From Aestuariirhabdus litorea (GTDB lineage: Bacteria; Pseudomonadota; Gammaproteobacteria; Pseudomonadales; Aestuariirhabdaceae), in contig NZ_QWEZ01000001.1 of assembly GCF_003864255.1 (NCBI RefSeq), positions 1,116,001 to 1,180,000 of the forward strand: a DNA stretch of 64,000 bases. The letters run 5' to 3'. Numbering within the stretch: the first letter of the stretch is position 1; every line of letters begins with the position of its first letter. Of the stretch, positions 1 through 64,000 are shown one piece after another. The notes under the pieces were generated by a model. The model saw only the letters and a list, made by a program, of their open reading frames with translations, was not told the origin of the DNA and searched no databases. The translations under genes were made by a program, and so were the position numbers.

Positions 1-1077
1 CCGGTAGCGCACCGGGTCGATCTGGCAGCGCTGGTTACGCTCATCGACCTCCTTGAAACTGATGGCGCGGGTCACGATGCGTCCATCCATCTCCGGCAGG
101 GAGATGTTCATGGCGATATCGGTCGGCCGCAGCCCCTGGCTGTGTTGTGTCCAGTCCTCGCAGCTGTTGCCGGCCATGATCGCCTGCAGCACCGGCGCCC
201 GGCTGGTCAGGGCACTGCCCATAGGGCTGGGGGCAGAGCTGAGGGAAGCGTTGCCCTGGCTGTGGATGGAGAAGCCGGTCGTGTTGAGGATCACCGCCAC
301 GGAGGCCTGATCGCACAGGCGATTCACCACCTCCAGGCAGGCGGGCTCCTTGAGGGAGCTGATCGCCAGGGGGAGCGGGTTGAGCCCCTCGTCACAGAGG
401 CAGTCGATAAGGGCATCGAAGGCGGCGGTATTGCCGCTTTGAATATGGGCGCGGTAGAAGAGCAACAGCGCCACCGGCGCCTGCGGCTGCCACTGTTGCT
501 GCCACTGGGCCAGGCTGGCGTTATCGCAGCCGGGTTTGTAAATCAGGCTGCGGGGGAGAATACGCGGCGGATTCCAGCCAGGGTGAAGGCCAAAAAACTC
601 GGCCCCCAACAGGGTGTAGAGCTGGTCGATGTTGGCCCGCCCCCCTTCGCGCAGGAAGCGCCAGAGGGCGTGGTAGAGGGATGGGGGGACGTTGGAAATC
701 TGCTCCAGCTCGGGGTCGGGCTGGTCATCACCGGGCACCGCCACCAGCCGCAACTGGCCTGCACGGGCGCGCAGCTCCAGCTGCTCCAGCGGGTAGTCCC
801 AGTAGCTTCGCCCCCCCAGCACCGAGACAACCACCAGCTGCGCGTGCTCGATCACCCGGTGGGCGTAGAGATCGTAGGCAGCCGGTTTGGCGAGGTGGCT
901 GAGGTTGGCCAGCCGTAATTCGGGGTAGTTGGCGGGCAGCGCGAGGGCGGCGTCGGCCAGCAACGCGAGGGAGCTGTCCTGGGCGGAGAGAATCACCAGC
1001 TCGGCCGGATCCTGCCCCAGGTCGATGATCCCTTCGTCGTCGGTAAAGCCCCCCGGTTTGGCCGCCAACAGGTGCAT
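1..1077 (-). CDS. cobN: Cobaltochelatase subunit CobN (N-terminal part, runs off window)
   Basis: This is the large, porphyrin-binding subunit of the ATP-dependent cobaltochelatase, which inserts cobalt into the corrin ring (hydrogenobyrinate a,c-diamide in the aerobic pathway). The frame is open from an ATG at 1077 to base 1, giving 359 residues; the family is usually well over 1,000, so most of the protein lies outside. The start MHLLAAKPGGF followed by a DLGQDPAELV stretch and the block KPGCDNASLAQW are what I recognise as CobN. The start lies 1 bp past the cobW stop, so the two are almost certainly cotranscribed. Its likely AAA and VWA partners are the ChlI/ChlD-like products at 12.7-14.4 kb, because no cobS or cobT is visible. 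The 3' end and the C-terminal part of the protein are not in the window. Confidence 0.9.
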   Translation of the reverse strand, partial: MHLLAAKPGGFTDDEGIIDLGQDPAELVILSAQDSSLALLADAALALPANYPELRLANLSHLAKPAAYDLYAHRVIEHAQLVVVSVLGGRSYWDYPLEQLELRARAGQLRLVAVPGDDQPDPELEQISNVPPSLYHALWRFLREGGRANIDQLYTLLGAEFFGLHPGWNPPRILPRSLIYKPGCDNASLAQWQQQWQPQAPVALLLFYRAHIQSGNTAAFDALIDCLCDEGLNPLPLAISSLKEPACLEVVNRLCDQASVAVILNTTGFSIHSQGNASLSSAPSPMGSALTSRAPVLQAIMAGNSCEDWTQHSQGLRPTDIAMNISLPEMDGRIVTRAISFKEVDERNQRCQIDPVRYR

Positions 1078-1078
1078 A

Positions 1079-2170
<1,092 letters not shown>

Positions 2171-2176
2171 AGGGGG

Positions 2177-3001
2177 TTAGCTCTCGGTATTGAAAGGGGG
2201 CGGTATGGCGGTCGCATCGCGCTTGACCTGGCGGGGCGACTCGGGCTTGACCTTGGGACGGTAGAGGTGAGCCTGCTCCTCACGGTAGAGCCAGGAGTCA
2301 TCGAACTGGGCCGGGTCCAGCACCTCACCCACCAGAATCAGTGCGGTGCGATTGATTTTTGCGCGTCGTACCTGCTCGACGATATCGTTCAGGGTGCCGC
2401 GGATCAGCTGTTGCTCGGGCCAGCCGGTGCGATAGCAGACCGCCACCGGGCAGTCGGCACCATAGTGGGGAATCAGCTCCTCGACGATCTTGTGAATGCG
2501 GGTGATTCCCAGGTGAATCGCCAGGGTCGCCCGGTGCCGGGCCAGGGAGGCCAGGGATTCCGCCTCCGGCATCGGCGTTTTGCCTGCGTAGCGAGTGAGA
2601 ATCACCGTCTGGGCGACGCCGGAGAGGGTCAGCTCGTTACCCAGGGCCGCTGCCGAGGCGCTGGTCGAGGTGACACCGGGCACCACTTCGTAGTCGATCC
2701 CGAGGGCTTTCAGGCGGCGGATCTGCTCGCCGATGGCGCCGTAGAGAGAAGGGTCGCCGGAGTGGACCCGCGCGACCGACTCACCCCGCTCATGCGCCTG
2801 CACTATTTGGGCGATGATCTCGTCAAGGTGGAGGGAGGCGGTATCGATCACTCGCGCCCCGGGCATCGCCTCGGACAGGAGCTCCACCGGCACCAGCGAG
2901 CCCGCGTAGAGGATCACCGGACAACTGCGGATCAGGCGTTGGGCCTTGAGGGTGACCAGCTCAGGGTCACCAGGGCCGGCGCCGATAAAATAGACCTTCA
3001 T
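2177..3001 (-). CDS. cobM: Precorrin-4 / cobalt-precorrin-4 C11-methyltransferase
   Basis: This SAM-dependent tetrapyrrole methylase (CobM/CbiF, 274 residues, usual length about 250-270) methylates C11 of the macrocycle. The N-terminal AGPGDPELVTLKA loop and VHSGDPSLYGAIG near residue 80 are the conserved methylase motifs; the block VVPGVTSTSASAAALG is characteristic of CobM. The ATG overlaps the cobJ stop by 4 bp (ATGA), indicating translational coupling. The C-terminal 25 residues are basic and proline-rich and look like a non-conserved tail. Sequence alone does not show whether the substrate carries cobalt; CbiD and CbiG in the same cluster hint at the cobalt-containing route. Confidence 0.93.
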   Translation of the reverse strand: MKVYFIGAGPGDPELVTLKAQRLIRSCPVILYAGSLVPVELLSEAMPGARVIDTASLHLDEIIAQIVQAHERGESVARVHSGDPSLYGAIGEQIRRLKALGIDYEVVPGVTSTSASAAALGNELTLSGVAQTVILTRYAGKTPMPEAESLASLARHRATLAIHLGITRIHKIVEELIPHYGADCPVAVCYRTGWPEQQLIRGTLNDIVEQVRRAKINRTALILVGEVLDPAQFDDSWLYREEQAHLYRPKVKPESPRQVKRDATAIPPPFNTES

Positions 3002-3861
3002 GGCGTCTCCTCCGCGGCGTCATGCGGATTGGCCAATGGCCGGTTGGCTGACAATTTCTTGCGATAGCCGCGGGGTGTGTAGACCCAGCGTCCGTTCTCC
3101 AGAGTGCGACTTTCGCTGTTCCCCACCAGCACCAGGGTCAGCATATCCACCTCGGCGGGAACCAGCTCGGCGAGAGTAGTGATTCTTACCTGCTCGTCGC
3201 TGCGCCCAAGGTTGCGTGCCACCACCACGGGGGTAGTGGCGGGGCGATAGCCCAGCAATATCTGTTGCGCCCGCGCCAGTTGCCAGTCCCGCTGGCGCGA
3301 TACGGGGTTGTAAAAGGCGGTGACAAAATCCCCCTGGCCGGCGGCATGCAAGCGCGCTTCGATGGTCTCCCAGGGGGTGAGCAGATCGGACAGGGAGATG
3401 GTGCAGAAATCGTGACCCAGTGGGGCGCCAGTGCGGGCGGCGGCCATCTGCACGGCGGAGATACCGGGCACCACTTCCACCGCCAATTGTGACGCCTGCG
3501 CGCTGAACTCGCCGTCGAGGAGCTCAAACACCAGCGTGGCCATGGCGTAGATGCCAATGTCGCCACTGGAGATCAGGGCGGTTGATTTGCCTTCGATCGC
3601 GAGTCGGAGGGCGAGGCGGGCCCGCTCGATCTCTTCCCCCAGGGGCCGGTCGTGGTGCTGTTTACCCTCGCCCAGCTCCCCCAGCAGATCCAGGTAGAGT
3701 CCGTAGGCGACCCAATCGCTGGCGTCGGACAACGCCTTCTTTGCAGCGGGGGCAAGGTAAGCGTGGTCGCCGGGCCCGATACCCACCAGATAGAGGGTGC
3801 CGGGCAGTGAGCCGCCGTTGGTATGGGTGGCGTCAGTGACAGTGTTTACAGCATCGGTCAT
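2998..3861 (-). CDS. cobJ: Precorrin-3B / cobalt-factor III C17-methyltransferase
   Basis: This is the CobJ/CbiH tetrapyrrole methylase (287 residues) that methylates C17 and drives ring contraction. Visible motifs are LVGIGPGDHAYLAPAA near residue 25, ISSGDIGIYAMATLV near residue 97 and VVPGISAVQMAAARTGAPLG, the last typical of CobJ/CbiH. The first 18 residues are Thr/Asn-rich and could be an over-long start; I see no better ATG before the methylase core. The stop overlaps the cobM ATG. No ring-contraction monooxygenase CobG is in the window, so this enzyme may act on a cobalt-loaded substrate together with CbiG; that is inference. Confidence 0.92.
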   Translation of the reverse strand: MTDAVNTVTDATHTNGGSLPGTLYLVGIGPGDHAYLAPAAKKALSDASDWVAYGLYLDLLGELGEGKQHHDRPLGEEIERARLALRLAIEGKSTALISSGDIGIYAMATLVFELLDGEFSAQASQLAVEVVPGISAVQMAAARTGAPLGHDFCTISLSDLLTPWETIEARLHAAGQGDFVTAFYNPVSRQRDWQLARAQQILLGYRPATTPVVVARNLGRSDEQVRITTLAELVPAEVDMLTLVLVGNSESRTLENGRWVYTPRGYRKKLSANRPLANPHDAAEETP

Positions 3862-3936
3862 GTTAGGATTCTTTTTGCGGTGAGTGTAAAGCGGCTATTG
3901 AGAGGTCGGTAAAGCGATAGAAAATCATTTTCAAGC

Positions 3937-4707
3937 TCATTCCCGGTAGCTGCGAGCCAGTGCACAGGTGGCGCGCCGGTTTTTATGTTTGCTGATCACC
4001 AGCTCCGCGGGGTTGCCCGTGCTGGCTGATGCTTGCAGTAGCGCGGCGGCTTCGGCCACCCCATAGCAGCCAACCTCCCGGAAGACGATCTCGGAGCGTT
4101 CGCTCAGTTTCGACTCAACGCTGCGAAGCTCCAGTGCGCCGAAGTGGTTGAGGGGTAGCCGGCGGCTTTCACAAAAGGCCAGCAGGCCCACTTCGTCGGC
4201 TTTCAGGTCGATGCTAGCGATGCCGTCGATGCTGTCGAGGTCGATGTTGTGGCGGGCGAGCGTATCGCTTACCAGGGACTCGATCAGCTCGGCGGGACAG
4301 CCCCGGTCACAGCCAATACCCAGGCTGTAGTAGGGGCGCTGGTAACCCTGGGCGGTGGTGTAAACCAGCTGCGCTCCCAGTCGATTGGCCAGTTCATTGC
4401 CCCAGGCGTTGGCACCCCCTTCGTGGCCCGAGAGCAGGGGGATAATCCAGCGTCCGTTCTCGTCGGCGACCAGAACCGGTGGATCCTCATGTTTGTTGCG
4501 CAGTACAGGGGCCAGGGTACGCACCGCGATACCGGTGGCGCAGATCAGGAACAGACGATCGCCTCGAACGAAGCGCTGTTGCAGGGTGGTGCTGAAATCC
4601 TGCGGCCGGTGCAGGTGCTCGGCAGTGGGCATCAATGCCAGCAGACGCCTGGCCAGGCGTGCCCCCTCGTCCGTCAGGCTGATAATGCAGGTGGTTGTGC
4701 CCCTCAT
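3937..4707 (-). CDS. cbiG: Cobalt-precorrin-5A hydrolase CbiG, short form without the middle domain
   Basis: CbiG opens the delta-lactone of cobalt-precorrin-5A and releases acetaldehyde. At 256 residues it is shorter than three-domain CbiG. Residues about 1-122 match the CbiG N-terminal domain (ICATGIAVRTLAPVLRNK, then PLLSGHEGGANAWGNELA). This is followed directly by the C-terminal CobE/CbiG domain (SLGIGCDRGCPAELIE, then GIASIDLKADEVGLLAF). The mid domain between them is missing. The ATG overlaps the cobI stop by 4 bp. About 75 bp separate it from cobJ, the largest gap in this part of the operon. CbiG belongs to the oxygen-independent route. Confidence 0.88.
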   Translation of the reverse strand: MRGTTTCIISLTDEGARLARRLLALMPTAEHLHRPQDFSTTLQQRFVRGDRLFLICATGIAVRTLAPVLRNKHEDPPVLVADENGRWIIPLLSGHEGGANAWGNELANRLGAQLVYTTAQGYQRPYYSLGIGCDRGCPAELIESLVSDTLARHNIDLDSIDGIASIDLKADEVGLLAFCESRRLPLNHFGALELRSVESKLSERSEIVFREVGCYGVAEAAALLQASASTGNPAELVISKHKNRRATCALARSYRE

Positions 4708-5435
4708 CGTAGTGGGCGCTCCCGGCGGGTGATCAGCAGCAGTGAAAAGTAGGGGCCGGTGGTACCGCTAAGGCTGCCCAGGTCATGAACGATTCGCTGG
4801 TCGTCGTGCCCGATGCGCTCCAGGTAAACGCCATCGCCAAGGCGCCCGCTGGCTTCCAGCAGGGACAGCAGCCGCGGTAGCTGGGGTCCCGCCTTCAGCA
4901 GGGCAACGCTGTGGAAGCGGGTGAGGGCATCACCGATGGCTTGATCCGTTGTGCGCGCGCTGAGCACGGCCAGGTTTTCATCGATCAGGGTGAGGGGAAT
5001 GCCGACGGCGGCGCTGGCGGCGCTGACTGAGGTGACGCCGGGAATGATGCTGCAGGGGAAACGCTCCTGCAGGCGGCTTTGCATGTAAATGAAAGAGCCA
5101 AAGAAGAGCGGGTCCCCCTCGCACAAAAACACCGCGTTCCCCCCCTGGCCAAGGTGCTCGCTGATCTGCTCTGCGGCGCGGTCGTACTGAAGGTTGATCT
5201 GTTTGCGATCTTTGCTCATGTTGAGCGGGATCGGCAGTTCGCATTGCTGTGGATTGCGCTCGGGCATTGCCAGCGCCTCGCGGGCGATATGGCGACCGAG
5301 GGAGAAACCTTCGGGGTTTTGGATGTACACCAAAAGGTCCGCAGCGGCGATGGCGCGGACGGCTCTCAGGGTCAGCAAGTCGGGTGCGCCGGGGCCAACG
5401 CCCACACCGGTGAAGGTGCCACTAGCAAGGCTCAT
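4704..5435 (-). CDS. cobI: Precorrin-2 / cobalt-factor II C20-methyltransferase
   Basis: This CobI/CbiL methylase (243 residues, family about 230-245) methylates C20 of the macrocycle. N-terminal GVGVGPGAPDLLTLRAVRAI is the SAM-binding loop; it has Ala where most relatives have Asp in the GPGDP motif. FLCEGDPLFFGSFIYM near residue 105 and IIPGVTSVSAASAAVGIPL are the other signatures. It overlaps the start of cbiG by 4 bp and the end of cobL by 14 bp, so the whole block is one transcript. The Asp-to-Ala change is probably tolerated. Confidence 0.92.
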   Translation of the reverse strand: MSLASGTFTGVGVGPGAPDLLTLRAVRAIAAADLLVYIQNPEGFSLGRHIAREALAMPERNPQQCELPIPLNMSKDRKQINLQYDRAAEQISEHLGQGGNAVFLCEGDPLFFGSFIYMQSRLQERFPCSIIPGVTSVSAASAAVGIPLTLIDENLAVLSARTTDQAIGDALTRFHSVALLKAGPQLPRLLSLLEASGRLGDGVYLERIGHDDQRIVHDLGSLSGTTGPYFSLLLITRRERPLR

Positions 5436-6750
5436 TAGAGGGCTCCGGGTTTGGGGTGTAGGGTTTGTGGACAGACAGTAGCAGGACCGGGGCTTTGGGA
5501 CGCAACACCAGATGGCTGCCCAGGGTCTCTCCGCGCGACACCTGCACCTGCACCCATTCGCACTCGATGGTACTCAGGGTGTCGCTGGCGCAGAAATTCA
5601 TGAGGTCGACACGGCTCTGCTCGGTGACCGCACTGGCCACCAACCGCCCACCGGGCAGGAGTTGCTGCCAACAGTACTCGAGCAGGCTGTAGAGGGCTCC
5701 CTCACTGCCACCGATAAAAACGGCATTGGGACGGGGGAGACTGTGCAGGGCGTTGGGGGCGGTACCCTCTACTACCCGCAAGTTGGCGTCGACCCCGAAC
5801 TGGTCACGGTTGTGACGCAGGTAATCGATGCGGCGGTTGTGGTGCTCGACCGCGTAGACCTGCCCCAAAGGGTTCCAGCGAGCCCACTCCACGGCGAGGC
5901 CACCACAACCGGCGCCCACATCCCAACCCACATCCCCGGCCCGGGGTTGCAGCAGACTGAGGGCATTGAGACGGACCTCGCGCTTGCTGATCATGCCGCG
6001 ACCGGGGAGATCTCCGGTGGAGAACAGGTGGTCGGGAATGCCGGGAAACTCCGGCTGCACTCCGCCCTCACCACGGGTGTGGACGATGGTGACATGCAGG
6101 GGATCGACCTCCAGGTTGCCCTTGAGCGCCAGCAGCTCGGCGACGGAGAACGTCCGTATTCGCTCCGTCGGCGTTTCCAGTGCCTCGCATATCCAGATTT
6201 GGGACTCTTCAAGGCGTGCCGTATGCAGCTCTCGGGCGATCGCCTGGGGCTGGCTGCGGTGGTCGGTGAGCAATGCGAGCAGGCGCCCGCTGCCGAGCCT
6301 GGACCGCAACCGTTGTAGTGGGCGGCCGTGAAGGCTCACCACTCGAGCATCCTGCCAGCAGAGGCCAAGGCGGCTGAACGCGAGTTGTATGCTGGACAGA
6401 GCTGGTAGAAACCTCAGGTCAGCTTGCGCCAAAGTACGGCCCAGGTAACCGCCAATGCCGTAGTAGAGAGGATCGCCCGAGGCAAGCAGTACCACCCGCT
6501 TGCCGTTGTGGTGTTCCAACAGCGTACGCAGCTCTCCGAGTGGACTGGGATAGGGGCGGGTTTTCGCCTTGGGGTTGTGCCCCAGAACCGCCTCCAGGTG
6601 ACGCTCGGAACCGATGATCAACTCTGCCTGCTGCAGCGCCTCAAGGGCGGCCGGCTCAAGTGGAGCGGGGATCTTGCCGCTGAGGCCGATCACCGTTAGC
6701 GGCGGGCCTGTCCAGTCGATCCGTGGGGTGGTGGGGGGAGAACCGGCCAT
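5422..6750 (-). CDS. cobL: Precorrin-6Y C5,15-methyltransferase (decarboxylating), CbiE-CbiT fusion
   Basis: CobL methylates C5 and C15 and decarboxylates the C12 acetate. I chose the ATG at 6750 (MAGSPPTTPRIDW), giving 442 residues; the frame stays open another 41 codons, but that extension lies in cobH and resembles nothing. Residues about 13-200 are the CbiE-type methylase (LLASGDPLYYGIGGYLGR). The C-terminal part is the CbiT Rossmann methylase (VGWDVGAGCGGLAVEWARWN, then VFIGGSEGALYSLLEYC). The start is coupled to the cobH stop in a TGATG arrangement. The fused form is the one seen in the Pseudomonas-type pathway, whereas many anaerobic producers carry separate cbiE and cbiT. Confidence 0.93.
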   Translation of the reverse strand: MAGSPPTTPRIDWTGPPLTVIGLSGKIPAPLEPAALEALQQAELIIGSERHLEAVLGHNPKAKTRPYPSPLGELRTLLEHHNGKRVVLLASGDPLYYGIGGYLGRTLAQADLRFLPALSSIQLAFSRLGLCWQDARVVSLHGRPLQRLRSRLGSGRLLALLTDHRSQPQAIARELHTARLEESQIWICEALETPTERIRTFSVAELLALKGNLEVDPLHVTIVHTRGEGGVQPEFPGIPDHLFSTGDLPGRGMISKREVRLNALSLLQPRAGDVGWDVGAGCGGLAVEWARWNPLGQVYAVEHHNRRIDYLRHNRDQFGVDANLRVVEGTAPNALHSLPRPNAVFIGGSEGALYSLLEYCWQQLLPGGRLVASAVTEQSRVDLMNFCASDTLSTIECEWVQVQVSRGETLGSHLVLRPKAPVLLLSVHKPYTPNPEPSNEPC

Positions 6751-7394
6751 CAGTAGCGCTCCCCGATACGAATACGGGCCAGGGCATTGAGGGCTGAAAC
6801 CGCCAGCGCGCTGCCTCCGCGTCGACCCAGCAGGGTAATGCAGTTTACGCCGAGCCTCTGCTGCGCCTTCCACAGGGCTGCTTTGGACTCCTCGGCGCCG
6901 ACGAAACCGACCGGCATGCCGATCACCAGGGCGGGTTTGGCCTCGCCGGCGGCCAGCATCTCCAGCAGGCGAAAGAGGGCAGTCGGGGCGTTGCCGATCA
7001 CCACGATGGCCCCCTCCAGCAGGGGCGGCCAGTGCTCCAGCGCCGCCATGGTGCGGGTCTCTCCCAGGGCTTTGGCGCGCTCACCGATGCCCTCTGCGTT
7101 GAGGAAACAGTGGGTCGGGTTGTGGATGTAGCGCCGGGTCAGGCCGTGACGCACCATCTCCACATCGCAGAGGATGGGCACCTCCCGCCCAAGGGCCTGC
7201 AGCCCCGCCTCGACGGCCCCCGCCGACAGGCGCAGCCCATCGACAACCGCCGGTTCGCCGCAGGTGTGCACCAGTCGCATGGCAATCTGGGCCTCATCCG
7301 CGGAGAAGGCGCTGAGGTCGGTCAGCGCACGAATCTGGCGGAAGGATTCGTGCTCGATGGCGACGGGGTCTTTCTGGTAGTCGTACATGGGCAA
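6750..7394 (-). CDS. cobH: Precorrin-8X methylmutase
   Basis: This CobH/CbiC enzyme moves the C11 methyl group to C12 to make (cobalt-)hydrogenobyrinate; 214 residues is the normal size. The conserved RLVHTCGEP block contains the catalytic His. CDVEMVRHGLTRRYIHNPTH and VIGNAPTALFRLLEML are further family hallmarks. The ATG at 7388 (MYDYQKDP) is equally possible and closer to known N-termini. The stop codon shares one base with the cobL ATG. It lies 54 bp downstream of cbiX on the same strand, so it probably belongs to the same transcript. Confidence 0.93.
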   Translation of the reverse strand: MPMYDYQKDPVAIEHESFRQIRALTDLSAFSADEAQIAMRLVHTCGEPAVVDGLRLSAGAVEAGLQALGREVPILCDVEMVRHGLTRRYIHNPTHCFLNAEGIGERAKALGETRTMAALEHWPPLLEGAIVVIGNAPTALFRLLEMLAAGEAKPALVIGMPVGFVGAEESKAALWKAQQRLGVNCITLLGRRGGSALAVSALNALARIRIGERY

Positions 7395-7448
7395 TGGCGG
7401 CTCAGGACTTGGGTGGGCGACGGGTGTGGGCGTCCGCAGGCTGACGGG

Positions 7449-8486
7449 TTAACCCCCCTGAACCTTTGGGTCCGGAGTGGGCTGATGGTCATGCTCGCTA
7501 TGGCTATGGCTATGGCTATGGCTATGGCTATGGCTATGGCTATGGCTATGGCCGTGGTGGTGATGGTGGCCATGATCGTGGTCGTGATCATGATCGGTAC
7601 CGGCGCCGCGCACATGGTGGTGGTGGCCCTCCTGGGGCTGGCCCACCTTGTGCTCGGAACCGATGATCTGTACCCGGTACTGGCACATCTGGCAGTTCAT
7701 GTTGCCAGTGCCCTGTTCCGTCTCCTCCATACGCTCGATAAAGGTCTCGAGCACCAGGGGGTGATCATTGAGGTAGGGGGCTTTGACCACCTGTACTTCG
7801 GGGTGCTGCTGCTGGTATTCATCGGCCACCCGGTAGATCATCTTGACCAGGCGCCCGGTGAAGAGGAAGTAGGGGAATACGATCACCCTTTTGAAACCGA
7901 GGCGGTGGCTGCGGGCCAGAGCTTCATCCACCAGTGGGGCGGTGACACCGCTGTAACCGGTCACGGCCCAGCCGAAACCCATCCCCTCCTCGAGGATTCG
8001 GGTGATCTTGGAGATATTGGAGTTGGCATCCGCATCGGAGGCGCCACGACCGATCACCACCAGCAGGGTCTCCTTGCGATCGTAATCGTTGCCAAACGCC
8101 TTTTCCGCCTCTTCGATGCGCTCGCGGGCGGCCTGGATCATCTTCGGGTGGACCCCCAGGTCGGTGCCGTAGGTGATCTCAAGGTCGTCGAACTGGGCTT
8201 GCAGGGTGTTGAGTTCGCTGGGGATGTCGTTCTTTGCGTGGCCGGCGGCCATCAGCATGCCGGGGATCGCGGTAATGCGGGTGGCACCCTGTTGGCGTAG
8301 GGTTTCAACGCCATCGCTGATCAGGGGACGGGCAAACTCCAGAAAGCCGGTGGCGCACAGGCGCTCGGGATAGCGTGCCTGCAGGTGACGGGTCAGTTGC
8401 TGGAACTCTTCGATCGCTTCCAGGTCACGGGATCCGTGGCCAACAACAAGCAGGGCGGGTTTTGGGTTTTGGGTCATGGGGTTCAC
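7449..8486 (-). CDS. cbiX: Sirohydrochlorin cobaltochelatase CbiX, long form with MXCXXC motif and His-rich tail
   Basis: This class II chelatase inserts cobalt into sirohydrochlorin without ATP at the entry of the oxygen-independent pathway. At 345 residues it is the long form with two tandem CbiX domains: LLVVGHGSRDLEAIEEFQ at the N-terminus and TLLVVIGRGASDADANSNI near residue 143. After the second domain comes NCQMCQYR (near residue 265), the MXCXXC motif linked in Bacillus CbiX to an Fe-S centre. The last 60 residues are extremely His-rich and end in nine His-Ser dipeptides encoded by a 6-bp tandem repeat. The tail probably binds cobalt or nickel (inference). It is the first gene after a 207-bp gap downstream of cobK. 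Confidence 0.92.
   Translation of the reverse strand: MNPMTQNPKPALLVVGHGSRDLEAIEEFQQLTRHLQARYPERLCATGFLEFARPLISDGVETLRQQGATRITAIPGMLMAAGHAKNDIPSELNTLQAQFDDLEITYGTDLGVHPKMIQAARERIEEAEKAFGNDYDRKETLLVVIGRGASDADANSNISKITRILEEGMGFGWAVTGYSGVTAPLVDEALARSHRLGFKRVIVFPYFLFTGRLVKMIYRVADEYQQQHPEVQVVKAPYLNDHPLVLETFIERMEETEQGTGNMNCQMCQYRVQIIGSEHKVGQPQEGHHHHVRGAGTDHDHDHDHGHHHHHGHSHSHSHSHSHSHSHSHSEHDHQPTPDPKVQGG
7499..7552. repeat. Hexanucleotide tandem repeat (TATGGC)9 inside cbiX
   Basis: Nine perfect copies of TATGGC on the plus strand (GCCATA on the coding strand) encode an alternating His-Ser tail in CbiX. The unit is a multiple of three, so copy-number change would alter tail length without shifting the frame. 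It is a likely site of replication slippage and should vary between strains. Confidence 0.95.
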
Positions 8487-8627
8487 TGAATAGGTGTCGG
8501 TGGGGGCGGCTGCTTAATGCACAACCGCTCACCCCTCGAAGGTGACTGGGTATTAAGGTTAGATGCTCTATTTTAACACTTCTTGGCGGTGCAGGCAGCG
8601 GGATAAATCGCCTGCGGATGGTTGATT

Positions 8628-8656
8628 TTCATAAACCCATGAGGGGCATTGCACAA
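8628..8656 (-). promoter_or_regulatory. Candidate promoter for the cbiX-cobN operon
   Basis: In the 207-bp gap between cobK and cbiX, the minus strand has TTGTGC (8656-8651) and TATGAA (8633-8628) separated by 17 bp. The -10 matches four of six consensus bases and the -35 only about three. No cobalamin riboswitch core is visible in this gap. The assignment is weak and rests only on hexamer similarity and position. Confidence 0.22.
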
Positions 8657-8693
8657 TGGTGGCGCGGGCCTGGGGGGAAGTGCACCAGTCAAC

Positions 8694-9455
8694 CTATTGC
8701 GGAGGACGCTCAAGGGCATTGAGCAGTGCCTCGGGCGAGGAGTACTCACGATCGGCAGCCACCAGTGGCGGCCGCTGGAGCAGGATGATGGGTATCCCCA
8801 GTTGGTGGGCCGCCTTGAGCTTATTGTCCATCAGGCTGCCACCACTGTTCTTGGCCACCAGCAGGTCCGCCCGGTGGAGGCGAAACATCTGCTCTTCGTG
8901 GGCGAGGGAGAAAGGGCCGATCGCCTGGACCTGGTCGATGCGATCCTGATCGGTGTTGATGCCGATGGCACTGCGTACCAGCCAACGCTGATGGGGTAGG
9001 GGCTTGAGGCGTGCGGCGGGGATCTGGCCGAGGGTGAAGACGGGTTTCTTGAAGTGGGGAAGCAGGCGGGCGAGGGCATCCCAGTTCTCCAGCTGTTGGA
9101 AGGGGAGCTCAGGGGTACTCTGCCAGGCGGGCCTCAGGTAGCGCCAGCAGGGGATCGCCAGTGCGCGACAGGCACTGACCGCGTGACGACTGATCTGCTC
9201 GGCATAGGGGTGGGTGGCGTCGATCACCAGCTCGGTATGCTGTTGCCTAAGCCAGTGGGTCAGCCCGCTCACCCCCGGGTGGGCCGAGGTCAGGTCGGTG
9301 CAGTATTGTGAGAAGCCGCCGCTGATCTGCTCGCACACCAGCTCGGCCTGACGCACCCGGCCTGCGATGGAGTAGACCGGTAGATGGCCAGCGTCCTGCA
9401 GGCCCTGGACGAGTCCTTTGGCTTCATTAATTCCTCCGAGCAGCAGTATCCTCAT
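8694..9455 (-). CDS. cobK: Precorrin-6A / cobalt-precorrin-6A reductase
   Basis: CobK/CbiJ is the NAD(P)H-dependent reductase that reduces the macrocycle of precorrin-6A; 253 residues is normal. The N-terminal MRILLLGGINEAKGL nucleotide-binding segment and the highly conserved VIDATHPYAEQISRHAV block near residue 77 identify it. The ATG immediately abuts the stop of cbiD (0-bp gap), so the two are cotranscribed. Late KNSGGSLMDNKLKAA matches the family C-terminus. About 200 bp separate it from cbiX downstream. Confidence 0.93.
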   Translation of the reverse strand: MRILLLGGINEAKGLVQGLQDAGHLPVYSIAGRVRQAELVCEQISGGFSQYCTDLTSAHPGVSGLTHWLRQQHTELVIDATHPYAEQISRHAVSACRALAIPCWRYLRPAWQSTPELPFQQLENWDALARLLPHFKKPVFTLGQIPAARLKPLPHQRWLVRSAIGINTDQDRIDQVQAIGPFSLAHEEQMFRLHRADLLVAKNSGGSLMDNKLKAAHQLGIPIILLQRPPLVAADREYSSPEALLNALERPPQ

Positions 9456-10547
9456 CTATCCGGAGCTCCCCAGTAGCTGGCCTTCACGGTCAAAGGCCCA
9501 GACATCGATGGCGACCTCGCTGCGGCTGATACGCTGGGCCTGGTGGCGAGCATCGGCACAGATGCGGTCGGCGATGGGAAGTGACGCCTGTTGGCAGAGT
9601 TGCAGGGCATGCAGGCTGCTGTTGGCAGCAAGGATCTGCTGGAAGAGACTGTCGGAGCCGCCAATGGCACGGGCGCGGCCGGCAATGCTGGCCAGGTCGA
9701 TGCTGCTGTGGCGGCTGTGCAGGTCGAGGTGCCCCTCGGCCAGTTTACTGAGCTTGCCAAAGCCGCCGGCGATGCTGAGGCGCCGGATCCCGGTTTTGTG
9801 CAGGTGTTTGAGGGCCGCACCCACGAAATCGCCGATCTCCACCAGCGCGATCTCCTCCAGCCCCAGCAGGGTTTTGATGCCGCGCTCGCTGTTGCTGCCG
9901 GTGCACAGGGCGATATGGTGATAACCGTTGCTGGCGGCTACATCCATTCCCTGATGGATACTGGCGATGTAGGCGGAGCAGGAGAAGGGGCGGACGATAC
10001 CGGTGGTGCCCAGGATCGACAGGCCGCCGACAATTCCGAGCCGCGGGTTCATGGTGCGGGTCGCGAGCTGGGCGCCGTTTTCGACACCAATCTCGACCAC
10101 AAAGCCGCCGCTGTAACTCTTTTCCCGGGCCAGCCGCTCCAGGTGCTCGCTGATCATGCGGCGGGGGACCGGGTTGATGGCGGGTTCGCCGGGGGGAATG
10201 GGGAGCCCCGGCAGGGTGACCCTGCCGACCCCTTCGCCCGCCACAAACCGAACGCCGGGGGTGGCGACCAGGGCGACCCGGGAGAAGAGGGTGGCACCGT
10301 GGGTAACATCGGGGTCGTCGCCGGCGTCCTTGATGGTGGCCACTTCGATTCGTCCATCGTCCAGCAGGCGCTGGCGCGTGAGGGGCAAGGCAACCCGCTG
10401 GCCGCGGGGGAGGGTGATCTCAAGTTTGGCTTCGAGGGATTCGCCGAGCAGCAGGCTGGCCGCTGCCAGCGCCGTGACGGTCGCACAGGCACCGGTGGTA
10501 TAGCCGTGGCGAAGCGGTCGTGCCTGTTCGGGGCTCTCTTCCCTCAT
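9456..10547 (-). CDS. cbiD: Cobalt-precorrin-5B C1-methyltransferase
   Basis: CbiD methylates C1 after ring contraction in the oxygen-independent route; pseudomonads also use it in place of CobF. The 363-residue protein begins with the typical RHGYTTGACATVTALAA signature. DAGDDPDVTHGATL and INPVPRRMI are also conserved, as is LGTTGIVRPFSCSAY near residue 180. It is first in its minus-strand block, facing cbiA across a 228-bp divergent region. An ATG at 10547 is the only reasonable start before the signature. Confidence 0.94.
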   Translation of the reverse strand: MREESPEQARPLRHGYTTGACATVTALAAASLLLGESLEAKLEITLPRGQRVALPLTRQRLLDDGRIEVATIKDAGDDPDVTHGATLFSRVALVATPGVRFVAGEGVGRVTLPGLPIPPGEPAINPVPRRMISEHLERLAREKSYSGGFVVEIGVENGAQLATRTMNPRLGIVGGLSILGTTGIVRPFSCSAYIASIHQGMDVAASNGYHHIALCTGSNSERGIKTLLGLEEIALVEIGDFVGAALKHLHKTGIRRLSIAGGFGKLSKLAEGHLDLHSRHSSIDLASIAGRARAIGGSDSLFQQILAANSSLHALQLCQQASLPIADRICADARHQAQRISRSEVAIDVWAFDREGQLLGSSG

Positions 10548-10775
10548 GATCTCCTGATCGACGGCCAGTGGAGGCTGGGACCGTCACACGCTGAATTTTA
10601 ACAGGCAGTTTACAGGCTTTTGGCGCCGGGGAGTTAGCGCTGAAAGTCACCTGTGCCGCCGGGTGGTTGCCGTTACCCCGGGTGACTGTTAAGGTCGTTT
10701 CGTTTTTGCGCCCTGGCATTGAACCCCCGTGTCCCCGGTGCCCACTTCGCCTGCTGTCGCTGACCTGGAACCCTT
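10548..10775. other. Divergent intergenic region between cbiD and cbiA
   Basis: This 228-bp region must hold promoters for both directions. On the minus strand a TAAAAT -10-like hexamer lies upstream of cbiD without a convincing -35. I looked for the cobalamin riboswitch core (the GCCACTG box and GGGAA segment) on both strands and did not find it, so these transcripts do not appear to be controlled the way the cbtB operon is. Confidence 0.5.
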
Positions 10776-12068
10776 ATGTCGCACTCCTGTCCCGCCATCC
10801 TTATTGCCGCCCCTGCCTCCAACCAGGGCAAGACCACGGTGACCGCTGCCCTGGCCCGACTGCACTCCAACCTGGGGCGGCGGGTGCGGGTCTTTAAAGC
10901 CGGCCCCGACTACCTTGACCCCATGATTCATGAGCAGGCCTCGCGAAATCCGGTGGATAGCCTGGACCTGTGGATGGTGGGTCCCGATCGCTGCCGGGAG
11001 TTGCTCTATGAAGCAGCGAAAGTGAGTGACCTTATTATTATCGAGTGCGGCATGGGGCTCTACGACGGGACCCCTTCCAGTGCTGACCTGGCTCGTGAGT
11101 TCGGGGTGCCGGTACTGGCGGTGATCGATGCCCGCTCGATGGCACAAACCTTTGGGGCGCTGGCCTACGGCCTGGCCCATTACCAGCCTAACCTCCCCTT
11201 TGCGGGGGTGTTGGCCAATCGTGTAGGCAGTGCCAACCATAACCAGATGCTGGAGACGAGCCTGCCCGAGGGTATTCGCTATTTTGGCGGTATCCCTCGC
11301 GATGAGCGCATGCAGTTGCCTTCGCGCCACCTGGGGTTGGTGCAGGCCTCGGAGGTGGCCGAGCTGGAGCAGATGCTTGAGCAGGGGGCTGCGGTACTGG
11401 CGGAGGCAGGCATCACCGAGCTCCCCGACCCGGTCTCCTTTGCCCCGCCTAGGGTGACGCTAGAGTTGCCACACACACTAAACGGGGTACGGATCGGCCT
11501 GGCCTGCGATGCCGCCTTTAGTTTTATCTACCCCCGCAACCGGGGTTGCTTGCAAGCGATGGGGGCCGAGCTGGTTGAGTTCTCTCCCCTGGCCGATACG
11601 ACCTTGCCGGAAGTCGATGCACTCTGGCTGCCGGGCGGCTATCCGGAATTGCACCTCGACGCGTTAGCCGCTAACCGGACCATGCTGAACGCAGTTGCAG
11701 ATTTTTGCCGGTCGGGTAAGCCGGTGCTGGCGGAGTGTGGTGGGATGCTCTATCTGACCCGCACCCTCAGCTGCGGTGAGACCACTGCCGCCCTCTGCTC
11801 CGTATTGGAGACCGATGCGCGGTTGGAGAGCCGACTGCAGGGGCTCGGGTTACAGTTCATCGAATGGCCCGAGGGGAGCGTGCGGGGGCATACCTTCCAC
11901 CACTCATCGATGGACGACGCCCCGTTGGCCCGATGGAAGCAGGCGGTGCGCCAGAAAAATGGCCAGCCGGGGGAGTGGTTCTATCAACAGGGGGGGGTAA
12001 GGGCCTCCTACCTGCACCTCTATTTCGAGTCGGCCCCCGCAGCGATCGCCAGCTTTTTCCGCGGCTAG
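10776..12068 (+). CDS. cbiA: Cobyrinate a,c-diamide synthase (CbiA/CobB)
   Basis: This enzyme amidates the a and c side chains of (hydrogeno)cobyrinate using glutamine and ATP; it is called cobB in Pseudomonas nomenclature. The 430-residue protein has the N-terminal dethiobiotin-synthetase-like ATPase (IAAPASNQGKTTVTAAL and RVFKAGPDYLDPMIH). The C-terminal class I glutamine amidotransferase domain has VLAECGGMLYL around the nucleophile Cys and GHTFHHSSM near the C-terminus. It is the only cobalamin gene of the locus on the plus strand. It converges on cobO across a 34-bp gap that holds a weak CCCCT/AGGGG hairpin. Confidence 0.93.
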   Translation: MSHSCPAILIAAPASNQGKTTVTAALARLHSNLGRRVRVFKAGPDYLDPMIHEQASRNPVDSLDLWMVGPDRCRELLYEAAKVSDLIIIECGMGLYDGTPSSADLAREFGVPVLAVIDARSMAQTFGALAYGLAHYQPNLPFAGVLANRVGSANHNQMLETSLPEGIRYFGGIPRDERMQLPSRHLGLVQASEVAELEQMLEQGAAVLAEAGITELPDPVSFAPPRVTLELPHTLNGVRIGLACDAAFSFIYPRNRGCLQAMGAELVEFSPLADTTLPEVDALWLPGGYPELHLDALAANRTMLNAVADFCRSGKPVLAECGGMLYLTRTLSCGETTAALCSVLETDARLESRLQGLGLQFIEWPEGSVRGHTFHHSSMDDAPLARWKQAVRQKNGQPGEWFYQQGGVRASYLHLYFESAPAAIASFFRG

Positions 12069-12102
12069 CGGGGACTCTTGCCTGCCCCTGAGCCCTTAGG
12101 GG

Positions 12103-12705
12103 TTACCATTCAATTCCGGGCTGCGCTTTGACCCCGGCGCGAAACGCATGCTTTTCATCCTGAACCACGCTGATGGTGTCAGCGATCTCGGCAATCTCCC
12201 GCGCCAGGGTACGACCGGTGATGATCACGTTCATGTGGGGCGGGCGCTTCTGGAGAGAGGCCACCACGCGATTGACGTCGAGGTATTTGTACTTGAAGAG
12301 ATAGGTGATCTCGTCGAACACCAGTAGCTGGTAGCTGGGGTCCTGCAACATACGGTCGGCGATCGCCCAGGCCTTCTCCGCCGCTTCTATATCCTGCGCC
12401 CGGTTCTGGGTCTCCCAGGTAAATCCGGTTCCCATAACATGAAAATCAACACCGGGGTGCTGGCCAAAGAAGAGCTGCTCACCGGTTTCGATGCGACCCT
12501 TGATGAACTGCACCACCCCGCATTTCTGGCGGTGACCCAGGGCGCGGGCCATGGTGCCGAAGGCGGAGCTGCTTTTGCCTTTACCGTTGCCCTTGAGGGC
12601 GATCAGTACCCCGCGCTCCTCCTGGGCCTGATCGATACGGGCGTCGACCACCTCTTTGAGACGGGCCATTTTTCGCTGGTGTTTCTGTTCAATCTCGTCG
12701 CTCAT
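12103..12705 (-). CDS. cobO: Cob(I)yrinate a,c-diamide adenosyltransferase (CobA/CobO/BtuR family)
   Basis: CobO transfers the 5'-deoxyadenosyl group from ATP to cob(I)alamin or corrinoid precursors. The P-loop ALKGNGKGKSSSAFGTMARA near residue 37 and LLVFDEITYLFKYKYLD near residue 130 are diagnostic. I use the ATG at 12705 (MSDEIEQKHQRK, 200 residues). It overlaps the VWA gene stop in an ATGA arrangement; an ATG four codons further upstream also exists. It is the last gene of the riboswitch-led operon, so its expression should follow cobalamin levels. Confidence 0.94.
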   Translation of the reverse strand: MSDEIEQKHQRKMARLKEVVDARIDQAQEERGVLIALKGNGKGKSSSAFGTMARALGHRQKCGVVQFIKGRIETGEQLFFGQHPGVDFHVMGTGFTWETQNRAQDIEAAEKAWAIADRMLQDPSYQLLVFDEITYLFKYKYLDVNRVVASLQKRPPHMNVIITGRTLAREIAEIADTISVVQDEKHAFRAGVKAQPGIEW

Positions 12706-13358
12706 CGGTCGCTCCAATAGGTGAGTTGTTCAAGGGGCAGGTGGCGAGCCCCCAGTTGTTGTGCGAGCAGGGGGCCACGGTTCAGTCGTACCGGACCCAT
12801 CTCGGTGTCGATCAGGGTGGCGCTCACCCCGGAGGGGAGGCCGGCGAGGCTGTCCTGGCTGCGGCAATCCGAGACCAGGAACAGCTGCTGGATCTCCCGC
12901 GGATGACGGCGGGCTTCGCGCTCCAGCAGCTCAACGCCCTGCTGCAGGGCCTCGCGCAGCGGCGTGCCTCCCCCGGCCTGGAGTCGCTGCAGCAGCGAGT
13001 GGATCCGTTTGGGGGCGCGTCCCGGTGGTAGCAGCAGCTGAACCTGTTGGTTGCCGAACTGGATCAGGGCCACGCGCTGGCGCTGTTGGTAGCTGGCGTC
13101 GATCAACCCCTGCACGACCCCGAGGGCCTGCTGCAGGTTTTGCTGTTGCAGGGTAGAGCCCGAACTGTCCAAAAGGATCAGGTTAAGGGTGGAGCGGCGT
13201 TCACGCTTTGCCCTTCGCACCAGTTGCTGCAGGGGACGTCGGGCGCGGTTGTCGGGATGGGTAAGGGAGGCCGGCCAGTGGATGCTGCTTCCCTGAAAAG
13301 TTGTCCCTCTGGCCTGGCCGAGCCCGTTGAGCGCTGCCCTTGAGTGAGGCTGGGTCAT
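12702..13358 (-). CDS. VWA-domain (ChlD C-terminal-like) chelatase component
   Basis: This 218-residue frame is a von Willebrand factor A domain with a MIDAS motif in LNLILLDSSGSTLQQQNLQ and the downstream LFLVSDCRSQDSL. It matches the C-terminal third of magnesium/cobalt chelatase subunit ChlD. As a separate gene it would start at the ATG at 13358 (MTQPHSRAAL). The frame, however, is open upstream through the end of chlI (to 13475) and crosses the A10 run, so it may be expressed mainly as the C-terminal part of a frameshifted ChlI-VWA protein of 577 residues. It is coupled to cobO by ATGA. Its partner would be CobN. Confidence 0.85.
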   Translation of the reverse strand: MTQPHSRAALNGLGQARGTTFQGSSIHWPASLTHPDNRARRPLQQLVRRAKRERRSTLNLILLDSSGSTLQQQNLQQALGVVQGLIDASYQQRQRVALIQFGNQQVQLLLPPGRAPKRIHSLLQRLQAGGGTPLREALQQGVELLEREARRHPREIQQLFLVSDCRSQDSLAGLPSGVSATLIDTEMGPVRLNRGPLLAQQLGARHLPLEQLTYWSDR

Positions 13359-13393
13359 GCCCCGAGACTCAGCGGTTACAGGGCTCTTTGGCG

Positions 13394-14434
13394 TCAGGGC
13401 TTTTTTTTTTCGGCCACCGGGTCGAGGCGGCGGCGGTAACCCGGGTGCACGGAGCTGGGCGGCATCTGCCCCCATTGGCCGCCGCTGGCGTCTTGTTCCA
13501 CCGGCAGTCCACTACCCCGGGAGGGGGCGTCCACTGAGTCGGGCTCGTCACCCTGCGGAGGCGGGGTGGTGGGCGCGTGCTGAGGTTGCGGATCACTCCG
13601 GTGAGCCAGCACCAGCGGCTGAACCCGATCCAGGTGCTCGTTAGTTACCCGGGGCTCGCCTTGCCAGGCAGCGCAGGCGCGAGCGGCACGGTAAAAGGTG
13701 ATGTCGGCCCGCAGTCCATCCACCGCCGCCTCGGCGCAGCGGCGAGCGATGTCGGCCTGCATCGCATCGGGAACCTCGATGCTGGCAAGCGCCGCCCGAC
13801 CGCGCGCAATCTCTGCGGTGAGGGCCTGTTGCTGTTGATGGTAGCGGGCGCAGAAGCCGGCAGGGTCGTCATCGAAGGCGATCCGCTGGCGTACGATGGC
13901 GACCCGGGTATCGGCATCGTAGCGGGCGTTGAGCTGGACACAGAGCCCAAAGCGGTCAAGCAGCTGTGGGCGCAATTCGCCTTCGTCGGGGTTCATGGTG
14001 CCGATCAGGGTAAAGCGGGCGCTGTGCTGGTGGGAGATACCGTCTCGTTCCACATGGTTTATACCGGAGGCAGCGGCATCCAGCAGCAGGTCGACCAGGG
14101 GGTCCGGCAGCAGGTTGACCTCGTCTACATAGAGCACTCCGCCATCGGCCTTGCCCAGCAGCCCCGGCTGGAAGCTGACCCGGTTCTCATTGAGGACCTG
14201 CTCGAGATTAAGGCTTCCCACCAACTGCTCCTCGGTGGCGCCCAAAGGCAGGTTGACGAAGTGCTCGTCATTGCCAAGCAGGTCAGCCAGCCCCCTTGCC
14301 AGGGTGCTTTTGGCGCTCCCGCGGGGGCCCGAAATCAACACCCCGCCGATGCGGGGGTCGAGGGCACAGAGCAGAAGCGCCTGTTTGAGGGGCTCCTGGC
14401 CAACAATAGCGCTGAAGGGGAAACGGTACGTCAT
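13394..14434 (-). CDS. chlI: ChlI-like AAA ATPase of cobaltochelatase (N-terminal part of ChlD)
   Basis: This is a 346-residue AAA+ ATPase of the magnesium-chelatase I family. MTYRFPFSAIVGQEPLKQAL starts the protein, the Walker A is ISGPRGSAKSTLARGL near residue 37 and Walker B is VLYVDEVNLLPD near residue 101; TLIGTMNPDEGELRPQLLDR follows. After about residue 285 comes a Pro/Gln/Asp-rich linker of the kind that joins AAA and VWA domains in ChlD; stand-alone ChlI lacks it. The frame ends in EKKKP right after an A10 run. The start at 14434 overlaps the cbtA stop (ATGA). The frame remains open for about 186 codons upstream but that part is a shadow of cbtA. Confidence 0.9.
   Translation of the reverse strand: MTYRFPFSAIVGQEPLKQALLLCALDPRIGGVLISGPRGSAKSTLARGLADLLGNDEHFVNLPLGATEEQLVGSLNLEQVLNENRVSFQPGLLGKADGGVLYVDEVNLLPDPLVDLLLDAAASGINHVERDGISHQHSARFTLIGTMNPDEGELRPQLLDRFGLCVQLNARYDADTRVAIVRQRIAFDDDPAGFCARYHQQQQALTAEIARGRAALASIEVPDAMQADIARRCAEAAVDGLRADITFYRAARACAAWQGEPRVTNEHLDRVQPLVLAHRSDPQPQHAPTTPPPQGDEPDSVDAPSRGSGLPVEQDASGGQWGQMPPSSVHPGYRRRLDPVAEKKKP
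13400..13411 (-). other. Candidate programmed -1 frameshift / slippage site (A10-G) in chlI-chlD
   Basis: On the coding strand the end of chlI reads GAA AAA AAA AAG CCC TGA. Within it is A AAA AAG in the zero frame, the heptamer used in E. coli dnaX. A -1 slip, or one extra A added by polymerase slippage, continues GCC CTG ACG CCA into the VWA frame. It gives ...AEKKKALTPKSPV and then the VWA ATG region in frame. Zero-frame product: 346 residues (AAA domain plus Pro/acidic linker). Shifted product: 345 + 232 = 577 residues, the AAA-linker-VWA layout of ChlD. I see no strong Shine-Dalgarno-like stimulator upstream; a GCCCT/GGGGC pairing downstream is possible. Confidence 0.7.
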
Positions 14435-15195
14435 GCCGGCGCTGGTCCTTCCGCCGACAGGGGGGCGCGTGCTACCAGCCAGCAGCAGGCGGCACCCAGG
14501 GCCAGCCAGTAAAGAGCATTGGTGATGCCGGTGGCCCAGATGAACTGGGTATGCAAGCTGTGAAGCGCCGCCAGGGCGGTGGGGTCGGGGTGCGTAAAAT
14601 GGGGTCCCATTACCTGAGGAGCTCCCACCAGGTGCGGCAGGAACAGGGGGATGAGCGCGAGGAATTTCCACTTCAGGGGGCCCAGAACGATCTGGACCAG
14701 GGCCACGGCGGTTGAGCTGGTGCAGAGCAACCACCACAGCTGGCGAGCCTCCAGGTCGGCGGCCACCATGCCCGGTAGTTCGGGGGGCAGGCCAAGGGAG
14801 GGAGCGGCAAAAAAGATCAGAAATCCGGCGGTTCCCCAGGCCAGGCCACCAGGCAAACCGGGCTGCGGCCAGCGCCCCGCCAGTTGACCGGCGCGGATCG
14901 CAGCGATCAGGATCAGGGCAAAGCCAAAGGCGGCAAGGCTGTTTGAAAGCAAGGTGAAAAAGTGTCGTTCCAGCCCATCCTGCGGAGCCCACTCATCAAC
15001 CTGGTGATGCCCGGGGGCGGCTTCACTGTGGCTGTGGTCGCTGGTCGCTGCGTGGCTAGTGGTCCCGGCAAGCTCATACTGCTCCGCCTGCAGGATCAGA
15101 GGCGTTACCCCCAACTGCTGGAGCAGGGTCAACAACAGCCCGGCAAACAGGGCCGCGGCCAGTGCCTGATAAACAGTCTGGCGAAAAAGTTTCAT
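14431..15195 (-). CDS. cbtA: CbtA-family cobalt transporter subunit
   Basis: This is a 254-residue integral membrane protein of the CbtA family, predicted cobalt importers typically found under cobalamin riboswitches. Hydrophobic segments include ALAAALFAGLLLTLLQQLGV near the N-terminus, AAFGFALILIAAIRAG near residue 90 and four more. A His-rich loop (HAATSDHSHSEAAPGHHQVD, about residues 47-66) lies outside the membrane segments and could bind cobalt. It starts 11 bp after cbtB and is coupled to chlI by ATGA. The combination links cobalt uptake directly to the chelatase that uses it. Confidence 0.88.
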   Translation of the reverse strand: MKLFRQTVYQALAAALFAGLLLTLLQQLGVTPLILQAEQYELAGTTSHAATSDHSHSEAAPGHHQVDEWAPQDGLERHFFTLLSNSLAAFGFALILIAAIRAGQLAGRWPQPGLPGGLAWGTAGFLIFFAAPSLGLPPELPGMVAADLEARQLWWLLCTSSTAVALVQIVLGPLKWKFLALIPLFLPHLVGAPQVMGPHFTHPDPTALAALHSLHTQFIWATGITNALYWLALGAACCWLVARAPLSAEGPAPA

Positions 15196-15206
15196 GGGTT
15201 AGCCCC

Positions 15207-15398
15207 TTAGTGGCAGGGGAAAACGTGGGAGTGTCGGCTATCGTGGGCAGCGTTGTGGGCAACGGCCGTCGGCAGGAACCCGGCCGCATAGATCACCACC
15301 GAACCGAGCAGCAGGGCCGCCAACAGGGGGCGAAGAGCCTGGCTTTTCGCGCGCGCACGGGAGGATTCGATGGGGGAGGATTCGGTGGTTGTATGCAT
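15207..15398 (-). CDS. cbtB: CbtB-family cobalt transporter subunit
   Basis: This small membrane protein has one transmembrane helix (LRPLLAALLLGSVVIYAAGF) and a His-rich C-terminus (HNAAHDSRHSHVFPCH), the layout of CbtB. The ATG at 15398 gives 63 residues and has GGAG about 7 bp upstream. The longer frame to 15533 runs into the riboswitch and is not a real start. It is the first gene behind the cobalamin riboswitch, with about 55 bp between the aptamer and the start codon. Confidence 0.9.
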   Translation of the reverse strand: MHTTTESSPIESSRARAKSQALRPLLAALLLGSVVIYAAGFLPTAVAHNAAHDSRHSHVFPCH

Positions 15399-15454
15399 AG
15401 TGGACTCCGTGCTTGCACCCGAGCAGTTCAGTAGGAATAAGAGTAGCGTACTTT

Positions 15455-15645
15455 CGCAGGCCGGTATCCGGGCTTGCGAGCGCCTCGTACAGCGATCTGC
15501 GCTGTAGGTCGGGCAGTTTCCGCCTTCCCGCACAAGGCAGTGGCGTTTTGGAAACCGTTGCGCTCGATTACCGTTGCGGGGACAGCCCAGGCCTCGTTCT
15601 GCGAACGCCCTGGTTCCCGTTTAACCTGTGACGGCACCTGCAAGG
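15455..15645 (-). promoter_or_regulatory. Cobalamin (B12) riboswitch
   Basis: Read on the minus strand, the region contains all the conserved blocks of the AdoCbl aptamer in the right order: AGGTGCC, AAACGGGAA, CTGTCCCCGCAACGGTAAT, GCCACTG, GGGAAGGC and AGCCCGGATACC. The flanking GCAGG and CCTGC can form the closing P1 helix. It lies about 55 nt upstream of the cbtB start. High cobalamin should therefore shut down cbtB-cbtA-chlI/VWA-cobO, probably at translation, because I see no clear terminator hairpin plus T-run after the aptamer. Confidence 0.95.
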
Positions 15646-15740
15646 CGCTACGGTACTCCAGTCGGGCCCTTTTTTGAAGGGGCGGGCCGCCTGATATTGA
15701 GAATTATTCATGGCCTGGTGAACGCTACGGAGCGTGAGTT

Positions 15741-16724
15741 TCAGAGCGAGAACAGCTTACTGCGGACGCTGCGCCGGAAATCACTGGGGGTGACCCGCTC
15801 CTGGCGCTTAAAGCTGCGGGCAAAGTAGGCATCGTCGTTGAAGCCGCAGGCCGCAGCGATCGCGTTGATATCCAGGTCTGAGTGGCGCAACAGCTCTTTG
15901 GCGGCCTCGATCCGCAGGCGCAGTAGGTACTGGCGGGGGCTGAGCCCGGTGGCCGCACGAAAGCGGCGGTTGAAGGTGCGCAGGCTCATGTCAGCCTGGG
16001 CGGCCATCTGCTCGCTGTTGATTTCACGGGCATGGTTATCCTGAAGCCACTGCTGCACTCGAATGATGGCTTCGTCGGGATGATTGCGGGCATCGCTGAG
16101 GGAGTAGTAGATCTGGTCGTAGGACTTGCGGATCTCACGGGAAAACTGCTGTTCAACCCGGGAGGCGATGTCGCGATCGTAGAACTGCTCGATGATGTGC
16201 ACCATCAGGTCCGCCACAGAGTTGACGCTGCCGGCGCAATAGAGCCCCTCGGCCTCGGTGATGAAATGGTCTCGCTGCAGGTGGACCCTGGGGTAGCGTT
16301 CGCTGAAACGGTCAAAGTAGTACCAGTGGGTGGTGGCAGGGCGACCGTCGAGCAGGCCGCTTTCCGCCAGCAGGCAGACCCCGGTACCGGCGGCGCAGAG
16401 CACCGCTCCCCCACGATGTTGGCGCGCCAGCCACTTCACCAGCGGGGAGCAGTGACGGAGTACTGGGACCGGGTTGCGCCACAGGGCGGGCACCAGCACC
16501 AGGTCACTGGTTTGCACCTGGTCGATGGTTGTGTCGGGCAGGATACGCAGGCCCCCGGCCATCAGGATGCTCTCTGGTCCCATCGCGGCCACCTGGATCT
16601 GCAGGGGGGAGTGGGGTGTGTGGCTGAGGTGGCGATAGCTGTCGGCGGCGTGCAGCATCTCCATCGGCAGGGAAACGCTGGTGCCCAGCATCTGGGGTAC
16701 GGCAATGACGGTCACCTGTGGCAT
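15741..16724 (-). CDS. GlxA-family AraC-type transcriptional regulator
   Basis: This is a 327-residue regulator with an N-terminal DJ-1/PfpI (class I amidotransferase-like) domain, residues about 1-190, and a C-terminal AraC helix-turn-helix domain. The second HTH reads DINAIAAACGFNDDAYFARS and QMAAQADMSLRTFNRRFRAA is the first HTH helix pair; the family signature GLSPRQYLLRLRIEAAKELL lies between them. GAVLCAAGTGVCLLAESGLL is the PfpI nucleophile-elbow region. It is transcribed away from fabY across a 158-bp region. The effector and targets are not evident. Confidence 0.88.
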   Translation of the reverse strand: MPQVTVIAVPQMLGTSVSLPMEMLHAADSYRHLSHTPHSPLQIQVAAMGPESILMAGGLRILPDTTIDQVQTSDLVLVPALWRNPVPVLRHCSPLVKWLARQHRGGAVLCAAGTGVCLLAESGLLDGRPATTHWYYFDRFSERYPRVHLQRDHFITEAEGLYCAGSVNSVADLMVHIIEQFYDRDIASRVEQQFSREIRKSYDQIYYSLSDARNHPDEAIIRVQQWLQDNHAREINSEQMAAQADMSLRTFNRRFRAATGLSPRQYLLRLRIEAAKELLRHSDLDINAIAAACGFNDDAYFARSFKRQERVTPSDFRRSVRSKLFSL

Positions 16725-16882
16725 GGGTCTCAGTCGCGCACTTATTCGGAAGGAGTTGGCCTACTAATACTATAAAATGGCCGAATGGTCCAATCGTTGT
16801 GGGTGGCGCAGAATTAAACTAGATAGCCTATAGACACGCATCCAGCGCCGCCCCCGAGTGGCGACACACGAAGGAGAGTCCC

Positions 16883-18715
16883 TTGGTTAAACTGCCCGTT
16901 ATCATTGGAATGGGAGGCATTGGTCCGGCCGGCCGGACCTCCTGCCACCATGCCTATCGTCGCATGGTGATTGAGAAGCTGTCGGCTTCTGACGCCGAGT
17001 CGACCCTTCAATCACTGGCCCAACTGATGGGGCAGCGCGAAACCCCCTCCGATGCCCAGCAGCTTCTGGCCGGGACCCTGGTTCGCAAGCTGGAAAACAA
17101 CCTGTTCGATCCCGAGGCGATCCCCCTGCACAAGGCCTTCGGTGCCGATAAAGGCTCTTCGCTGCTGGTCAACAAGAAGCGGGTCGGCACCCCGGTCCCC
17201 GACCATTGGGACGTGAGTGAACACGACAAGTTGCGGGTGCGCATCGACCTCAATGACAGCCAGCCGCTGCTGGTTCCCATTACCCGTCGTTCCACCATCA
17301 ACTCGGCGGGTCAGCTCCCCAGCGGTTTCGACCCCTCGGTGCTGTACCAGTCCCGCAACCACCCCCGTGGGTTGCAGATGAGCGTCTATGGTGCTTCCGA
17401 TGCGATCTCCTCGCTGGGGTTTGACTGGGAGCGGGTCAAGCAAAGTGTTGCCCCCGACCAGATTGCGGTCTACGCCGGTAGCGGCATGGCCCAGCTCGAT
17501 TACAACGGCGTGGGGGGGATGTTGCAGGCGCGCCTGTTGGGTAAGCGGGTCACCTCCAAGCAGTGCCCGCTGGGGTTGGCGGAGATGCCTGCCGATTTTA
17601 TCAACGCCTATGTGCTGGGTAGTGTCGGTGCCACCGGCACCAATATGGGCGCCTGCGCCACCTTTCTCTACAACCTCAGCCAGGCCATGGAGGATATTCG
17701 CAGCGGACGTCGTCGTATTGTGCTGGTGGGTAATGCGGAAGCGCCGCTGGTGCCTGAGGTGTTCGAAGGCTACGGCAACATGGGGGCGCTTGCGACCGAC
17801 GACGAGTTGCGGGAGCTCGATGGCTTGTCCGCCTCCGATGCGGTGAACCATCGTCGTGCCTGCCGTCCCTTCTCGGGTAACTGTGGTTTCACACTGGCGG
17901 AGTCAGCGCAGTTTTTCGTGCTCTGCGACGATGAGCTGGCGCTGGAGCTGGGTGCCAATATCTATGGCTCGGTCGCGGATGTATTCGTCAATGCCGACGG
18001 CTTCAAAAAGTCGATCTCGGGTCCCGGTCTCGGCAACTACATCACCGTAGCCAAGGCGATGGCTGTGGCGCGGGCGATTCTCGGCGAGAAGGGGTTGCAG
18101 CGCTGCATGGTACAGGCCCATGGCACGGGCACACCGCAAAACCGGATCACCGAATCCCACATCCTCAACGAGGCCGCCAAGGCGTTTGGTATCCAGCAAT
18201 TACCGGTGACGGCGATTAAGTCTTATGTGGGGCACTCGCTGTCGGCCGCGGCGGGGGATCAGCTGGCCGCTACTCTGGGCAGCTGGCAGTACGGGCTGAT
18301 TCCCGGCATCACCACCATCGACCACCTGGCTGAGGATGTTTACCAGGATCAGTTGCGCTTTTTGATGCAGCACGAAGAGATCAACGCTGAAGAGCTGGAT
18401 GTTGCTTTCCTCAACTCCAAGGGGTTTGGTGGCAATAACGCCACCGGGGCCATCCTGGCTCCCCACGTGACCCGCGACATTTTGCTCAAACGCCATGGCA
18501 AGGCGGCCCTGGAGAAGCACCGGGCGCTTAATGAGTCGACCCTTGAACGCCAGGCGCAATACGATGCCGCTTGCTCGCGGGGCGAGGTGAGCCCGATCTA
18601 CCAGTTTGGCGAAGGGGTACTGGGTGGTGAGGATATCGACTTTGCCGGCGACGAGCTACGGATCCCGGGGTACAGCAAGCCGGTCAACCTGAAGCTGAAT
18701 AACCCTTACGAATAG
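16883..18715 (+). CDS. fabY: FabY-type beta-ketoacyl-ACP synthase (acetoacetyl-ACP synthase)
   Basis: FabY condenses acetyl-CoA with malonyl-ACP to start fatty acid synthesis in pseudomonads and relatives. The 610-residue protein is much longer than FabB/FabF but carries the thiolase-fold triad: Cys258 in GTNMGACATFLYN, His in VQAHGTGTPQN and His in KSYVGHSLSAAAGDQ. The N-terminal LPVIIGMGGIGPAGRTSCHH segment is like that of FabY. Translation begins at a TTG (16883), 6 bp after AAGGAGA, the best SD in the region; no in-frame ATG precedes the conserved region. A perfect 30-bp palindrome follows the stop. Confidence 0.87.
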   Translation: MVKLPVIIGMGGIGPAGRTSCHHAYRRMVIEKLSASDAESTLQSLAQLMGQRETPSDAQQLLAGTLVRKLENNLFDPEAIPLHKAFGADKGSSLLVNKKRVGTPVPDHWDVSEHDKLRVRIDLNDSQPLLVPITRRSTINSAGQLPSGFDPSVLYQSRNHPRGLQMSVYGASDAISSLGFDWERVKQSVAPDQIAVYAGSGMAQLDYNGVGGMLQARLLGKRVTSKQCPLGLAEMPADFINAYVLGSVGATGTNMGACATFLYNLSQAMEDIRSGRRRIVLVGNAEAPLVPEVFEGYGNMGALATDDELRELDGLSASDAVNHRRACRPFSGNCGFTLAESAQFFVLCDDELALELGANIYGSVADVFVNADGFKKSISGPGLGNYITVAKAMAVARAILGEKGLQRCMVQAHGTGTPQNRITESHILNEAAKAFGIQQLPVTAIKSYVGHSLSAAAGDQLAATLGSWQYGLIPGITTIDHLAEDVYQDQLRFLMQHEEINAEELDVAFLNSKGFGGNNATGAILAPHVTRDILLKRHGKAALEKHRALNESTLERQAQYDAACSRGEVSPIYQFGEGVLGGEDIDFAGDELRIPGYSKPVNLKLNNPYE

Positions 18716-18736
18716 TTGTACGGGGTCTCCTCCATA

Positions 18737-18766
18737 GCAAAGGGCCGGCAATTGCCGGCCCTTTGC
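18737..18766. terminator. Bidirectional hairpin terminator between fabY and CBS gene
   Basis: A perfect palindrome with 15-bp arms (GCAAAGGGCCGGCAA and its complement) lies between two convergent genes, 21 bp after the fabY stop and 28 bp from the CBS-gene stop. The T-tail is weak (CTTTGCGTTA). The symmetric stem and convergent position suggest it serves both genes. Confidence 0.75.
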
Positions 18767-18794
18767 GTTAGGGTCCGAACGGGGCGGCACGCCT

Positions 18795-19214
18795 TTAAGA
18801 GGTGTGCCAGCAGCCTTTACCGTTCTCGTTGAGGGCGCGCAGGATATCGGAGCGGGTGATCAGCCCCATCAGCTCACCGTTATGAACCACCGGGTACAGC
18901 TTGGGTTTGTCCTCCAACATCTGGGTAGCCAGAAAGATAATGTCATCGTCGGGGGAGACGGTCAGCACATCGGAGCGCATGACCTCATTAACCCGCGCCT
19001 TTTGGTCGCAGTAGTAGGATTCGTTGAGGACCGCTCGGATGCAGTCTTGCTCGGAAACCCATCCAACCACCCTGTGTTGCTCGTCGACCACCGGCAAACC
19101 GGGAACGTGCTCCTTGGTTAATCGCTCAACCACCAACCCAAGATCGGTTCCGCAGGCGATCGGCGGATGGTTTCGGGTCATGTAGTCAGCGACTCGTATG
19201 GCAGGCCTAGTCAT
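18795..19214 (-). CDS. CBS-domain pair protein
   Basis: This 139-residue protein consists of two CBS domains in tandem: VADYMTRNHPPIACGTDLGL opens the first, with GWVSEQDCIRAVL closing it; VNEVMRSDVLTVSPDDDI opens the second, with LMGLITRSDILRALN closing it. Such stand-alone Bateman modules bind adenine nucleotides and regulate partners. No partner is encoded next to it. The C-terminal GKGCWHTS adds one Cys and one His. The gene is monocistronic: a hairpin lies downstream and 120 bp separate it from the flavoprotein gene upstream. Confidence 0.85.
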   Translation of the reverse strand: MTRPAIRVADYMTRNHPPIACGTDLGLVVERLTKEHVPGLPVVDEQHRVVGWVSEQDCIRAVLNESYYCDQKARVNEVMRSDVLTVSPDDDIIFLATQMLEDKPKLYPVVHNGELMGLITRSDILRALNENGKGCWHTS

Positions 19215-19334
19215 AGTTGCTTTTCCTTACTGTTATCGGCTTCCGTGAAGGCTCGGGCACTGTTATGCCCCTTCGTATTAAGTTTAGACCATTGCGCTAA
19301 AGCAGCAGGTCTCTCTCCCGGAGGTTGGCTCGAA

Positions 19335-20783
19335 TCAGGCCCCCGGTCCGCAGTCGAGGCAGTGGGCCAGCATGGCCGGATCAATGTGCAGCTGGTGGTT
19401 CAGGTCGCGCAGGGCCGTGCGCACCCCCTCCTCAATTACAGGGTGGTAGAAGGGCATCTTGAGAATTTCGCTCACCGTCAAACGTTGTTGGATGCTCCAG
19501 GCCAGCAGGTGGGCAAGGTGCTCGGCCTGGGGGCCAATCATCTCCGCGCCCAGCAGAATGCCGCTGCCTTGCTCACCGTAGACCCTGAGCAGGCCGCGGT
19601 TTTTTAGCATCACCCGGCTTCGCCCCTGGCCCTCAAAGCTGACTTCGCCAATGGCGAAGCAGTTGCAGCTGCCGTAGCGTGCCTGCAGTTGGGCATAGCT
19701 TTGTCCCACCATCGCGATCTGCGGGTCACTGAAGACCACCGCAATGGGGGCGCGGCGCTCGCCTGCGCGTACATCCGGCCAGCGACCGGCGTTATCGCCG
19801 GCAATATTGCCCTCGTCGATTGCTTCGTGGAGCAGGGGGCGCTGGCTGTTGCTGTCGCCGGCGATAAAGATGGGCTGGTTTTCGCACTGCAGGCTGTAGG
19901 GGTCAACCTGGGGCAGGCCGCGGGCATCGAGGGCCAGGCCGGTGTTATGCAGGTCGAGGCTCTGCAGGTTGGGTACCCGTCCGGTGGCGACCAGCAGATA
20001 GTCAAAGTGTTCGGTGACCGTCTTCTGCTCTTTACGATAGCGCACAGAGACCCGTTCCCCATCACGATCAATCGACTCCACCTCTGAATCCACCTGCAGG
20101 GGGAACTCCGAGGCGAACTGGTTGATGGCGTAGGCTTTGACCTTGGGGTCGGTGAGGGCGGTGAGGGCACCGTCGCGGCCAAACATGTGCACGCGCACCC
20201 CGAGGCGGTGGAGCGCCTGGCCCAGCTCCAGACCGATCACGCCCGGGCCCAGCACGGCCACCGACTCGGGCAGGTCCTCCCATTCAAAAAGATCATCATT
20301 GACCAGCAGGCGGTCACCCAGTCCCTCAAGGCCTGGAGGGATGGCCGGGGTCGAGCCGCTGGCTATGACGACTCGGCTGGCCACAATACGGGTATGGTCA
20401 TCGACCATCAGGGTGGTGTTGTCAATAAAGCGCGCGTAGCCCCGTATACGGTCTTCGCTGGGGATCTCCTCAACGGACTCGATGACGAAACCGACAAAGC
20501 GGTCGCGCTCGCGGCGCACCCGCTCCATCACCCGTTTGCCATCAATGGTCGGGGGCGAGACCGGGTCGATGCCAAAGGCGGCACTGGTCTGGTAGTGGTG
20601 GGCTGCCTCAGCAGCAGCAATCAACAATTTACTGGGCATGCAGCCTACCCGGGCACAGGTAGTGCCCCAGGGGCCCCCTTCGATCAGTAACACCCGGTCG
20701 GTATGTTTTTTGGCTGCTCTGTAGGCGTTTAGCCCCGCAGAGCCGCCGCCGATGACGGCAACGTCGGTAATGATCTCTCGCAT
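19335..20783 (-). CDS. Dihydrolipoamide dehydrogenase-like pyridine nucleotide-disulphide oxidoreductase
   Basis: This is a 482-residue flavoprotein disulphide reductase. FAD-binding DVAVIGGGSAGLNAYRAAKK is at the N-terminus, redox-active Cys pair in TTCARVGCMPSKLL, NAD-binding VAVLGPGVIGLELGQALHRL near residue 175 and second FAD motif QPIFIAGDSNSQRPLLHEA. The C-terminal FYHPVIEEGVRTALRDL carries His and Glu at the active-site positions. It belongs to the Lpd-like branch that is not the E3 of the pyruvate complex. It lies 51 bp downstream of a peroxiredoxin-glutaredoxin gene, so a role in peroxide defence (thiol recycling) fits, although it could also serve the bkd complex, whose operon lacks an E3. 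Confidence 0.85.
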   Translation of the reverse strand: MREIITDVAVIGGGSAGLNAYRAAKKHTDRVLLIEGGPWGTTCARVGCMPSKLLIAAAEAAHHYQTSAAFGIDPVSPPTIDGKRVMERVRRERDRFVGFVIESVEEIPSEDRIRGYARFIDNTTLMVDDHTRIVASRVVIASGSTPAIPPGLEGLGDRLLVNDDLFEWEDLPESVAVLGPGVIGLELGQALHRLGVRVHMFGRDGALTALTDPKVKAYAINQFASEFPLQVDSEVESIDRDGERVSVRYRKEQKTVTEHFDYLLVATGRVPNLQSLDLHNTGLALDARGLPQVDPYSLQCENQPIFIAGDSNSQRPLLHEAIDEGNIAGDNAGRWPDVRAGERRAPIAVVFSDPQIAMVGQSYAQLQARYGSCNCFAIGEVSFEGQGRSRVMLKNRGLLRVYGEQGSGILLGAEMIGPQAEHLAHLLAWSIQQRLTVSEILKMPFYHPVIEEGVRTALRDLNHQLHIDPAMLAHCLDCGPGA

Positions 20784-20834
20784 TAGGTACTCCAGTTTGG
20801 CCCCCGCCGACGGCGGGGGCGGGCTAGTGAGGGC

Positions 20835-21563
20835 TTAGGCGAAGTGAGCTTCCAGCGCATCGGCACTACCGATCAGCTTGCCGCCGATAAAGACCTGGGG
20901 CACGGTGCCGGCTCCGGTTGCAGCACGCAGTGAGCGGGTGGTGATCTGGGCACCCAGCTCGATCACCTCAAAGGGGTAGCCCTTATCCTCCAGCAGCGCT
21001 TTAGCTCGCGCGCAGTGCGGGCAGCCCGGCTTCGTGAAAAGGGTGGCAAACTCCGGAGTGTTGGCATTGGGGTTGATGTAGTTGAGCATGGTGTCGGCAT
21101 CGGAGACCTTGAAGGGGTCGCCGGGCTGGTTGGGCTCAATAAACATCTTTTCGATGATCCCGTCGCGGACCAGCATGGAATAGCGCCAGCTGCGTTTGCC
21201 AAAGCCCAGCTCGGCCTTGTTGACCAGCATGCCCATGCCTTCGCTGAAGTCGCCGTTGCCATCGGGAATAAAACGAATCTTTTCAGCGTGCTGAGCGGCC
21301 TTCCACTCGTTCATCACAAAGGTGTCGTTCACCGACAGGCAGATGATCTCGTCGATGCCGTTGGCGGCGAAGGTATCGGCCAGCTCATTGTAGCGGGGCA
21401 GGTGGGTTGAGCTGCAGGTTGGGGTAAAGGCGCCCGGCAGGGCGAACAGAATTACGCTCTTTCCCTTAAACAGCTGGTCGCTGGTGACCTCCCGCCACTC
21501 ATTGTTTTCCCGCAGGGTAAAGTTGACCTGGGGGACGGGCTGGCCTTGGCGATCTTCAAACAT
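20835..21563 (-). CDS. Hybrid peroxiredoxin-glutaredoxin (glutathione peroxidase-type Prx5)
   Basis: This 242-residue fusion reduces hydroperoxides with electrons from glutathione. The N-terminal Prx5 domain has the peroxidatic Cys50 in ALPGAFTPTCSSTHLP. The C-terminal glutaredoxin domain (from about residue 170) has KPGCPHCARAKALLE with Cys181/Cys184 and the GSH-binding GTVPQVFIGG. The ATG at 21563 (MFEDRQGQPV) has GAGGAG upstream; the 15-residue extension of the frame is not used in relatives. It is first in a two-gene operon with the Lpd-like flavoprotein. An OxyR-like half-site lies upstream. Confidence 0.92.
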   Translation of the reverse strand: MFEDRQGQPVPQVNFTLRENNEWREVTSDQLFKGKSVILFALPGAFTPTCSSTHLPRYNELADTFAANGIDEIICLSVNDTFVMNEWKAAQHAEKIRFIPDGNGDFSEGMGMLVNKAELGFGKRSWRYSMLVRDGIIEKMFIEPNQPGDPFKVSDADTMLNYINPNANTPEFATLFTKPGCPHCARAKALLEDKGYPFEVIELGAQITTRSLRAATGAGTVPQVFIGGKLIGSADALEAHFA

Positions 21564-21600
21564 GTTGTACTCCTCGGTGGGTTTTCGTTTAGGTGGAGTC

Positions 21601-21666
21601 ATTATCACTAGTGAGGTTTGATTGTTGAAATTAAATAAACTACTTATCTTGATAGTTAAAAACTAA
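21601..21666 (-). promoter_or_regulatory. Candidate promoter and OxyR-like site for the prx-grx operon
   Basis: On the minus strand TTCAAC (21629-21624) and GATAAT (21606-21601) are 17 bp apart and 38 bp upstream of the start codon. Just upstream of the -35, ATAGTTAAAAACTAA (21652-21666) fits the OxyR half-motif ATAGnTnnnAnCTAT at all but the last position. A second half-site at the expected spacing is poor. The position and the peroxide-reducing product support OxyR control, but this is pattern matching only. Confidence 0.35.
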
Positions 21667-21667
21667 T

Positions 21668-21696
21668 AAAGGGGCGGCTAACTCGGCGGCCCCTTT
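21668..21696. terminator. Terminator-like hairpin in a divergent intergenic region
   Basis: AAAGGGGC and GCCCCTTT form 8-bp arms around a 13-nt loop and are followed by a short T-run on both strands. It lies between the divergent prx-grx and RND adaptor genes, where no gene ends, so it either ends an unannotated short transcript or insulates the two promoters. Confidence 0.45.
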
Positions 21697-21765
21697 TCAG
21701 CAGGGGATCTTTGGGTATGATGGGTTGCTATAAGGACAGTCGTATCTATTACTGGATGAGATGCT

Positions 21766-23043
21766 ATGAATGACACATCCGGGAGCCCTGTCTCCCCTTT
21801 GGCTCGTTGGGGCTGGCCCCTGGTGGTGGTGTTGGTGGCCGCGGCAGTGGTGGCGGCCCTCAAACTGGGGGAGAGTCGTAGCGAGCGTCAGCTGGCCACG
21901 GCCCCGCTGCCCCGTGTTGCCGTACAGGTGGCCGCCCCGGCCAGCTATCGTCCACAGATAGAGCTTTATGGCCGGGTCGAATCCCCCAGCCAGGTGGTGC
22001 TGAGCGCATCAATCGCCGCTTTTGTCGCCCAGGTGCCCGCTCGCGAGGGGGAGAGCGTCGAGCGCGGTGACCTGCTGGTTGCCCTCGACCCAAGGGATGC
22101 GGAGTTGGCGTTACAACAGGCGCAGGCGCAGTTGGCCGATGTACAGGCGCGTATCGATGCGGAAGCGACCCGCCACAAAACCGACCAGCAGCTTTTGCAG
22201 CGCGAGCGCCAGCTGTTGGAGATCGCTGAGCGCGGGGTTGAGCGGCAACGCTCGCTGCAAAGCCGTAACCTGAGCTCAAAAACCCAGCTGGATGAAGCGC
22301 TGCGTGCCGAGGCGCAGCAGGCGCTGGCGGTGACGCGTATCGAACTCAGCCTGGCCGATCACGACAATCGGCTGGCGCAGCTCAACGCCCAGCGTGACCG
22401 CTCAGCTGCCGCTGTTGGCCAGGCCCGGCTGGACCTGGCCCGCACCCAGGTCACGGCTCCCTTCGATGCGCGTATCCTGGCGGTGCCCGCCGCCGAGGGG
22501 GCGCGGGTCAAGTCCGGCGACCCTCTGGTTTCCCTGTTTGATGTGAGCCAGTTGGAGGTGCGCGCCCAGATTCCAGAACGCTACCTGCCTGAACTCCGCC
22601 GCAGCCTGCGCGCCGGCCAGCCGATCGGCGGCTATCTGGTACTGGATGACACACGTGTGGCGGTGCAGCTGGATCGCCTGGCCGCTTCAGTGTCGAGCGG
22701 TCGTGGGGGCGTTGATGCACTCTTTTCCCTCGATTCGGGGGACGCCCGCTTTATCGAGGTCGGTCGCACGGTGGTGATCGATATTGAGCTGCCGGCTCAG
22801 CCGGGGCTGGTCGCGGTGCCGGCTCAGGCGATCTACGATGACCGTCGCCTTTACCTGGTGGTACAGGACACACTCAAAGCGGTAGAGATTGATAAGGTGG
22901 GGGAGTGGCAGGATGCACGCGGAGAGTGGGTGCTGGTTCGAAGCCCTCAGCTGGCTGCAGGGCAGGCGATCATGACCACCCAGCTACCCGGGGCGCTCAC
23001 TGGCCTTAAGGTCAGTCCCCAATCCAGCGAGCCGAGCCCATGA
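21766..23043 (+). CDS. RND efflux periplasmic adaptor (membrane fusion protein)
   Basis: This is a 425-residue HlyD/AcrA-type adaptor that links an inner-membrane RND pump to an outer-membrane channel. It has an N-terminal membrane anchor (WPLVVVLVAAAVVAALKL, residues about 17-34) and a first barrel-sandwich half (VPAREGESVERGDLLVALDP). A long alpha-helical hairpin follows, about residues 110-215 and rich in Gln/Ala/Arg, and then the second lipoyl half (LDLARTQVTAPFDARI). A beta-barrel domain follows. No lipobox is present. The stop overlaps the pump gene ATG by 4 bp. No TolC-like gene is adjacent. Confidence 0.9.
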   Translation: MNDTSGSPVSPLARWGWPLVVVLVAAAVVAALKLGESRSERQLATAPLPRVAVQVAAPASYRPQIELYGRVESPSQVVLSASIAAFVAQVPAREGESVERGDLLVALDPRDAELALQQAQAQLADVQARIDAEATRHKTDQQLLQRERQLLEIAERGVERQRSLQSRNLSSKTQLDEALRAEAQQALAVTRIELSLADHDNRLAQLNAQRDRSAAAVGQARLDLARTQVTAPFDARILAVPAAEGARVKSGDPLVSLFDVSQLEVRAQIPERYLPELRRSLRAGQPIGGYLVLDDTRVAVQLDRLAASVSSGRGGVDALFSLDSGDARFIEVGRTVVIDIELPAQPGLVAVPAQAIYDDRRLYLVVQDTLKAVEIDKVGEWQDARGEWVLVRSPQLAAGQAIMTTQLPGALTGLKVSPQSSEPSP

Positions 23044-26000
23044 GCAGCGGTCAGAAAGCGCCGGCTCCGCGCGGCTTCATTGCCCTCTTTGCCAGCCACC
23101 GGGTGGCCTCCAACCTGCTGATGGGGTTGATGATACTGGCGGGGCTCTGGGCACTCGATCGCCTGAATACCCAGTTTTTCCCCGAGTTTGAAGTGGACCT
23201 GATCACCGTTAATGTGGTCTGGAGCGGAGCCAGCGCTGAGGATGTCGAACGGGCCATTACGGTTCCCATTGAGCGCGAACTCAAGGGGATTAACGGTATT
23301 GAGAAAAACTTTGCGACCTCCAGCTCGGGGATGAGCAGTTTTCGTCTTGAGGTGGATCCCGACACCGAGATCGGCCTGGTGCTCGATGATGTCAAGCAGG
23401 CGATCGATTCGGTCACCAACCTTCCGGAGGATGCGGAAGAACCGGTGGTGCAGAAATTGGCCCGCTACGAATCGGTAGCCAAGGTGCTGGTGACCGGAAC
23501 CGATACCCTCGCCGAACTGGTACCGCTGGTTTATCGCATGGAGCGTGAGCTGCTGTCGCTGGGGATCCGCAAAGTGAACTTCACCGGTATGCCCGACGAG
23601 GAGATCGCGATTCAGATCGCTCCCGAGCAGCTGCACGATCTGGGGCTCACCCTGGAAGAGGTGGCTGCGCTGGTGCGGCAGCGTAGCCGCGACCTGCCCG
23701 CAGGTACGGCGGGTCGCAAGGAGGGCTCGCGCATGGTTCGCAGCCTCGGCCAGGAGCGCAGTGTCGGGGGCTTCGAATCGCTGCCCCTGCTGGCGCAGGA
23801 GAACGGTGTTCTCCTGCGCCTGGGGGACGTGGCCAGGATCGAACGCCGTCCCCAGGATGGCGAAAGCTACATCACCTACAAGGGAAAGCCCGCGATCCAG
23901 ATGTCGCTGATGCGGGCGAAAAAGGATGACACCCTCAACTCCGCTCGGCTCATGAACCAGTGGCTGGAGCAGAAGCGGGCTGAACTGCCCTCATCCATTT
24001 CGCTGATCGTCTACGATGAGAGCTGGACCTACCTCAGGGATCGTATCAACCTGCTGCTGAAAAACGGCTTGGGTGGCCTGGTGCTGGTGATTGCGATCCT
24101 CTTCCTGTTTCTCAATGTACGGGTCGCCTGGTGGGTCACGGTGGGAATACCGGTCTCCTTCCTGGCGGCACTGGCGGTGCTTTACCTGACCGGGGGGAGC
24201 ATCAACCTGATTAGCCTGTTCGGCATGATCATGACTCTGGGAATCATTGTCGACGATGCCATTGTGGTGGGGGAGAATACCCTGGCGCGATTGCAATCCG
24301 GTGACAATCCGCTGCACGCCTCCGTGAGCGGGGCACGGCGGATGCTGGCGCCCGTGGTCGCTTCCTCCATGACCACCATCGCGGCCTTTTTACCGCTGCT
24401 GATGATTGGTGGCAACATCGGTAATGTGCTGATCGATATACCGACGGTTGTGATCTGCGTGATCATCGCCTCCCTGGTGGAGTGCCTGTTGATTTTGCCA
24501 GGCCACCTGCGCCATAGCCTCAAACACCAGGGGGAACCGGGGCCCTGGCGGCAGGGTTTTGATGCGGCTTTTGACCGTTTTCGTGAACAGCGCTTCAGGC
24601 GTTGGGTTCGGCTTTTTATTGCCTACCGTACCACCACCATCACCGCGGCTCTGGCCCTCTTTGTTGTCAGCTTGTCGTTGGTGGCCACGGGCTGGATCAA
24701 ATTTACCTTCTTTCCCACCATCGACAGCACCGTAGTGAACGCCAGTGTGCAGTTCAGTGTGGGTACCTCCGATACCGAGGTGAACCGCTTCCTTTCGTAC
24801 CTTGAGGAGACGCTTTTTGAGACCGATGCGGAGCTGGGCGGGGGGCTGGTGGTCCACGCCATCTCGCTGCACAAACAGGGGCTGATTAACGATTTCAGTG
24901 GCCTTTTCGACAGTGGCGACGAATACGGCGCCCTCAAGGTGGAGATCGTTTCTGCGGATCAGCGGACACTGACCAACCAACAGATCATTGATGCCTGGCG
25001 CTCCCGGATTCAGCTACCGCCGGGGATCGAGAAGTTTTCCATCGCCCAGCAGCAGGCAGGACCTCCCGGCAAGCCGGTCGAGATCAAGCTGGTGGGCGGT
25101 CATGTCGACACCCTCAAGGAGGCCTCCCTGATTCTGCAGAGGGCGCTGCTGGAGTACCGCGGAGTGAGCAACGTCGACGACGACCTGCCCTACGGGCGGG
25201 AGCAGATCATCTACCGCCTCAAGCCCGCTGCGCAGGCGCTGGGGTTAACCCTCCAGGGGGTAGGGCGTCAGCTTCGCTCTGCGCTAGATGGCCAGCTGGT
25301 GCAGGTGTTTCACGATGCCAATGCCGAGGTCGAGGTGCGGGTGGTACTGCCGGACGTTGATCGTGATTACCTGAACCGCCTGCGCCAGATGCCCTTTATC
25401 ATGCCCAACGGGCAGACCGAGTTGCTCGATAACGTGGTGGAGTTCGTCAGCCGCCAGGGGATCGATAGCCTAAACCGCGTGGATGGCGAGCTGGCGGTAC
25501 TGGTGACCGCCGATGTGGATGAGACGTCGGGCAACGCCGATGAGATCATCAGCCAGTTGCAGGAGACCACCTTTGTGGAGCTGCAGGACCATTTCGGGGT
25601 CCGTATCGAGTTTGAGGGGCGCAGTGCTGAGCAGCGCGAAACCATTGCCGACATGCTCCGGGGGCTGGTGTTGGCGTTATTGCTGATCTATATCATCCTG
25701 GCCTGGGTCTTCTCCTCCTATTCCTGGCCCTTTGCCGTTATGCTGGCGATCCCCTTCGGCGTAACCGGGGCGATACTGGGGCATCTGGTGATGGGACTGG
25801 ATATGACCATTCTCTCCCTGTTCGGGGTGTTTGGCCTGACCGGTATTGTGATCAACGACTCCATTGTACTGATCAGTTTTTACCATGAGTTGCGCGAGCA
25901 GGGGTGGACCATTTCTGAGGCGATCGTTGAGGCTGCCTGCAAGCGCTTGCGCGCGGTCCTGCTGACTTCATTGACCACTATTGCGGGGTTGACCCCCATT

Positions 26001-26207
26001 CTGTTCGAGACCTCGTTGCAGGCACAGTTCCTGATCCCGATGGCGACCTCGATTGTGTTTGGCCTGGCCTTCGGCACCCTGCTGGTGCTGTTGGTGATAC
26101 CCGCGCAGCTGATAGTGATCGAAAGCCTGACGGCAAAGTTGCGCACCCACCGCCATTTGCGACATAGCCCGATGTTGGCTCAGGAGGGATCCCATGAAAC
26201 CCTTTAG
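23040..26207 (+). CDS. RND-family efflux transporter permease
   Basis: This is a 1,055-residue proton-driven RND pump with the usual two halves of six helices and two large periplasmic loops. TM1 is [22 protein letters not shown]4 contains [12 protein letters not shown] with the two Asp residues of the proton relay. In TM10 the sequence is [17 protein letters not shown], where AcrB has a Lys, so the relay is of the variant type found in many marine RND pumps. Substrate cannot be told from sequence. It is coupled to the adaptor upstream and overlaps the sirtuin gene by 14 bp downstream, so all three are one transcript. Confidence 0.9.
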
Positions 26208-26898
26208 ATCGATCGTGGTGCTGACCGGGGCGGGCATCTCCGCCGAGTCAGGGATACGGACCTTTCGCGCAACCGACGGACTGTGGGAAGACCACCGCAT
26301 TGAGGAGGTGGCGACCCCTGAGGGATTTGCTGCCAACCCGCACCGGGTACAGAACTTTTACAACCAACGCCGCCAACAGCTGCTGAGCGGGGAGGTGCAT
26401 CCGAATGCCGCTCATCGGGCGCTGGCCGACTTCGAGGCCCGCTTCGAGGGGGAGTTCCTGCTGGTTACCCAGAACGTAGACAACCTCCACGAGCGGGCAG
26501 GGAGCCGGTCGCTTTTGCATATGCATGGCGAGCTGCTTAAGGCCCGCTGCCAGCGTAGCGGTTGGGTGCGCGAGCAAACCACGGCACTCGACGTGGATGA
26601 GTGTTGTGAGTGCTGTGGTGAACCGGGCAACCTTCGCCCCCATATTGTCTGGTTCAACGAGATGCCGCTTCATATGGAACAGATCTATGGGGCGTTAGCG
26701 CGCTGCGACCTCTTTGTGGCGATCGGAACCTCCGGCCATGTCTATCCGGCCGCCGGCTTTTTTGATGAGGCGAGGCTCCACGGGGCGCACACGGTCGAAC
26801 TCAACCTGGAGCCCTCCAAGCAGGCCAGTCGTTTTGCCGAGCAGCGGACAGGGCTTGCCAGTCAGCTGGTGCCCGATTTTTTTGCTTCGCTACGGTAG
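26194..26898 (+). CDS. cobB: NAD-dependent protein deacylase, CobB-type sirtuin
   Basis: This 234-residue sirtuin removes acyl groups from lysine with NAD+. [20 protein letters not shown] is the NAD-binding start, [15 protein letters not shown] the catalytic region and [13 protein letters not shown] contains the catalytic His. FYNQRR near residue 53 has the Tyr and Arg that confer desuccinylase/demalonylase activity in SIRT5-like enzymes. The zinc site has a single Cys followed by CCECC, as in E. coli Cob[13 protein letters not shown] and VELNLEP are also E. coli-like. It overlaps the pump gene by 14 bp. It is not related to the cobalamin enzyme also called CobB. Confidence 0.93.
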
Positions 26899-26966
26899 GA
26901 TCCAGCGTCCCTCTAAACGCCTTAGATTAAAAAATAACCGTTCGCGCAGCTTGTATCGCTTACGGT

Positions 26967-26993
26967 TTGCCTTTGGGTGGGAGTTGGTATAGA
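26967..26993 (+). promoter_or_regulatory. Candidate promoter of tRNA-Ser
   Basis: TTGCCT (26967-26972) and TATAGA (26988-26993) lie 15 bp apart, or 16 with TTTGCC as the -35. They are followed by a GC-rich GCGCCCGC stretch at the expected start site, the discriminator type seen at stringently controlled tRNA promoters. The tRNA begins about 45 bp further on. Confidence 0.4.
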
Positions 26994-27044
26994 GTAGCGC
27001 CCGCTGTTGCAGGAGAGGCTTGTTCAATTCTGCAACCGCCTGTT

Positions 27045-27132
27045 GGTGAGGTGTCCGAGTGGTCGAAGGAGCACGCCTGGAAAGTGTGTATACGGCAACG
27101 TATCGAGGGTTCAAATCCCTCCCTCACCGCCA
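27045..27132 (+). tRNA. tRNA-Ser (anticodon GGA)
   Basis: This 88-nt tRNA has an acceptor stem GGTGAGG pairing with CCTCACC, a long class II variable arm (TGTATACGGCAACGTATCGA region), the T-loop GGTTCAAATCC and an encoded CCA. The anticodon loop CTGGAAA gives anticodon GGA, reading UCC/UCU serine codons. It is followed at once by a rho-independent terminator. Confidence 0.95.
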
Positions 27133-27138
27133 TCTATA

Positions 27139-27167
27139 AAATGCCCGGCTTTTAGCCGGGCATTTTT
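27139..27167 (+). terminator. Rho-independent terminator of tRNA-Ser
   Basis: An AATGCCCGGCT stem with its perfect complement around a TTT loop is followed by TTTTTG. It starts 7 bp after the tRNA CCA end and is a textbook intrinsic terminator. Confidence 0.93.
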
Positions 27168-27584
27168 GTTTGTGGCGCTGCGCCGCGATACCCCCCACCC
27201 TCGTTAAACGATTCCGCTGGGAGCTGTCACTCATCTGCGGCTCACCGCCACCAGCGCGATCACTCCCTTGCCGTTCATCTATCCATTGTCGCCCTCCCTG
27301 GGCGTAAACAGAATCGCTTTGATGTGGGCTAATCCCCCTTAAGAGGGCCGGAGCAGGGTGTTGACTGCCTATTTTTCTGGAAGGGTAGAGCCGCTTTAGG
27401 CCGGGCGCTTGGTCTCATGCCGCTTCTGGTCGATGATCGCAGCCAGATAGCATGGCTCTGTTCGCCTTAGTCAATCGACGGGTTGAAATCCCGGTCACCC
27501 TTTGCCTTTTCTTCCCCCTCAGCCAGGTTGCCGCGCGGCCAGTCTCAAGTTCCCCAGGGGGCTTAGAGCGTGTTCCGGACTCAG
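27168..27584. other. Gene-free region between tRNA-Ser and the first bkdA1 copy
   Basis: No coding region with family resemblance is visible on either strand in these 417 bp; the short open frames are not convincing. It is presumably the native upstream region of the bkd operon, since it abuts the first (truncated) copy of the bkdA1 leader, and may hold a promoter or activator site now separated from the intact operon. Confidence 0.5.
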
Positions 27585-27585
27585 G

Positions 27586-27601
27586 TTTACGTTTACGTAA
27601 A
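27586..27601. promoter_or_regulatory. Palindromic operator, copy A (LiuR-like)
   Basis: TTTACGTTTACGTAAA consists of perfect 7-bp arms (TTTACGT/ACGTAAA) around TT. It resembles the operators described for the MerR-family regulator LiuR of branched-chain amino acid catabolism in Proteobacteria; that resemblance is from memory. It sits about 110 bp upstream of the truncated bkdA1 copy. Confidence 0.55.
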
Positions 27602-27709
27602 AGTAGAGTACAAAGAACTCAGGTCCCTACCGGTACCGACTATTCTTACGAAAGCGCAGCCCCCAAAAGGGGCTGGGTCGCAACTGTCTAAAACAATAAT
27701 GAGGCAGCT

Positions 27710-27927
27710 ATGAGTACTTTCAACCCCGAACAGGTCGTACACCGACCTGAGTTCATCCGTGGTGATGAACTGAGCATTCCCACCCTATGCCTGGTTCAAC
27801 AGGATGGCACCCCCTATGACGGGGCTGAGCTGCCTGTGCTGGAGCAGGCCAAAGCCCTTCGAATCTATCAGGCCATGGTACGCACACGCGTGCTGGATGA
27901 GCGTATGTTGGCAGCACAGCGCCAGGG
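27710..27927 (+). pseudogene. Truncated bkdA1 (E1 alpha, first 72-73 codons)
   Basis: The first 218 bases are the same as those of the intact gene at 31,058 apart from two silent changes, encoding [15 protein letters not shown] through MLAAQRQG. The frame then enters the IS110 fragment and stops at 27,973, for an 87-residue hybrid. The TPP-binding and catalytic parts are absent, so no enzyme can be made, but the transcript from the copied leader would still be produced if a promoter is intact. Confidence 0.93.
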
Positions 27928-28260
27928 ATGGGTGTGGGTAATGCCCAGGCGTTTAGTGGCGGTCGAGAGATGACGGCTTGGATGGGGCTTGTACCGAGAC
28001 AGTACAGTACCGGCGGCAAGCCCCGATTGTTGGGCATCAGCAAGCGCGGTAACAAACGACTGCGCTGCCTGTTTGTCTACGGTGCGCGGGCGGTTTTATC
28101 GCGCCTGCACAGGGGCGAAGGGCCTTTTCATGCATGGTTGCGAAAGCTTCGAGCCAGCAAGCCGTTTAATGTGGCGGTGGTAGCGCTGGCCAACAAGCTG
28201 GCGCGCATCGCCTGGGCGATATTGACCAGTATGCAGCCATTTGATGCGAAACGAGTTTAA
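27928..28260 (+). pseudogene. IS110-family transposase, C-terminal fragment
   Basis: The 110-residue frame matches the C-terminal Transposase_20 (IS116/IS110/IS902) domain: GREMTAWMGLVPRQYSTGGK, then LLGISKRGNKRLRCLFVYGA and VALANKLARIAWAILT. The N-terminal DEDD catalytic domain is missing; the homology begins exactly where the bkdA1 repeat ends. It is therefore a remnant fused to bkdA1 by rearrangement, not a functional element. Confidence 0.88.
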
Positions 28261-28740
28261 CGAGGTTTGCAGTAGGTGTTGTTGATGATGAAAGCGGGTC
28301 AACCGCCCGGATAGAAAACCTGGCACAAAAAACAGCCATAACAGGCTTTCGGCTTTTTGAGGACTATCCGGCGCGGATACTCATCGTGGAGCGGCAGGCG
28401 AGCCTGCCAACGAGACTCCGAATACATTAGCGCAGACCACCCTCGTCATCGCACATAGCTATTGCAATAACGAGGGGAACCATACATTTTTGTTTGAGGT
28501 GACCCGTCCTGAAATAGTGTCAACCTATATCAGGACAAGACATGGGTGAGACAAACGAGGCAGTCTGAGCCCGACCCTTGTGTCAGACTTGTTTTACCCC
28601 TCTTTGTATGACCTTCTGGTGCTAGACTATACTGCGAAGCCTCAGGATTCATTGAGCGGTTTTTGAGCCCTGTGCTTTCTGCTTGATTGATGACCCTGTC
28701 TAGCCTGCCCTTTTAGCGAGGGCTGCTTTTGGAGTACAGC
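28261..28740. other. Non-coding accessory segment between IS110 remnant and sulfotransferase
   Basis: About 480 bp with no recognisable gene. The first 200 bp are probably the 3' non-coding end of the IS110-type element. An imperfect inverted repeat with 12-bp arms lies at 28,506-28,536 (GTCCTGAAATAG and CTATATCAGGAC, one mismatch), next to TGACCCGTCCTGA, which looks like the terminus of another IS element. The base composition is lower in GC than the flanking core genes. Confidence 0.45.
28506..28536. repeat. Imperfect inverted repeat, possible IS end relic
   Basis: GTCCTGAAATAG and CTATATCAGGAC form 12-bp arms with one mismatch around TGTCAAC. The preceding TGACCC is typical of IS3-like ends, but no transposase for it remains, so this is at most a relic. 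Confidence 0.4.
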
Positions 28741-29706
28741 ATGAAGAACGACTCCCGGCCTGTCTTTATCGTTGGTGCTCCGCGATCTGGGACCACGCTG
28801 CTTCAGTATATGTTGAGGTCGCATCCTAACCTTTCTCTGCCTACCGGCGAGTCCCACTTTTTCATACCTCTGTTCACGCATGCTGAGCGTTGGGGCGATC
28901 TTGCCCAGGCCGGTCAGGTGAAGGCGTTATTAGCCGAGATGTACCGGCGCAGTGCAGAATTTCTGGACACCGATCTTCACGGCCTCAGGTTCGATATCGA
29001 CTCCCTGAGCGATGAGATCGTTACTCAGGGATTGGTCACCGTTCCCGATATCATCGACTTTATCTATACCAAGAATGCCAAGGGGGAGGGCAAGCAGCGC
29101 TGGGGTGATAAGACACCTTACTATGTGTTTCACATGCCGACGATTTTGCAGATGTTTCCCGGGGCGCAATTTGTTCACCTAATCCGTGATGGACGTGATT
29201 GCGCTCTGTCGTTGATCGATCGCAAAGACGATTTTGGGGTTTACAACCTGCATTTCGCCGGCCGTTATTGGAAAGAGTATGTTGATCGCGGGCGAGAGTC
29301 GGGGGCTCAGTTGCCTGATGGTAGCTATCTTGAGGTCAAGTATGAAGAACTCATCAGCCAACCGAAGTTGTCAGTTGCTAAGATTCTGGCCTTTTTGGGG
29401 GAGCAGTATCATACCGATGTGATTGAGTTTCGAAAGTCGTCACTTGCCCCTGAGGAAAGTAAAACCCCTCTTCTGTCACGCTCCATTGATGCCGCCAACA
29501 AGGAAAAGTGGAGACTGAAGATGAGCCCTTGGGGTATTCGTTTATTTGAAAGTGCTGCGGGCAGAACTCTGACCGCCAGCGGTTACGCCCTTGAGACCAG
29601 CGAGCATGAGTTGCCGCTGCCGATTCGAGCCTGCTACCGCCTGCATAATCAGGCGGTGCGCCGGTTACGGCGTTACTGGCGTGCCTGGCAAACGAGAGCA
29701 TTATAA
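28741..29706 (+). CDS. Sulfotransferase family protein
   Basis: This 321-residue protein has the PAPS-binding motifs of the Sulfotransfer_3 family: FIVGAPRSGTTLLQYMLRSH at the N-terminus (5'-phosphosulphate loop) and FVHLIRDGRDCALSLIDR near residue 145 (3'-phosphate binding). It would transfer sulphate from PAPS to an alcohol or amine acceptor such as a glycan or lipid; the acceptor is unknown. ATG at 28,741 follows GGAG by 6 bp. The gene is less GC-rich than its neighbours and lies between two transposase remnants, both signs of transfer. No sulphate-activation or glycan genes are near. Confidence 0.85.
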   Translation: MKNDSRPVFIVGAPRSGTTLLQYMLRSHPNLSLPTGESHFFIPLFTHAERWGDLAQAGQVKALLAEMYRRSAEFLDTDLHGLRFDIDSLSDEIVTQGLVTVPDIIDFIYTKNAKGEGKQRWGDKTPYYVFHMPTILQMFPGAQFVHLIRDGRDCALSLIDRKDDFGVYNLHFAGRYWKEYVDRGRESGAQLPDGSYLEVKYEELISQPKLSVAKILAFLGEQYHTDVIEFRKSSLAPEESKTPLLSRSIDAANKEKWRLKMSPWGIRLFESAAGRTLTASGYALETSEHELPLPIRACYRLHNQAVRRLRRYWRAWQTRAL

Positions 29707-29742
29707 CCTTGGCAGATTATTTTCATGTAGCAAAAGAGCTAG

Positions 29743-30909
29743 GAAACCTGCGAACAAGTTCCAATTTCATGACCGCCCAACCTGACAACGGTTTAACGAC
29801 CGTTTTCCGGTTATAACCGGCCCAGTTGAGCTCTTTTCCCTCTGTCTGGGAGACCGTTTTCCAGTCTCCAGACGGAGTTACCCCTTAAAAGCGCACTCGA
29901 CTACATACCCTGACTACGTTTGCCAAGGCAAACAGGATCGAGAGCTTGTTATCGCTTTTCTTCAAGCCACGATAGCGGGTTTTCCTGACACCAAACTGAC
30001 ATTTGATCACCTGAAAAGCGTGCTCGACCGGTGCTCGCAGGCTGGATTTTTAGTATTCCATCTCCAGCTCATGTTTGTTGATTCTAGGATGCTTGCGCAG
30101 TGCCTTTACTTTCGACGGTATCTGCGCGATCTGCCATTCGAAATCTTTTCCCCTTGACCCTATACGGCCATCAACCCCTCGATAGCTAGAGTCAGCGTAC
30201 ACATATTTTTTTGTGCTATGAAGAAGGAGCTGTGCTTGGGTCACGTCATTGACGTTGGCCGCTGTGGTTTTAACGCTGTGTTCCAGTTCAGAGATCAAAT
30301 CAGCACCAATGTTGGCCTTCATGCCAAAATACCACTGGTTGCCTTTACGAGTCTGGTGCATCTCCGGGTCGCGCTCACCTGTACGATTTTTAACGGAGCT
30401 GGAAGCGTCAATGATAGTGGCGTCCATCAGTGTGCCTTCGCGCAACAACACGCCGGCCTTCTCAAGCCATTGATTGATTTCTTCGAGAATTTTTCGACCC
30501 AGCTGGTGACGTTCAAGCAGGTGCCGGAACTTCATGATGGTGGTGTGGTTCGGGATCGGCTTGTTAAGTGACATGCGAGCAAAGAGTCGCATGCTGGCGA
30601 TATCATAGAGAGCGTCTTCAGCGGCCGTTATACCACTGTTGGAGAAAATGAATCCTCAGTATGGTCTCCAACGGGTAGGGGCGGCGACCGTTACCCGCTT
30701 TAGGGTAATAGGGCTCAATCACGGCCTCCAAGCGCTCCCAGGGGATGATCAGCTGCATACGCTCAAGGAAAATCTCTTTGCGTGTTTTGCGGTGCTTCTT
30801 TTGAAACTCACTGTCGCCGAAGGTCAGTTGATGGGCCATGCAGCTGAATCCAATGCCGAGGAAAGGTATGAGCTATTGTCTCATGGTTAGGGACTTGTTC
30901 GAAGGATCC
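29743..30909. mobile_element. IS5-family insertion sequence (1,167 bp) with CTAG target duplication
   Basis: The ends are inverted repeats matching at 16 of 20 positions: GAAACCTGCGAACAAGTTCC at the left and GGATCCTTCGAACAAGTCCC at the right, read inward. Both ends are flanked by CTAG (29,739-29,742 and 30,910-30,913), which fits the YTAR target of IS5-type elements. Inside is a minus-strand transposase gene very similar in layout to that of E. coli IS5, but disrupted. A strong hairpin near 29,850-29,877 (TCTCCAGAC-type arms) lies just beyond the transposase stop. Confidence 0.9.
29885..30839 (-). pseudogene. IS5-type transposase, broken by a frameshift and an in-frame stop
   Basis: The N-terminal part (73 codons from 30,839: [20 protein letters not shown] ... 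HFLQQWYN) runs out of frame at about 30,622. The middle part then continues in another frame from about 30,617 ([53 protein letters not shown]). It meets TAA right after HELEMEY at 30,050, and the C-terminal part (RAPVEHAFQVIKCQFG, then LFALANVVRV) is readable beyond it to 29,885. At the first break about 8 bp seem to be deleted relative to IS5. Two independent lesions mean the element cannot move by itself. Confidence 0.9.
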
Positions 30910-30932
30910 CTAGTATGCGCGTTAAGTGCTAC

Positions 30933-31275
30933 GTTTACGTTTACGTAAAAGTAGAGTACAAAGAACTCAGGTCCCTACCGGTACCGACTATTCTTACGAA
31001 AGCGCAGCCCCCAAAAGGGGCTGGGTCGCAACTGTCTAAAACAATAATGAGGCAGCTATGAGTACTTTCAACCCCGAACAGGTCGTACACCGACCTGAGT
31101 TCATCCGTGGTGATGAACTGAGCATTCCCACCCTATGCCTGGTTCAACAGGATGGCACCCCCTATGACGGGGCCGAGCTGCCTGTGCTGGAGCAGGCCAA
31201 AGCCCTTCGAATTTATCAGGCCATGGTACGCACACGCGTGCTGGATGAGCGTATGTTGGCAGCACAGCGCCAGGG
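30933..31275 (+). repeat. 343-bp direct repeat, copy B (intact bkdA1 side)
   Basis: This is the second copy of the segment at 27,585-27,927. Its left edge is 19 bp beyond the CTAG duplication of the IS5 element; its right edge is inside the intact bkdA1, where the sequence continues as normal coding DNA. All expression signals of the intact operon within this segment are thus duplicated, but anything upstream of the operator has been replaced. Confidence 0.95.
30934..30949. promoter_or_regulatory. Palindromic operator, copy B (LiuR-like)
   Basis: The same TTTACGTTTACGTAAA palindrome lies 109 bp upstream of the intact bkdA1 start. It is the likely control site of the bkd operon. The sequence on its upstream side differs from copy A, so a promoter element located there would not be conserved. 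Confidence 0.55.
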
Positions 31276-32242
31276 TCGCCTCAGCTTTTATATGCAGTCC
31301 ACCGGCGAAGAGGCAACCACGGTGGGATTCGCCGCAGCGCTCGAAGATGATGACATGATCATGGCCCAGTACCGCGAGCAGGGGGCTTTGGTTTACCGCG
31401 GTTTCAGCCTCGATGAGTTCATGAACCAGCTGTTCAGTAATGAACTCGATTACGGCAAGGGGCGGCAGATGCCGATTCACTATGGCTCTGCCAAGCTGCA
31501 CTACATGACCATCTCTTCTCCGCTGGCGACTCAGATCCCGCAGGCAACCGGCTATGCCTATGGGCAAAAGCTGGCCGGTTACAAGCGCTGCACGGTGGCG
31601 GTTTTTGGTGAAGGGGCCGCTTCCGAGGGGGACTTCCATGCCGCACTGAACATGGCGGCCGTTTTAAAAGTACCGGTCATTTTCCTGTGCCGAAATAATG
31701 GCTATGCCATCTCCACCCCATCGAGCGAGCAGTTTGCCGCTGATGGCATTGCGCCGCGGGCCCTGGGTTATCGAATGCATGCCATCCGTGTCGATGGCAA
31801 TGACTTACTGGCGGTCTACGGGGCGATGATGGAGGCCCGCAAGCTGGCGGTGGAGCGCAATGAGCCGGTACTGGTAGAGACCATGAGCTACCGTCTGGCG
31901 GCTCACTCCTCTTCTGACGATCCCTCGGGCTATCGTTCCAAAAAGGAGGAGGCCAAGTGGCGGGAAAAGGACCCCTTATCCCGTTTCCGTAACTGGCTGG
32001 TTGCGCAGCAGTGGTGGAGCCTGGAACAGGATGAAAAGTTGTTTGCCGATGAGCGTGAGCAGGTCCTGCGCACCCTGAAGGAGGCGGAGCACCGCCCCGT
32101 GTGTCGACTGGATGAGTTGATCACCGATGTTTATGATGAACCGACCCCTCAGTTGAAGCAGCAGCTGGAAGCGCTCAAGGCCCATATCCGCAAGTACCCT
32201 GATGCCTATCCGAAAACGGCGGGGAGGCTGGACCATGGTTAA
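31058..32242 (+). CDS. bkdA1: Branched-chain 2-oxoacid dehydrogenase E1 alpha subunit
   Basis: This is the E1 alpha subunit of the branched-chain 2-oxoacid dehydrogenase complex, which decarboxylates the oxoacids of Val, Leu and Ile with thiamine diphosphate. The 394-residue protein has the TPP motif [17 protein letters not shown] ... CRNN (residues 184-213). The regulatory loop [14 protein letters not shown] (281-294) aligns with the phosphorylation loop of the mammalian enzyme. It overlaps the E1 beta start by 8 bp. A second, truncated copy of its 5' end lies 3.35 kb upstream. Confidence 0.93.
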
Positions 32243-33212
32243 GATGAACCTGTTGCAGGCGATCAACAACGCACTGGATATCGCCATGGCCGAGAACGAT
32301 CGGGTGATCTGCTTTGGCGAGGATGTGGGTAGTTTTGGCGGTGTGTTCCGCGCTACCAGTCACCTGCAAGAACGCTACGGTCGGGAGCGTTGCTTTAATA
32401 CTCCTCTGGTGGAGCAGGGGATCATCGGCTTCGCTAACGGTCTGGCGGCCCAGGGCTCAGTACCCGTAGCCGAGATCCAGTTTGCCGATTACATTTTTCC
32501 CGCCTTTGACCAGATCGTGAATGAGTCGGCCAAGTTTCGTTATCGCTCCGGTAACCTGTTCAATGTGGGCGGCTTGACCATCCGCACCCCCTACGGCGGT
32601 GGTATTGCCGGTGGCCTGTACCATTCCCAGTCACCGGAGGCTTACTTTGCCCATACACCGGGCCTCAAAATTGTGGTCCCCCGCAATCCCCATCAAGCCA
32701 AAGGGTTGCTGTTGGCGGCCATTCGCGACCCCAATCCCGTGATCTTTTTTGAGCCCAAGCGGATCTACCGGGCCTCGGTTGGCCTGGTGCCCGAGGAGGA
32801 CTACCAGCTACCGCTGGGAGTGGCCGAAGTGGTGCGCGAGGGAAGTGATATCACCCTCCTGGCCTGGGGCGCGCAGATGGAGATGGTTGAGAAGGCGGCC
32901 GAGATGGCCGAGCACCAGGGAGTATCCTGCGAGCTGATCGACCTGCGCACCATCGCCCCCTGGGACGTTGAAACCGTGGCCGCATCGGTCAAGAAAACAG
33001 GGCGCCTGCTGATTACCCATGAGGCACCGCTGACCGGCGGCTTCGCCGGCGAGATCGCGGCCACCATCCAGCAACACTGTTTCCTGCACCTGGAGTCGCC
33101 CATCGCCCGGGTAACAGGGCTTGATACACCCTATCCACTGGCGCATGAAAAAGAGTACCTGCCGGATCACCTGAAGGTGTTCGAGGCGCTGATGGCCAGT
33201 GTTCACTTTTAG
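32235..33212 (+). CDS. bkdA2: Branched-chain 2-oxoacid dehydrogenase E1 beta subunit
   Basis: E1 beta forms the alpha2beta2 heterotetramer and completes the thiamine diphosphate site. The 325-residue protein starts [20 protein letters not shown] and has the conserved [36 protein letters not shown] and [20 protein letters not shown] blocks. I start at 32,235 because GGGGAGG lies 9 bp upstream; an ATG three codons later is possible, and the 11-codon extension within bkdA1 is a shadow. It is followed 12 bp later by bkdB with GGGGGAG before its ATG. Confidence 0.92.
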
Positions 33213-33224
33213 GGGGGAGTTCCG

Positions 33225-34823
33225 ATGAAACAGGATTTTATATTGCCCGATATTGGCGAGGGCATCGTTGAATGTGAGCTGGTCGAGTGGCTGGTTGCCG
33301 AGGGTGATCGCATCGAGGAGGACCAGCCTGTGGCCGATGTGATGACCGATAAGGCGCTGGTGCAGATACCGGCCCCCTTTGCCGGCCGTATCACCAAACT
33401 CTATTACCGACAGGGGGAGACCGCCAAGGTCCATGCACCGCTGTTTGAAGTGGAGATCGATGGCAAGGCGGTAGCAGCGGAACCCGAGGCGGCTCCCGCC
33501 TCCTTAGCACCCACCGGGTGTCCTGCGGTAGAGGGCTCCGGGGACGCCGACGATAGCGCCGAAGAGGCGTTTATTCTGCCTGATATCGGTGAAGGGATTG
33601 TCGAGTGCGAGGTGGTTGAGTGGCTGGTGACCGAGGGGGAACGGGTTGAGGAGGACCAGCCCGTGGTTGACCTGATGACCGACAAGGCCCTAGTACAGAT
33701 TCCCGCCCACAAGGCCGGTGTGATTACCCGCCTGCACTACCAGCAGGGCGAGGTGGCTCGGGTTCATTCGCCGCTCTTTTCGTTGCGGGTAGAAAACAAG
33801 CCTGCAACCGCTAAGCCGCCGGCCGCCGCCGGCACCGTCTCGACTCAGGCTGCAACCCCGGCGGCGTCCCCATCGCCGCCATCTCAGAGCCCTAGAGTTG
33901 GAGGCGGGAAAGCCCTGGCCAGCCCCGCGGTACGCCGTATTGCCCGCGAACATCAGTTGGATCTCTCCCGAATCGAGGGCAGTGGCCGTGACGGCCGGGT
34001 GTTGAAGGAGGACCTGCTGCGCCACCTGGGTGAACTCCCCCCTTCAGTGCCCGAGCGGGTGGTGGCAGCCCAGGCGGATTCGGCGATGGCCAAAGTGAAA
34101 GCCGAAGCCGGGGAGGCGCAGGTACGGGTTGAGCCGATCCGGGGTGTGCGAGCCGCCATGGCTCGGCAGATGACCCTGGCGGCCTCGACCATCCCCCATT
34201 TCACCTACGGTGATGAGTTTGATGTTACCGAGCTGCTGGCGGTACGGGAGCAGCTTAAACCGCGGGCCGAAGCACAGGGGGTGCGATTGACCCTGATGCC
34301 TTTCATCATGAAGGCGCTGGCCATGGCGGTGGCTCAGTACCCGATTCTTAACAGTCGGGTTAACGCCGACTGCACCGAAATCAGTTATCTGCCCCACTGC
34401 AATATCGGCATGGCGGTGGACTCGAAAGTGGGGCTGCTGGTGCCCAACATCAAACGGGTCGAAAGTCTCAACCTGCTGCAGATCGCCGCCGAAGTTCAGC
34501 GCATTACCGAGGCGGCCCGGGAGGGCAGGGTGTCGCAAAAGGATCTGCAGGGGGGGACGATCAGTATCTCCAATATCGGAGCCCTGGGGGGAACCTACGC
34601 GGTACCGGTGATCAATGCACCCGAGGTGGCGATTGTTGCGCTGGGTAAAACGCGCCGCCTGCCACGCTTCAATGAGGCCGGTGAGGTGGTGGCCCGATCG
34701 CTGATGAACGTGAGTTGGTCAGGCGATCACCGTGTGATCGACGGCGGTACCATTGCTCGCTTCAGTGCGCTTTGGCAGTCCTACCTGGAGCACCCCTCCA
34801 GTATGCTCCTGGAGCTCAGTTGA
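33225..34823 (+). CDS. bkdB: Dihydrolipoamide acyltransferase E2 with two lipoyl domains
   Basis: This is the E2 core of the branched-chain complex, 532 residues. There are two lipoyl domains, each with the MTDKALVQIPA lipoylation site (Lys43 and Lys154); most bacterial bkd E2 proteins have one. A Pro/Ala-rich linker follows, then the E1/E3-binding domain (SPAVRRIAREHQLDLSRIEG, about residues 227-265). The catalytic domain has FTYGDEFDVTELL and SWSGDHRVIDGGTIARF with the active His and Asp. The two lipoyl domains are very alike and probably arose by duplication. No E3 gene follows. Confidence 0.93.
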   Translation: MKQDFILPDIGEGIVECELVEWLVAEGDRIEEDQPVADVMTDKALVQIPAPFAGRITKLYYRQGETAKVHAPLFEVEIDGKAVAAEPEAAPASLAPTGCPAVEGSGDADDSAEEAFILPDIGEGIVECEVVEWLVTEGERVEEDQPVVDLMTDKALVQIPAHKAGVITRLHYQQGEVARVHSPLFSLRVENKPATAKPPAAAGTVSTQAATPAASPSPPSQSPRVGGGKALASPAVRRIAREHQLDLSRIEGSGRDGRVLKEDLLRHLGELPPSVPERVVAAQADSAMAKVKAEAGEAQVRVEPIRGVRAAMARQMTLAASTIPHFTYGDEFDVTELLAVREQLKPRAEAQGVRLTLMPFIMKALAMAVAQYPILNSRVNADCTEISYLPHCNIGMAVDSKVGLLVPNIKRVESLNLLQIAAEVQRITEAAREGRVSQKDLQGGTISISNIGALGGTYAVPVINAPEVAIVALGKTRRLPRFNEAGEVVARSLMNVSWSGDHRVIDGGTIARFSALWQSYLEHPSSMLLELS

Positions 34824-34854
34824 TGGCGTTCTGTGTTGACGCTCGCGAGGCCCG

Positions 34855-36690
34855 ATGAGCAAGCCGGACCTGCAGCGCTTTTACATTCCGGAAGAGCAGT
34901 CGATCTACCTGCTCAGCCAGAATGATGTCCGCAAGCTGAAAAACTGGGTCAGCCTGTGCCAGGCCCAGCTGGAACAGCTGGGCTACCGGCAGATCGAGCT
35001 GATCGGTAAAGGCGCGTTTGGGTTTGTGTTTGGCGGTGTCGACCCGGACCGGCGCCCACTGGTCTTCAAATTCTCACGCATCACACTGCCCCAGCACGTT
35101 CAGGACCGCCTCGAGGAGGAGTCCTACATGCTGGGGCAGGTATCACACCCCAACGTGCCCCGCCTGATCGCATTCCAGCGAATTCGCCGGCAGGCGATTT
35201 TGGTGATGGAACGAGCGCCCGGCATCGATCTTGAGCAACTGTCGTTGCAGGAGGGGCGGCTCTCGCCTCGACGCATCCTGGATTTTGCACGCCAGCTGCA
35301 CGCAATCCTGGCGGGGTTGCGCGGAGAGGCGGTCAGTAGTGGCCGCCTGGTCGTGCACGGAGACATCAAGCCCTCCAATATCATGTTTGACCCCCAAAGC
35401 GAACGCCTGGCGCTCATCGACTGGGGCTCCTCGGTGTTTGCCCAGCTCGACGAGAAGCAGCAGTACGTCTCCCATAATGTGATGGAGCTGATGTCGGGAG
35501 ACCTGCACAACAGCAATGCACGGCTGGGGGATGTCTACTTTATCGGCCCGGAGCAGTTGACGGGAGCACTGTCGAGCCCACGCTTCGATGAGCAGGGGCT
35601 AGCCGCGACCCTCTATGCGCTGGCTTCGGGTCAGTCGTGCCGTTTTGGTTACCGCGCCATTCCGCCCACGGCGCTGGGGCTGCCGGTCGAATTTGCCCGT
35701 GTGCTGACGGCGATGCTCGATGGTGACAGCGCTCAACGCGCCAAGGCGGGTGATTACTTCATGCGTAATATGCCGGCGATGGCGCGTACCCTGGTGGTTG
35801 ACCTGCCGGCCGACAGTGAACCTCACCTGATTCCGATCTGGGTGCACCACCGCGAGCATGAGATCGATACCGTCGTCTACAGCTCCCGCAAGGCGTTTTT
35901 GAAGGAGGAGGGGGCTGAGGCGGTGGTCAGGGATATCGACGATGTGCAGTTTGACCGGTACTACAAAAACTTCCTGCAGGGGATGGGGGAGACGGAGAAA
36001 GCGTTTCTGGCGGCTGTAGGCCGATTGGGAAAATATCCGGTGGTAGGCGGGCTTGCGGTGCGCTGGGAGGCGGATGGGGTTTATATCGACTCCTCCCTCA
36101 ACCTGCATGACGAGCGTTTCAGGGAGTCCTTCAGTGTCTCGGTCAATAACATGGTGACCCTGGCGCGTTCGATCTACCGACGCGGGGTGTTCAAGAGCTG
36201 CCTGTTCGATGCTCGCCGGACCCTGCACATCGACCGGGATTCGATCCATGATCCCTTTGTGCCCGATGCCGGTATGTCCATCCCCTACGAGGTGGTCGCT
36301 GCACCGACACCGGAGCTTGAGGATGGGAGCCGGGAACACTCCTACTTTGAGGACGGTAAGGACCCGGAAGAAAACCTGGTGTTGCCGCGGGAGATTGTAA
36401 TGCGGATCGCACGCCTTAACCGCATTTACCATACCGGGCTGATCATCTTTGAAAGCCTGGAAACCCACCTTAAGGTGCACAGCTATTTCAAGCTGTTGGA
36501 TCCGTCGCAGGAGGAACTGTTCAGGCGGTACCTGCACGAGATTCTGCAAGCGGTTCCCCGCATCTCAGGACTGGGGATCTCCGGCTTTATGAAAATGCCC
36601 TACAAGGATACCCGCCAGTTTACCCACATCGACCGCCTGCCTGAGCGTTTTTACCCCCGGGACCCCCGTGCAGAGGCGGCGCGCCACTAG
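34855..36690 (+). CDS. Hanks-type Ser/Thr protein kinase with unknown C-terminal domain
   Basis: This 611-residue protein has a protein kinase domain at about residues 45-310: ATP loop IGKGAFGFVFGG (50-61), VFKF with the ATP-binding Lys72, catalytic loop VVHGDIKPSNIMF (167-178; HGD for the usual HRD) and LIDWGSS (188-194; DWG for DFG). The C-terminal 300 residues (RQFTHIDRLPERFYPRDPR near the end) match no domain I know. No membrane segment is apparent, so it is cytosolic. It starts 31 bp after bkdB and is probably the last gene of the bkd operon, which suggests the E1 alpha loop as a substrate (inference). Confidence 0.85.
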   Translation: MSKPDLQRFYIPEEQSIYLLSQNDVRKLKNWVSLCQAQLEQLGYRQIELIGKGAFGFVFGGVDPDRRPLVFKFSRITLPQHVQDRLEEESYMLGQVSHPNVPRLIAFQRIRRQAILVMERAPGIDLEQLSLQEGRLSPRRILDFARQLHAILAGLRGEAVSSGRLVVHGDIKPSNIMFDPQSERLALIDWGSSVFAQLDEKQQYVSHNVMELMSGDLHNSNARLGDVYFIGPEQLTGALSSPRFDEQGLAATLYALASGQSCRFGYRAIPPTALGLPVEFARVLTAMLDGDSAQRAKAGDYFMRNMPAMARTLVVDLPADSEPHLIPIWVHHREHEIDTVVYSSRKAFLKEEGAEAVVRDIDDVQFDRYYKNFLQGMGETEKAFLAAVGRLGKYPVVGGLAVRWEADGVYIDSSLNLHDERFRESFSVSVNNMVTLARSIYRRGVFKSCLFDARRTLHIDRDSIHDPFVPDAGMSIPYEVVAAPTPELEDGSREHSYFEDGKDPEENLVLPREIVMRIARLNRIYHTGLIIFESLETHLKVHSYFKLLDPSQEELFRRYLHEILQAVPRISGLGISGFMKMPYKDTRQFTHIDRLPERFYPRDPRAEAARH

Positions 36691-36710
36691 GCGCGCTCAA
36701 GAGTCTGCCG

Positions 36711-36839
36711 TCAGGCGCTGAGGCGAAAACGTTTCACCAGCGCCTGCAATTTCGAGGAAAGGGCTGCCAGATTGGCGCTGGACTCGTGCCGGCTGCTGGT
36801 AAGACCGTTGGTGTGACCGTAATCCCCCCTCACAGCCAT
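36711..36839 (-). pseudogene. Remnant of a methyl-accepting chemotaxis protein C-terminus
   Basis: A 42-codon frame on the minus strand ends SSANLAALSSKLQALVKRFRLSA, the typical last residues of chemoreceptors (the helix after the signalling domain, as in LQALVGRFRL). Nothing chemoreceptor-like precedes it on the minus strand; upstream lies the ydiJ leader. It is most simply the tail left after a deletion, but a functional 42-residue peptide cannot be excluded. Confidence 0.6.
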
Positions 36840-36943
36840 CCTTCGATGTGTGCAAACTGATGAGAGCAAGATTTGAGTTATCCCTTAGTTTGCCGCATTA
36901 TTGCCGGTCCCATTATGGTGGATACCAAGCCGGCAGGACCCCG

Positions 36944-39900
36944 ATGATCCCACGTATTGCAGAGATCAACGATACACAGCAGCACTACCTCGATTTTATT
37001 AACACCCTTAAATCCCGTGGGTTTGAAGGCGACCTTAGTGCCGATTATGCCAACCGGGTAGTGCTCTCTACCGACAACAGTATCTACCAGATTCTTCCCC
37101 AGGGTGTGCTCTACCCAAGGGGCATTGAGGATCTGGTGCGGATCGCCAGCCTCAGTAATGAACCCGCCTTCCGGGATATAGTGCTGAGTCCCCGTGGGGG
37201 TGGCACAGGTACCAATGGTCAGTCTCTCAGTGATGGCTTACTGGTGGATATCTCCCGCCATATGAACCAGATTCTAGAGATCAATGCCGAGGAACGGTGG
37301 GCCAGGGTGCAAACCGGCGTCGTTAAGGATCAGCTCAACGCGGCCCTCAAGCCCTACGGCCTCTTTTTCGCCCCCGAACTCTCCACCAGCAACCGCGCCA
37401 CCATTGGCGGCATGATCAACACCGACGCCAGCGGCCAGGGCTCCTGCCTTTACGGGAAGACCCGGGACCATGTGCTGGCGCTGAAATCGGTATTGCTGGA
37501 CGGTTCGGTATTGGAGTCGACGCCGCTCTCTGCAGGGGAGTATGAGGCTCAGGTTGCCGGCAATAGCCTGGCGAGCACGCTGTGCCAGCAGGTCAACGAC
37601 CTCCACCAGGATAACCTCGAGCTGATTGCCGAGCGCTTCCCCGCGCTGAACCGTTGCCTGACCGGCTACGATCTGGCTCATGTGCGTACTGAGGCGGGGC
37701 TATTCGACCTCAACTCCATTCTTTGTGGCTCCGAGGGGACCCTGGCCCTGATTGCCGAAGCCAAGCTGAACCTGTTGTCGATCCCCAAGTGCGCTGCATT
37801 GGTCAACCTCTGCTATGAGAGCTTTAACGATGCCCTGAGGGATGCCCAGCAGCTGATGGGAGCCCAACCCACCTCGATCGAAACCGTGGACTCCAGGGTG
37901 CTGGGGTTGGCCATGGAGGACATAGTGTGGGAGTCGGTGAGCGAGTTTTTCCCCAGCCAGCCCGGCCGCACCGTTCAGGGTATCAACCTGGTGGAGTACA
38001 CGGCCGACTCCGAACAGGAGCTGCAACAAAAGGTGAAGGTGCTGGAGGAGCGGCTGGCCGAGGTCATGGGGCAGCCCGGGAAAGCGTTCTCCTATACCCT
38101 GGCCTGGGGGCAGGAGGCGACCAAACGGATCTGGGCCATGCGTAAAAAATCGGTGGGCCTTTTAGGCAATACCGAGGGGGAAAAGCGTCCCATACCCTTC
38201 GTGGAGGATACCGCGGTTCCGCCGGAAAACCTGGCGGATTTCATCATTGAGTTTCGTGAGCTACTGGACCAGCGTAACCTGCAATACGGCATGTTCGGTC
38301 ACGTTGATGCCGGCGTGCTGCATGTGCGCCCGGCGATCGATATGAAAGATCCCCAGCAGGAGCGATTGATCCGTGAGGTGACCGATGGTGTGGTGGCGCT
38401 GACGCGCAAATACAAAGGGTTGCTGTGGGGCGAACACGGTAAGGGACTGCGTTCCGAGTATGCGCCTGAGCTGTTTGGCCCTGAGCTCTACCGGGTCATG
38501 CGGAAGATTAAGGGCGCTTTTGATCCGCGCAACCAGCTCAATCCCGGCAAGATCTGCACCCCGATCGGGGTGGATGCAGAGTTGATCCGTATCGACGAGG
38601 CTCCCACCCGTGGTCAGTACGACCGCCAGATCGACTCACCGGCCCGTGAGCAGTTTTCGGCGGCCATGTACTGCAATGGCAATGGCGCCTGCTATAACTA
38701 TGACCCCAACGATGCCATGTGTCCCTCCTGGAAGGGGACCCGGGATCGGACCCAGTCCCCCAAGGGGCGGGCCTCCCTTATTCGGGAGTGGGTGCGTTTG
38801 ATGCAACAGCGCAAGGTAGACCTGCCTGTGCAGGCGCGGCAGCAGCGTAGCGGCGGCTTTATGCGCAGCTTGCCCGCTCGCACCCTCAACACCCTTGCCA
38901 AGCGACGCGGCGAATACGATTTTTCCCACGAGGTGCATGACACCATGATGGGCTGCCTGGCCTGCAAGAGTTGCGTGGGGCAGTGCCCGATAAAAGTAAA
39001 TGTTCCTCAGTTCCGCTCCAGGTTTCTGGAGCTTTATTACGGTCGTTACCTGAGGCCTCTCAAGGATTACTTTGTGGGTGCGCTGGAGTTTATGATTCCG
39101 GCGCTGAGCCGTTTTCCTGCGCCCTACAACTGGGCGATGAGTAATTCGCTGATGCAGGGACTGATGAAAAAAACCACCGGCATGGTGGACAGTCCTGCCA
39201 TCTGTACCCATAGCCTGCGCCTGGGCCTCAAGGATCGGGGTAAATCCTTTGCGACCCTCGAACGGCTTGCAGGGCTGGATGAACAAACCCGCCAGCGGAC
39301 GGTGGTGCTGGTGCAGGATGCCTTCACCAGCTATTTTGAAACACCGCTGGTGCTTGATCTGCTTGACCTGCTGTCTGAACTCGGATTTAACGTGGAGGTG
39401 GCTCCCTTTTTCCCCAACGGTAAGCCGCTGCACGTCCATGGCTTTCTCGGCACCTTTGAAAAAGTGGCGCGTGATAGCGCCCGCACACTCAATGGAATCG
39501 AGGGGCTGGGGTTACCCCTGGTGGGCGTTGACCCCTCCATGACCCTGACCTACCGCCAGGAGTATGCTGAAATCATGGATCGCTGGCCACACGTCCAGCT
39601 GCTGCAGGAGTGGCTTGCGGATCAACATGAGCAGCTGGCCGCGCAGCAGCCTGTGCACCGAGGGCGTTTCAAATTAATGGCCCACTGCAGTGAACGCACC
39701 TCAGCGGCGCCGTCGATTAAAGCCTGGCAAACGGTGTTTACTGCCCTGGGACAGGAGCTGGATATCCTTGCGTTGGGCTGCTGTGGCATGGCCGGTACCT
39801 ACGGTCATGAAGCGAACAATGTAGCGACCTCAAAGGCAATCTACGCTCAAAGCTGGAAGCAGGCGGTCGAAGCTCATCCAGCTGAGCAGTTGCTTGTGAC

Positions 39901-39991
39901 GGGCTACTCCTGCCGCAGCCAGGTGAAGCGTACCGATCAGGTGCAGCTACTCCACCCCGCTCAGGCACTACTGGCGCTTCTGCGTCACTAG
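36944..39991 (+). CDS. ydiJ: YdiJ-type FAD-linked oxidase / Fe-S oxidoreductase
   Basis: At 1,015 residues it matches the E. coli YdiJ size (about 1,018), a D-2-hydroxyacid dehydrogenase-type flavoprotein. N-terminal FAD_binding_4 domain: LSPRGGGTGTNGQSLSDGLL and TIGGMINTDASGQGSCLYGK. The FAD-oxidase C-domain ends in the GEHGKGLRSEYAPELFG motif. The 4Fe-4S part has CLACKSCVGQCPIKVNVPQF and an upstream CNGNGACYNYDPNDAMCPS cluster. The C-terminal Cys-rich domain has LGCCGMAGTYGHE. Start at 36,944 has CAGGA 6 bp upstream; the extension to 36,848 is not conserved. It probably oxidises a D-2-hydroxy acid and passes electrons to the quinone pool (inference). Confidence 0.9.
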   Translation: MIPRIAEINDTQQHYLDFINTLKSRGFEGDLSADYANRVVLSTDNSIYQILPQGVLYPRGIEDLVRIASLSNEPAFRDIVLSPRGGGTGTNGQSLSDGLLVDISRHMNQILEINAEERWARVQTGVVKDQLNAALKPYGLFFAPELSTSNRATIGGMINTDASGQGSCLYGKTRDHVLALKSVLLDGSVLESTPLSAGEYEAQVAGNSLASTLCQQVNDLHQDNLELIAERFPALNRCLTGYDLAHVRTEAGLFDLNSILCGSEGTLALIAEAKLNLLSIPKCAALVNLCYESFNDALRDAQQLMGAQPTSIETVDSRVLGLAMEDIVWESVSEFFPSQPGRTVQGINLVEYTADSEQELQQKVKVLEERLAEVMGQPGKAFSYTLAWGQEATKRIWAMRKKSVGLLGNTEGEKRPIPFVEDTAVPPENLADFIIEFRELLDQRNLQYGMFGHVDAGVLHVRPAIDMKDPQQERLIREVTDGVVALTRKYKGLLWGEHGKGLRSEYAPELFGPELYRVMRKIKGAFDPRNQLNPGKICTPIGVDAELIRIDEAPTRGQYDRQIDSPAREQFSAAMYCNGNGACYNYDPNDAMCPSWKGTRDRTQSPKGRASLIREWVRLMQQRKVDLPVQARQQRSGGFMRSLPARTLNTLAKRRGEYDFSHEVHDTMMGCLACKSCVGQCPIKVNVPQFRSRFLELYYGRYLRPLKDYFVGALEFMIPALSRFPAPYNWAMSNSLMQGLMKKTTGMVDSPAICTHSLRLGLKDRGKSFATLERLAGLDEQTRQRTVVLVQDAFTSYFETPLVLDLLDLLSELGFNVEVAPFFPNGKPLHVHGFLGTFEKVARDSARTLNGIEGLGLPLVGVDPSMTLTYRQEYAEIMDRWPHVQLLQEWLADQHEQLAAQQPVHRGRFKLMAHCSERTSAAPSIKAWQTVFTALGQELDILALGCCGMAGTYGHEANNVATSKAIYAQSWKQAVEAHPAEQLLVTGYSCRSQVKRTDQVQLLHPAQALLALLRH

Positions 39992-39994
39992 CCC

Positions 39995-40858
39995 TTAGGG
40001 GCGAACGGCAGATTGCCCCCGTGCGCCCTGGGTTTCCAGACTCAGGGTTTTTTGGGGTACCACATCCAGGGTGGTTTTGTAGCCCATCTCATACAGCCTA
40101 AGCTTGTCCTCCCGACTGAGGCGAAACTCCACGGGGGAGTAATGCTCTGTATCGACAATGATGGTGGAGTGCCAGAAGGCGTCGTTGATGTACTCGCGAG
40201 AGAGGGTGGTCATGAAGGTACGGATCAGCATCGACATGTATTCTTTGATTGGGATCAGGCTGTGTTTCTGCGTCTTTGGCGCGGCTGAGCTGCGCATACG
40301 AAAGCAGAGAACCGGCGTGCCATCATCGGCCCAGTCCCGATGCAAGGCGTCTTCTGAAAGGATGCTGCCATCGACCAGAACATGCTCCTGAAAATGTTGG
40401 AAGCTGAAGATCAATGGGATTGAGATCGAGAAGCGTACGGCTCTCGATACCGCAAGATCGGGGCTGGTGATGCGGTTAAAAATCACCGGCTTGCTGGAGG
40501 CAACATCGGTGGCGACTATGTGCAGGTCGAGGGGCAGGTCACGGAACCGTATGCCCTTTAACTCATCATCGAGCCAGTGTTCAAACGCTTTGCCGGAAGA
40601 GAGTCCGCCCGCCTTGACCAGGCTTACCAGCGACTGGCCGCGAAAGCGCTGGAAGTCGATGTCCAGGGCCAGTTGTTTGATCTCCTGTAGAGGGCGTCCA
40701 CTGGCGTAGAGCGAGGAGACAATGCTGCCGCCGGAAACCCCAACCAGGTGTGAAAAACCAACGCCCAGCTCTTGCAGTCCCTGCAGTATGCCGACATGGG
40801 CAGGCAGACGGGTACCACCGCCGGCCAGAATAGGGACTATAGGTCTGTAGGCACTCAT
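39995..40858 (-). CDS. Patatin-like phospholipase
   Basis: This 287-residue protein has the patatin catalytic dyad: oxyanion loop ILAGGGTRLPAHVGILQGL, nucleophile Ser in LVGVSGGSIVSSLYASG and Asp in VLVDGSILSEDAL. Such enzymes cleave phospholipid acyl esters. I take ATG 40,858 (MSAYRPIVPILAGGG), as the preceding 16 codons of the open frame are Pro-rich and lie upstream of the conserved oxyanion loop. No signal peptide is present, so it acts in the cytosol unless exported otherwise. It converges tail to tail with ydiJ with 3 bp between the stops. Confidence 0.88.
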   Translation of the reverse strand: MSAYRPIVPILAGGGTRLPAHVGILQGLQELGVGFSHLVGVSGGSIVSSLYASGRPLQEIKQLALDIDFQRFRGQSLVSLVKAGGLSSGKAFEHWLDDELKGIRFRDLPLDLHIVATDVASSKPVIFNRITSPDLAVSRAVRFSISIPLIFSFQHFQEHVLVDGSILSEDALHRDWADDGTPVLCFRMRSSAAPKTQKHSLIPIKEYMSMLIRTFMTTLSREYINDAFWHSTIIVDTEHYSPVEFRLSREDKLRLYEMGYKTTLDVVPQKTLSLETQGARGQSAVRP

Positions 40859-40941
40859 CTTCACCCCCGCTATTGATTTCAGTGTAAGTGCAGGGGGAGG
40901 GGGCATTATACCAATCGGCGATTAATGGCCGGGGCCCTGTC

Positions 40942-43164
40942 TCAGCCAGGTACCTTAAAGCTCAGGATCTCCTTGGCAGGTAGTGGTTTGGCGTAGTAGT
41001 AGCCCTGCGCTTCATCGCAACCGAGCTTTTTTAGTACCGCTTCGTGAGCCGGGGTCTCCACCCCTTCGGCCAATACACTCAGTTTTAGCTCATGGCCCAT
41101 GGCCACAATCATCGCCGCGATACTGGCGTCTTCTGCCCGTGAGTCGATATTTTCGATAAAGGCACGGTCAATCTTCAGGCGATCCAGCGGCAGGCTCTGC
41201 AGATAGCTGAGGGAGGAGTAGCCGGTACCGAAATCGTCGATAGCGATCTGGATACCGGCCTCGCGTAGCTGATTGAGCTTGTGGCTGAGCACACGGGAGT
41301 CTGACATGATGATGGACTCGGTGAGTTCAAGCTCGAGGTCGGAAGGGGTGATCCCGGTTTGCTGCACGGTGGTGATCACCGATTCGACAAAGTTGGGCTC
41401 CTGAAACTGGCGCATGGAAACGTTGACTGCCATGCGAATGGGGCCGGTGGCTGTCTGTTTCCAGGCCACCTGCTGAAGGCAGGCGTGGTTCAGTACCCAG
41501 AGGCCGATCTGAACAATCAGGCCGGAGTCCTCGGCGGCGGGTATAAAGTCAGTGGGATACACCTGGGTACCATCGGGTTTGCACCAGCGGATCAGGGCTT
41601 CCACTCCCTCCAGGCGACCGCTGGAGAGGTTGACCTGAGGTTGGAAAAGGAGGTAAAGCTCATCGTTATCGATGGCCGAGCGTAGCTCGTTGATGGTCTC
41701 CAGGCGGGTGCGCAGTTTGAGTGTCATCTCTTCGCTAAAAAGCGTATAACCGCCGCGGTGTTTACGTTTGCTGTGTTTCAGTGCAATGCCGGCTTCGCGA
41801 AACAGCAGTTCGGCACTCACTCCATCTCTGGGAGCGCGACTGACCCCGAGAGAAAGGCTGATGGGGATATGATTTTTCTCGATGGTAACCGGCTCGATAA
41901 ACTTGCCCAGGATCGATTCCAGCACCTGTTCCACCTGTTGTTCTGAGCGGTAGGGGACAATCAGGCCGAACAGGTCTCCCCCAAGGCGAGCGAGGATCTC
42001 GTTGGTAGGACAGCAGCTGTTGAGCATGCGCCCGATCGTTCTCAGGGTTTCGTTACCAATGTCCCCCCCCAGGCCGTCGTTGACCGCCTGAAAGTTATCG
42101 ATGTCCGCGATGATGATCATGAATTGCTGGCTTGAGTGCAGCAGTTTGTCCTCGATTCGCTTGAGAAAGGAGACGCGGTTGGGCAGGTTGGTGAGCTGAT
42201 CCTTGAAGGCCAGAGACTCGATCCGCTCAAACATTTGTGCATTATCAAAACCGATGGTGATGTTGATGCAGAACACCTCCAGCAGCTGGCGGTCGATATC
42301 CTGCAGAGGGGTGCGGGTCGAGATATGAACCGCAATTTCGTCCCGGGAGGGGAGCTGGAGATAAAGAACGGTTCGGTCGTCTAGGTAGAGGGACTGCTTC
42401 TGTTGCAGAACCAGCTCGATATCCTTGCTCAATTGAGAGTTGCCAACTGTGCCCAGGGGCTGGCCTACCAGCTCTGAGTATTGGCCTGCGGCGGCCAAAA
42501 TATTCATCCGGCTCAGGTGGAGCAGCGTGTTGGTATGGGCACAGATGACGCCCTCGGCCTGGATATGCAGCAGGCTGCAGATCTGTGTCAGTACCCCTGA
42601 GGCAAACTGTTTGACGGCACGATAGGCAAAGAGGTCGGAGGATGACTGAACGATCATCTCCAACCCTTCACGACCCGCCTCAATGGTGCGAATCTGTTGG
42701 TAGCAACGTAGGGCCGAGGTGAGCGCGGTAAAGAGACGGGTTTGAGTCAGCTCGGATTTAGCCTTGTAGTCGTTGATATCGTAACGCTGGATGACCTCCA
42801 CTTCTGGCGCGTATCCGGGCTGCCCGGTGCGGAGGATGATACGCACCGCATGGTTGTGCATCTCTTCACGAATCACCGGAATCAACTTCAGTCCGGCGTC
42901 TTCCGACTCCATCACTACATCAAGGAAAATACAGGCGAGGTCCGGCTCGCTTTCGATGATGCTGCGGGCTTCCCGGGCCGTATAGGCACTTATGATCTTG
43001 AGGGGCCGATCGCTAAAGCTGAAATCGGCAAGCGCAAATCGGGTAGCCTGGTGCATCTGCTGCTCGTCATCCACTACCAGAATCTTCCAGGGGGGATTGC
43101 CGTTACCGGTCGGGGCGGGTTCGCCCTCGTCCATAAAAACAAGCAGATCGTCGTTGGCTGTCAT
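40942..43164 (-). CDS. Response regulator with DUF3369-like, degenerate GGDEF and EAL domains
   Basis: This 740-residue output protein starts with a REC domain (KILVVDDEQQMHQATRF; phospho-Asp in CIFLDVVMESEDAGLKL). A middle region resembles DUF3369 sensory domains. The GGDEF domain has RLGGDLFGLIVPYR, that is GGDLF instead of GGDEF, so cyclase activity is unlikely. The EAL domain has an intact EALIRW and DDFGTGYSSLSYLQSLPLDR with metal-binding Asp residues, so it should be an active c-di-GMP phosphodiesterase. Its ATG overlaps the kinase stop by 4 bp, pairing it with the histidine kinase upstream. Confidence 0.9.
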   Translation of the reverse strand: MTANDDLLVFMDEGEPAPTGNGNPPWKILVVDDEQQMHQATRFALADFSFSDRPLKIISAYTAREARSIIESEPDLACIFLDVVMESEDAGLKLIPVIREEMHNHAVRIILRTGQPGYAPEVEVIQRYDINDYKAKSELTQTRLFTALTSALRCYQQIRTIEAGREGLEMIVQSSSDLFAYRAVKQFASGVLTQICSLLHIQAEGVICAHTNTLLHLSRMNILAAAGQYSELVGQPLGTVGNSQLSKDIELVLQQKQSLYLDDRTVLYLQLPSRDEIAVHISTRTPLQDIDRQLLEVFCINITIGFDNAQMFERIESLAFKDQLTNLPNRVSFLKRIEDKLLHSSQQFMIIIADIDNFQAVNDGLGGDIGNETLRTIGRMLNSCCPTNEILARLGGDLFGLIVPYRSEQQVEQVLESILGKFIEPVTIEKNHIPISLSLGVSRAPRDGVSAELLFREAGIALKHSKRKHRGGYTLFSEEMTLKLRTRLETINELRSAIDNDELYLLFQPQVNLSSGRLEGVEALIRWCKPDGTQVYPTDFIPAAEDSGLIVQIGLWVLNHACLQQVAWKQTATGPIRMAVNVSMRQFQEPNFVESVITTVQQTGITPSDLELELTESIIMSDSRVLSHKLNQLREAGIQIAIDDFGTGYSSLSYLQSLPLDRLKIDRAFIENIDSRAEDASIAAMIVAMGHELKLSVLAEGVETPAHEAVLKKLGCDEAQGYYYAKPLPAKEILSFKVPG

Positions 43165-45443
43165 AGATGGTCCCGGCTATTGGTAACAGGGGCTGTTAAC
43201 GGAAGCCTGAGCTCGAACAGGGTCCCCCCGCCGAGCTTGCTGGTAACGTTAATGGTGCCCCCTAGGATATTGTTCGTAATATTGTAGACGATGTTCATGC
43301 CTAAACCGGTACCCCCATCGCCCATACGCGTGGTGTAAAAAGGGTCAAAAATCCGCGTCAATTGCTCTTCGCTCATGCCGCAGCCACTGTCCTTAAACAG
43401 GATTCGGGCTGCTTGATGTTCGTCATCCCGGTAAGCCGTGACCTGAATCGTACCCTGCTTAATACCTTCAAAGGCGTGTATCAGCGCATTGTTGACCAGG
43501 TTGGTAATGATCTGCCCGAGGGGGCCGGGGTAGCTATCCATGACAATGTCCGGATCGATCTGTTCGATCACTTTATGCCGGGTGTGTTTGAGCTTGGGGC
43601 TCAGGGTCGACATCACTTCGCTGACTACAGTGAGGAGGTTGAACCTGCGGCGTTGAGAGCTGGTCTGGTCCGCCGCCACCTGCTTGAAATCCTGGATCAG
43701 GTGGGCGGCATTACTCAGGGAGCTGTTAAGAAGAACCGTGGCCTCGTCCACTTCACGGATAAATTGCTCAAAGTCGGATTTTCGCAGTGCCCCTGATTCG
43801 GTGGCCTCCTTGATTCGCTTCAGGCGGTCACCGAGGGAGGAGGCGACGGTGACGCCAATGCCAACCGGGGTGTTTATTTCGTGGGCGATGCCCGCTACCA
43901 GACTACCCAGGGAGGCGAGTTTCTCAGACTGGATCAGGCTGCTCTGTGTGATGCGAAGCTCGTTTAGCATTTGCTCTGCATGGTCGCGGGCCTGGCGGAG
44001 CTGAATTTGCGCCTTGACGCGCTCGGTGATATCCGTCATCGCCCAGATGTTACGGTCGGTCAGCTGCAGTAGGCGTGCTTCGACGGGAATATAATAGCCG
44101 CTTTTGTCGCCTACCTGGGCTTCGATAGGGCCGACCACCTGGCCTGAAGTGGATGCCAGGCTGGCCAGGTCCTGCAACGCACCGGGTAACACCTGGCTAC
44201 CTGGCAGGGGGCGGCTTTGCGCCAGCCAGTCGGAGTAGCTGTCAATATCGGACAACTCATAGCCAAACAGCCGGGTAAACTCGGTGTTCACCATCTCCAG
44301 TTCCTGATCGCTATTGGTGACTGCCAGAGCGAAGGGAAGGTTTTTGATGGTGGTTTCGAATCGCTCGGCTGACTTGGCAATTTCCCGCTCTGCGTGTTTA
44401 TGGCTGGTGATGTCAGTAAGGGTGAAAACTCCTCGTGTTTCTAGTGAGAAGTAGCGAATCTCGGTAGTACGGGTACGGCCTAGAGTGTCCTTTATCTCCC
44501 TGACAAGGGGGTCTGTCTGGCGACCTGTTTTATTGGCATGGGCAATGTGAATGCCCATCAGGGCTATGCTCTCTTCCCGGTAGACCTCGTCAGGAAAGGC
44601 CTGCAGGCACCAGGTGTCGATCGTTTCTTGATCCCAGTCGCTATAGCTGAACTGTTGCTCGAATGCATCATTAGTGGCGATGACCTCGTGACTGCTGTTC
44701 ACCAGAATGAGGGCGAAGGGCAGGCTCTGGATGGTGGTTTCAAACTCGCGGGAGGCTTGCAGTATTGCGCGCTCAGACTCCTGCTGGCTGACCAGGCCAG
44801 AGTTGTATTCCCGAATTAGCTGTCCGAGCTCATCATCGCTGCTGCAGTCGACGACTTGTCTGACGCCGGTCCGGCGAAAAGCCTTGATCGATTCTGATAC
44901 TTCGCTGATCGGGCGCAAGATGGTGGCCCTGAACCCCCAGAAAATACCGATACTGAGGGCTGTCAGCATAAGGAGAATCTGGCCACCGAGGATGATGGCG
45001 CTCTGAAACAGGGTGTGGGTGTCTGCGCTAATATCGAGAGCGAGGCGCAGCTCACCTAACCGGTGCTGACCCTGGAGATCGTTGAAAATGATTGGCTGCA
45101 GCAGCGTGACCGTGTTGGGTTGCGGTGAGCAGTTACCATAGGTCGGGTAATCCTCAAAGCCAAGCACATTGACCAGCTCGAGGCAGGTTAGCCGTTGCTC
45201 GGCTTTGATGGTTTCCAGAATGGCCAGTACCGAGGACTCCTCGAGGTTCCAGAGTGGGCGGGAGAGAAGTTCGGCATCTCTGACAGCGAGGCTCTGGGCA
45301 TAGCCGCGGTTGTTCTCTTCCAGCAGGCGTGCCTGATTAAGAAGGACAAAGCCTAAAAAAAACAGGCCGACGAGGATGGAGGGGGGGAGCGCTAGCAACA
45401 AGAACTTAACAGACAGCGGGCGGCTGTTGTACCAGCGCATCAT
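43161..45443 (-). CDS. Sensor histidine kinase with HAMP and two PAS domains
   Basis: This is a 760-residue membrane kinase. TM1 is FLLLALPPSILVGLFFLGFV (about 14-33), a periplasmic domain to about residue 145 includes two Cys (RLTCLELVN, YGNCSPQ), and TM2 is SAIILGGQILLMLTALSIGIF-like (about 148-168). HAMP follows, then two PAS domains that each begin with ETTI(Q/K) and LPFAL. The HisKA H-box is LVAGIAHEINTPVG, and the HATPase has LVNNALIHAF, DSGCGMSEEQ and GGTGLGMNIVYNIT. It is coupled to the EAL response regulator by ATGA and forms a two-component c-di-GMP system. The signal is unknown. Confidence 0.9.
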   Translation of the reverse strand: MMRWYNSRPLSVKFLLLALPPSILVGLFFLGFVLLNQARLLEENNRGYAQSLAVRDAELLSRPLWNLEESSVLAILETIKAEQRLTCLELVNVLGFEDYPTYGNCSPQPNTVTLLQPIIFNDLQGQHRLGELRLALDISADTHTLFQSAIILGGQILLMLTALSIGIFWGFRATILRPISEVSESIKAFRRTGVRQVVDCSSDDELGQLIREYNSGLVSQQESERAILQASREFETTIQSLPFALILVNSSHEVIATNDAFEQQFSYSDWDQETIDTWCLQAFPDEVYREESIALMGIHIAHANKTGRQTDPLVREIKDTLGRTRTTEIRYFSLETRGVFTLTDITSHKHAEREIAKSAERFETTIKNLPFALAVTNSDQELEMVNTEFTRLFGYELSDIDSYSDWLAQSRPLPGSQVLPGALQDLASLASTSGQVVGPIEAQVGDKSGYYIPVEARLLQLTDRNIWAMTDITERVKAQIQLRQARDHAEQMLNELRITQSSLIQSEKLASLGSLVAGIAHEINTPVGIGVTVASSLGDRLKRIKEATESGALRKSDFEQFIREVDEATVLLNSSLSNAAHLIQDFKQVAADQTSSQRRRFNLLTVVSEVMSTLSPKLKHTRHKVIEQIDPDIVMDSYPGPLGQIITNLVNNALIHAFEGIKQGTIQVTAYRDDEHQAARILFKDSGCGMSEEQLTRIFDPFYTTRMGDGGTGLGMNIVYNITNNILGGTINVTSKLGGGTLFELRLPLTAPVTNSRDHL

Positions 45444-45584
45444 GGATGGGTTCCCTTTCTATCGATCACAGCAGACGATGGTGTGACTATGGCAATGATC
45501 AACCCCCCTGTAAATATCAGTGTTGCATTGCACCGGGAAATTAGCGACAATTCGCGGCGCTTGGGCGTTCGCCCGGCTTTTTGT

Positions 45585-45697
<113 letters not shown>

Positions 45698-45789
45698 CCA
45701 CAGCACTCCCCTCAGTATTTATACCCTATGCCCGCCATTGCCGCACAGGCGCTGCTAAGTGGTGCATTCCCCCAGCTTCTTCGTTAGCA

Positions 45790-45812
45790 TACCTGCTTTG
45801 CATAGGCAGGTA
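45790..45812 (+). promoter_or_regulatory. Hairpin covering the dnaX Shine-Dalgarno region
   Basis: TACCTGC (45,790-45,796) and GCAGGTA (45,806-45,812) form perfect 7-bp arms with a 9-nt loop, ending 11 bp before the dnaX ATG. The only SD-like bases (AGG) lie inside the right arm, so folding would hide them. There is no T-run, so it is not a typical terminator. Confidence 0.35.
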
Positions 45813-45823
45813 ATTGTTACAGC

Positions 45824-47845
45824 ATGAGCTACCAGGTTCTGGCCCGTAAATGGCGCCCTCGAGTATTCCGTGAAATGGTGGGGCAGACCCATGTCCTGCA
45901 GGCGTTGATCAACGCCCTGGACCACGATCGGCTGCACCACGCTTACCTCTTTACCGGAACCCGAGGGGTGGGAAAAACCACCATTGCGCGCATCTTGGCC
46001 AAGTGCCTGAACTGTGAGTCGGGGGTCAGCTCGGAGCCCTGCGGTCAATGCGGCTCCTGCCGGGAGATCGAAGAGGGACGCTTTGTTGACCTTATTGAGG
46101 TGGATGCGGCCTCCCGCACCAAGGTAGAGGATACCCGCGAGCTGCTGGATAACGTCCAGTATGCCCCGACCCGGGGGCGCTACAAGGTGTATCTCATTGA
46201 CGAGGTGCACATGCTCTCGGCCCACAGCTTTAACGCCCTGCTAAAAACGCTTGAGGAGCCGCCCCCCCATGTGAAGTTTCTGCTGGCGACCACCGATCCC
46301 CAGAAGCTGCCCATCACCATTCTCTCCCGCTGCCTGCAGTTCAATCTCAAGAATATGTCGCCCGAGCGGGTAGTGGGGCATCTGCGCCACGTACTGGAGC
46401 AGGAGGTGATCCCCTTTGAGGAGCCTGCCCTGTGGCAACTTGGCCGCGCTGCGGATGGCAGTATGCGTGACGCCCTTAGCTTGACTGATCAGGCGATCGC
46501 CTATGGCGCCGGCCGGGTCACCGAGCAGGAGGTCAGTGCCATGTTGGGCACCATTGACCAGTCGCAGGTTTACCAGATCATAGAAGCCCTGGTGGACGGT
46601 AGTGTGGCGAATACACTGTCGTCGGTGAACCGGCTTGCGGAATTCTCCCCCGACTTCTCCAGGTTGTTGGCTGACATGCTGTCGGTGATGCACCGGATGG
46701 CGCTGGCGCAGGCGTTACCCGACGCCGTGGACAACAGTCAGGGGGATCGCGAGCGGGTGATGGAGCTGGCCAGTCGGGTGACGGCAGAGGACCTTCATCT
46801 TTTTTATCAGGTTGCCTTGATCGGCCGCAAAGACCTGCCCCTTGCCCCGGATCCGAAGGCCGGTTTTGAGATGGTGTTGCTGCGCATGCTGGCGTTCAAG
46901 CCCGATGGTACACCGGAGCCTGCGACAGAGCCGCTGCTGGATGCTGGTGAAGGGCAGGGCGCAGGGTCAGGAAGTGCGGGGGGAGACATTGGCACCCTTG
47001 AGCCACAGCCTGCAGCGGGCGCGGACGGGGAAGCGGCCCGGGGGGCGGTGGCAGCCCCGCCGCCTGAAGCCGGTGCAGGGGGGGCAATGCCGAGCGGTGC
47101 CGGGGAGGCGCCTGCTCCTGTAAAAAAGCCCCTGGCGACCGCTGAGGTTAGCTTGACGCCGGCCGCTCATCCGGTGCCGTCTGCTCCCATAGCGGACTCG
47201 GTGGATGAGAGTGATGCCGATCAGCTGGAGGATGCGTACGCGACTGAGCAAGCTTACCAGCAGTATATGGCGGCTACTGAGCAAAACGCCTCTCCCGGGG
47301 AGAGCGCCTCGGCGGTTGCGGGAGGAGGAGAGGCCATGGCTCCTCCCTGGGATGACCTCCCCGATACGGAACCCGCGACTGAGCCAACGCCTGAGGCCGC
47401 TGTGGTGTTGCCGGTTGAGGCGTCGGTGCAACCACAAACCGTTGTTAAGGTACCGGCAGAGCGCTTCACAGCAGCCGACTGGGCCGAGGGTTTCAAAGCG
47501 TTCGGATTGTCGGGGGTTACCCTGAGTATTGCTACGCACCTGGAGTTTGTTGGGATAGATGGAAAACGGGTGACGATGCGCATCGCGCCGGGCCATGCGA
47601 CCTTGCTCAATTCCACCCACGAAGGCCGGATTCAGCAAGCGCTGCAGGACTACTTTGCCCTTGAGCTTGAGTTGACCATAGATCAGAGCCCAACCCAGGC
47701 TGAAACCCCGGCTCAGTATATACAGAGACACGCCGAAGAGCGGTTGGCCAGGGCCCAAAACCTGATCGCCCAGGACCCCAACGTGAAGGCAATTCTGGAG
47801 CAGTTTTCTGCTACAATCCTCGACGATTCCATTCAGCCGGTTTAG
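45824..47845 (+). CDS. dnaX: DNA polymerase III subunits tau and gamma
   Basis: DnaX is the clamp-loader ATPase; tau also joins the polymerases at the fork. The 673-residue tau has the AAA+ Walker [21 protein letters not shown], zinc-binding Cys in [16 protein letters not shown], Walker [12 protein letters not shown] and the sensor-1 block [18 protein letters not shown]. Residues about 365-540 form an Ala/Pro/Glu-rich linker and the C-terminal part is the tau-specific DnaB/alpha-binding region. A zero-frame A AAA AAG at codons 433-435 probably directs a -1 shift to make the short gamma form. It is followed by ybaB and recR, the usual order. Confidence 0.95.
47122..47128 (+). other. Programmed -1 frameshift site in dnaX (A AAA AAG)
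   Basis: In the zero frame the codons are GTA AAA AAG CCC. The heptamer A AAA AAG is the same as that of E. coli dnaX and in the same phase. After a -1 slip the ribosome reads GCC CCT GGC GAC CGC TGA, adding Ala-Pro-Gly-Asp-Arg and stopping at 47,145. The predicted gamma is 440 residues (E. coli gamma is 431). GGGGAG 14 bp upstream could serve as the SD-like stimulator; a TGGCG/CGCCG pairing downstream is a possible stimulatory stem. Confidence 0.75.
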
Positions 47846-47871
47846 CGTCGGCACAGCTTTTTGAGGTAGCT

Positions 47872-48198
47872 ATGATGAAAGGTGGTATGGGCAACTTGAT
47901 GAAGCAAGCCCAGAAGATGCAAGAGCAGATGCAAAAGGCCCAGGAGGAGCTGGCTCGGGCCGAGGTGACTGGCGAGGCGGGAGCCGGACTGGTCAAGGTG
48001 ACCATGACCGGACGCCACGATGTGAAGCGGGTGGAGCTGGATGAGAGCCTTCTGCAGGAAGAAAAAGAGATACTCGAAGATCTGCTGGCCGCAGCGGTCA
48101 ATGATGCGGTGCGCAAGGTTGAAAAAAACACCCAGGAAAAGATGGCTGGTGTTACCGGAGGGTTAAATCTCCCCGGTGGCTTCAAGATGCCGTTCTGA
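47872..48198 (+). CDS. ybaB: YbaB/EbfC-family nucleoid-associated protein
   Basis: This 108-residue DNA-binding protein forms a dimer with a tweezer-like shape. It begins [20 protein letters not shown], a Met/Gln/Lys-rich helix typical of the family. The core [20 protein letters not shown] is conserved, and the C-terminal [11 protein letters not shown] is the common ending. GAGG lies 7 bp before the ATG pair. It sits 26 bp after dnaX and 18 bp before recR, the conserved operon order in gammaproteobacteria. Confidence 0.95.
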
Positions 48199-48216
48199 TC
48201 GGGATTCAGACTGACG

Positions 48217-48819
48217 ATGTCATTCAGTCCGCTGATCAACGAGTTGATTGACGCTTTGCGCTGTTTGCCTGGCGTGGGCCCCAAGTCTGCCCAGCGCATG
48301 GCCATGCATTTGCTCGAGCGTGACCGTAAAGGTGCCTCGCGACTGTCGGTGGTGCTGCAGGATGCGGTTGAGGGGGTGGGGCGCTGCGAGCAGTGCCGCA
48401 CCCTGTGCGAAACCCCGACCTGTTCCATCTGCAGCAACTCTGCACGCTTGCGTAACCAGATTTGTGTGGTCGAGACCCCTTCCGATGTGATGGCCATTGA
48501 ACAGGCCGGTGGCTATCGTGGGCTCTACTTCGTGTTAATGGGCCACCTGTCCCCGATCGACGGCATTGGCCCGGCGGAGATCGGGCTGGATCAGTTAACC
48601 CGTCGCCTGGACGAAGAGTCCTTCGAAGAGGTGATTCTGGCGACCAACCCGACGGTAGAGGGCGAGGCCACAGCCCATTACATTGCCAACCAGGTGCAGC
48701 GTCGGGGTATACAGGTTTCTCGCATTGCCCATGGCGTCCCGTTGGGCGGGGAGCTCGAATTCGTTGATGGCGGTACCCTGGCCCACGCTTTCCGGGGACG
48801 TACGCTGGTGGGGAACTAG
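48217..48819 (+). CDS. recR: Recombination protein RecR
   Basis: RecR acts with RecO (and RecF) to load RecA at single-strand gaps. The 200-residue protein has the N-terminal helix-hairpin-helix [21 protein letters not shown] four-Cys zinc motif follows ([16 protein letters not shown]), then the Toprim domain ([20 protein letters not shown]), and the C-terminal Walker B-like [35 protein letters not shown] is the usual C-terminus. Third gene of the dnaX operon. Confidence 0.96.
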
Positions 48820-48908
48820 CCCCCTTCCGATCCCGTTCTCTCCTTATTCAACGTCATACTCTCAGGTTGTTACCCGTACGGTCAGGCTACCTTTTTGTTG
48901 TTTGCCTA

Positions 48909-48926
48909 ACCAAGCAAGCGCTTGGT
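48909..48926. promoter_or_regulatory. Palindromic operator upstream of acyl-CoA dehydrogenase
   Basis: ACCAAGCAAGCGCTTGGT has perfect 7-bp arms (ACCAAGC/GCTTGGT) with a 4-bp spacer, 30 bp upstream of the gene's start codon. The size and symmetry fit a TetR-type dimer site. No TetR-family gene is in this neighbourhood, so the regulator would be encoded elsewhere. Confidence 0.5.
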
Positions 48927-48955
48927 AGTATGTGGGTTCAACATCAGGAGTGACT

Positions 48956-50101
48956 ATGAGCGAGCTGCAACAGTATTTTGGGGAATCACAACAGTTGATC
49001 CGCTCGACCGTGCGCAAGTTTGTTGAGCGTGAGGTCAAGCCCTTCATCGATCAATGGGAAGAGGAGGAGGAGTTTCCCCTTGAGCTCTATCGCAAGGCGG
49101 GAGCGCTGGGGATCCTGGGGATCGGTTATCCCGAGGAGCTCGGTGGCTGTGGCGGTGACCTGTTCGATAAGGTGGCGGCCAGTGAGGAGTTGATGCGATC
49201 CGGCTCCGGTGGTTTTGCCGCAGGACTGGGCTCGCTCGATATTGGGCTGCCTCCGGTCATCAAGTGGGGCAGTGAGGCGTTGAAACAGCGTATTGCCCCC
49301 CCCGTCCTGGCCGGGGAGAAGGTGATGGCGCTGGCGATCACCGAGCCCAGTGGTGGCTCGGACGTTGCGAACCTCAAAACCCGGGCAGTGAGGGAGGGCG
49401 ATTATTATCGTTTGAATGGTTCCAAAACCTTTATCACCAGTGGGGTAAGGGCCGATTACTACAGCGTGGCGGTGCGCACGGGCGATGAGGGGTATGGTGG
49501 AATCAGCCTGCTATTGGTGGAGAAGGGGATGCCCGGCTTTAGCGTTGGGCGTAAGTTGAAGAAAAGCTGTTGGTGGGCCTCCGACACCGCGGAGCTCTTT
49601 TTTGATGATTGCCGGGTACCGGTCGCCAACCTTATTGGTGCTGAAAATACGGGGTTTTACGCCATCATGTCCAACTTTCAGTCGGAGCGACTGCAGTTGG
49701 CGATCATGGCCAACATGACCTCGGAGCTGGCCCTGGACGCTTGTCTCGAGTACGTTCGCGAGCGTGAGGCTTTTGGTCGTCCCATCGGCCGTTTTCAGGT
49801 GATCAAGCACAAGCTTGCGGAGATGGCGACCCAGTTGGAGGCGAGCCGCGAATTTACCTATCGCCAGGCGGCTCGAATGAATGCGGGCCAGTCGGTGATC
49901 AAGGAGATCTCGATGGCGAAAAACTTCGCCACCGATGTTAGCGACAAGGTCACCTACGAAGCGGTGCAGATCTTTGGTGGCTACGGGCTGATGCGCGAGT
50001 CCCTTGTGGAGCGCCTCTATCGCGATAACCGAATCCTCTCCATCGGCGGGGGGACTCGGGAGATCATGAACGAGATCATCAGCAAGCAGATGGGGCTTTA
50101 G
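48956..50101 (+). CDS. Acyl-CoA dehydrogenase (long-chain/LCAD-like active site)
   Basis: This 381-residue flavoenzyme introduces the alpha-beta double bond in acyl-CoA. MALAITEPSGGSDVANLKTR and NGSKTFITSGVRADYYSVAV are the FAD/substrate signatures. The C-terminal motif reads SIGGGTREIMNEI, with Gly where medium-chain enzymes have the catalytic Glu (YEGT). The base is probably the Glu in NFQSERLQLAIMAN, the position used in long-chain and isovaleryl-CoA dehydrogenases. ATG at 48,956 has CAGGAG 5 bp upstream. A palindromic operator lies 30 bp before the start, so it is probably induced by acyl-CoAs or related compounds (inference). Confidence 0.9.
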   Translation: MSELQQYFGESQQLIRSTVRKFVEREVKPFIDQWEEEEEFPLELYRKAGALGILGIGYPEELGGCGGDLFDKVAASEELMRSGSGGFAAGLGSLDIGLPPVIKWGSEALKQRIAPPVLAGEKVMALAITEPSGGSDVANLKTRAVREGDYYRLNGSKTFITSGVRADYYSVAVRTGDEGYGGISLLLVEKGMPGFSVGRKLKKSCWWASDTAELFFDDCRVPVANLIGAENTGFYAIMSNFQSERLQLAIMANMTSELALDACLEYVREREAFGRPIGRFQVIKHKLAEMATQLEASREFTYRQAARMNAGQSVIKEISMAKNFATDVSDKVTYEAVQIFGGYGLMRESLVERLYRDNRILSIGGGTREIMNEIISKQMGL

Positions 50102-50125
50102 CCGCCCCATCAACAGCCCCTCGGT

Positions 50126-51196
50126 TTACAGCTTTAATCGTCCGATGCGGTCGTTGTGGAGGCTGCCCAGATACAGGTAGCCGTTATGCTCTTCGGCGGA
50201 GGTCACCATCTCAAGGTGCTCGCCACTGGGATCGTGCAGACTGCTGGTGATCTCCCCCTGCTCGTCGAGGGCCAGAACGTAGCCGTAGCGTACGGGTTTG
50301 GGCCACATAAAGCGGGGTAGCTTGGCAATCAGGTTCTTGATGCGGGGGTGCATATGCATTCGGTCGATGCTGGCTTTGCGAGGGGTGGCCAACGCTACCC
50401 AGAAAGTGCCTTTGCGGTTGCCGGAGACACCGTCGGGTAGTCCCGGCAGGTTATCGATAAAGAGATCGTGGGTGCCTGCCTTCGGCCCCTTCAGCCAGTA
50501 GCGCTGGATTCGGTAGCGGTAGGTCTCGTTGACCAGCACAAAATCCTCGTTGGCGGAGAGGGCGACCCCATTGGCGAAATAGAGATCTCGCATCAACACC
50601 CGGATGGTGCCCGTCGCTGGATTGTAGGCCAGCAGGCGCCCCCAGGGGCGAGCCTCCAGCAGGTCCAATGCGTAGTCCGGTTGGTGAAAGCGGCTGCTGG
50701 CATCGCTGAAGTAAATGATGCCATCGCGGGCGATATCCAGGTCGTCGGCAAAGGCAAAGGGGACACCCTCCGCCTCGGTCGCCAATACGGTAACCCGGCC
50801 TTCAGGGCTGATACTCAACAGGCCTTGCCAGGCATCGCAAACAATCAGGTTATCCTGCTGGTCAAAGTGCAGCCCCAGGGGGCGGGCTCGCTTGCCCTGT
50901 GCGCCAAGGTCCACAAAGAGTTCGAGTTGACCCTCATGGAGACGCATGATCTTTCCATCCTGGGTGCCACCGTAGATACGGCCCAGGGTATCCACCGCCA
51001 CATCTTCGGGTCCGAAGATCGCCCCTTTTGCCAATAACGTTGCCTCGGTCAGCCGCTGGTTGGGCGTGAGTATCCCGGTGGCGGGTGGCGGTTCGGGTGC
51101 CCTGTAGGCGACGGCGTCGATGGGGGAGGGGAATGCAAGCAGCAGTAAAACCGATGCAATCAGCATCAGCATAACGAGAGTAATGGCTTTTTTCAT
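50126..51196 (-). CDS. SMP-30/strictosidine synthase-like beta-propeller protein
   Basis: This 356-residue protein is related to strictosidine synthase-like and adipocyte membrane-associated proteins. It starts MKKAITLVMLMLIASVLLLL, a signal peptide or N-terminal membrane anchor, so the propeller domain is probably periplasmic. Repeated propeller motifs are IFGPEDVAVDTLGRIYGGTQ, RPLGLHFDQQDNLIVCDA, FADDLDIARDGIIYFSDAS and LYFANGVALSANEDFVLVNE; FSDAS and LPGLPDGVSGN are characteristic. The substrate is unknown; lactone hydrolysis is possible. The start at 51,196 is preferred over the longer frame because it opens the hydrophobic signal. Confidence 0.82.
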   Translation of the reverse strand: MKKAITLVMLMLIASVLLLLAFPSPIDAVAYRAPEPPPATGILTPNQRLTEATLLAKGAIFGPEDVAVDTLGRIYGGTQDGKIMRLHEGQLELFVDLGAQGKRARPLGLHFDQQDNLIVCDAWQGLLSISPEGRVTVLATEAEGVPFAFADDLDIARDGIIYFSDASSRFHQPDYALDLLEARPWGRLLAYNPATGTIRVLMRDLYFANGVALSANEDFVLVNETYRYRIQRYWLKGPKAGTHDLFIDNLPGLPDGVSGNRKGTFWVALATPRKASIDRMHMHPRIKNLIAKLPRFMWPKPVRYGYVLALDEQGEITSSLHDPSGEHLEMVTSAEEHNGYLYLGSLHNDRIGRLKL

Positions 51197-51330
51197 GGTG
51201 GGTAGGGTCCGCTTCGTCCGGGTTATGATTATTGTTATGGAGCAATGACCTGCCTGATTATGCCTAATATGACTAAATATCCCCACCCAAATGCGTATAA
51301 TAGCCCGCTCTTTTCTCAGCCGATCCCACT

Positions 51331-52473
51331 ATGACCGCACCCATGCCTGATCCTGTCTGGATCGATACCGACGACCAACTCGCGCAGGCTGCCGACCGCT
51401 GGCTGCAAGCGGACGCCGTTGCAGTGGATACCGAGTTTGTCCGCACCCAGACCTTCTATGCCGACCCCGGCCTGATTCAGGTAAGTGATGGCCAGCAGGT
51501 GTGGCTGCTGGACCCGATTGCAATCTCTGACTTTTCTCCGTTGGCGCAGTTGTTTTCCGCTTCCGGCGTGGTCAAGGTGTTTCACTCCTGCAGTGAAGAC
51601 CTGGAACTGTTGATGCGTCTGGTCGGCGTGGTGCCGCGTCCCCTTTTCGATAGCCAGTTGGCGGCCGCTTTTGCCGGTCTGGGTTTCTCCATGGGGTATC
51701 AGCGGCTGGTGTCGGAGTTGCTTGGGCTGGAGCTGCCGAAGGATGAAACCCGCTCTAATTGGTGTCATCGGCCACTTACCGGCTCACAGTTGCACTATGC
51801 TGCGCTTGATGTGTATTACCTGATGCAGGTTTACCGGTTGCTGAACGAGCGCCTGCAGCAGGCACAGAAGTTGACCTGGGTGCTGGAGGAGGGGGAGACC
51901 CTGGCCAGTGCTGCCGAGGCACCGGTGGCCATCGAGGAGTATTACCGTCAGGTCAAAGTGGCATGGAAGCTGTTCCCCGACCAGCTGGCGGTGCTCAGAT
52001 CCCTTTGCACCTGGCGCGAGGAGCGGGCGCGCGCCCGCAATCTTCCCCGCAGTCGGGTGGTGCGTGATTCTGTGCTCTGGGACATGGCCAAGTACCTGCC
52101 CACCACCCTTAACCAGCTTAAGCGCATCCCCGATATACCCCAATCGATCCTTCAGAGAGAGGGGGAGCAGCTGTTGCAGCGTATCGAGGCGGCGCTGGCG
52201 GACAAGGACGCCTATCCTTCCCGCTTGCCTTTTCCCTTGCCAGCGTCCACCAAGCCGATCGTCAAGCGGATCCGCGAGTTCGCCCGGGAGCGGGCCACTC
52301 AACTGAATGTGGAACCTGAGCTGCTGGTCAAGAAAAAACAGATCGATGCGCTCATACAGGGGGCGCTCAAGCCCAGCCAGCGCTTTTCCCTGCCCCCGAT
52401 ACTGGCGGGCTGGCGTGCTGAGGCCTTTGCCAACGAGCTGGTCGAAACCCTTAATAATGAGTTCAAGAGTTAG
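51331..52473 (+). CDS. rnd: Ribonuclease D
   Basis: This is a 380-residue 3'-5' exoribonuclease involved in tRNA and structured RNA maturation. The DEDDy motifs are visible: AVDTEFVRTQTFYADPGL (Exo I), VVKVFHSCSEDLELL (Exo II) and LHYAALDVYYLMQVYRLL (Exo III with the Tyr). The HRDC domain (LRSLCTWREERARARNLPRS) follows at about residue 215, with a second HRDC-like region at the C-terminus. It begins a three-gene operon with ycgL and ycgN; ycgL starts directly after the stop. Confidence 0.94.
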   Translation: MTAPMPDPVWIDTDDQLAQAADRWLQADAVAVDTEFVRTQTFYADPGLIQVSDGQQVWLLDPIAISDFSPLAQLFSASGVVKVFHSCSEDLELLMRLVGVVPRPLFDSQLAAAFAGLGFSMGYQRLVSELLGLELPKDETRSNWCHRPLTGSQLHYAALDVYYLMQVYRLLNERLQQAQKLTWVLEEGETLASAAEAPVAIEEYYRQVKVAWKLFPDQLAVLRSLCTWREERARARNLPRSRVVRDSVLWDMAKYLPTTLNQLKRIPDIPQSILQREGEQLLQRIEAALADKDAYPSRLPFPLPASTKPIVKRIREFARERATQLNVEPELLVKKKQIDALIQGALKPSQRFSLPPILAGWRAEAFANELVETLNNEFKS

Positions 52474-52770
52474 ATGATGAAACTGATTGCCTCTATCTAC
52501 AAAAGCCCCAAAAAGGATGAGATGTACCTGTATGTCGAGAAGGCCAAGGGGCTCACCCAGGTACCTGAAAAGCTACTGGAGCTGTTCGGAACGCCCCGTC
52601 ATGTGATGGACCTGATGTTGCGTGAAGAGCGCCCTCTGGCCCGTGCGGATGTCGTGCAGGTGATGGAAGGTATCCAGGCTAAAGGCTTCCATCTGCAGAT
52701 GCCGCCGCAAAAGGATGATTACCTGATCGAGTTGCCGGATGAGCTGCTCACCATGAACGATCCCCTGTAG
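52474..52770 (+). CDS. ycgL: YcgL-domain protein
   Basis: This 98-residue protein of unknown function has the YcgL fold: IASIYKSPKKDEMYLYVEKA at the N-terminus and VPEKLLELFGTPRHVMDLML after it. Two ATG codons in a row (52,474 and 52,477) follow the rnd stop with no gap. The rnd-ycgL-ycgN order is conserved in many gammaproteobacteria, which supports the call even though the role is unknown. Confidence 0.9.
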   Translation: MMKLIASIYKSPKKDEMYLYVEKAKGLTQVPEKLLELFGTPRHVMDLMLREERPLARADVVQVMEGIQAKGFHLQMPPQKDDYLIELPDELLTMNDPL

Positions 52771-52778
52771 GTGACCCT

Positions 52779-53228
52779 ATGGCACAGAAGGTCGAGCCGT
52801 TCTGGAAGCGAAAGTCGCTGGGTGAAATGTCCCGGGAGGAGTGGGAGTCACTCTGTGATGGCTGTGGTCGTTGCTGCTTGCAGAAACTTCAGGATGAAGA
52901 GGATGAGCAGGTTTACTATACACGGGTAGCCTGTCGATACATGACCGATAACTGCCGCTGTTCGGTGTACGCTTCACGTAACGAGAAGGTGCCCACCTGT
53001 GTCTGGCTTAAGCCGGAGGATGTTGAGCAGTTCTACTGGTTGCCGACCACCTGTGCCTACCGCCTGATCTGGGAGGGAAAGGAACTCGATTGGTGGCATC
53101 CGCTGGTGTCCGGCGATACGGAAACGGTTCATACAGCCGGTATTTCGGTGCGGGGAAAGACCCTTTCTGATGCGGATATTCCTGAGGATCAATGGGAAGA
53201 GCAGATCATCAACTGGTGCTCAGAATGA
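52779..53228 (+). CDS. ycgN: YcgN-family cysteine-cluster protein (UPF0260)
   Basis: The 149-residue protein has the conserved Cys-rich block LCDGCGRCCLQKLQD near residue 26, ACRYMTDNCRCSVYAS near residue 50 and further Cys in VPTCVWLKP and TTCAYRLIWEG. These match the YkgJ/UPF0260 zinc- or iron-binding family. WWHPLVSGDTETVHTAGISV is also typical of YcgN. It starts 8 bp after ycgL. Its last 9 bp overlap the end of the convergent gene on the minus strand. Confidence 0.92.
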   Translation: MAQKVEPFWKRKSLGEMSREEWESLCDGCGRCCLQKLQDEEDEQVYYTRVACRYMTDNCRCSVYASRNEKVPTCVWLKPEDVEQFYWLPTTCAYRLIWEGKELDWWHPLVSGDTETVHTAGISVRGKTLSDADIPEDQWEEQIINWCSE

Positions 53229-53780
53229 CCATTTAAGGCCCACTTCCAGACTGTTGAACTGATAATTGGACTCCAGGGTTACGGCAGCCTTGTTATCCAG
53301 GCAGCTCTCCAGTTGGAATTTTTGCCGCAGGGTTGCCTGGGAGCAGGTTCCAAAACGGTACCGGGTTGCCTGCTTAAAAAGCTTGATAGAGTCCCCCAGT
53401 AGATCGTACATCCCAACGGCCTCAAGGCCAGCGGATACCGCGCCAAAGGTTGCGCTACGCATAACTCTTGCCGGATCTGTTGCCAACTTGTAGAGGCCTT
53501 TGCCAACGGCATCAACCGTGGTCTCTTCCTGCTCGTTACGGAACCTGAAATCGGGGTGCACAACCAGCCCGCTGTTATGAAGCAAAGGCTGGGACTGAAG
53601 TCCGGGTGTATCCTCGCCGGGTAGGGGACCGGGTTCGGCCGGGAGAGAAAAATCAAACGTCTGCGCAAAGCCCTGAACAGGGTAAAAAATCAGGAGATTA
53701 AGGCTGAAAACACTCCATGAGGCCAGTCGTAACAAGCCCGAGAAGCCGCTGCTGTAGTCTGTGTTACGGGTCGATTCCAT
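53220..53780 (-). CDS. Exported protein of unknown function
   Basis: I do not recognise this 186-residue protein. The ATG at 53,780 (MESTRNTDYSSGFSGLL) leads into a hydrophobic stretch (SWSVFSLNLLIFYPVQGFAQ) that looks like a signal peptide with cleavage after GFA, following a longer than usual n-region. The mature part starts with a Pro-rich segment and ends SNYQFNSLEVGLKWSF; alternating residues and a terminal Phe are typical of small outer-membrane beta structures. Two Cys (GTCSQ and ESCLD) could form a disulphide. It converges on ycgN with a 9-bp overlap. No neighbouring gene suggests a role. Confidence 0.65.
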   Translation of the reverse strand: MESTRNTDYSSGFSGLLRLASWSVFSLNLLIFYPVQGFAQTFDFSLPAEPGPLPGEDTPGLQSQPLLHNSGLVVHPDFRFRNEQEETTVDAVGKGLYKLATDPARVMRSATFGAVSAGLEAVGMYDLLGDSIKLFKQATRYRFGTCSQATLRQKFQLESCLDNKAAVTLESNYQFNSLEVGLKWSF

Positions 53781-53886
53781 AGTAACCCCTCCACTACATT
53801 GAGCATAAGCCAATGCTCTGCTCTTGATTTAAGGTAAGCAGCTGTTTAGTAATCTGTCCAGTTTGGCAGGTTATTTTTTGTTTTTT

Positions 53887-55932
53887 CTAACTATTTGATA
53901 ATAAAAGGCTTTTTAGGATGAATGCCTGCTCGAAAGCGGACTCTCGATAGGCCTGGTAGCGCCCCGAAACCCCGCCGTGGCCAGCGTTCATGCTGGTCTT
54001 GAGCTGGATGGAGTGGGGGGGCAGGGCTCTATCGCGGAGCGTGGCCACCCATTTGGCAGCTTCCCAGTAGGCCACCCGCGTATCCTCAAGGGCGGTGGTC
54101 ACCAGAAGGTCTGGATACGGCTGGGGCTTGACCTGGGAAATGGGGTCGTAGCTGGCAATATAGCGGTAACTGGCAGGGTCGTTGGGATCCCCCCACTCGT
54201 CATACTCCGTCTGGGTTAGGGGGAGTTCGGGGTCACACATGGTGTTGAGAATATCGACAAAGGGAACATCGGCGATGGCCGCCTTAAAGAGCCCCGGCGC
54301 CATGTTCAGAACGGAACCGACCAACAGGCCGCCGGCACTGCCGCCACTGATGACAAGGTGTTGCGGGTCAGTTAACCCCTGCTCGATCAGGTAATGGGAA
54401 CAGTCGATAAAATCCTCAAAGCTGTGCATTTTCTGCTGCCGCCGCCCCTGATGGTACCAACGCTCTCCGAGGCAGCCACCGCCGCGAACATGGGCGATGG
54501 CAAACAAAAAACCTCGTTCAAGCAGGTTGAGTCGCGCATGGGAAAACCAGGGGTCCAGGGGCTCGCCATAGGCGCCATAGGCGTACAGAAGCAGGGGAGC
54601 AGGGGACTGGAAGCTCTCCTTCTGCCCCACCAGGCTGATAGGGATGCGTGTGCCATCACGCGCCGTGCACTCAATACGCTTACTGAGCAGTCGTTCGGGT
54701 TGATAGTTGCCCAGTACGGGGACCGATTTGAGCAAGTAGCGCTCCCCGGTGACCAGATCAATATCCCATAGGCTCGGTGGTGTAATGAGCGACTCGTAGC
54801 GTACACGTAACCTCGAGGACTCCGCCTCAACGTTGTCAACGCAGTCTAGAGAGCGGCAGGCATCGGGAAACTCCAGCCAGAAGGGGGCGCTCTCTTCTGC
54901 CAGTACTCGCAGTCGTGGTTGACCCTGGCAGCGTTCGCTGATCACGATAAAGCCAGCCAGTGGCTCGATACCCTCCAGGGTGGTCTCCTCGTCGTGTGGC
55001 ACCAGCAATTGCCAGTCCGCTTCGCTGGGGCCGTTGGGAGGGCTTTGGTAGAGGGCGAAGTTATCACCGTCGCGGTTGCTGCGGATCAGGAAACGGTCGC
55101 GGTGGTGCTCAACATCGTACTCATGGTTTTCACGGCGGGGGCAGAAGCTATGGAGCGGTCCTGGGTCCGGGGTGTCCACTCGACCGCACCAGACTTCACT
55201 CGTGGTTTTGCTGTGGGCCTCAATGATCAGGTATTTATCCGATTTGGTGCGATAGGCGTGGAGGAAAAAGCGCTCATCGGTTTCTTCAAAGATCAGTGTA
55301 TCTAAGGTTTGGGATTGGCCCAGCCTGTGGCTCAGTAGCCGCCAGGGGCGATGCTTTTGATTGAGTGTGCTATAAAAGATCCCCTGGCTGTCCATGCTCC
55401 AGACCAGGTTGCCGGAGCATTGAGTGAGACTGGATTCAAGACACTGCCCGCTTTCAATGTCGAAAACGCTTATCTCATAGGATTCATCGCCTCGAGTATC
55501 GGTAGCAATCGCCAGCAGGCGCTGGTCCGGGCTGACTTCAAAATCCGCGAGCTCAAAAAAATCGTGATCGGCGGCGAGCCTGTTTTCATCGAGAAGTAAC
55601 TGCTCTAACCCGGTGGTGCAGTGCCTGCGCCAATGTTGGGGATAATCCTGCCCTTCGAGCGTGCGGCTGAAGTAGTCGTAATCCTGCCAGCGCCAGGGTA
55701 CGGTGAGGTCGGTTTCCTGGATGCGTTCCAGGGTTTGCTCGTAGAGCTGTTGCTGCAGCGCTTCGGTGCCGGCCATCTGGGCCTGGGTGTAGCGGTTTTC
55801 AGCCTCAAGATGTGCGATCACCTCGGGGGAGTCGCGATCCTCCAGCCACTGATAAGGGTCGATTACGGTGGCGCAGGGGTGATGGCGTTCGCTAGGGGTG
55901 CGGCGGGCCCTGGGGGTGAGTTCGGTGGGCAT
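53887..55932 (-). CDS. ptrB: Oligopeptidase B (S9 family serine peptidase)
   Basis: This is a 681-residue prolyl oligopeptidase-type enzyme that cleaves short peptides after Arg or Lys. The N-terminal part (PYQWLEDRDSPEVIAHLEAE) and the propeller precede the hydrolase domain. Nucleophile Ser is in LVISGGSAGGLLVGSVLNM, Asp in the LLVTTALEDTRVAYWEAAKW region and His in TSMNAGHGGVSGRYQAYRE. ARDGTRIPISLV and FAIAHVRGGGCLGERWYHQG are family marks. I use the ATG at 55,932 (MPTELTPRARRTP), which yields the normal length; 17 upstream codons are dropped. No signal peptide, so it is cytosolic. Confidence 0.93.
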   Translation of the reverse strand: MPTELTPRARRTPSERHHPCATVIDPYQWLEDRDSPEVIAHLEAENRYTQAQMAGTEALQQQLYEQTLERIQETDLTVPWRWQDYDYFSRTLEGQDYPQHWRRHCTTGLEQLLLDENRLAADHDFFELADFEVSPDQRLLAIATDTRGDESYEISVFDIESGQCLESSLTQCSGNLVWSMDSQGIFYSTLNQKHRPWRLLSHRLGQSQTLDTLIFEETDERFFLHAYRTKSDKYLIIEAHSKTTSEVWCGRVDTPDPGPLHSFCPRRENHEYDVEHHRDRFLIRSNRDGDNFALYQSPPNGPSEADWQLLVPHDEETTLEGIEPLAGFIVISERCQGQPRLRVLAEESAPFWLEFPDACRSLDCVDNVEAESSRLRVRYESLITPPSLWDIDLVTGERYLLKSVPVLGNYQPERLLSKRIECTARDGTRIPISLVGQKESFQSPAPLLLYAYGAYGEPLDPWFSHARLNLLERGFLFAIAHVRGGGCLGERWYHQGRRQQKMHSFEDFIDCSHYLIEQGLTDPQHLVISGGSAGGLLVGSVLNMAPGLFKAAIADVPFVDILNTMCDPELPLTQTEYDEWGDPNDPASYRYIASYDPISQVKPQPYPDLLVTTALEDTRVAYWEAAKWVATLRDRALPPHSIQLKTSMNAGHGGVSGRYQAYRESAFEQAFILKSLLLSNS

Positions 55933-55998
55933 GCGGATGACTTGTCCGGTTAATTTCAATATTATACGGCCGCAATTAATCAATAGAGAGCGGGTTTA

Positions 55999-56352
55999 AT
56001 GGGTGCACAATATTACCTCTGGGCATGGGGTGTCTACTGGCTGGCTGCTATGGGGTGTCTGCTTGTCTGGTACCGTATGACCCGCTCCATCCGTGCGCGG
56101 TCCCTTAAGATACTGTTGAGGGCCGGCGCCTGGATTGTGCTCTGCACCCCCTGGCCGCAGGGTAATGAAAGCGGGCCGCTTTCCCCCGCCTTTCTCACCA
56201 TGCTGTTTGATGGACTGACCCTGGGGCCGGAGTCGATGTTAAGAACGTTGCCCGTTCTGTTAGGCCTGCTGGCGTTGTTGCTGTTTCTCCTTTTGGTGGA
56301 TGCTGTCTGGGGGGCGGGTAAGAGGGAGCAGCGTCCGCCTCAGTCGTCATGA
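55999..56352 (+). CDS. Small membrane protein of unknown function
   Basis: This 117-residue protein has two or three hydrophobic helices: YYLWAWGVYWLAAMGCLLVW at the N-terminus, ILLRAGAWIVLCTPW in the middle and TLPVLLGLLALLLFLLLVDA near the end, with a short basic C-terminus. I recognise no family. It is divergent from ptrB across 66 bp and is followed by a 191-bp gap. Confidence 0.6.
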   Translation: MGAQYYLWAWGVYWLAAMGCLLVWYRMTRSIRARSLKILLRAGAWIVLCTPWPQGNESGPLSPAFLTMLFDGLTLGPESMLRTLPVLLGLLALLLFLLLVDAVWGAGKREQRPPQSS

Positions 56353-56543
56353 TCACAGCTGTGTTGCCACCGAAAGTCGACCCTCATATTGAGTGTTTGC
56401 TGTAGAGTTGTGTTATAACTCATTGTTTGAATAGATAAATTAACCCTCGGTTGCTTGGCAGGTTGTGGGTGCAAGCGCGAGATTGTGATAGTTAGGGTGC
56501 TCAGGAGCACGTTTACCGAAAGCCTGGGCTGAATGAGGTTGCA

Positions 56544-57215
56544 ATGGATAATCATTTCTTTGTATTGGCGATTGTGATGCTCATCGCCGGAGCCTTTGGC
56601 GGTATTGTCAATTTCTATCTGCTGGGACGCACCGATGAGCGCCCCAACGCCTGGATGCGTCCTGTCGTGCTGGGCATCGGGGCCTCCTTTTTGGTGCCGG
56701 TGGTGTTGGATGTCCTCTCCATCAAACTGGTCATTGAAAGCGCAGAGGACCCGTCAAAACTGCTGATATTTACCAGTATCTGCCTGATTGCTGCGATTCT
56801 GTCACGTTACCTGAGTGGCTCAGTGGGGGATCGAGTCGCGGAGGAGGCCAGTCGAGCCTCGATGCGAGTCGATGAGCTGTTGGTGGAGCTGAGGAATTTG
56901 CAGGAGGAGATTGCTCCCCTGATCGAAACCGAGACAGAGACGGAGTTGGCTGGCCAGGTAGCCGCAGGAGAGGAAGTCAATCCTTCCGACCTGGATGTGA
57001 CCTGCAATAAGGTGCTGAAAACCCTCGCCAGCGGGCGCTTTATTTTCCGCTCACTGTCGGGCCTCTGTGAAGACAGTAGTGCGGACGAAGCCACGGTTCG
57101 CCAGACCCTGGCGGTGTTGATCACCAAAGGCCTTGCTGGCCGTAGTCGAGGCCCCAAGGGTGAGCGCTGGTTTGTTACCGAGCGTGGCCGGCGGGTGCTG
57201 GAAACGCTGCAGTAG
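56544..57215 (+). CDS. Three-helix membrane protein with C-terminal winged-helix-like domain
   Basis: The 223-residue protein has three N-terminal hydrophobic segments: FVLAIVMLIAGAFGGIVNFY, VVLGIGASFLVPVVLDVLSI and LLIFTSICLIAAILSRYLSG. This recalls the YLATT type of three-helix membrane domain, though I am not sure. A Glu-rich coiled stretch (about 110-140) leads to a C-terminal domain with CNKVLKTLASGRFIFRSLSG and TVRQTLAVLITKGLAGRSRG; GERWFVTERGRRVL looks like the wing of a winged helix. Cytosolic DNA or protein binding is possible. It precedes a VWA membrane protein gene. Confidence 0.65.
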   Translation: MDNHFFVLAIVMLIAGAFGGIVNFYLLGRTDERPNAWMRPVVLGIGASFLVPVVLDVLSIKLVIESAEDPSKLLIFTSICLIAAILSRYLSGSVGDRVAEEASRASMRVDELLVELRNLQEEIAPLIETETETELAGQVAAGEEVNPSDLDVTCNKVLKTLASGRFIFRSLSGLCEDSSADEATVRQTLAVLITKGLAGRSRGPKGERWFVTERGRRVLETLQ

Positions 57216-57290
57216 TCGTTTCATCTGCGGCGCAGGGGATTTTGGCGCGGCGGAAGCCATTGCGTGCCGGCGCGATTTGTTCATAGGGAA

Positions 57291-59294
57291 ATGGGAGGCT
57301 TTGCGTTGATTGGAACCGTACTGGGTAGTATCCGCTGGGTCGTTGTGATGGCCCTGCTGGCCCTGTCTGGCTATACCGCGGGAGCGATGGGCAATGATGT
57401 GCGGATGCTGATCGATATCTCCGGTAGCATGAAGGCCAATGACCCGGATAATCTCAGGGTTCCGGCCGTTGAGCTGATGACCGATCTCCTCCCCGATGGC
57501 GCCAAAGCAGGTGTCTGGACCTTTGGCCAGGAGGTCAATATGTTGGTCCCCTACGGCACCGTCAACGAGCTGTGGCGTAAACGTGCCCGTGAGCGCATCA
57601 AGCAGATCAACTCCGTTGGGCTCTACACCAACATAGGGGCGGTACTCGATAAGGCGAGCTTCGACCGAAATGATCCGGCAACCGACAGCGAGCGCAACCT
57701 GATCCTGCTGACCGATGGAATGGTCGATGTCTCCAAGGAGAAAGCCGCTGACGCGGAGGCCCGGGAGCGTATCCTGAGCCAGCAGCTGCCCGAACTGGCC
57801 GGGCGTGGTTATCGTATTCACACCATTGCACTTTCTGAGAACTCGGATCGCGAACTCATGGATACCCTGGCCATCGACAGCGGTGGCCTCTCATCCCGTG
57901 CCAGTAGTGCCCAGGATCTGACAACACTTTTTCTTAAAGCCCTTGAGCAGGCCGAGCCGGTAGAAGAGGTTCCCTTAAAGGATAACCGCTTCTTGATTGA
58001 CTCATCGGTGGATGAGTTTACCCTTCTGGCTTTCAAGAGCAGTCCCGATGACCGGGTGCAGCTCAGGTCCCCCTCCGAAGCGGTGATTGACCGCAACCAG
58101 CCCGGGGAGGGGGTGCGATGGTACGCCGCGCCCGGCTATGAGTTGATCACCATACCCCAGCCCTATGAGGGGGAGTGGCTATTGCAGTCGCAGGAGCGAC
58201 CCGATAACAGGGTTACGGTTGTCAGTGACTTCAAGATGGAGGTCTCCCGTTTATCCCCTAATGCGTATGTGGGCGAGCAGTTATCGCTGGAGGTGGGCTT
58301 CACCGAATCCGGCCAACCGCTGAAGGACCCGGCACTGCTGGAGCTGATTGCGCTTGGGATTGAGCTCCGCGATGGCGAGGGCGAGATCGTTTCTCAGGCC
58401 AGGGCCGCAGGAAGCGAGTTTGTAAACGGCATTTTCAAACACAGGCTGCCACCCTTGCCGGATCCGGGTGACTATGAGCTTATCGTGCTCGCAGATGGGC
58501 AGACCTTCAAGCGCGAGCAACGGCAGCCGCTTTCTGTGCGTGAGCCCTTCCTGTTCAGGGCCAACCTGGTTACAGGCCAGGGGCCGGACCGGTTTGATGT
58601 GGAGGTGGTTCCGCGCACCCAGTCGATCGACCGGGGCGCTACCGAGGTGTTTGCGCGGGTGATCAAGCCCGATGGCACCAAGCAGCTTAGGGGGGTTATT
58701 ACCCTCGATGCGGAGGCTCGTCGCTGGAGCTTTCCGATTGAAGCCCTGGTCCGGGGGGAGTACCAGATTAACCTGAAGGTGTCAGCGGTTACCCAGGAGG
58801 GCAAACCGTTCGAGGTCACCAGCCCGCTCACCCTTAGTTACCCTGAGGCGACACTGTTGACGGCACCGGTAGCCGAGCCGGGGGTAGAAATAGCGTCGCC
58901 AGAGCAGCCCACTGATCCCGAGCCGGCTCAGGTGGAGGAGCTTCAGGCGGAGCCGGGGTTGCTTGACGAGGCGGAAAAGACGGCTGAGTCTGATACGGAT
59001 CTGCCTCCCGAGGCCGATACTGACATTCCCGCGACCGATAGCGATACCCAGACCGCTGAGCCAGCAGAGCCGTCTAGCCCAGAAGGGCAGGCTGAGGCAG
59101 AAGAAGCGGGTCAAGCCGAAGAGCCCGGTGAGCCAGAGGAGGAGTCGCGGCTTTGGCTGTATATCGCCTTAGCACTTGCTAATCTGCTGGTCGTTGTAGG
59201 CCTGGTGTTTGTTTACCTCAAATTTATTCGTGAACCCAAGCCGGCCCCTGCCCCTGCGGACGAAGAGGGTGAGGATGATAGGGACTCACGATAG
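57291..59294 (+). CDS. Membrane-anchored VWA-domain protein
   Basis: This 667-residue protein has a signal peptide (MGGFALIGTVLGSIRWVVVM, continuing to about residue 32), a VWA domain with an intact MIDAS (VRMLIDISGSMKAND and NLILLTDGMVDVSKEK), and then a long periplasmic region. An Ala/Glu/Pro-rich low-complexity stretch (about 530-625) follows, then one C-terminal helix (WLYIALALANLLVVVGLVFV) and a short cytosolic tail. I take the ATG at 57,291; a GTG at 57,264 would add nine residues. Ligand unknown. It lies 75 bp after the winged-helix membrane protein and 28 bp before the amidotransferase gene. Confidence 0.78.
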   Translation: MGGFALIGTVLGSIRWVVVMALLALSGYTAGAMGNDVRMLIDISGSMKANDPDNLRVPAVELMTDLLPDGAKAGVWTFGQEVNMLVPYGTVNELWRKRARERIKQINSVGLYTNIGAVLDKASFDRNDPATDSERNLILLTDGMVDVSKEKAADAEARERILSQQLPELAGRGYRIHTIALSENSDRELMDTLAIDSGGLSSRASSAQDLTTLFLKALEQAEPVEEVPLKDNRFLIDSSVDEFTLLAFKSSPDDRVQLRSPSEAVIDRNQPGEGVRWYAAPGYELITIPQPYEGEWLLQSQERPDNRVTVVSDFKMEVSRLSPNAYVGEQLSLEVGFTESGQPLKDPALLELIALGIELRDGEGEIVSQARAAGSEFVNGIFKHRLPPLPDPGDYELIVLADGQTFKREQRQPLSVREPFLFRANLVTGQGPDRFDVEVVPRTQSIDRGATEVFARVIKPDGTKQLRGVITLDAEARRWSFPIEALVRGEYQINLKVSAVTQEGKPFEVTSPLTLSYPEATLLTAPVAEPGVEIASPEQPTDPEPAQVEELQAEPGLLDEAEKTAESDTDLPPEADTDIPATDSDTQTAEPAEPSSPEGQAEAEEAGQAEEPGEPEEESRLWLYIALALANLLVVVGLVFVYLKFIREPKPAPAPADEEGEDDRDSR

Positions 59295-59322
59295 GGTAAC
59301 TTGTTACGTGTCGGGGTAGTGC

Positions 59323-60090
59323 ATGTGTGAACTGTTGGGCATGAGTGCCAATGTCCCTACCGATATTTGCTTCAGCTTTACAGGCTTGATGGAGCGGGGT
59401 GGTAAAACAGGCCCCCATGCCGATGGCTGGGGGATTGTCTTTTACGAAGGCGCTGCGGTTCGCGAGTTTCGTGACTCAACGCCCAGCTGTCATTCGGAAA
59501 TCGCGCAGCTGGTAAGCCATTACCCTATTAAAAGCTGTAATGTGATCAGCCATATTCGACAGGCAAATTCTGGGGCTATCTGCCTTGAGAACACCCACCC
59601 GTTCGTTCGCGAGTTGTGGGGGCGGCAGTGGACCTTCGCCCACAATGGCCAGCTCAAAGGGGTTAAGCGGCTCCCGCTTGGATGTTACCGACCGGTTGGG
59701 ACCACTGACAGTGAGCACGCCTTTTGCTGGCTACTGGGCCAGTTACGGGAGCGCTTTCCAAAGCCTCCCCGGAGGCCGCAGACACTGTGGCGAGAGATCA
59801 GGCGCCTCTGCGAGCAGTTGGGGGCGATGGGGGTGTTCAATATGCTGTTTTGCGATGCCCGCCAGTTGTATTGCTACTGCAGCACGCGGCTGTGCTGGTT
59901 GACCCGCAAGGCTCCCTTTTCGATGGCGGAACTCAAGGATGCGGAGCTGAGTGTGGATTTTCGCAATGAGACCACCCCCGGGGATGTGGTGACCGTAATC
60001 GCCACAAGTCCGCTGACCGAGAACGAGCAATGGAATCCAATGAAAGCGGGTGAGTTCAGGGTGTTCAGGGACGGGGTGCTCTTGCTGTAG
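59323..60090 (+). CDS. Class II glutamine amidotransferase (YafJ-like)
   Basis: This 255-residue protein is an N-terminal-nucleophile amidotransferase: Met1-Cys2 ([12 protein letters not shown]) gives the catalytic Cys after Met removal. [14 protein letters not shown] and [20 protein letters not shown] and [11 protein letters not shown] are the substrate-binding motifs shared with E. coli YafJ. It has no synthase domain, so the acceptor reaction is unknown. The last gene of a plus-strand run, ended by a hairpin shared with cysK. Confidence 0.88.
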
Positions 60091-60097
60091 TTCAGCG

Positions 60098-60129
60098 GCA
60101 GGGGACTGCGTGGTTAACGTAGCCCCTGC
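60098..60129. terminator. Hairpin between convergent amidotransferase and cysK genes
   Basis: GCAGGGG (60,098-60,104) and CCCCTGC (60,123-60,129) pair; the stem can be extended by ACTGCGT and ACGTAG with mismatches. It lies 8 bp after the amidotransferase stop and 18 bp from the cysK stop. No long T-run is present, so termination efficiency is uncertain. Confidence 0.45.
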
Positions 60130-60146
60130 TGTTGGACAAGGCGCGG

Positions 60147-61118
60147 TTACTGAACCGATTCGTTCTCGCTGAACATTCCGTCGAAGAGAACCGTGGAGAG
60201 GTAGCGCTCTCCCGAGTCGGGTAGAATAACCACAATCAGCTTGTCTTTATTTTCCTCTCGCTCGGACGCTTTGATGGCCGCGGCGGCGGCGGCGCCTGAA
60301 GAGATACCGGCCAGGATTCCCTCCTCCTGCATCAAGCGACGAGCCGTAGCGATCGCCTCCTCGTTGCTGATCTGCTCTACCTCATCGACGATTTCAAGGT
60401 CCAGGTTAGCGGGCACAAAGCCGGCCCCGATTCCCTGAATTTTGTGGGGAGAAGGGGTGAGCTCTTCGTTGGCTATGGTTTGCCCGATCACCGGTGAGTC
60501 AATGGGCTCGACGGCAATACTGGTGATCGCCTTTCCCTGGGTGTTCTTCAGGTAGCGGGAAACGCCGGTAATGGTACCGCCGGTGCCGACCCCTGCGACG
60601 AGAATATCGATCTCTCCATCGGTATCGTCCCAGATCTCGGGACCGGTCGTCTTCTCGTGAATCGCCGGGTTCGCGGGGTTGGTGAACTGGCCCGGCATAA
60701 AATAGTGCCCGGGTTTTGAGGCGACCAGCTCCTCGGCTCTGGCGATCGCACCTTTCATCCCCTTGGCGGGTTCTGTGAGTTCGATATTGGCACCCAGGGC
60801 TTTCATCACTTTACGGCGCTCAAGGCTCATGGAGGAGGGCATGGTCAGGGTGATTTTGTAGCCCCGTGACGCGGCGACAAAGCAGAGTGCGATACCGGTG
60901 TTACCACTTGTTGGCTCGACAATCTCCATGCCTGGCTTAAGTTGACCTGACTGCTCGGCTTCCCAGATCATGTTGGCGCCGATTCGGCACTTTACGCTGC
61001 CGGCAGGGTTGCGGCTTTCCAGTTTCCCGTAAACCCTGGCGTTCGGGGCAAGCTTTGCCAGCCGTACCAAAGGGGTTTTACCGATCGTTAGGGAGTTGTC
61101 CTCGAAAAGTTTGCTCAT
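60147..61118 (-). CDS. cysK: Cysteine synthase A (O-acetylserine sulfhydrylase)
   Basis: CysK is a PLP enzyme that makes cysteine from O-acetylserine and sulfide. The 323-residue protein is collinear with E. coli Cys[21 protein letters not shown] at the start and [19 protein letters not shown] with the PLP Lys. [20 protein letters not shown] and [18 protein letters not shown], the latter the PLP-phosphate loop, follow. Its 225-bp upstream region is AT-rich with a TATAGT -10-like sequence and no good -35, which would fit activator (CysB) control; no specific CysB site was identified. Confidence 0.95.
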
Positions 61119-61343
61119 TGCTCGATCCTGGTTGGGTAGGGTGGTTTAAGGATAGTGGTGTAACACTATAATTGAGCTCAATAAAATCACATATCCGAAT
61201 ATTTTGTTTATAAATAACTGATAGTTATAAGCTGGCTCTGTGGTTGATGTGTCAACTGGTCTCCGATAGAGTGCTGTGGCCGAAATAGTTATCATCTACG
61301 ATAGCAGAGAACACAACGAGGCTCGTTAAACGAGGTAAGCGCG

Positions 61344-62195
61344 ATGAAATTTGATAGTACCCAGCAGTACGTGGCCACCGATGACCTGAAAATGGCGGTT
61401 AATGCGGCGATTACCCTGCAGCGGCCATTGCTGGTTAAAGGAGAGCCCGGGACGGGTAAAACCATGCTGGCCGAACAGGTGGCAGAGTCGCTGGGTTATC
61501 CCTTGATTCAATGGAACATCAAATCCACTACCAAGGCCCAGCAGGGACTCTACGAGTACGATGCAGTATCTCGCTTGCGGGACTCCCAGTTGGGTGACGA
61601 CCGCGTTCACGATATCTCCAACTACATCGTCAAAGGCAAGCTCTGGGAAGCCTTCGAGGCCGGCGAGCAGGTGGTGCTGTTGATCGATGAGATCGATAAG
61701 GCTGATATCGAGTTCCCCAACGACCTCCTGCAGGAGCTCGATCGTATGGAGTTTTTTGTCTACGAACTCCAGAAAACCGTTAAGGCGGTGCATCGCCCCA
61801 TTATCATCATCACCAGTAATAATGAAAAAGAGCTGCCCGACGCCTTCCTGCGCCGCTGCTTCTTCCACTACATCTCATTTCCCGATCGCGACACCATGGC
61901 TCGCATCGTTGATGTCCATTACCCCGGCCTGGCTGAGCAGCTGGTGAAGGAGGCTCTGGAGGTGTTTTTCGACGTGAGGCAGGTTCCGGGTCTCAAGAAA
62001 AAGCCCTCAACCTCAGAATTAATCGACTGGTTGAAGCTGCTCATGGCCGATGATGTGGGCGCGAGACTATTGCAGGAGCGTGATGCCACCAAGGCGATTC
62101 CTCCTCTGTGCGGTGCTCTCGTTAAGAATGAACAGGACGTGCAGCTGCTGGAGCGGTTGGCCTTTATGACTCGCCGCCAGGGGCGTCAGGGCTAG
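61344..62195 (+). CDS. MoxR-family AAA+ ATPase
   Basis: This 283-residue ATPase has Walker A LLVKGEPGTGKTMLAEQVAE, Walker B EQVVLLIDEIDKADIEFPND and IIIITSNNEKELPDAFLRRC as sensor 1 with the Arg finger region. The substitution-free motifs suggest an active chaperone-like ATPase. It is followed after 3 bp by a VWA-domain gene; MoxR and VWA proteins usually act together in metal-cofactor insertion or protein maturation. GAGGTAAG upstream of the ATG may be the SD. Confidence 0.9.
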   Translation: MKFDSTQQYVATDDLKMAVNAAITLQRPLLVKGEPGTGKTMLAEQVAESLGYPLIQWNIKSTTKAQQGLYEYDAVSRLRDSQLGDDRVHDISNYIVKGKLWEAFEAGEQVVLLIDEIDKADIEFPNDLLQELDRMEFFVYELQKTVKAVHRPIIIITSNNEKELPDAFLRRCFFHYISFPDRDTMARIVDVHYPGLAEQLVKEALEVFFDVRQVPGLKKKPSTSELIDWLKLLMADDVGARLLQERDATKAIPPLCGALVKNEQDVQLLERLAFMTRRQGRQG

Positions 62196-62198
62196 GCC

Positions 62199-63377
62199 AT
62201 GTTGCTCGATTTTTTCACTGAGGTCAGGGCGGCCCGGGTTCCCGCCACCCTGAAGGAACTCTTAGACCTGATGGAGGCTCTCCAACAAGGGGTGGTCTTT
62301 GCCAATGTCGACCAGTTTTACTTTCTGGCTCGCACCTGCCTGGTGAAGGATGAGAAATACTTCGACCGCTTTGACCGCGCCTTCAGTGCCTATTTTGAAG
62401 GGCTTGAGAATATTGATGAGCTTCTACAGGCGATGATCCCTGAGGAGTGGTTGCGCAAGGAGTTTGAAAAATTTCTCACGGAGGAGGAGAAGGCCAAAAT
62501 TGAATCCCTCGGTAGCCTGGATAAACTGCTGGAGGAGTTCAAGAAACGTCTCGAGGAGCAGAAAAAGCGACATCAGGGCGGCAACCGCTGGATAGGAACC
62601 GGTGGCACCTCGCCTTTCGGCGCCTATGGTTACAATCCGGAGGGCATCCGCATAGGCCAGGAAGGAGGGCGCAATCAAAGCGCGGCGAAAGTATGGGATC
62701 AGCGCAGTTTTCGCAACCTGGATGAGGATGTGGAGCTGGGAACCCGTAATATCAAGATGGCGCTTCGACGCCTTCGTAAGTTTGCTCGCCAAGGGGCTGC
62801 AGAGCAGCTGGATATCGATGACACCATCTCATCGACTGCTCGTAACGGCGGCTGGCTCGACCTAAAGCTGGTTCCTGAACGGCATAATGCGGTCAAAGTG
62901 CTTCTGTTTATCGACATCGGCGGCACCATGGACCCACATGTCCGGGTGTGTGAAGAACTTTTTTCTGCCTGCAAAACCGAGTTCAAGCACCTGGAGTTTT
63001 ACTATTTTCACAATTGCCTTTATGAAAGCGTATGGCGAGATAACCTCCGCCGTATGAGTGAGCGAACCTCCACCTGGGATCTTCTTCATACCTTTGGCAG
63101 TGATTACAAGGTAATCTTCATCGGTGACGCATCGATGTCTCCCTACGAGGTCAGTCACATAGGGGGAAGTGTAGAACACTGGAATGAAGAGCCTGGTGCT
63201 CTCTGGTTGCAACGGGTATGCGAAAAGTTCAATAAGGTGATCTGGCTTAACCCCCACGCACCGGACACCTGGCGCTACACCCAGTCTACCCAAATGATCA
63301 AGCAGCTGATCGAGGATAAAATGTATCCCCTGACAGTCAAGGGCCTGGAGGAGGGTATGCGTTATCTCAGCAAATGA
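62199..63377 (+). CDS. VWA-domain protein (CoxE-like), partner of the MoxR ATPase
   Basis: This 392-residue protein has an N-terminal helical region, a charged coiled stretch (LTEEEKAKIESLGSLDKLLE, about 93-130) and a GTGGTSPFGAYGYNPEGIRI segment. The C-terminal CoxE-type VWA domain follows: NAVKVLLFIDIGGTMDPHV and DYKVIFIGDASMSPYEV. The MIDAS reads DIGGT instead of DxSxS, so metal binding may be altered; this form occurs across the family. It pairs with the MoxR gene 3 bp upstream, and probably acts on a common target protein not encoded here. Confidence 0.88.
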   Translation: MLLDFFTEVRAARVPATLKELLDLMEALQQGVVFANVDQFYFLARTCLVKDEKYFDRFDRAFSAYFEGLENIDELLQAMIPEEWLRKEFEKFLTEEEKAKIESLGSLDKLLEEFKKRLEEQKKRHQGGNRWIGTGGTSPFGAYGYNPEGIRIGQEGGRNQSAAKVWDQRSFRNLDEDVELGTRNIKMALRRLRKFARQGAAEQLDIDDTISSTARNGGWLDLKLVPERHNAVKVLLFIDIGGTMDPHVRVCEELFSACKTEFKHLEFYYFHNCLYESVWRDNLRRMSERTSTWDLLHTFGSDYKVIFIGDASMSPYEVSHIGGSVEHWNEEPGALWLQRVCEKFNKVIWLNPHAPDTWRYTQSTQMIKQLIEDKMYPLTVKGLEEGMRYLSK

Positions 63378-63384
63378 CAGGCTT

Positions 63385-64000
63385 TCATCCGCTTGGGTAC
63401 AGGTCGCGCTGCTCCGCTTCTAGAAACAGTTCAGCGTAGCGCTCAGGAATTCGGTTGGCGACAAACAGCCTGAAAAGTTCTCCGTCAATGTGCTCATCCT
63501 TAACCATTCGCTCCATGATTTCCAAGGCTTCACTCAGGGTTTTGGGAGCCTTATAGGGACGATCATAAGCCGTCAGGGCCTCAAAGATATCTGCGATCGC
63601 CATGGCTCTGGCACTGATGGAAAGCTGGTCTCTCCCAAGTTTTTTGGGGTAACCGGTGCCATCCATTTTTTCATGATGCCCTCCAGCAATCGCGGGTACA
63701 TCGCGCAGATGCCTTGGGTAGGGCAGCTTTTCAAGCATAATGATGGTTTGCACAATATGATCATTGATCATATAGCGTTCCTCTTCGCTGAGTGTGCCTT
63801 TGGCGACGCAAAGGTTGTACAGCTCCCCCCTGTTGTATTTGTGCTCCGGTGTGTCAATTTTGAATCCGTAACGGTTGTCGGGAGATATCCGGTCCTGCTC
63901 TCTCCTTGGAATAAGGTGTTCCGGCTTGTCGTCCAGGGCGCGTTCAAGCACAGGCAGGGTCTCAGGGGGACGGGCCGCCTTGCGCTGTAGCTCCTCCCAG
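63385..64000 (-). CDS. HD-GYP-domain c-di-GMP phosphodiesterase-like protein (C-terminal part)
   Basis: The open frame runs from the window end to a stop at 63,385, giving 205 visible residues; the N-terminus is outside. GGHHEKMDGTGYPKKLGRDQ contains the GYP half of the HD-GYP motif. AMAIADIFEALTAYDRPYKA is the next conserved block and MINDHIVQTIIMLEKLPYPR precedes them. Such proteins hydrolyse c-di-GMP or act as c-di-GMP responders. The HD dyad expected further upstream cannot be judged. It converges on the VWA gene with a 7-bp gap. Confidence 0.85.
   Translation of the reverse strand, partial: WEELQRKAARPPETLPVLERALDDKPEHLIPRREQDRISPDNRYGFKIDTPEHKYNRGELYNLCVAKGTLSEEERYMINDHIVQTIIMLEKLPYPRHLRDVPAIAGGHHEKMDGTGYPKKLGRDQLSISARAMAIADIFEALTAYDRPYKAPKTLSEALEIMERMVKDEHIDGELFRLFVANRIPERYAELFLEAEQRDLYPSG

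Follow-up and report, generated by a model that had tools for sequence, protein, structure and literature searches.

A duplicated bkd operon head around insertion sequence remnants and a sulfotransferase gene in Aestuariirhabdus litorea

The bkd operon start is present twice

The 64-kb stretch of the Aestuariirhabdus litorea genome analysed here (the window, in whose positions coordinates are given) carries the start of its bkd operon twice, which raises the question of how the second copy arose and whether it serves any purpose. The two copies are direct, 343 bp each and spaced 3,348 bp apart; the repeat finder reports them as two copies of 300 nt at 99% identity and blastn as 343 bp at 99.4%, and both repeat edges are visible in base-by-base comparison. 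Because this pair is the sole direct repeat of at least 40 bp found in the window using exact 16-base seeds, a chance origin is excluded. The following features make up the repeat and the gene that it enters:

27585–27927, + strand: left copy of the bkd operon head, with operator, leader and the first 218 bp of bkdA1 (repeat finder, blastn, comparison)
27586–27601, + strand: LiuR-type operator TTTACGTTTACGTAAA of the left copy (genome motif search)
30933–31275, + strand: right copy of the bkd operon head, within the complete operon (repeat finder, blastn, comparison)
31058–32242, + strand: complete bkdA1, E1 alpha, 394 aa (open reading frame and domain match)

Each copy comprises a palindromic operator, a leader and codons 1–73 of bkdA1, which starts at 27710 in the left copy. 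The copies differ at two positions, both silent: 27826 T against 31174 C in codon 39 (GCT/GCC, Ala), and 27865 C against 31213 T in codon 52 (ATC/ATT, Ile). A sequence-only reading of this DNA had described just such copies, at the same offset and with two silent differences, and the repeat finder, blastn and the codon check bear it out. Solely the right copy continues into a complete bkdA1, with the E1 beta and E2 genes then downstream. The left copy stops after codon 73 and runs into a short non-bkd tail, so that it encodes at most an 87-aa fragment (open reading frame 27710–27973); on the preferred reading given below it is a dead fragment that contributes a second operator. The operon itself is left intact, since the complete copy retains an operator and a leader of its own.

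Profile searches recognise E1 and lipoyl/E2 domains in the operon, and the top NCBIfam model for the E1 alpha subunit is of the pyruvate dehydrogenase type, below its cut-off. The name bkd comes from the sequence-only reading; it fits the operator, and the substrate is putative. That reading also held that excision of 3,348 bp would leave one intact operon start. Removal in silico of one repeat copy and the intervening block agrees with this, restoring a full-length 394-aa reading frame; recombination between the copies, as deduced from the structure, would therefore drop 3,348 bp and leave bkdA1 complete.

The operator is scarce in this genome. With at most one mismatch, TTTACGTWWACGTAAA occurs at three genome sites, namely the two heads and C1:242315, while its reversed control has no genome site at the same tolerance. 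The site at C1:242315 precedes a MerR-family gene and an acyl-CoA-dehydrogenase-like gene, the latter named by eye. LiuR is described as a MerR-family repressor predicted to control bkd in Shewanella (PMC3223726). Given that prediction and the operator before a MerR-family gene, predicted LiuR operator is a reasonable label for the motif. Among 21 relatives examined, four have it before bkdA1 (G001, two Motiliproteus loci and L041), and a stricter scan finds it there in 3/79; thus the motif is not general at the bkd operon.

Contents of the block between the copies

The 3,005 bp between the copies form a patchwork, in the order of an IS110 3' scrap, a 35-bp IS3-like end, a sulfotransferase gene and a decayed IS5-family copy:

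27928–28260, + strand: 3' remainder of a transposase gene of the IS110 family, which lacks its upstream two thirds (profile search, alignments)
28261–28492, + strand: right end, non-coding, of this IS110-family element (three other copies are homologous as far as 28491–28493)
28508–28542, + strand: 35-bp IS3-like right-end remnant (identical to the right end of such copies in two further genomes of the order)
28729–29706, + strand: sulfotransferase gene, 325-aa open reading frame with full-length domain Sulfotransfer_3 (open reading frame and domain match)
29739–29742, no strand: CTAG target-site duplication, left of IS5 (read from sequence)
29743–30909, − strand: IS5-family element with degenerate transposase gene (domain match, comparison)
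30910–30913, no strand: CTAG target-site duplication, right of IS5 (read from sequence)

Ten 500-bp windows fall entirely within the block, with a G+C content of 0.49–0.55; those that lie entirely outside the block and repeats have 0.57–0.66. A search of the genome against itself finds the block single-copy except for an 86-bp IS5 end at C1:1085113. Domain and profile searches recognise no integrase, relaxase, replication, plasmid or phage gene in it. The block had been called accessory at first sight; the 3-kb insert is real, and its content is insertion sequence debris around one sulfotransferase gene.

Homology to IS110 begins exactly at the right edge of the left repeat copy (27927/27928), inside the transposase gene. 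The fragment corresponds to profile positions 240–342 of 343 and scores below a cut-off that is set for whole proteins. Residues 1–228 of a full-length relative have no match anywhere in the genome assembly; a gene cut at 27927/27928 whose front has no match in the genome is as expected of a deletion. The IS3 family was assigned to the adjoining 35-bp remnant by eye, from open reading frames of the copies in the two other genomes of the order.

IS5-family insertions have terminal inverted repeats and a 4-bp YTAR target duplication. The copy here has imperfect terminal inverted repeats at its ends (29743 and 30909), a DDE transposase match and its own CTAG duplications, and it ends 23 bp before the right repeat copy. 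Comparison with two relatives reveals that its transposase gene is broken by a frame break and an in-frame stop. A composite transposon, which two related insertion sequence copies would bound, was considered for the block as a whole and rejected: the remnants belong to three families, they are fragments, and none ends at a repeat edge.

The sulfotransferase gene begins 0.8 kb past the left head, and its domain match spans positions 1–214 of 216. Of 193 other genomes searched in the order, 6 have relatives at E ≤ 1e-20, with identity reaching 52%; at the same threshold neither congener, G001 or G002, has a match. Terminator-like sites in the region number 7 against 4.5 ± 2.0 expected, little above chance.

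The locus in related genomes

The DNA to the left of the repeat carries one further feature:

27045–27132, + strand: tRNA-Ser(GGA) in the left flank, not adjoining bkd in the two congeners

In both G001 and G002, cobB–tRNA-Ser and bkd lie on separate contigs with other neighbours, so that of the three genomes of the genus only this one has them side by side. The left flank from 27175 to 27584 has no match in plasmids, and against 94 other genomes of the order the matches listed for it span only ~16–40 bases, the best at E 0.0025. No RNA family reaches its gathering score in the left flank except the tRNA. The G001 neighbours downstream of tRNA-Ser have no syntenic DNA match here, apart from the terminator region and one 63-base match, and the upstream flank of bkd in G001 has no similarity beyond that of shuffled sequence to either flank here (68 bp).

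A comparison of the locus among sister strains had been proposed, and was run on the two congeners. In G001 the head occurs once, nothing matches the block, and a diguanylate-cyclase-like gene lies upstream of bkd; this neighbour has 37 matches, the best at 42% over the C-terminal half. G002 is uninformative, its bkd contig ending at bkdA1 codon 84 with the head not found in the assembly; it does carry two relatives of the IS110 part elsewhere, 74–76% identical. Relative to G001, the single comparable congener, each repeat copy bears one of the two changes, which fits a fairly recent copying event. The repeat starts a single base ahead of the operator, close to the point from which the DNA is conserved with G001; this is a coincidence that fits no account well.

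The survey was extended to 80 further bkd loci in named genomes, from which one was dropped, its gene start lying 125 bases from a contig end. None of the 79 testable relatives has a second head near bkd, in a scan that covers the flanks only (6 kb in most, so that copies further off would escape) and for which the gene starts of five other loci, whose flanks were unequal, were placed manually. Protein matches to the sulfotransferase, IS110 and IS5 at E ≤ 1e-4 are found near bkd in 0/84 loci. Among the genomes examined, namely two congeners and further relatives but no conspecific, this one alone has the arrangement, and no report of this locus was found in the literature searched.

Origin of the duplicated head

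The observed parts are the repeat, two joints, a truncated IS110 gene, further insertion sequence remnants and a complete bkdA1. Our preferred reading, held with moderate confidence, is that they are the scar of a rearrangement and serve no dedicated function; both the sequence of events and the mechanism of joining are inferred. The ancestral order may have been an IS110-family element, the IS3-like end, the sulfotransferase gene and the IS5-family copy, with the bkd operon downstream. A rearrangement would then have fused the tRNA-Ser flank to a point within the IS110 gene, with loss of the IS110 front, and 343 bp of the nearby operon head, which lies on the same chromosome and in the same orientation, would have been copied into that joint. 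Two routes are plausible. In the first, a single replication template-switch event would make both joints; in the second, a 3,348-bp unit would be duplicated in tandem and a deletion would then trim the first unit. The parental or an intermediate arrangement is absent from both congeners compared. The IS5 gene is broken twice and the repeats differ at 2/343 positions, as though the block predated the duplication; this cue is weak, because the IS5 copy could have been broken before its arrival.

The sequence-only reading had proposed integration of a circle by a single crossover. Its topology stands, a repeat with one complete side, and a Campbell-type crossover between the chromosomal head and a 3,348-bp circle carrying the sulfotransferase, the insertion sequence debris and a copy of the head would give exactly that topology, with a product that retains a complete bkdA1. 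The low G+C content of the block relative to its surroundings and the rarity of the sulfotransferase in the order also point this way. So do the two bases immediately left of the repeat, which match G001 at 2/2 for the left copy and 1/2 for the right, a very slight hint that the left flank is native. The circular origin itself fares less well. The block lacks any recognised integrase, relaxase or replicon gene, and in blastn searches with 27500–31400 as the query, matches in 15/15 phage records are confined to the IS5 part (within query positions 2746–3341); at least 5,000 plasmid records match, and the 20 of these that were listed match in this same part only. The circle must in addition have carried a head 99.4% identical to that of the host, which places its source in the same strain or one very close to it, and the model needs a prior joint between head and IS110 as well as a recipient whose upstream flank differed. 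A local rearrangement reaches the same joints through fewer events and also explains why the IS110 gene is truncated. Integration of a circle, which nothing specific favours, is a possible but distinctly less probable origin.

Three kinds of insertion sequence remnant in one block invite the idea that transposition of one of them carried or copied the operon head, all the more as NCBIfam describes the IS110 family as RNA-guided transposases and the two relatives of this element occur in G002. The edges of the repeat speak against it: the right edge falls inside the IS110 gene, neither edge is at an insertion sequence end, and the IS5 copy stops 23 bp short of the right copy within its own CTAG target repeats. 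This origin is disfavoured as improbable. Slightly less credit still goes to an assembly artefact, in which two strain variants or a chimeric read were falsely joined. The repeat copies do differ as alleles might, but the joint at 27927/27928 offers no long overlap that an assembler could use, and it sits in a 2.19-Mb contig of a seven-contig assembly. A remnant of a site-specific integrative element, with attachment repeats regenerating the 5' end of bkdA1, was rejected as very improbable, for although DNA of differing composition sits between two copies of a gene end, with a tRNA gene near, that tRNA lies outside the repeat, no integrase or excisionase is recognised in the block and none of the 79 testable relatives has a second head within the flanks scanned.

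A functional role for the second head was likewise given little weight, about as little as the artefact. The duplicated LiuR-controlled promoter would on this account have captured the sulfotransferase gene, whose expression by read-through of the IS110 scrap would be tied to the supply of branched-chain amino acids, and recombination between the repeats could remove the gene in a fraction of the population and leave the bkd operon unharmed.

Comparison with known systems

A rearrangement scar at this position is a clear natural example of a rearrangement that reaches the front of a metabolic operon yet leaves the operon whole. This operator was found at just two loci in the genome, one of which is doubled here; otherwise the scar is most likely ordinary genome wear. 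In a Campbell-type integrant, inserted DNA is flanked by direct copies of a gene fragment, one of which belongs to a complete gene. The locus shares this form, and differs in that no vector, plasmid or phage functions are recognised in the insert. The IS110, IS3 and IS5 families are represented in the block by part of a gene, by one end and by an almost entire but broken element, respectively (IS3 by eye); none seems autonomous here, and no end of theirs coincides with a boundary of the 343-bp repeat.

In Escherichia coli, joints of complex structure that bear short microhomology have been described and attributed to template switching (PMC3161906). The likeness to the duplications and deletions described there is that nearby sequence has been copied at a non-homologous joint, and the difference is that the present case is known from its end product alone. 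With the LiuR regulon of branched-chain amino acid catabolism, as described in PMC3223726 and PMC5343134, the genome shares a MerR-family gene with the same operator; it differs from that regulon in having only three sites found in the genome, two of them the doubled operator of bkd.

Sequences related to the repeat and its flanks

The IS5-family element located between the two copies of the operon head is also represented elsewhere in the A. litorea genome by a solitary 86-bp end with 90% identity (positions 6114-6198 of locus L037; G000:C1:1085113-1085197), which adjoins a reading frame judged by eye to be glycosyltransferase-like. A single further operator of the bkd-head type was found in the genome, at G000:C1:242315 (locus L184), where it precedes an acyl-CoA-dehydrogenase-like gene and the gene for a MerR-family regulator that is a candidate LiuR. 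The tRNA-Ser terminator and the left head are separated by 410 bp (positions 27175-27584 of the window), for which searches of plasmids and, among the matches listed, of genomes from the same order identified no relative. In the congener G002, the contig carrying the bkd genes (locus L036; G002:C171) ends at bkdA1 codon 84, ~30 bp beyond the position at which the A. litorea repeat ends, and the head of the operon was not found in this assembly; the contig break could reflect chance, or a similar repeat could have broken the assembly.

A protein kinase gene adjoins the bkd operon

One further gene lies directly behind the E2 gene:

34855-36690, eukaryotic-type protein kinase gene (Pfam Pkinase)

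A relative of this kinase is present at 79 of the 84 bkd loci compared, and the remaining five loci stop short of that point; at one of the 79 (L088), the kinase match is only 27%. In animals, such dehydrogenase complexes are controlled via phosphorylation. Because the kinase gene so constantly adjoins the genes of the complex, its position suggests that the bacterial dehydrogenase may be under phosphorylation control resembling that in animals.
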